Shown: positions 1-6,940 of the stretch, one piece after another
Layout: every line of letters starts with the position of its first letter
Position numbering within the stretch: position 1 is the stretch's first letter
Assembly: GCA_025774865.1 (NCBI GenBank)
Contig: JALGZO010000699.1
Location: forward strand, 1 to 6,940
Origin: a bacterium
Lineage (GTDB): Bacteria; ARS69
Direction of reading: 5' to 3'
Length of the DNA stretch: 6,940 nucleotides
The notes under the pieces: model-generated
The model's input: only the letters and a program-made list of their open reading frames with translations
Databases searched by the model: none
What the model was told of the DNA's origin: nothing
Made by a program: the position numbers and the translations under genes

Positions 1-411
1 GCAGACGTCACGGTCGTGCTCACCGGGAGCGAGAACGAGAGGTCGTTCGGCTCCGCTTTCCGCGCCCTCGAGTCAACCCGCGTCATCGATCTCATCGCGA
101 AGCTGTCCCTGCGCGAAGCGATGGGCGTGATCTCGCGGATCAACGTTCTCGTCTCCGCCAGCACCGGCCCCATGCACCTCGCGGCGGCTCTCGGAATCCC
201 GACCGTCTCGATGTTCTGCCCGCTGACCGCCTGCTCGCCGGAGCTGTGGGGGCCGCGAGGCAACCGAGCGGAGATCGTCCTTCCTTCGGACGGATTCTGC
301 CAGGACCGCTGCCCCGGTGATCCCCACGTGTGTCGATTCGAAGGTGGGATCGCGACGACGACGGTGTTCGAGAGGGTCATGGACCTGCTCGAGAGTCGCT
401 CCGCGGCGTAG
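1..411 (+). CDS. Glycosyltransferase family 9 (heptosyltransferase-type), C-terminal part, partial
   Basis: The reading frame is open at the first base of the window, so the true start lies upstream; 136 residues are visible. The fragment has the C-terminal nucleotide-sugar-binding part of GT9 enzymes, which transfer heptose or related sugars from ADP/nucleotide donors onto lipopolysaccharide core or other glycans at the cytoplasmic face of the inner membrane. Seen directly: a beta strand ending in LTGS near the start (residues 7-10), the family signature STGPMHLAAALG (about residues 54-65) followed by P-T-V-S-M-F, a conserved Trp in the LWGPRG stretch (about residue 83), and a late cysteine cluster (C100, C104, C111) common in this family before the final helix. 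It ends in TAG. The acceptor and sugar cannot be told from this fragment. The next gene lies 95 bases downstream on the same strand and is metabolically unrelated, so co-transcription is possible but not shown. Confidence 0.88.
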   Translation, partial: ADVTVVLTGSENERSFGSAFRALESTRVIDLIAKLSLREAMGVISRINVLVSASTGPMHLAAALGIPTVSMFCPLTACSPELWGPRGNRAEIVLPSDGFCQDRCPGDPHVCRFEGGIATTTVFERVMDLLESRSAA

Positions 412-495
412 TCGTCGCCCGGGACGGGCAGCCCACTCGCCGGCGGGGGCGGCGGGAGAGTATCCTGGGCGCGAAATCGATCGTGGTCCCAGGCC

Positions 496-499
496 GGAG
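496..499 (+). promoter_or_regulatory. Ribosome binding site deciding the start of the PLP enzyme
   Basis: A GGAG sits 7 bases before the ATG at 507. The frame stays open upstream to about 330, but the upstream codons give an arginine-rich stretch unlike the family and overlap the preceding GT9 gene. An in-frame GTG at 483 has no comparable Shine-Dalgarno sequence at a good distance. This favours ATG 507. Confidence 0.6.
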
Positions 500-506
500 T
501 GATCTC

Positions 507-1649
507 ATGGGTCGTGATTCCGTTCCCATCGTGCCGCCGATCTACCGCGGTACCGTGTATGCGTTCGACACCTCGGACGAACTGGTGGCCGCCATCGGCG
601 ATCACCACGAGAACTTCAGCTACGGTCGCTACGACAATCCGACGGTGATGGAGTTCGAGAAGGCGATCGCGTACCTGGAGGGGGCCGAACGCGGCGTAGC
701 GTTCGCCTCCGGGATGGCGGCGATCACCACCGCGCTCGTTGCGTGCCTGCCGGCGGGTGGACGCGTCGTTCGCCAACACGAGGTGTACGGAACGACGGCG
801 GAGTTCTTCCGCGAGATCATTCCGCGATTCGCCGACGAGGTCGTCACCGTCCCCGGGGCCGACCCCGACGCGCTCGAGCAGGCGATTCGCGAAGGATGTG
901 ACGTCGTCTACCTCGAGACGCCCATCAACCCGACGCTCGAGATCGTCGATCTCGAACGCATGTCGAAGGCGGCTCGCGACGTGGGGGCGATCAGCCTCGT
1001 GGACAACACCTTCTCGACGCCGCTCGGCCAGCGGCCCCGGGACCTCGGTATCGATGTCTCGCTCCACAGCGCGACGAAGTACCTCGGCGGCCACCATGAC
1101 GTGATCGCCGGCGTGCTCGCGACCTCGGACGAGCTGGGAGAGCGAATCTGGAACGCGCGCCGGATCCTCGGCGGCATCCTTTCGCCGGGGGACGCATTCC
1201 TGCTCCTCCGGGGACTGAAGACGTTGCGCCTGCGACTCGAGCACGCGACCGCCACGGCCGCGAGCCTCGCGAACCGACTCGCCCGCGATGCGCGCGTGGC
1301 GAGGGTCGGCTACCCCGGACTCGAGAGTCACCCGAGCCACCGCATCGCGGCCAGCCAGATGAGGAGCTTCGGCGCCATGATCGCGATCGATCTGAACGCC
1401 GATCGAGGCGGTGCCGAGCGATTCTTGAACGCGCTCACCGTCATCCGGCGAGCCGCCAGCCTCGGCGGGAACGAGTCGGTGGCGATGATGCCGGCCGAAG
1501 TGTCACACGCTCACGTACCGCCGGACGAGCGGCTCGCGATGGGAGTCACCGACTCGCTCATTCGGCTCTCGGTGGGCACGGAGCCGGAAGAGGATCTGGT
1601 CGCCGACCTCGAGCGCGGGTTCGCCGCGCTGGACAAGGTACCGGCCTAG
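507..1649 (+). CDS. Cys/Met-metabolism PLP-dependent enzyme (cystathionine gamma-synthase/lyase type)
   Basis: A 380-residue cytoplasmic PLP enzyme of the transsulfuration family (fold type I), about the usual length. Enzymes of this family make or cleave cystathionine or related thioethers in methionine/cysteine metabolism, usually as homotetramers. Seen motifs: YGRYDNPT (residues 39-46; the Tyr and Arg bind the cofactor phosphate of the neighbouring subunit), SGMAA (68-72), a cofactor-stacking Tyr in VYGTT (Y94), YLETPINP, DNTFSTP (D166 would pair with the pyridine nitrogen), SATKYLGGHHD with the Schiff-base lysine K191, SLGGNES (318-324) and the substrate-carboxylate arginine R353 in LIRLSVG. 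SLGG-x-ES resembles cystathionine gamma-synthase/gamma-lyase more than methionine gamma-lyase, but substrate choice cannot be settled by eye. ATG 507 is chosen because of its GGAG and because the family N-terminus begins close to the IVPPIY segment. The gene converges on the minus-strand gene ending at 1763. Confidence 0.92.
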   Translation: MGRDSVPIVPPIYRGTVYAFDTSDELVAAIGDHHENFSYGRYDNPTVMEFEKAIAYLEGAERGVAFASGMAAITTALVACLPAGGRVVRQHEVYGTTAEFFREIIPRFADEVVTVPGADPDALEQAIREGCDVVYLETPINPTLEIVDLERMSKAARDVGAISLVDNTFSTPLGQRPRDLGIDVSLHSATKYLGGHHDVIAGVLATSDELGERIWNARRILGGILSPGDAFLLLRGLKTLRLRLEHATATAASLANRLARDARVARVGYPGLESHPSHRIAASQMRSFGAMIAIDLNADRGGAERFLNALTVIRRAASLGGNESVAMMPAEVSHAHVPPDERLAMGVTDSLIRLSVGTEPEEDLVADLERGFAALDKVPA

Positions 1650-1762
1650 GCCAGTGTTCCGTCTCGAAGGTCCTGCTTCCTTTTACATTGGATGGCTCCG
1701 AGCGGCAGGAGGCCGGGCGAGGGTGCCTCCCGACCTCGCGAAACGCGGACTCACCAGGCAGT

Positions 1763-2632
1763 CTAGCCGCCGGTGACGCGTTCCCGCGCATCCTCGTAAG
1801 CGGCGCGAAGCAGGACGGAGTCGCCGATCGGCCTCGAGAGCCGATCCCAGAGAAGATAGATCGCGGGTTCGGCCGCCGGATCGACCCCGAGAGAGTTCAA
1901 CTCGTCTTCGCTCTCCGGGTCGAGCCACCGCACGGAGAGACGCCGGTCGTAGAGACGGAAGGCGATGTCGTGGAGCTCGCCGCCGCGTTTCGTCCCAGGG
2001 TCCGCCGCGATGATCAACAGCGGGCACGGCGCCTCGACCCGCAGCGCCGCCCGCCCGAGCTCCCCGATCCCCCGAGCGTCGAACGGCAATCGGCTGGCCC
2101 AGACCGCCAGCGACTCCTCGACGATCTCTCGCCACCGCTCATCACGCGTGACGACCGCGAGCTCCGCCAGGAAGCGCAACGCGATCCCGTTCCACGCGGG
2201 ATTCGGATCCGCCGCGACGACGAACTCGGGCCCGTCTCCCCGGCGATCCACGTTCCGGAACACTCTCTCCTCTTCGTCCCAGTACCGATCGACGAGCGCA
2301 CCCGCGAGCCGTTCGGCCGCCTCGAGCGCGCGACGATTTCCCGCGACGGCGTGGACGGCGAGAAGCCCGGATCCGGCGTCGCCCTGATCGCGCAGGGTTC
2401 CGCTCCCCTCGATCCCGAGCGAACGTCGCGCGAGCCCGTTTTCTTCGAAGGCCCCGTCGATCAGCACGTCGCCACTCCACCGCGCCGGCTGCGCCATTCG
2501 GTCGTCTCCGAACGCGCGCAGACAGGAGATGAGCGCCTGCTGCAGAACGAAGTTCGCGCCGACGGGAATCTTCCGCGACACGGGCGGGATCCCGACCCGG
2601 CTCCGCAGGGCCGCGTTGAGCCGGTAGTACGC
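1763..2632 (-). pseudogene. YyaL/DUF255-like protein, C-terminal part (downstream of a frame disruption)
   Basis: This is the 3' part of the gene that starts at 3507; it reads in a different frame from the 5' part. About 289 residues are coherent, beginning near the AYYRLNAALRS segment and ending with TAG. It looks like the alpha/alpha-toroid region of YyaL/SPATA20-type proteins: a long helical region with an LIDGAF element, LRDQGDAGSGLLAVH (compare the family's L-x-D-x-A ... L-L-x-L-Y helix), a VVAADPNPAWNGIALRFL segment (compare the family's D-x-x-x-P-S-x-N-S) and a C-terminal IYLLWDRLSRPIGD that lines up with the family's cysteine-containing AYVC...C..P-x-x-D ending, but with Leu and Ser in place of the two cysteines. 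No start codon with a ribosome site is seen at the junction, so it is probably not an independent gene. Either a sequencing or assembly error or a real mutation separates it from the N-terminal part. Confidence 0.72.
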
Positions 2633-3507
2633 CGGTTGAGGAACTGCAGCGTGTGGAGCGCCGCGGCCCCGACTTCGTCCTGTCCCGTCATGCGGTACCA
2701 GGAGGCGAGAATCGCGGCGATCTCCGCGTTCGGCCGCAGGAGCTTCTCGCGGTGGATGGCGCTCAGGTCCGACGTTGCGGGGGCGCGATGGAGCCCGCCC
2801 TCCACGGCGTCGAACATCTCGCTCGAGAGGAGCGCGCGCAGGTGCGAGTCCACCGTCTGGTGGGCGTCGCGGCGGTGCGGGCGCGTGACCCCGTACTCGA
2901 GAAGGAACGAGAGCGCGGACGGATCGAGGTCCTCGTGCACCGCGAGCAGCGCGAGTTCGCTCGCCCCGAACCGATCCAGCAGGACCCTCGCGACCTGGTT
3001 CGCGAACTTGGTCTCGCTCACCACGATGGGCTCGCTCTCCGGCCGCGGCAACAGCGCGGGGCGGCCGCGGAGATCCTTCATGTCCTCGAGGTAGAAGTTG
3101 AACTCCTCCGGGTCGAGCGGCGGAAACGTCCCGTACGAACGGCCCGCGCCGTCCAGGAAGTGAAACGAGGGAACGAGGCCGGACTCGAGCGAGTAGATCT
3201 CCCTCAGCTCCGGGTAGACGGTGACGTCGGCGTGAGTCGGCACGTAGTCCTCGTTGAGGCGGCGGACGACTTCCGGATCCGTGAAGTAGCGCGTCCGGAG
3301 AAGGAAGTGGTCCCAGTTCCACGGGGCGGTCAGCAGGAGGAAGACGGGCTTCTCCTGCCGGGTCGCTTCCTCGAACGTCGCTCGGTTGAATCTCGACCAG
3401 ACGACGCTGTCGGGAGGCGCCGCGCCCGGGGGCTGGGCGGTAGCGGTGGACGCAGCCGCGAACATCGCCGCGGCGAGGGCCATCTGCAGAAGTCGGGTCA
3501 GTGCCAT
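2461..3507 (-). CDS. Secreted thioredoxin-fold YyaL/DUF255-like protein, N-terminal part, frameshifted
   Basis: Starts at ATG 3507; the frame runs to 2461, but only residues 1 to about 292 (down to about 2632) are credible, the remainder being an arginine/serine-rich out-of-frame tail. Residues 1-24 form a signal peptide (an Arg, then an Ala-rich core, then TATA before QPPG), so the protein is probably exported. Residues about 36-125 resemble the DUF255 thioredoxin fold: FEEATRQEKPVFLLLTAP, then a helix, LNEDYVPTHADVTVYPEL, and LVPSFHFLDGAGRSYG with the cis-proline position. The redox motif is lost: the family's C-H-W-C-H reads W-N-W-D-H (63-67), and no cysteine occurs in the credible part. 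GGLHRAPATSD and IHREKLLRPNAEI (about 237-263) match the family's GGFHRY...PHFEKMLYDNA block. The repaired product would be about 581 residues, shorter than typical members (about 650-700), with the usual DADS region apparently missing. Function unknown; a non-redox, possibly carbohydrate- or protein-binding role is conceivable. Confidence 0.75.
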   Translation of the reverse strand: MALTRLLQMALAAAMFAAASTATAQPPGAAPPDSVVWSRFNRATFEEATRQEKPVFLLLTAPWNWDHFLLRTRYFTDPEVVRRLNEDYVPTHADVTVYPELREIYSLESGLVPSFHFLDGAGRSYGTFPPLDPEEFNFYLEDMKDLRGRPALLPRPESEPIVVSETKFANQVARVLLDRFGASELALLAVHEDLDPSALSFLLEYGVTRPHRRDAHQTVDSHLRALLSSEMFDAVEGGLHRAPATSDLSAIHREKLLRPNAEIAAILASWYRMTGQDEVGAAALHTLQFLNRRTTGSTRPCGAGSGSRPCRGRFPSARTSFCSRRSSPVCARSETTEWRSRRGGVATC

Positions 3508-3539
3508 GGTCTCGGTGCCGCGCGAGTCGTGGATTCTGG

Positions 3540-3559
3540 CGGGACGGCCCGACGTCCCG
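3540..3559 (-). terminator. Stem-loop after the membrane-protein operon (weak terminator or processing site)
   Basis: A perfect 7-base-pair GC-rich inverted repeat (CGGGACG at 3540-3546 pairing with CGTCCCG at 3553-3559, six-base loop) begins 6 bases after the stop codon of the gene ending at 3566 and lies before the start of the YyaL-like gene at 3507. No T-tract follows on the minus strand, so it is not a classic intrinsic terminator. It could attenuate read-through, protect the 3' end of the upstream message, or be chance in GC-rich DNA. Confidence 0.3.
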
Positions 3560-3565
3560 GAAATG

Positions 3566-4333
3566 CTAGAGGATACTCGTGATCCAGGTCCTCAGATACT
3601 CGATCCGACCGATCAGAAGAGAGATCCGAGCCATCACGGTGTAGCCGAAGCTGGCGCCGAAGGCGACCATCAGCACCCAGATGCCGGCGCGCGACGCTTT
3701 GCCGAAGGCCCCGGTGTGCTCCTTCGAGAAGTAGAAGTAGATCAGGCCGCACACCACTCCACCCACGATGATCACGTGAGAGACCGTGAACATGATGCCG
3801 TGGAGCCAGTTTTCCGGGCTGGTCGTGAAAAGCGGCAGCTCGAGCGTCTTCTGCACCTGCCGGATGAAATCCGACACGAGGTAGCGCGGCAGGTTCGTGC
3901 CGGCGGTGTAGCCGATGATGAAGGCCATCGCCCAGCGGGAGATCCACGCGATCGGCGGCACGAGCCGCAGCAGCAGGATGATCCCCAGGAACAGGGCGAT
4001 CAGGTACACGTACTCGGGCTCCTCGCCGCGGGCCGCTTCGACGATCCCCTCGAACTGCCTCGGCCAGATCTTCGCCATGAGGTTCGGAACCATCGTCTTC
4101 CAGAACCCCTGCACCATCCAGAACGCCGCCGACACTCCGACGAAGAGATGCTCCGCGAACTTGTAGAACGCGTTGTCCTTGTACAGGAAGCTGAAGATCA
4201 TCAACGTGAGCGCGGCCCCGACCCACAGCTGCACGGTCTGACCCGGATCCGGCTGCGTGAACAGGAGAACCGCGAAGCGCCCGAGCAGCAGAACTCCCAG
4301 GAGACCACCGACGATTTGCACGATCCGCTTCAT
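3566..4333 (-). CDS. Multi-pass integral membrane protein of unknown function
   Basis: A 255-residue polytopic inner-membrane protein I do not recognise. Hydrophobic segments lie at about residues 5-26, 34-51, 60-78 (with FVGVSAAFWMVQGFW), 108-126, 131-148, 180-202 and 214-240, giving six or seven helices. A polar stretch at about 80-107 with acidic EEPEY and another at about 150-178 (with DFIRQVQKTLELPL) form the main loops. Charged or aromatic residues near helix ends (the YKDNAFYKFAEH segment between helices 2 and 3) may be functional. The ATG at 4333 overlaps the TGA of the upstream gene in an ATGA arrangement, and a GAGG lies 9 bases before it inside the upstream gene, so the two are probably translationally coupled. 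It is the last of four tightly packed membrane genes; its likely partners are the other three. No enzyme motif was seen. Confidence 0.85.
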   Translation of the reverse strand: MKRIVQIVGGLLGVLLLGRFAVLLFTQPDPGQTVQLWVGAALTLMIFSFLYKDNAFYKFAEHLFVGVSAAFWMVQGFWKTMVPNLMAKIWPRQFEGIVEAARGEEPEYVYLIALFLGIILLLRLVPPIAWISRWAMAFIIGYTAGTNLPRYLVSDFIRQVQKTLELPLFTTSPENWLHGIMFTVSHVIIVGGVVCGLIYFYFSKEHTGAFGKASRAGIWVLMVAFGASFGYTVMARISLLIGRIEYLRTWITSIL

Positions 4334-5211
4334 CGTCTACCGCCTCGTTCCCGGCCCCGCGTCGCGAAGAACGAGATGTTGCCGAGGATGACGAACGCGA
4401 CGATGACGAGGTGCGCCACCGTCTGCGGGAACATGCGGATGAGCGCCGTCTTGCCGGCCTCCTCGAACTCGGGATACGCCTCCGTGACGAGCGCCTCGTA
4501 CTCCGCCGCGCCGAGCAACCCGCCCATGAGACCCTGGAGCTGCTTCGGGTAGTACGGGTAGAGCAGCGGCGCCTCCACCGCGGTGACGCCGCCGCCGACC
4601 GGAACGCCCACCGGATCCCCCGCGAACTGGACCCACTCCTTCAGACCCGGAAAGCCGGAGCCGATCGCGGCGACGAAGTCGAAGTCCCCGACCGTGCGGA
4701 TCCCCTCCATCATGGGGATCTGATCGACCGGCCGCGACGGGAAGTCGTCTCCCCAGCCCTCGTCCGCGGTCCACGTTCCCCTGAAGTCCGTCGTGATCGC
4801 GTGGATGACGCCCTGGTTCCCGACCTTGAAACCGAGATTCAAAAAGTCCTCCCCGTATCGCTTGTCGGGGAAACCCGTGGCGATGACGGTGTCCAGCACC
4901 CTCCGGATGAGAGGCGGCCCGGTCGCCCAGATCGTCAGGCAATAGAGCCTGAGATCCTTCTTGAGCACGTGCCGGGCGATGGCATGCGCCATCGGATCGT
5001 TCTCGGGGACCGTGCTCGGGCCGTAGTCCAGCGAGAGCAAGACTTTCGAGCCCGGCGGCAGCTCGTCGATCGCCTGGTAGAGAGTCTTCACGATCGGGCT
5101 CGGCGGCACCGGGGCCGGCCGTCCCAGCAGCAGCGGGATCGTGACGGCGACGGCAATCAGGACGAAGATCCAGCGACGATCCAGATGGCCGAGTTTCTCC
5201 AAGAAGTTCAT
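4330..5211 (-). CDS. Membrane protein anchored at both ends with a central soluble alpha/beta domain
   Basis: A 293-residue protein of unknown function. One hydrophobic helix lies at about residues 14-30, preceded by basic residues (D-R-R), and a second at about 262-284 ends in an Arg-rich tail (RGRERGGRR). Basic residues on the outer sides of both helices suggest both ends are cytoplasmic and the 230-residue middle faces the periplasm, by the positive-inside rule. The middle starts with a proline-rich linker (RPAPVPPSP), then KVLLSLDYGPSTVPENDP, a helix, and LRLYCLTIW: a strand-helix-strand pattern with a possible ligand-binding loop (D62, then GPSTVPEND). A glycine-rich GVPVGGGVTAVEAPLLYPYYP follows at about 202-222. 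It lies 4 bases after the upstream gene's stop and shares ATGA with the downstream gene. Membership of a known family is not claimed; a Rossmann-like fold is inference only. Confidence 0.85.
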   Translation of the reverse strand: MNFLEKLGHLDRRWIFVLIAVAVTIPLLLGRPAPVPPSPIVKTLYQAIDELPPGSKVLLSLDYGPSTVPENDPMAHAIARHVLKKDLRLYCLTIWATGPPLIRRVLDTVIATGFPDKRYGEDFLNLGFKVGNQGVIHAITTDFRGTWTADEGWGDDFPSRPVDQIPMMEGIRTVGDFDFVAAIGSGFPGLKEWVQFAGDPVGVPVGGGVTAVEAPLLYPYYPKQLQGLMGGLLGAAEYEALVTEAYPEFEEAGKTALIRMFPQTVAHLVIVAFVILGNISFFATRGRERGGRR

Positions 5212-5215
5212 GAGC

Positions 5216-5917
5216 CTAGTCGCCCCCGCCGAGGTGAGACCGCTCGATTCCGAGAATGAGGCGGAGCGAGTTGGACACGATACCCAGGGCGATCCCGATC
5301 TGGATCGTCCGCTGCCCGGCCAGGTTCGGGTTCGACATGATCCACGCGGACAGGTTCGGGATGTGGAAGTAGTCCGAGAGCGGCGCCGGCATCCATCCCG
5401 TGAGCCAGTGGCCCACCGGGGTCCGGCCGACCAGGATCACGAACGCCGCGAGCAAGAGCACGGTGGCTTCCGGCGTCTTCGCGCGGAACGCACGGTAGCT
5501 CGCGGAAGCCACGAAGAACGCGAGCAGCGAGAACATCGTGGCCTGACACGGCGCGAAGATCGCGATGTACAGCCAGTCGAAGAACAGCCGCGAGTCGGTG
5601 AGATCGCCGCCGGGCGTGAACGCAATCCCTCCCTCCCCGTCCGTGCCTACCATCGCGAGCCCGACGATCAGCATCACGAGAAAGCCGACGACCGTGACGA
5701 CGGAGAACTGCCACTCGTGATCGCGCCGCGACACCCTCACGAGGTGGATTCGGAGGAGGTTCCCGCCCCCGAGGACGAACGCGAATGCCGCGATGATGTC
5801 GAAGAAAACGGGGATGACGCGGTCGGCTTCGGCAAAGGGCTCATGAGGCACGAAATACGCGACGATCAGGATGACGCCGACGATGCCCGTGATGAACAGG
5901 GGAACATTACGCTTCAA
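5216..5917 (-). CDS. Six-helix integral membrane protein of unknown function, TTG start
   Basis: A 233-residue hydrophobic protein with likely membrane helices at about residues 5-24, 34-56, 70-91, 112-140, 149-164 and 204-224. A glycine- and acid-rich loop (GTDGEGGIAFTPGGDLTDS, 91-109) lies between helices 3 and 4, and a basic loop RVSRRDHEW (61-69) lies between helices 2 and 3, suggesting that the latter faces the cytoplasm. The start is TTG at 5917: it gives a natural basic N-terminus (M-K-R-N) and has a GGTGGAG ribosome site 8 bases before it. The gene follows the DUF6754-like gene by 28 bases and precedes the next by 4, so it belongs to the same operon. I recognise no family. A structural subunit or channel-like partner of the neighbouring anchored proteins is a reasonable guess, no more. 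Confidence 0.83.
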   Translation of the reverse strand: MKRNVPLFITGIVGVILIVAYFVPHEPFAEADRVIPVFFDIIAAFAFVLGGGNLLRIHLVRVSRRDHEWQFSVVTVVGFLVMLIVGLAMVGTDGEGGIAFTPGGDLTDSRLFFDWLYIAIFAPCQATMFSLLAFFVASASYRAFRAKTPEATVLLLAAFVILVGRTPVGHWLTGWMPAPLSDYFHIPNLSAWIMSNPNLAGQRTIQIGIALGIVSNSLRLILGIERSHLGGGD

Positions 5918-5925
5918 CGGCCGTT

Positions 5926-5932
5926 CTCCACC
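5926..5932 (-). promoter_or_regulatory. Ribosome binding site for the TTG-start membrane gene
   Basis: GGTGGAG on the minus strand, 8 bases before the TTG at 5917 and within the 28-base gap after the upstream stop. It is the best Shine-Dalgarno match in this operon and supports the unusual start codon. Confidence 0.6.
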
Positions 5933-5945
5933 AAGAAGAGACCGT

Positions 5946-6938
5946 TCACGACGAGCCTCCCCCGAAGAGCGTGTAGAAGAAGTCGTTCACGGCCTGGATC
6001 GGACCGCCCTCGACGAACTGGGCCAGGGTGGCGACGATCGTGCCGACGCCGATCATGACCATCGCGATGAACTTGCCGACGTCCTGTCCCTTGAGCGACC
6101 CGAGCATCTTCTCGTCTTGCGAGAGATACGCGCTGGCCGCGAACAGCTCTTCACCGATGAGCGTGTAGTCGCAAGCTGCGACGAAGAACGGGAGCTGCGT
6201 GGGCATCGCCGTACCCGCGATCTGAATCGCGCCGATCGAGTTGCCGGTCTCCGCGAGAATCAGGGACTCGGCGAAGAAAGCGCCCAGATAGAAGCAGGTG
6301 GCCGGCTTCTTTCGAATCATCAGCCCGTCCACGTGCGCGACGAATCCGAACTGTTCGTCGGTCACGTAGTAGATGCTGTCGTCGCGGTAGGCGTCGGGGC
6401 GTCCGGCGGAGAGGTACGCTTCCTTCACCGTTTCGCGCGCCGTGCTCATCACGAGCGAACGGCTCGTCGGCATGATGATGCTCGTCTCGTACTCGGCGAC
6501 CATCTTGGCGATCGACCCGAGGATCGTGATGCCCGCGACCGTCTGAACGTTGTCCATGTCCTGAATGCCCGAGATGTAGAGGACCGGCTGTCCCATCTCG
6601 GTGGCGCGCCCGACGGCTTCCGTCACGGCGTCCATGCCGGCGATCTTCCGCACGTACAGCTTTTCGCCGGCGTGCGCACGGGAGATGTACATCACGATCG
6701 CCCCGCACACCGCGAGCATGATCCACAGGGTCCAGAACCGACCCCGGTCGAACCACTGCCCCGACGGCGACACGGCGGCGGACGCTATCGAGACGCCCTC
6801 TCCCCCCGGGCCGACCGCGATGACCTGGTACGCATAGCCCACGCCGTTCTCGAGCCCGTTGTCACGCAGCGCGGTCGTTCCGGCGGGAACGGTCGCGGCT
6901 TCCTCGAACGGCCCACCGGAGGCGGACCGGAGGACCCG
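5946..6938 (-). CDS. Fibronectin type III plus DUF6754-like membrane protein, partial (N-terminus missing)
   Basis: The frame stays open to the window edge, so the GTG at 6842 is internal; 330 residues are visible. Residues 1-58 are the second half of a fibronectin type III-like domain: VLRS, then F-x-x-A-A-T-V, LRDNGLENGVGYAYQVIAVG with the typical Tyr-x-Tyr-x-V strand, and GGEGVSIAS. It would lie outside the membrane, probably after a signal peptide upstream of the window. A helix at 68-86 follows, then a roughly 200-residue soluble region: GQPVLYISGIQDMDNVQT, a helix, TSIIMPTSR, YYVTDEQFGFVAHVDG, FFAESLILAETGNSIGAIQIAGTAMPT and FFVAACDYTLIGEELFAA. A second helix lies at about 289-306 and the tail is Gly/Ser-rich. 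From memory this region matches DUF6754, a domain of unknown function; I could not check a database. It is the most upstream visible gene of the four-gene membrane operon. No catalytic motif is recognised. Confidence 0.85.
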   Translation of the reverse strand, partial: RVLRSASGGPFEEAATVPAGTTALRDNGLENGVGYAYQVIAVGPGGEGVSIASAAVSPSGQWFDRGRFWTLWIMLAVCGAIVMYISRAHAGEKLYVRKIAGMDAVTEAVGRATEMGQPVLYISGIQDMDNVQTVAGITILGSIAKMVAEYETSIIMPTSRSLVMSTARETVKEAYLSAGRPDAYRDDSIYYVTDEQFGFVAHVDGLMIRKKPATCFYLGAFFAESLILAETGNSIGAIQIAGTAMPTQLPFFVAACDYTLIGEELFAASAYLSQDEKMLGSLKGQDVGKFIAMVMIGVGTIVATLAQFVEGGPIQAVNDFFYTLFGGGSS

Positions 6939-6940
6939 AT

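Follow-up and report, generated by a model that had tools for sequence, protein, structure and literature searches.

A conserved four-gene membrane cassette with a DUF6754 core, a candidate part of an ATP-driven inner-membrane machine

Introduction

In type IV pili and type II secretion systems (T2SS), PilM and GspL are actin-like ASKHA scaffolds, an arrangement in which a cytosolic ASKHA protein is docked on bitopic membrane proteins. The GlmL/MutL family (PF13941) includes the methylaspartate mutase accessory protein GlmL and ornithine Or-4, and a role as reactivation chaperone of glutamate mutase has been described for GlmL/MutL (PMC4682846). The Rnf and Nqr complexes offer a third point of comparison through the N-terminal barrel-sandwich of RnfC and NqrA. 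The locus reported here can be compared with each of these. Its membrane proteins recur with two further proteins, E1 and E2. The alignment of E1 spans the MutL domain in full, and E1 scores 217-232 bits against the GlmL equivalog NF040745 (below the cut-off of 475) and 207 bits against the Or-4 equivalog (below the cut-off of 600). Unlike GlmL, it carries about 120 extra C-terminal residues, and its partners are a membrane cassette, not glutamate mutase. The docking idea is like that of PilM and GspL, with E1 being of the MutL type by sequence. E2 shows sub-threshold similarity to the RnfC/NqrA barrel-sandwich, but lacks a redox motif and has a KOW-like C-terminus, and the Rnf/Nqr membrane partners are unrelated in sequence to the membrane proteins of the cassette.

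The first gene of the cassette is a strong member of Pfam DUF6754 (PF20539), a family without an assigned function. Searches of an open-access library found no system of such composition and no description of one. No papers naming DUF6754 or PF13941 were found in the same library, which is not proof of absence elsewhere, and fibronectin or glutamate mutase genes are not named in the main text of a P. limnophila essential-gene paper (PMC10632474).

Results

The stretch of DNA analysed (the window) spans the whole of a 6940-bp contig, one of 785 in its MAG. Four genes, A to D, occupy its minus strand, and the region upstream of gene A lies outside the contig. Gene A (5946-6938) is cut at its 5' end by the contig end, leaving 330 visible amino acids. 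It is followed by gene B (5216-5917; 233 amino acids, about six TM segments, a TTG start with GGAG upstream), gene C (4330-5211; 293 amino acids) and gene D (3566-4333; 255 amino acids, about six TM segments, with an ATGA overlap with C). The ORF coordinates agree with the intergenic gaps of 28, 4 and -4 bases given in the original prediction, which had also assigned the topologies FnIII-TM-soluble-TM to A and TM-soluble-TM to C and had called B and D polytopic. Hydropathy agrees throughout, with about six hydrophobic segments in each of B and D; the AF2 model of C has the same topology, and that of a full-length relative of A contains the FnIII domain.

A DUF255/thioredoxin-like gene (1763-3507, minus strand; PF03190, E 2.9e-7) has a signal-like N-terminus and appears frameshifted near 2640, so that its halves lie in different frames; the frameshift is either an assembly error or a real pseudogene. 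In two related loci (L013 and L015) the gene is in one frame and syntenic downstream of D. A scan found no sigma-70 promoter or terminator between D and this gene, which is possibly an operon mate in the window's family only. Convergent to the operon is a PLP-dependent Cys/Met metabolism enzyme of the cystathionine gamma-synthase family (507-1649, plus strand), and the C-terminal part of a family 9, heptosyltransferase-like glycosyltransferase (1-411, plus strand) is cut by the contig start.

Gene A matched DUF6754 with an E value of 9.5e-122 (405.5 bits against a cut-off of 27, profile positions 2-250 of 257), and shares 62% identity with another copy in its own genome. The domain (6018-6764, minus strand, 406 bits) shows the highest conservation in the cassette. 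The C-terminal part of an FnIII domain is encoded at 6759-6938 (minus strand, boundary approximate), too truncated for a Pfam FnIII match to be obtained with the window's gene A. A profile of the full-length A family did match titin FnIII (best E 4.7e-36), and the FnIII region of an AF2 model of A gave a VIA Z of 13.7 (rmsd 2.3, 97 aligned); the matches listed in this fold search were FnIII rows, so the comparison covers the FnIII domain. The AF2 model of a full-length A from locus L016 (pLDDT 90) comprises a signal/TM segment, FnIII, a TM segment, an alpha/beta domain and a final TM segment, a topology from which FnIII is predicted to be periplasmic and DUF6754 cytosolic.

The system had originally been placed around an FnIII-DUF6754-like protein, and FnIII as its centre was not supported. 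Mean column conservation in A was 0.77 for DUF6754 versus 0.43 for FnIII. In the DUF6754 domain 70 of 186 columns were at least 90% conserved, and the invariant polar residues are R206, E209, Q291, R304, E319, E325, Q334, D352, E358, E359, D381 and K384. In a further cassette of Zixibacteria A is only about 290 amino acids long and has no FnIII, with B, C and D again after it, and FnIII is missing from the short A' proteins of a whole cassette class. FnIII as the core was rejected on its low conservation and on the FnIII-less cassettes; it is an accessory domain, and the DUF6754 domain, predicted to be cytosolic, is the conserved core.

No Pfam or NCBIfam family was found for B, C or D, and PDB sequence searches with these three proteins, E1 and E2 returned nothing convincing. 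The original remark that none of the four has a recognisable transporter or secretion motif agrees with these searches, in which none of the proteins matched a known transporter or secretion complex. In its AF2 model (pLDDT 95.7) C folds as a Rossmann-like domain between two TM segments, and this domain is predicted to be periplasmic from an N-terminal RR and a basic C-terminus under the positive-inside rule. A fold search with C found nothing beyond generic Rossmann-like matches, of which 1kjn_A scored best (Z 10.0, rmsd 3.8, 140 aligned); no PDB fold stands out, and these matches were left out of functional inference. Comparisons with hhalign gave no support for homology between A and C (probability 6.2 percent), B and D (0.6 percent), A and E2 (0.6 percent) or C and E2 (0.2 percent). 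One third-cassette B (L025:12755-14530), as read by eye, contains an FG-GAP/VCBS-like repeat insertion of about 330 amino acids between TM regions.

Searching a single genome for each species gave over 570 relatives of A; the 80 best came from Zixibacteria, Eisenbacteria, Planctomycetota, Acidobacteriota, Neomarinimicrobiota, Caldithrix/Hatepunaea, Fermentibacteria/Aegiribacteria and others. When every ORF at these loci was searched with profiles, the A-B-C-D order was found again. Gene order was counted for the 103 DUF6754 genes with at least 3.2 kb of sequence downstream. B, C and D directly followed in 97 of these, from at least seven phyla, with median A-B, B-C and C-D spacings of 9, 2 and -1 bases. 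Conserved co-occurrence in the same order in distant genomes, which had been put forward as the test of a system, was thus observed, and the identical order indicates that the four-gene operon is not a product of chance. The six exceptions include L057 and L066, in which the order is kept with extra genes inserted, L114, in which A is duplicated, and L109, which is an ORF-ordering artefact. Across 101 cassettes the pairwise distances of A, B, C and D were correlated (mirror-tree r 0.80-0.90). The products of A to D may form one stoichiometric complex.

The commonest neighbours of the cassette are the genes for E1 and E2, two soluble cytosolic proteins. The E1 protein, of about 610 amino acids, matched PF13941, the MutL/GlmL-family ASKHA domain, with an E value of 1.6e-128 (429.7 bits against a gathering threshold of 27); the E1 of the window's own genome, on another contig (G000:C549), scored 430.5 bits. 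Across phyla E1 is 63-79% identical to the reference, with the invariant motifs DCGSTTTK, VDIGGATTD and SGG..SHAP (phosphate-1, phosphate-2 and adenosine). All ASKHA nucleotide-binding motifs are kept, and E1 is a putative ATPase by its sequence. E2, of about 375 amino acids, has a barrel-sandwich N-terminus and a KOW-like C-terminus and belongs to no confident family. The similarity of its N-terminal half to RnfC_N, NQRA_N and Biotin_lipoyl was sub-threshold: representatives scored 20.2 bits against RnfC_N, below the cut-off of 25.6, and six of 23 members matched RnfC_N at E <0.1 (best 1.2e-6). No lysine was conserved at 95% or more in E2, whereas a biotin or lipoyl carrier of a decarboxylase pump would have a modifiable one in the hairpin of the barrel. 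The two proteins are fused in Neomarinimicrobiota L055 and likely also in L068 and L082, which contain matching long ORFs. Two contigs of genome G084 (C30 and C34) and one of G010 (C25) contain diverged frames of 839-924 amino acids with E2-like parts, in G084 also with MutL, which suggests a second E1-E2-like fusion family in these two genomes.

Two small genes precede E1, namely PH (membrane PH-like, named by sequence appearance) and F (about 120 amino acids). The full order PH-F-E1-E2-A-B-C-D was found in Planctomycetota, Acidobacteriota, Aegiribacteria and the window's own family. Only PH, F, E1 and E2 recur as partners, with no ABC ATPase subunit among them, and in the neighbourhoods examined neither pilins or pseudopilins nor secretion ATPases were recognised as recurring. 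Neighbours beyond the eight genes are inconsistent and point to no cargo; fatty-acid-, nuo-, ExbB/D- and MetK-AhcY-like neighbours, named by eye, are lineage-limited and were judged incidental. In seven Zixibacteria loci (L024, L037, L047, L051, L063, L078 and L080) a gene for a secreted, C-terminally anchored protein of about 255 amino acids, n4, adjoins E1, mostly between E1 and E2. The original reading of a four-gene system stands in its fixed order and in the lack of known families for B, C and D, and falls short in missing the putative ATPase E1 and its partner E2, both of which are nearly always found along with the cassette but lie outside the window.

The association was also examined across whole genomes. 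Among 148 Planctomycetota genomes, A was present in 39 and C in the identical 39. Strong MutL (E1) was found in 38 genomes and E2 in 36, of which 37 and 35, respectively, are shared with the 39 cassette carriers (Fisher p 1e-36 to 3e-28, values uncorrected for shared ancestry). In five genomes (G035, G116, G141, G082 and G095) A and C are on different contigs or Mb apart and are still co-retained, and A, C and E1 are likewise separated in several cassette-bearing Planctomycetota genomes. Such co-retention of unlinked genes argues that the association of the cassette with E1 and E2 is not mere linkage. The exceptions, for which MAG gaps are possible, are G044 and G055, where the cassette is present and E1 and E2 were not detected, and G126, where E1 and E2 are present and A and C were not detected. 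GlmE (PF06368) occurred in a single one of the 148 genomes, one without the cassette; its absence from all 39 carriers rejects a glutamate mutase context. A defence context was also rejected, as PADLOC models gave no match at E 0.01 for A-D, E1 or E2.

Some genomes contain two to four diverged cassettes. In Zixibacteria all 60 genomes have DUF6754, in 2-6 copies; ABCD commonly occurs as three diverged copies in tandem, with a fourth cassette lacking FnIII. A concatenated tree separated first, second and third copies into clades of their own, and the window cassette clustered with the second copies as well as with Eisenbacteria, Planctomycetota and Acidobacteriota. Each of the five genomes examined from the window's phylum has a pair of DUF6754 genes together with one full MutL and one E2; E1-E2-A-B-C-D is contiguous in G001 and G003, and the window-type cassette has neither E1 nor E2 beside it. 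The second cassettes of G001-G003, E1/E2-linked in G001 and G003, grouped with the third copies. The second cassette of the window's own genome (L002/L004, contig C71; L106) grouped with Planctomycetota and Neomarinimicrobiota and not with those of G001-G003, reflecting either horizontal transfer or MAG contamination (8.3% reported). At L114 (6542-8318) two tandem FnIII-less DUF6754 genes stand before B-C-D. In six Zixibacteria loci (L114-L118 and L120) a nucleotidyltransferase-like gene comes after D of the FnIII-less cassette, and in most of them MetK- and AhcY-like genes, named by eye, then follow.

Discussion

It is tentatively proposed that the window holds one ABCD cassette of an undescribed, widely conserved, ATP-driven inner-membrane machine whose full form is PH-F-E1-E2-A-B-C-D. 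B and D would form the membrane core, with A presenting DUF6754 to the cytosol and an optional FnIII to the periplasm, and C presenting its Rossmann-like domain to the periplasm. E1 would bind and hydrolyse ATP and dock on DUF6754 by way of E2, a barrel-sandwich/KOW adaptor, and perhaps also of F. Its cycle would drive a conformational change across the inner membrane, much as GlmL and the diol-dehydratase-reactivase ATPases act on soluble partners. ATP drive is suggested by E1 being the sole evident energy-using component, coupling through E2 and DUF6754 by these being the most conserved cytosolic surfaces available, and periplasmic contacts by the C and FnIII domains. The most likely work of such a machine would be the movement or assembly of an envelope component, and the presence of two to four diverged cassettes with a single E1/E2 probably reflects hetero-oligomers or cargo-specific variants.

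Four alternatives were weighed. The ABCD proteins could instead be an enzyme bound to the membrane, perhaps one that modifies lipids or a polymer with active sites in DUF6754 and/or C, for which E1/E2 would be an ATP-dependent reactivase or cofactor loader and not a motor. This is rather unlikely. It draws on the membership of E1 in a family described as a reactivation chaperone (PMC4682846) and on the enzyme-like density of invariant polar residues in DUF6754, but no catalytic family or cofactor motif was recognised in A-D, and the recurrent neighbours included no recognised adenosylcobalamin enzyme.

A respiratory or ion-translocating complex, in which E2 would correspond to RnfC/NqrA, C to RnfG/NqrC, and B and D to the 6-TM RnfA/RnfE, is improbable. 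The numbers of bitopic and 6-TM subunits are similar, some E2 members match RnfC_N, NQRA_N or Biotin_lipoyl, and the upstream region in some Planctomycetota contains a gene that was named nuoN-like by eye. The barrel-sandwich fold is however generic, and no flavin or Fe-S family was found. RnfA and RnfE hold Cys-ligated [2Fe-2S], and neither B nor D has a Cys conserved at 95% or more.

There is also little likelihood of a signalling or sensing complex in which FnIII and C would read the periplasm and DUF6754 would relay to E1/E2 in the cytosol. Soluble domains do lie on both predicted sides of the membrane, and the diverged cassettes of one genome could read different inputs. Such a relay would, however, need no pair of polytopic subunits; FnIII is dispensable, and no recurrent output domain, be it a kinase, GGDEF, helix-turn-helix or other one, was recognised. 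That four unrelated genes merely share an operon is scarcely credible, given that the order is conserved in 97 of 103 cassettes, that an identical set of 39 genomes retains the genes even where they are not linked, and that their distances are correlated.

If an ATP-driven machine of the proposed kind exists, it might constitute a new class of trans-membrane machine that employs a GlmL-type ASKHA ATPase in place of an ABC, AAA or F/V-type motor, although this further step is somewhat doubtful. A similarly guarded suggestion is that the class could be ancient and common to Zixibacteria, Planctomycetota, Acidobacteriota, Eisenbacteria and their relatives, with hetero-cassettes having multiplied in some lineages. 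B, C, D and E2 belong to no confident family, yet the system occurs in 60 of 60 Zixibacteria sampled and in about a quarter of Planctomycetota. Strong constraint, seen in this breadth and in the identity of E1 across phyla, points to an important function that current annotation has missed. The proposed reading would provide a role for a DUF and would rid one branch of the GlmL-like ATPases of a misleading name, 'glutamate mutase L'; the eight genes offer a defined target for genetics in culturable Planctomycetota.
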